A DNA stretch of 6,663 nucleotides from Spirochaetia bacterium UBA5368 (GTDB lineage Bacteria; Spirochaetota; UBA4802; UBA5368). The position numbers were made by a program, and so were the translations under genes. The stretch lies in contig DHPI01000079.1 in the NCBI GenBank assembly GCA_002407865.1, positions 59,250-65,912 of the forward strand, written 5' to 3'. The notes under the pieces were generated by a model. The model saw only the letters and a list, made by a program, of their open reading frames with translations. It made no database searches and was not told the origin of the DNA. Shown here piece after piece: positions 1-6,663 of the stretch. The stretch's first letter is position 1, and every line of letters starts with the position of its first letter.

Positions 1-1
1 G

Positions 2-964
2 AGCGGGAGTTATGTTACGCACATGCTTCCGTACTTTGCCGAAAAAGGCATTTGTGTGTCAAAGGGGATCAGTGTCGGCAACATGCTGAATACAGATCTC
101 GCTGATTGCCTCGATTATCTGAAAGACGATCCCGAAACGAAATCGGTAGCGTTGTATGTAGAGGGCATACCCTCCGGGGAAAAATTTATGCGCGCCGCGC
201 GGGAGATTACCAGGGAAAAGCCGGTCGTGGCGTATTATGTCAGCGGTTCTGAAGCCGGCGCACGCTCGTCGGCGTCGCATACCGGCGCTATCGGTGGGCC
301 GGCTGAAATCTACGAGGCAGTTTTCAGGCAGACTGGAATAATGCATGCAAAAACAATAATGGAATTATATGATTTCGCGTATGCGATGTCCCTGCTCCCG
401 ATGATGAACGGCAATCGAGTGGCTATCGTGTCAAATTCGGGCGGGCCCGCGGCGTCGCTTGCTCACGCGAGCAACCTGTACGGTTTTGATGTGCCGCTGT
501 TTTCCGATGATCTCCAGAAAAAGCTTCGCGCGATCATCCCACCGGTTGGTTCAACACGTAATCCAATGGATTATACAATGAGCCTGGATATGAAAACATT
601 CCTTAATAGCTGTCTTGAGCTGATATTACAAAGCGGTGAAATCGATGCCGTTTTACTGTACGGAGTATTCGATTCGAGCCATATAACGGAGAAATTCGAC
701 AGGATAGGAGTCAACCTTCCAATTGAACCGTACATTGTAATGCTGGATGAAACCATGAAAGAATTCGCTGCGATTATCCAACGGCAGTCGCTACCCGTTA
801 TTATCTCGACGTTCTTCTGTCATACGGACAGCAGAATCGACGAAGTTCGCCGTGCAGGCATACCGGTATTTGAAGGCCCTGAAAGGGCCGCTGCGGCGCT
901 GTATGCGCTGCGGCGTTACAGTATGTATCGAATGGCGAGGGAAAACACAAAGGAACGGATTTAA
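2..964 (+). CDS. NDP-forming acyl-CoA synthetase, alpha-type subunit (5'-truncated by window edge)
   Basis: The reading frame is open from base 2, and the residues before the first ATG (23) already fit the family (a SGSYVTH stretch), so the true start lies left of the window. The visible part matches the succinyl-CoA-synthetase-like domain: SVGN near the start, then LYVEGI, then SASHTGA, whose His (codon 278-280) is the expected phosphohistidine relaying phosphate between acyl-phosphate and nucleotide. Further on, VAIVSNSGGPAA and STRNPMDYT are typical of the second CoA-ligase half. Known family members make acyl-CoA from acid, CoA and ATP or GTP, or run in reverse to make ATP. About 320 residues are visible and no ATP-grasp domain follows, so this looks like a separate alpha subunit whose beta subunit is encoded elsewhere; the missing N-terminus should be the CoA-binding domain. 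The substrate cannot be told. The gene converges on the minus-strand selenoprotein unit, and its TAA overlaps that unit's last stop. Confidence 0.85.
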   Translation, partial: SGSYVTHMLPYFAEKGICVSKGISVGNMLNTDLADCLDYLKDDPETKSVALYVEGIPSGEKFMRAAREITREKPVVAYYVSGSEAGARSSASHTGAIGGPAEIYEAVFRQTGIMHAKTIMELYDFAYAMSLLPMMNGNRVAIVSNSGGPAASLAHASNLYGFDVPLFSDDLQKKLRAIIPPVGSTRNPMDYTMSLDMKTFLNSCLELILQSGEIDAVLLYGVFDSSHITEKFDRIGVNLPIEPYIVMLDETMKEFAAIIQRQSLPVIISTFFCHTDSRIDEVRRAGIPVFEGPERAAAALYALRRYSMYRMARENTKERI

Positions 965-978
965 TCCGTCCCTTTGTG
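946..978. terminator. Bidirectional hairpin terminator between convergent genes, both stops in its loop
   Basis: The arms 946-961 and 963-978 form an almost perfect inverted repeat (CACAAAGG.ACGGAT against ATCCGT.CCTTTGTG) with one A-C mismatch. The central TTAA at 961-964 supplies TAA to the plus-strand synthetase (962-964) and to the minus-strand small selenoprotein (963-961). Read on the minus strand the hairpin is followed at once by TTTT, a short intrinsic-terminator tail. Read on the plus strand the nearest T run (999-1004) is about 20 bases away, so termination there may be weaker. Confidence 0.7.
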
Positions 979-1137
979 CGTGGAATCAAGTGCGTGCGTT
1001 TTTTCCTCATGAGCCTTGTTCTGATCCACAGAACATGTCTGCGACATTCAGGTTGGCACGCCAAATTTCGGTAAGATCCATTTATTGAGCGCGAACCATA
1101 CAATAAAAATCAATACGTAAATGAGAAACGAGTTCAT
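961..1137 (-). CDS. Candidate small membrane selenoprotein (in-frame UGA = Sec30)
   Basis: Starting at ATG 1137, the frame encodes 29 residues (MNSFLIYVLIFIVWFALNKW, then ILPKFGVPT), an in-frame TGA at 1050-1048, then 28 more codons to TAA at 963-961; 58 residues if TGA is Sec. Residues 4-17 form one membrane span with a short N-terminus, followed by a basic stretch and GVPT-Sec-MSQTC, so Sec30 and Cys35 lie four residues apart beyond the membrane. The tail is hydrophilic and charged. Three things support read-through: a SECIS-like hairpin with the usual spacing directly after TGA, an end exactly inside the shared terminator hairpin, and a preceding gene with a clear Sec codon. A strong Shine-Dalgarno (AGAGGG, 1150-1145) lies 7 bases before the ATG, and only 13 bases separate it from the HesB-like stop. 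I do not recognise the family; a membrane-tethered thiol/selenol redox protein is an inference. The alternative is a 29-residue peptide ending at TGA, with possible restart at the adjacent ATG. Confidence 0.68.
1012..1040 (-). promoter_or_regulatory. SECIS-like stem-loop of the small selenoprotein gene
   Basis: Starting 7 bases after TGA 1050-1048, the minus-strand RNA can form a stem. Bases 1035-1029 (UGUUCUG) pair perfectly with 1023-1017 (CAGAACA) around the loop UGGAU (1028-1024). Below this, 1037 pairs with 1015, 1039 with 1013 and 1040 with 1012, separated by two single mismatches. The first loop G (1027) is 21 nt after the UGA. A short stem with a G-containing apical loop about 16-37 nt after UGA is the known bacterial SECIS form recognised by SelB. 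Confidence 0.65.
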
Positions 1138-1144
1138 AAAATTT

Positions 1145-1150
1145 CCCTCT
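1145..1150 (-). promoter_or_regulatory. Ribosome binding site of the small selenoprotein gene
   Basis: AGAGGG reads on the minus strand immediately after the HesB-like stop (1153-1151), with 7 bases (AAATTTT) before ATG 1137. It fixes the start of a gene too short and too interrupted for routine calling, and indicates translation from the same mRNA as the HesB-like gene. Confidence 0.7.
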
Positions 1151-1456
1151 TTACGAGCAGCGTGATCCGCCTTCAACTGTAAAACCCGCTCCATAAGGAG
1201 TTTCGTGATAATCAATCGTCAATGGATTACCGGTTTCCACAAAACGCCGCACATCCTTATCAAGAAGTATGTGTATATCGTTTTCCTGTACTACATAATC
1301 GGTGCTGTTTTCCGACTCGTCCAGAGCCAGTCCCAGACGGGGTCCTCCTCAACCCACGCCAGAGAATACAATGCGCAGGGCTGGACTGGTCAATCCGGAC
1401 TCCATAAACACTTTGCTTAACTTTTCTTTCGCTGTCGCGGTAACTTTAATCGCCAT
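1151..1456 (-). CDS. HesB/IscA-like selenoprotein (in-frame UGA = Sec36)
   Basis: ATG 1456 to TAA 1153-1151 gives 101 residues with one internal TGA at 1351-1349. The product begins MAIKVTATAKEKL, then has ALRIVFSGVG-Sec-GGPRLGLALDE, ILLDKDV, LTIDYHETPYGAGF and ends GGSRCS. This is the A-type iron-sulfur carrier fold. Sec36 sits where IscA has its first conserved cysteine (SGC-SG), and Cys100 lies in the C-terminal ligand region, where IscA usually has a CxC pair but only one Cys is seen here. HesB-like selenoproteins with Sec in a GxGUGGP context are known, so I take TGA as Sec rather than stop; the coding pattern continues unbroken after it and a SECIS-like hairpin follows. The likely role is cytoplasmic Fe-S cluster binding or redox chemistry. 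A Shine-Dalgarno (GAGGTG) precedes the ATG, and a sigma70-like promoter lies 40 bases upstream. The small membrane selenoprotein follows in the same transcript. Confidence 0.93.
1318..1339 (-). promoter_or_regulatory. SECIS-like stem-loop of the HesB-like gene
   Basis: Downstream of TGA 1351-1349 the minus-strand RNA pairs 1339-1332 (CGUCUGGG) with 1325-1318 (UCUGGACG) in eight base pairs, three of them G-U, around the loop ACUGGC (1331-1326). The first loop G (1328) is 21 nt after the UGA, identical to the second gene's element. The structure lies inside the coding sequence, as bacterial SECIS elements do. Some wobble pairs and an alternative GACU/AGUC pairing make the exact fold uncertain. 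Confidence 0.65.
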
Positions 1457-1483
1457 ATGCACCTCAATAATAAGATGAAGTAG

Positions 1484-1505
1484 TTAGTGCTTAACAATGT
1501 ACTAA
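1484..1505. promoter_or_regulatory. Possible operator: inverted repeat over the selenoprotein-unit -10
   Basis: TTAGTGC (1484-1490) and GTACTAA (1499-1505) are inverted copies with one mismatch, separated by 8 bases. The repeat covers the -10 element at 1496-1501 and the expected transcription start, where a dimeric repressor would block initiation. I cannot match it to a known regulator motif, and the region is AT-rich, so chance is possible. Confidence 0.3.
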
Positions 1506-1524
1506 AATAATGAAATACCGTCAA
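1496..1524 (-). promoter_or_regulatory. Sigma70-like promoter of the selenoprotein unit
   Basis: On the minus strand TTGACG (1524-1519, 5 of 6 to the -35 consensus) is followed after exactly 17 bases by TACATT (1501-1496, 4 of 6 to the -10). The spacer is AT-rich. The start of transcription would fall near 1490, leaving a short leader before ATG 1456. The -35 lies one base past the T run of the flaA terminator, so the two units are tightly packed but separately transcribed. Confidence 0.7.
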
Positions 1525-1525
1525 C

Positions 1526-1569
1526 AAAAAAAATCCTCCGCAGCGCCGGTGATATTCAACGGCACTGCG
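1526..1569 (-). terminator. Rho-independent terminator of flaA
   Basis: On the minus strand CGCAGTGCCG (1569-1560) pairs with CGGCGCTGCG (1548-1539) in ten base pairs, one of them G-U. A purine-rich 5-base gap follows, then eight Ts (1533-1526). The flaA stop is 15 bases upstream. The inner bases TGA/TCA could add a small extra stem. Stem strength and T run make this a confident intrinsic terminator despite the gap. Confidence 0.85.
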
Positions 1570-1584
1570 TCATAGGTGGGGATT

Positions 1585-2253
1585 TTACCAGTCGTCGCTC
1601 TGGCGGTCGGTATATTTTTCGCGGACACGCGCAGTAATGTCATCCAGATAAAAATAATTCCACATGCGGAGGCGGCCTGAATTACCCGGTTTATATAAGA
1701 ACTTCATTATTTCCATTTGCCGCTGTTGTGTAAGGTGCTTATCTTCCTGCGATATGTCGTCAGAAAGGGTCGTCGTCAATTTTCTCCAGCCGAGATAATT
1801 GAGCTTGCCGAATGAAAGCCTGTGTGTGCGCCCGTCGGCGTCTTTGAGAAACATGGAAAGTTCACCGGAGAAGTTTTTACCGTACACCCAGATTGAGATC
1901 GATTTGCAGTATTTGTCTATGATTATCGGTTTCGGCGGTGTGATTGTGAGCGCATCACCGACTTTTCCAAAGAACTTTGCGCCCAGATATTTTTTCGATT
2001 CCTTAATTGGCGCGGGAAACTGATCTCGTATTGCGATGCCTGCCTGCTGATCATGGGACTTCGTGAAAGTGATGTCCTTATCCGCGTACGGTGTCGTTTC
2101 GAAATCCTCAATCGTAATTTCGGTATACAACTGATCGCCGGTAACTACTGTTTCAGAATCGGCGGGTGTTCTGGGTGTTTCTGTTTTTCCCTGGGCATAT
2201 GCGGCAATGCCGAAAATCATTACAAAAGCCAGTATGGCAACGATTCGTTTCAT
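1585..2253 (-). CDS. flaA: Flagellar filament outer layer (sheath) protein FlaA
   Basis: The start MKRIVAIL at 2253 is chosen over an upstream in-frame ATG (2292) because GGAGGGG (2268-2262) lies 8 bases before it and it gives a clean signal peptide: hydrophobic residues 4-19 with cleavage likely after AYA20. The mature part has ITIEDFE (46-52), a KKYLGAKFF strand, TPPKPI, SISIWVYGKNFSGEL (118-132), KDADGRTHRLSFGKLNYLGW (137-156) and a C-terminal YFYLDDI with an acidic DDW end. This pattern is that of spirochaete FlaA, which is exported to the periplasm and coats the FlaB core of the periplasmic flagella, shaping filament curvature and motility. At 222 residues it is in the size range of Leptospira FlaA proteins; which paralogue (FlaA1 or FlaA2) cannot be decided. 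No second flaA or other flagellar gene is in the window. It has its own promoter (2334-2362) and terminator, so it is probably monocistronic. Confidence 0.88.
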   Translation of the reverse strand: MKRIVAILAFVMIFGIAAYAQGKTETPRTPADSETVVTGDQLYTEITIEDFETTPYADKDITFTKSHDQQAGIAIRDQFPAPIKESKKYLGAKFFGKVGDALTITPPKPIIIDKYCKSISIWVYGKNFSGELSMFLKDADGRTHRLSFGKLNYLGWRKLTTTLSDDISQEDKHLTQQRQMEIMKFLYKPGNSGRLRMWNYFYLDDITARVREKYTDRQSDDW

Positions 2254-2261
2254 GTGGCAAA

Positions 2262-2268
2262 CCCCTCC
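2262..2268 (-). promoter_or_regulatory. Ribosome binding site that sets the flaA start
   Basis: GGAGGGG on the minus strand is 8 bases before ATG 2253. It excludes the longer reading from ATG 2292, which would place 13 polar residues ahead of the signal peptide. Confidence 0.85.
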
Positions 2269-2333
2269 GTGAAAATTGGTGCGATATATCATTGCATTCT
2301 ATTGTATAATACCGCAACGTCTGTTTCGCTCAG

Positions 2334-2362
2334 TATGTATACCAGTGATAGCTATCTGTCAA
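2334..2362 (-). promoter_or_regulatory. Sigma70-like promoter of flaA
   Basis: A perfect TTGACA (2362-2357) is followed after 17 bases by TACATA (2339-2334), or after 15 bases by TATACA with an extended TGG in front. The spacer contains the perfect palindrome GATAGCTATC (2356-2347). The leader to the flaA start would be about 75 bases. Spirochaete flaA genes are generally reported to use sigma70-type rather than sigma28 promoters, which fits. A TATTATACAAT stretch nearer the gene (about 2304-2314) is an alternative -10. Confidence 0.55.
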
Positions 2363-2648
2363 TCAAATTATCGGCGTGCGGTGTAAGCAAAGCAGGCGTA
2401 TAACCACGGCAGGCGAGGCGAATAGTGCAAGCGGGTGTGAATGGTTATCTGTCTCGGCATGCTAAAAAAATTGGAACAAATGTAACAAATTATTGACTTC
2501 GCTGAACATACGTGGCTATTGCATAAAGGGCGGCCGGGACGTGATGCAGCCTGCTTTCTTTCGTGGTGGTAAGTGGAGCAGTGGTGAAACAACGACCGTT
2601 GCCCGGGAAAGATGAATACGATATGAAGACAGGGCTACACTGAATACA
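2363..2648. other. Non-coding divergent intergenic region
   Basis: Together with 2254-2362 this separates flaA from the plus-strand envelope cluster by about 395 bases. No coding frame of convincing composition is visible. TTGACT at 2493-2498 is a good plus-strand -35, but the best -10 after it (TATTGC at 2517-2522, 18-base spacing) is poor, so it is only a tentative start of the cluster transcript. An AT-rich stretch (2463-2495) lies just upstream of it and could act as an UP-like element. No strong Shine-Dalgarno precedes ATG 2649. Confidence 0.45.
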
Positions 2649-4364
2649 ATGAACGCTGTCAGGAAAGTATCTTCGCTCCGCTCGATTTGGACAGGGAAGC
2701 GCTCTCGTCGGGGGAGTGCAAAAACGGCGCTTGTTTGGCTCGCAGCTTGGATCATTGTTTGTGTTGCCGGCGGCACGAGCGTGGCCGCGCAGACCGCGCC
2801 GACATATTCATGGTGCTGGTTTTTTTATGAAAAGGATTTGAATTCCCTCTATTCGACTGTCGCATATCGACCATTTTATGTGAAAACAACGCATGGCGAC
2901 AAAAGCGCCTTTGAGGCGTCGCTGATGCCTGTTGTCTACTGGAAATATACGCGGGAAAGAATGACCGAATGGAAATCGCTCTTCGGTCTTGTCGATTCGC
3001 TCGATTATATTCATACCGATGGGGTCGAGGATTACGATTTTGCCGCGTTTCCCCTTGTGTTTTACGGCGATTCCCCGGACCCGAAGGATAGATATTTCAT
3101 GATTATGCCGTTCGGGGGCACGGTGCGGGGAAAACTTGGGCAGGATAGAATTTCCGCGTACGTGTTTCCGGGTGTTGCGCTGTTCTTTGTTTTGCCGCCG
3201 TCAAATATCTATATTGCGCTTGCCTATCTGGCGGCGTCGTTTGTTCCCGCATATGTGGATTATGAAAGCAGGGAATATCATGCGAAAGGAATTTTCTGGC
3301 CGCTGATGCAGTGGGGTCAGAGCCCGGACCGCAAAGATATCAGGATACTGCCGCTGTATGCCCATAATTACAGAAAGGACCGTTACGATAATTATTCCTT
3401 TCTGCTGCTCGCGAATTTTCAGAATGTATCGGTTGGGCGTGATGAACAGAAAACGGCATTCATCCTTCCTTTTTACGGGAGGCGATGGAATACCTCCGGC
3501 AACAGCAATGCCAGCACGCTTTTCTGGCCTCTCTTCTCGTGGGGATATAATAAGAAAATGGGCGATTTCGAGCTTAATTTTCCCTGGCCGCTCGTGATGA
3601 TCCAGGATTCGGTATCGCCGTATATCCATAAACGAATTTTCTTTCCCGTGTACGGAAACTATGTCAATAACAACCAGCAGACGTTTTTCATCACGCCGTT
3701 GTATTTTACGCTAAAAAAGAAAGCTGAAAATTTTGTATCGGAATACTATATTAATGCCCTCATAGTCTGGTATTTTAAAAGGGATTATAAAAAATCGGCG
3801 GATCCGGTCTACGGCAGTTCGTGGCGGTATTTCAAGCTATGGCCGCTGTTTCATTACGAGCACGATACCAGGGGCAACGTATCGTTTAATTTCCTGTCAC
3901 TGCTTCCGTTTCGAGATCCGGAGGGATACGAAATGCTGTACCAGCCCTTCTGGACGCTTTTCGAATACAAAAAATTTTCGTCGGGGGAAAAACGGCTCGG
4001 CATTCTGCTGAGAACATATTATCAGAACTGGGGGGATGATTTTCTGCGAATAAAAATTCCCTTTCTTTTCAGCTATGGACGCTCGAACAATGTGTTGACG
4101 GAATTGTCTTTTTTGTGTTCGCTATTCGGGTATTATAGGGATGCGTCGGGAGAGCGATTACGTGTATTCTGGATACCGGTCAAACTCGCGGAAGGAGCAC
4201 CGGGGCTGGCGGGGGGCGGGGATTCGCCGGAGACGATGGAGGATGGGGCGTGTGAGGATGCCGTTTTGCGGAATGCCCTGCGGTATGGTTCGCGATGCGT
4301 AATCGGGGATGGAATCGGTATGCGAAATAACGACTATATGCACTATTCAATGATGGCATTTTAG
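2649..4364 (+). CDS. Secreted/envelope protein of unknown function with repeated hydrophobic-Pro-aromatic motifs
   Basis: I do not recognise this 571-residue protein. It has a long basic N-terminus (R5-K25), a hydrophobic core (about 27-47) and a likely signal-peptidase site near SVAA47, so it should be exported. The mature part is rich in Trp, Tyr and Phe and repeats a strand-like motif of two hydrophobics, Pro, a hydrophobic and an aromatic. Examples are FPLVFY (134-139), FWPL (216-219), ILPLY (233-237), ILPFY (272-276), FWPLF (292-296), FFPVY (331-335), ITPLY (348-352), WPLF (398-401) and LLPF (418-421). The alternation of such strands with charged, Asp/Lys-rich turns suggests a beta-rich, perhaps barrel-like, fold. 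From about residue 514 composition shifts to a Gly-rich, low-aromatic tail. The gene leads the mlaE-mlaF-mlaD cluster, 13 bases before mlaE, so an outer-membrane or periplasmic partner in lipid transport is an inference from position. No strong ribosome site precedes the ATG; an in-frame stop just upstream rules out a longer start. Confidence 0.75.
   Translation: MNAVRKVSSLRSIWTGKRSRRGSAKTALVWLAAWIIVCVAGGTSVAAQTAPTYSWCWFFYEKDLNSLYSTVAYRPFYVKTTHGDKSAFEASLMPVVYWKYTRERMTEWKSLFGLVDSLDYIHTDGVEDYDFAAFPLVFYGDSPDPKDRYFMIMPFGGTVRGKLGQDRISAYVFPGVALFFVLPPSNIYIALAYLAASFVPAYVDYESREYHAKGIFWPLMQWGQSPDRKDIRILPLYAHNYRKDRYDNYSFLLLANFQNVSVGRDEQKTAFILPFYGRRWNTSGNSNASTLFWPLFSWGYNKKMGDFELNFPWPLVMIQDSVSPYIHKRIFFPVYGNYVNNNQQTFFITPLYFTLKKKAENFVSEYYINALIVWYFKRDYKKSADPVYGSSWRYFKLWPLFHYEHDTRGNVSFNFLSLLPFRDPEGYEMLYQPFWTLFEYKKFSSGEKRLGILLRTYYQNWGDDFLRIKIPFLFSYGRSNNVLTELSFLCSLFGYYRDASGERLRVFWIPVKLAEGAPGLAGGGDSPETMEDGACEDAVLRNALRYGSRCVIGDGIGMRNNDYMHYSMMAF
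2922..3911 (+). repeat. Degenerate coding repeat: hydrophobic-x-Pro-hydrophobic-aromatic motif
   Basis: At least ten copies of the motif occur between residues 92 and 421 of the envelope protein, beginning with LMPVVY (92-97). Spacing is irregular (roughly 14 to 80 residues), and the DNA is not repeated closely, so the copies are old or selected at protein level. Two copies share FWPL followed by a Trp-Gly (FWPLMQWG and FWPLFSWG). Confidence 0.6.
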
Positions 4365-4377
4365 GCTTCAAAAGAAT

Positions 4378-5181
4378 ATGAAAATGAAAAATGAATTACG
4401 GGCGCGCATTCTCGGATTGTTCGATTTTATCGGCAGGGAGATTCTTGACTTTTTCGAGCAGACGGGATTTACCATACTGCTTCTGTTTCAAACGATATTT
4501 TATACAAAGCATGTGCTTAGAAAGTGGCAGGAAGTCGTAAAGCAGATGTATATTGCCGGGGTAAAAACCCTGCTGGTGTGTTCGCTGGTCGGTGTTTTTA
4601 CCGGAATGATTCTCGCGCTTCAGACCGGCGTTGAAATGAGTGAATACGGTCAGCAGGCGCAGGTGGGGCATCTTATTATCGCGAGCATGACGCGTGAGAT
4701 GGGCCCTTTCATGTCGGCGATCATCCTTATTGCGTCGGTTGGTTCGGCAATGGCGGCCGAGCTGGGAACGATGAAGGTGTCCGACGAGATTGACGCGCTC
4801 GAAATGATGTCGATAAGCCCCGTTTCCTTTCTCGTGATGCCCCGCGTTGTTGCGTTGTCGATCATGCTTCCCATTGTCTCCGTGTATATTATCACGCTTG
4901 CGTCAATAGGCGGAGGTGTTGTGGCAAACAGCCTTTTGCATGTTTCATATAATGTGTACTTCAAGCACCTGTTAAAGGGCATACATTTTAAGGCGATGTA
5001 TGTAGGGCTTTTGAAGGCGTATGTGTTCGGCATCATTATTTCCATAATAGGATGCGCGCGTGGCCTTAAGGCGGAAAGCGGCGAGCTTGGCGTGGGGCAT
5101 GCTACGCGCTCGGCGGTAGTTGCGTCGTTTCTTATGGTGCTGATTATAGGCTATATTATCACCGCGTTTTTCTATGGCTGA
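4378..5181 (+). CDS. mlaE: MlaE-type ABC lipid transporter permease
   Basis: The 267-residue product is the inner-membrane permease of an MCE-type lipid transporter, close in length to E. coli MlaE (260). An N-terminal amphipathic stretch (11-26) and hydrophobic segment (31-42) precede a core with several membrane spans (about 62-82, 111-127, 147-175 and 203-265 in two parts). Family signatures are VFTGMILALQ (73-82), TREMGP (105-110) and AELGTMKVSDEIDALEMM (127-144), the last forming the coupling helix contacted by the ATPase. MlaE dimers pair with MlaF and an MlaD hexamer to move phospholipids between inner and outer membranes. It follows the repeat protein by 13 bases, with no clear Shine-Dalgarno, and precedes mlaF by 11 bases, so translation is probably coupled. 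ATG 4384 is an equally possible start. Import or export direction cannot be told. Confidence 0.93.
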   Translation: MKMKNELRARILGLFDFIGREILDFFEQTGFTILLLFQTIFYTKHVLRKWQEVVKQMYIAGVKTLLVCSLVGVFTGMILALQTGVEMSEYGQQAQVGHLIIASMTREMGPFMSAIILIASVGSAMAAELGTMKVSDEIDALEMMSISPVSFLVMPRVVALSIMLPIVSVYIITLASIGGGVVANSLLHVSYNVYFKHLLKGIHFKAMYVGLLKAYVFGIIISIIGCARGLKAESGELGVGHATRSAVVASFLMVLIIGYIITAFFYG

Positions 5182-5192
5182 GATGGGTTTCT

Positions 5193-5942
5193 ATGATTAA
5201 ACTGATCAACGTACATAAGGCATTTAACGGAAAGCAGGTGCTCAAGGGATTTAATCTGAAGATTGAGCGGGGCGAATCTTTTGTCATTATAGGACAGTCG
5301 GGGATCGGAAAAACTGTCGCGCTGCGGCACATTGCCGGTCTTGTCGAGCCCGATTCGGGCGACGTGCTGATCGATGGCGTGAAAATGAGCGGAGCCAGCA
5401 GCGAGACGAGGAAAAAATTGCGGGAAAAGATGGGTGTTCTTTTTCAATCGGGGGCGCTGATAAGCTGGATGACCGTTGCTGAAAATGTAGCGCTGCCGCT
5501 TGCCGAACACAGGCTGTACCCGAAAAGCCAGATAGACGACATGGTGGATGAAAAGCTCCGGTTGTTGCAGCTGTTCGATGCGCGAAATAAAATACCGGCG
5601 GAGCTGAGCGGCGGCATGAAGAAACGTGTGGCGCTGGCGCGTGCGTTAATGAAGAGCCCCGAAATTATCCTTTATGACGAGCCGACAACCGGCCTCGATC
5701 CGGTGATGTCCAGCGTCATTAACGACCTCATACGGCAGATGCAGCATGATTTCAACGTTACATCGCTTGTGGTGACGCACGACATGAAAAGTGCCTTTCA
5801 TGTGGGCGACAGAATCGGTATGTTATACGATGGGGTGCTCGTCCAGTGCGATACGCCTGACGGCATCAAGAACAGCACGAATCAGGTCGTGCAGCAATTT
5901 ATCAACGGCTCGCTGGAAGGGCCGATAAAGGTGGTCGATTAG
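5193..5942 (+). CDS. mlaF: MlaF-type ABC transporter ATP-binding protein
   Basis: This 249-residue cytoplasmic ATPase has all nucleotide-binding motifs: Walker A GQSGIGKT (34-41), Q-loop Gln85 in FQSGALISW, ABC signature LSGGMKKR (138-145), Walker B IILYDEP (158-164) with catalytic Glu163, D-loop GLDP (167-170) and switch His196 in VVTHD. The FQSGAL-SW-TVAENV sequence after the Q-loop is typical of the MlaF subfamily that contacts MlaE. It energises lipid movement through the MlaE-MlaD channel. The length is close to E. coli MlaF (269). It starts 11 bases after mlaE and sits 35 bases before mlaD in the same direction. No STAS-domain MlaB, which stabilises MlaF in E. coli, is encoded here. Confidence 0.94.
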   Translation: MIKLINVHKAFNGKQVLKGFNLKIERGESFVIIGQSGIGKTVALRHIAGLVEPDSGDVLIDGVKMSGASSETRKKLREKMGVLFQSGALISWMTVAENVALPLAEHRLYPKSQIDDMVDEKLRLLQLFDARNKIPAELSGGMKKRVALARALMKSPEIILYDEPTTGLDPVMSSVINDLIRQMQHDFNVTSLVVTHDMKSAFHVGDRIGMLYDGVLVQCDTPDGIKNSTNQVVQQFINGSLEGPIKVVD

Positions 5943-5962
5943 CGCATTATTACATTGAGAGT

Positions 5963-5969
5963 AAGGAGG
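5963..5969 (+). promoter_or_regulatory. Strong ribosome binding site of mlaD
   Basis: AAGGAGG lies 8 bases before ATG 5978. It is far stronger than the sites before mlaE and mlaF, in keeping with the higher MlaD copy number (six per complex in E. coli); that link is inference. Confidence 0.8.
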
Positions 5970-5977
5970 CAACCGGC

Positions 5978-6628
5978 ATGAAGAATGAGATCGCGGTGGG
6001 AATTCTCTTCACTGTCGCCCTTGTTATCCTTGGCTATTTCACGATAATGGTCAAGGAAGAGATATTCGAGTCGAGGGAGTATTACATAATGAGCGCGCGT
6101 TTTCCGAATGTCGAGGGTCTGGAGTCTGGCGATGATGTCAAGGTCAACGGCGTAAAGGCCGGCGTTGTGAAGAACATATCTCTCGAGGGGGAGCATGTCT
6201 GCGCTTATTTCAAGATGTACAGCACATTTCCCATGTTCGAGAATTATCGCATTAAAATAGCGAATGAATCCGCCCTTGGCGGTAAATTTATCAGCATTTA
6301 TCCGGGCGTGAGGTTGTCAGAAGGAAAAATCCATCATGAAGTGATTGAGAAAACGAATCTCAAGGGATTTTCCGGTGACGATCCGATTGCGCTTATTTCC
6401 GATCTTATAGCCGATAACAGGGAAAGCATCAATGCCACGCTTCGGAACATACAGCAGATAACCGGAAAGATCAATTCCGGGCAGGGCACTCTCGGGAAGC
6501 TTGTTAACCAGGCGCAGGTGTACGATAATGCTAACGATATGGTGCGCGATCTTCGGAATACTCTTGAGGATGTCCGCGAGCAGGCGCCGGTCACAAGCTT
6601 TATCCGGGCTGCGCTTACCGCGTTTTAA
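5978..6628 (+). CDS. mlaD: MlaD-type MCE-domain lipid transport protein
   Basis: The 216-residue product has one N-terminal membrane anchor (about 5-24) and then an MCE domain (about 35-115): YYIMSARFPNVEGLESGDDVKVNGVKAGVVKNI is the conserved first half and ESALGGKFISIYPG the conserved later strand. In E. coli six MlaD subunits form a periplasmic ring with a lipid-conducting pore. The C-terminal part (about 130-200) is helical, with DPIALISDLIADNRESINATLRNI, a GQGTLGKLV element seen in many MCE proteins, and the usual end REQAPVTSF. The gene therefore appears complete, despite lying near the window edge. It is somewhat longer than E. coli MlaD (183) because of the C-terminal helices. No MlaC-like periplasmic carrier is visible downstream, but only 35 bases remain. 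Confidence 0.93.
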   Translation: MKNEIAVGILFTVALVILGYFTIMVKEEIFESREYYIMSARFPNVEGLESGDDVKVNGVKAGVVKNISLEGEHVCAYFKMYSTFPMFENYRIKIANESALGGKFISIYPGVRLSEGKIHHEVIEKTNLKGFSGDDPIALISDLIADNRESINATLRNIQQITGKINSGQGTLGKLVNQAQVYDNANDMVRDLRNTLEDVREQAPVTSFIRAALTAF

Positions 6629-6633
6629 CGCGG
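6618..6633. repeat. Perfect short palindrome over the mlaD stop codon
   Basis: CCGCGTTTTAACGCGG can form a 6-bp hairpin with the TAA in its loop region. No T run follows within the window, so it is not a convincing intrinsic terminator. The sequence continues into 6634-6663 with no recognisable gene start. Confidence 0.4.
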
Positions 6634-6663
6634 CAGGTGAAGGTAGCAGTAGAACTTTAGGGG

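What the first reader, a model, noticed from the sequence alone, without database searches (positions are those of the whole stretch)
961..1137. Candidate unrecognised small membrane selenoprotein with a Sec-x4-Cys motif
A frame with an excellent ribosome site encodes one membrane span, then GVPT-UGA-MSQTC, and continues past UGA to a TAA lying exactly in the terminator loop. A hairpin with seven perfect pairs and loop UGGAU follows the UGA at SECIS spacing. I do not know the family; the layout suggests a membrane-tethered selenol/thiol pair (Sec30, Cys35) next to an Fe-S-type selenoprotein. Conventional annotation would miss it altogether.
Basis: partly seen in the sequence, partly recalled or inferred. 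Interest (0 to 1): 0.93.

Follow-up and report, generated by a model that had tools for sequence, protein, structure and literature searches.

The report
Tiny membrane selenoprotein family, previously hidden
This gene belongs to a widespread family of tiny bacterial proteins, absent from the selenoprotein lists searched here, that are predicted to sit in the membrane, to carry selenocysteine at a codon which gene finders take for a stop, and likely to exchange electrons with the cell's thioredoxin system.

Summary
The gene lies on the minus strand (1137..961): one predicted membrane helix, then WFALNKWILPKFGVPT-UGA-MSQTC and a charged tail, ending at a TAA in the loop of a strong hairpin. A HesB-like gene with its own in-frame UGA lies 13 nt upstream. 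Profile searches found the family in 202 of 1,077 sampled genomes of four phyla. The UGA is conserved, the region after it evolves as coding sequence up to the next stop, and a SECIS-like hairpin follows UGA far more often than it follows ordinary TGA stops (124 of 172 against 37 of 247). Natural Cys homologues exist; one is 92% identical over all 59 residues. No match was found in Pfam, NCBIfam or two published catalogues (the larger has 119 families). Neighbours recur: selenoprotein HesB, thioredoxin, thioredoxin reductase, ArsR, FmdB zinc ribbon, CcdA. Most likely mechanism (inferred): a membrane-tethered selenol/thiol pair that forms a Se-S bond and is reduced by thioredoxin. Selenocysteine insertion itself is not shown by experiment.

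The parts
961..1137 (-). small membrane selenoprotein gene (58 codons plus TAA), Sec at codon 30
   Evidence: read with TGA=U; homologues with UGA in the same column
1066..1131 (-). codons 3-24, predicted single membrane helix
   Evidence: AlphaFold2 helix 3-24, first two 10-residue blocks pLDDT 89 and 86; the rest is low confidence
1048..1050 (-). in-frame UGA, predicted Sec30
   Evidence: in-frame TGA inside the aligned part of 201 of 216 profile-hit rows; 11 of the 15 other rows were fetched and all 11 have TGA 0-6 codons past the aligned end
1017..1035 (-). bacterial SECIS-like hairpin, 7 pairs, loop UGGAU
   Evidence: covariation across 24 spirochaete members
1033..1035 (-). Cys35 codon, the predicted partner of Sec30
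   Evidence: Cys 4-7 residues after U in 162 of 172 members and retained in all 14 Cys homologues
945..979 (-). terminator-like hairpin whose UAA loop is the stop codon
   Evidence: -24.5 kcal/mol, z -8.14; not listed by the simple terminator scan
1145..1149 (-). GAGGG ribosome binding site
   Evidence: sequence
1151..1456 (-). HesB-like selenoprotein gene upstream, UGA at codon 36 (1349-1351), motif GVGUGGPRLGL
   Evidence: the same arrangement in 19 of 175 loci, each upstream, same strand and with TGA

Best explanation
The gene encodes a member of a widespread family of about 50-residue proteins, each predicted to have one membrane helix and to insert selenocysteine at a conserved in-frame UGA just after the motif ILPKxGxxT, and likely to work as a membrane-tethered selenol/thiol redox pair. 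Proposed steps: (a) UGA is read as Sec with the help of the hairpin 19 nt downstream and the cell's SelB and tRNA-Sec (components and hairpin seen; insertion inferred). (b) The helix holds the protein in the inner membrane with Sec on the cytoplasmic face (inferred from more positive charge on the Sec side). (c) Sec30 attacks an oxidised or sulfur-loaded substrate at the membrane and forms a Se-S bond with Cys35 (inferred). (d) Thioredoxin, fed by thioredoxin reductase, reduces that bond; in spirochaetes and SAR324 the partner may be the selenoprotein HesB (inferred from gene neighbours).
For: Family and UGA: 28 of 392 spirochaete-phylum, 144 of 345 deltaproteobacterial-phylum, 3 of 288 Verrucomicrobia-phylum and 27 of 52 SAR324 genomes. 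In-frame TGA inside the aligned part in 201 of 216 rows; 11 of the 15 others were fetched and all 11 have TGA 0-6 codons beyond the aligned end. Coding after UGA. Hairpin: 124 of 172 members fit the published bSECIS model against 37 of 247 TGA stops of neighbouring genes; best stem 5.9 bp against 3.65 bp in synonymous-codon shuffles, 155 of 172 above their own null mean; upstream control near zero; covariation. Cys homologues. Machinery: selB and tRNA-Sec in the window's genome; in the spirochaete sample selB in 27 of 27 carriers and 12 of 20 non-carriers. Redox role: of 175 loci, Trx-fold gene within three genes in 14, TrxB-type in 5, CcdA-type in 6, ArsR in 12, FmdB in 19, HesB-Sec upstream in 19; Trx, TrxB, FmdB and ArsR examples score above NCBIfam cut-offs. 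Charge: 1.8 K/R in the 13 residues before Sec and 5.0 in the tail against 0.5 at the N terminus, mean per member.
Against: No experiment shows Sec insertion or any activity. The tail has no confident fold. The second Cys is absent within 12 residues in 6 of 172 members (L041, L042, L076, L077, L092, L093) and 9-12 residues away in 4. Most loci (125 of 175) have none of the six neighbour types close by on the same strand (some flanks are short), and no background rate for such neighbours was measured. In the other two phyla selB does not separate carriers from non-carriers (31 of 35 against 40 of 45); four carrier genomes had no detectable selB. 48 of 172 members do not fit the bSECIS model, and in many SAR324 members the hairpin is no better than synonymous shuffles. 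The best Cys orthologue is one sequence from a 755-base contig.
Confidence: 0.62

Rival explanations
1. It is a selenoprotein, but Sec30 and Cys35 hold a metal or metalloid ion at the membrane instead of doing redox chemistry.
For: Neighbours include ArsR/SmtB regulators above cut-off, FmdB zinc ribbons and HesB; the 2026 review argues that many selenoproteins in transport bind metals; one of seven members touches MerT weakly, E 0.12.
Against: Thioredoxin or thioredoxin reductase genes overlap or abut the gene in six loci of two phyla; the U-C spacing varies and 6 of 172 members lack the second Cys.
Confidence: 0.2
2. It is a membrane-bound carrier of sulfane sulfur or selenium: Sec30 takes a persulfide or selenide at the membrane and passes it to partners such as HesB.
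For: In L091 the gene sits between an MBL-fold protein and a thioredoxin-like gene, and L088 has the same arrangement; the MBL protein of L091's genome matches a sulfur transferase/dioxygenase model and a glyoxalase II model about equally; ArsR neighbours match the BigR model; HesB is next door in 19 of 175 loci.
Against: The MBL neighbour is seen in only two loci, both SAR324, and the MBL and BigR matches are all below curated cut-offs.
Confidence: 0.13
3. UGA is the true stop: the product is a 29-residue membrane peptide and the downstream hairpin is incidental.
For: Gene finders call it so: 97 of 120 listed database relatives end right before the Sec column; no direct evidence of read-through.
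Against: Coding signature past UGA; Cys in the column in 14 proteins, one 92% identical over the full length; no hit row has TAA or TAG without a TGA; hairpins above control.
Confidence: 0.03
4. UGA is read as tryptophan or by general read-through, not as selenocysteine.
For: Eight of 120 listed database entries carry W at the column, one carries S.
Against: The N part of W entry P0003 equals the 28-residue entry P0018, so W is most likely a TGA called with code 4; apart from W, the full-length entries carry Cys (14) or Ser (1); the window's genome has selB and tRNA-Sec, and the MlaE-type gene of the window ends in TGA.
Confidence: 0.01

Closest known systems
HesB-like selenoprotein (TIGR01911 / NF038090), the upstream neighbour
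   Same: UGA-encoded Sec; adjacent and same strand in 19 of 175 loci
   Different: PF01521 domain and motif UxGP, 101 residues, no membrane helix noted; a partner, not the family
Putative mercuric transport selenoprotein (PF02411 MerT, C/SxxU)
   Same: membrane transport protein with predicted Sec (listed in PMC13188914 Table 1)
   Different: MerT has several helices (recalled); C/SxxU instead of U-x4-C; only one of seven members touches PF02411, E 0.12
KCU-star and UXX-star selenoproteins (NF033934, NF041114, NF041211)
   Same: selenoproteins named after a short Sec motif; small size is recalled
   Different: other motifs; no NCBIfam model matches any of seven members at E 1
Eukaryotic SELENOK and SELENOS (recalled, not tested)
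   Same: single-span membrane proteins with Sec in a short tail
   Different: Sec lies close to the C terminus, host is eukaryotic, no sequence comparison made here
Hypothetical protein GOS_A (PMC2398784)
   Same: selenoprotein of unknown function without a known domain
   Different: 2 Sec and 155 Cys sequences reported, the reverse of the Sec-rich family here; its sequence was not in the passages seen and no model is listed, so identity could not be tested

Membership tests
bacterial selenoprotein (general) | in-frame UGA conserved at a Sec/Cys column | tested here: met
   TGA in the aligned part of 201 of 216 rows; Cys in the column in 14 of 120 listed database relatives
[quoted passage not shown]
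   window: loop UGGAU, 19 nt, -9.7 with flanks, bare hairpin -7.2; 124 of 172 members against 37 of 247 control stops, or 100 of 172 against 27 of 200 with bare hairpins, where the window fails on energy
bacterial selenoprotein (general) | Sec machinery in the genome | tested here: met
   window's genome: selB 302 bits, tRNA-Sec 74.6 bits, both on contig C59; all carriers tested, this one included: 64 of 68 with selB
bacterial selenoprotein (general) | selenium incorporated into the protein | not testable with these tools
   needs 75Se labelling or mass spectrometry
HesB-like selenoprotein (neighbour gene 1456..1151) | Fe-S_biosyn domain with UxGP motif | tested here: met
   PF01521 over its cut-off; motif UGGP
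HesB-like selenoprotein (neighbour gene 1456..1151) | score above the curated cut-off of TIGR01911 or NF038090 | tested here: not met
   39.3 against 66.35 and 60.3 against 85 bits; a divergent relative
MerT mercuric transport protein | match to PF02411 | tested here: not met
   one of seven members, E 0.12
any Pfam or NCBIfam family | match to a model | tested here: not met
   seven members scanned: NCBIfam none at E 1; Pfam only two hits, E 0.12 and 0.17, one member each
published prokaryotic selenoprotein catalogues | listed family with this motif or architecture | tested here: inconclusive
   none recognised by name or motif in PMC13188914 Table 1, 119 families or PMC9312934 Table 1; GOS_A could not be compared

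The most novel reading that the evidence does not exclude
A new class of bacterial selenoprotein: a single-span, membrane-anchored selenol that couples the cytoplasmic thioredoxin system to the membrane. It is present in about four in ten sampled deltaproteobacterial-phylum genomes and half of SAR324 genomes, branches into two-Sec variants, and went unseen because annotation cuts it to 29 residues.
Probability: 0.45. Interest if true: 0.92.

Novelty: new variant of a known kind. Interest (0 to 1): 0.86.

Why it matters
If true, one of the commoner selenoproteins of Desulfobacterota-type bacteria, SAR324 and some spirochaetes is missing from both catalogues searched here. It would give bacteria a membrane-tethered selenol comparable in layout to eukaryotic single-span selenoproteins (recalled), and would offer a partner for HesB-like selenoproteins, whose role the 2026 review leaves largely open. 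It also shows that very short Sec proteins can escape present selenoprotein finders, and supplies an alignment, a Cys orthologue and a SECIS set with which annotation can be corrected at once.

Tried and rejected
Protein search with the single window sequence found nothing; the profile of seven members did. Rfam found no SECIS-type match in the window, only a snoRNA hit below its gathering score. PDB sequences gave one hit at E 4.3. A structure-library search was not run: the model is one confident helix with a low-confidence tail, so matches would mean little. selB presence as a correlate works only in the spirochaete sample, where selB is not universal. A simple 71-nt fold does not show the hairpin as unusual, nor does a 43-nt fold after the HesB UGA (z 0.30).

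Rows dropped or biased: L148 and L180 could not be parsed by my motif script and were dropped; L111-L118 repeat earlier loci and were merged; L015, L016, L045, L048, L075 and L079 repeat others and were left out; 175 loci became 172 after removing proteins with identical first 45 residues. My script required G near -4 and U (U or C in the first batch), and chose the best frame by a score that rewards LP[KR], T-U and a nearby C, so the figures at those columns lean upward; the unbiased TGA count is the row count. In L013 the frame runs on to 208 codons, past a terminator-like repeat, so its true end is unclear. In the column scan the first group wrongly included two deltaproteobacterial loci (L013, L014); they were left out of alignment A4. 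Covariation: three of five measures reach values that 0-2 of 500 shuffles match; pairs with a change on both sides (132 of 500) and further pair types (497 of 500) do not exceed shuffles; seven members with a 6-nt loop sit one column out of register. In one search the region after the stop was counted only for pairs at least 60% identical there; how many of the 16 pairs that was is not printed.

Literature searches for an earlier description. Papers seen: PMC13188914 (abstract, sections 5, 7 and 9, passages), PMC9312934 (abstract, tables section), PMC12013277, PMC2398784, PMC1088965 and PMC5029168 (passages and listings only). Asked for and not held, so not checked: two papers by Haft and colleagues, the Olavius selenoproteome paper, and Deng et al. 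2026, which the review cites as naming new candidates.

Full report
What is there. On the minus strand of the window, 1137 to 961, lies a frame of 58 codons with UGA at codon 30: MNSFLIYVLIFIVWFALNKWILPKFGVPT-U-MSQTCSVDQNKAHEEKTHALDSTHKGTD. It starts 13 nt after the stop of a HesB-like gene (1456..1151) that has its own in-frame UGA at codon 36. Its TAA is the three-base loop of a 16-pair hairpin, -24.5 kcal/mol, z -8.1; the convergent plus-strand frame ends at 964, in the same hairpin.

It is a family. The single protein found nothing in the protein database. A scan of the species-genome collection found six relatives with tblastn support, in records titled Proteobacteria, Verrucomicrobiia, Spirochaetes, SAR324, Deltaproteobacteria and Desulfuromonadales; all six carry TGA at the same column and a Cys a few codons later. 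A profile of these seven (A1) found the family in 28 of 392 sampled genomes of the window's phylum. A wider profile (A2) found it in 144 of 345, 3 of 288 and 27 of 52 genomes of the phyla of L013, L010 and L012. That is 202 of 1,077 genomes. The window's genome holds a second copy (L099).

The UGA column. Of 216 hit rows in those four searches, 201 have an in-frame TGA inside the aligned part, and none has TAA or TAG without a TGA. Of the other 15 I fetched 11, and all 11 have TGA 0-6 codons beyond the aligned end; four were not examined. Among the 120 listed database relatives (of 236 found), 97 end immediately before the column, 14 have Cys there, 8 have Trp and 1 has Ser. The Trp entries look like TGA called with code 4: P0003 continues the exact 28 residues of P0018. 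All 14 Cys entries keep a second Cys. P0006 (Cys; one entry, 755-base contig) and L083 (Sec) are 54 of 59 identical without gaps.

Translated past UGA. In 16 independent close pairs of members, substitutions at codon positions 1/2/3 are 45/17/106 before UGA, 49/43/90 between UGA and the next stop, and 33/44/25 after that stop. The third-position excess after UGA has p 9e-6, and it differs from the region after the stop with p 7e-5. It holds for the hairpin part and for the later codons separately (p 2e-4 and 0.012).

SECIS. Published limits for bacterial SECIS elements are loop 3-9 nt with G in its first two positions, stem of 4 bp or more, 16-37 nt from UGA, energy -7.5 kcal/mol or lower (PMC13188914, section 5). 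With folding in flanked segments, 124 of 172 members fit, against 37 of 247 TGA stops of neighbouring genes (p 3e-33). A stricter version that counts bare hairpins gives 100 of 172 against 27 of 200 TGA stops and 40 of 300 stops of all kinds, and there the window itself misses on energy. Against synonymous-codon shuffles the best stem is 5.9 bp against 3.65 bp, 155 of 172 above their own null mean, 82 of 172 at p 0.05. An earlier energy test on 85 members gave mean z -1.34 (51 of 85 below -1), and -0.21 in the control region upstream (18 of 84 below -1); most SAR324 members from L086 on show no signal in that test. In 24 spirochaete members aligned without gaps, five of the seven stem pairs show changes on both sides, 72.6% of cells pair, and slides of the partner give 43-55%; two of the five measures do not exceed their shuffles.

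Machinery. The window's genome has selB over its cut-off and tRNA-Sec, 1.7 kb apart on one contig. In the spirochaete sample 27 of 27 carriers but 12 of 20 non-carriers have selB (p 4e-4). In 80 genomes of the other two phyla 31 of 35 carriers and 40 of 45 non-carriers have it, so it says nothing there, and four carriers lack a detectable selB; completeness of those genomes is not told.

Anatomy. Across 172 members: Trp at -16 in 159, Pro at -7 in 172, Lys/Arg at -6 in 161, Thr at -1 in 163, Met at +1 in 117, Cys at +5 in 128 and at +4 to +7 in 162; median length 52 residues. Gly near -4 and U were required by my script, and its score favoured some of the other columns (see Tried and rejected). 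AlphaFold2 gives one helix, residues 3-24, and a low-confidence tail. K/R average 0.5 at the N terminus, 1.8 in the 13 residues before Sec and 5.0 in the tail, which by the positive-inside rule (general knowledge) puts Sec in the cytoplasm. This is a prediction. Divergent relatives have SUG, GUG or VUG at the column, and four (L119, L120, L122, L131) have a second in-frame UGA in PTUDGxxC.

Neighbours. In 175 loci, a HesB with its own TGA lies upstream on the same strand in 19, the window included (15 of 31 spirochaete and 4 of 20 SAR324 loci); an FmdB zinc ribbon lies within 250 nt on the same strand in 19; a thioredoxin-fold gene lies within three genes in 14 (7 close and same strand), ArsR in 12 (6), CcdA-type in 6 (2), TrxB-type in 5 (4); 50 of 175 have at least one of these close by. 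These classes are BLAST clusters that I labelled; Trx, TrxB, FmdB and ArsR examples exceed their NCBIfam cut-offs, while the CcdA and MBL examples match below cut-off. TrxB directly downstream (offset -4 to 5 nt) in L012, L080 and L093, and thioredoxin-like genes directly downstream (-8 to 8 nt) in L030, L088 and L091, are the strongest links because they occur in two phyla; L053 (L118) adds a TrxB 198 nt upstream in a third. I did not measure a background rate; by my estimate one to two loci in a hundred would have a thioredoxin-system gene so near, against 22 of 175 (Trx, TrxB or CcdA within three genes).

Mechanism. Shown: a conserved UGA column that is replaceable by Cys, with a coding signature after it and SECIS-like structure, in genomes that mostly have the Sec machinery. 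Inferred: Sec insertion, membrane topology, Se-S bond with the nearby Cys, reduction by thioredoxin. I put the selenoprotein claim at about 0.95 and the thioredoxin-linked redox claim at about 0.65 given that; the rivals are a metal site and a persulfide or selenium carrier.

Novelty. Seven members match no NCBIfam model (release of June 2026) at E 1 and no Pfam model better than E 0.12. I recognise no such family in the 119-family table of PMC13188914 or the table of PMC9312934. GOS_A (2 Sec, 155 Cys sequences) could not be compared. Papers of Haft and colleagues, of Deng and colleagues and on Olavius were not held; families of theirs that Table 1 lists with an NCBIfam or Pfam model were covered by the scan as far as those libraries hold the models.

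Noticed in passing
L119, L120, L122, L131: Relatives with two in-frame UGAs, PSUGAP and later PTUDGxxC; in L131 the second UGA is followed by a hairpin-like stretch, seen by eye and not folded.
   Followed up: partly
L121, L123, L124, L125, L127, L128-L130: Divergent relatives with GUG, VUG, SUG, or SF[SG]CPTU at or near the column: a wider superfamily than the profile captures.
   Followed up: partly
G000 contig C61 27698-27811 (L099): A second, shorter paralogue with UGA in the window's own genome.
   Followed up: partly
L159, L172, L174 (upstream ArsR); L159, L171, L206 (FmdB then thioredoxin downstream): A recurring cluster: ArsR ending at the start of this gene, and downstream FmdB and thioredoxin, with a small Cys-rich protein between in L143, L159 and L172; looks like a regulated thiol-redox operon.
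   Followed up: partly
P0003, P0004, P0008, P0009, P0011-P0013, P0118: Database proteins with Trp at the Sec column, most likely UGA translated with code 4 in metagenome gene calling.
   Followed up: partly
window 1151-1456 (-): The HesB-like selenoprotein scores below the curated cut-offs of both HesB selenoprotein models, so automatic annotation may miss it too.
   Followed up: yes
window 945-979: One hairpin holds the stop codons of two convergent genes in or overlapping its loop.
   Followed up: partly
window 2649-4361 (+): A 571-residue protein with no Pfam or NCBIfam match at E 0.001, just before an MlaE/MlaF/MlaD-type lipid transport operon (4378-6625).
   Followed up: no
window 1588-2292 (-): A FlaA-like protein (flagellar outer layer), consistent with a spirochaete.
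   Followed up: no
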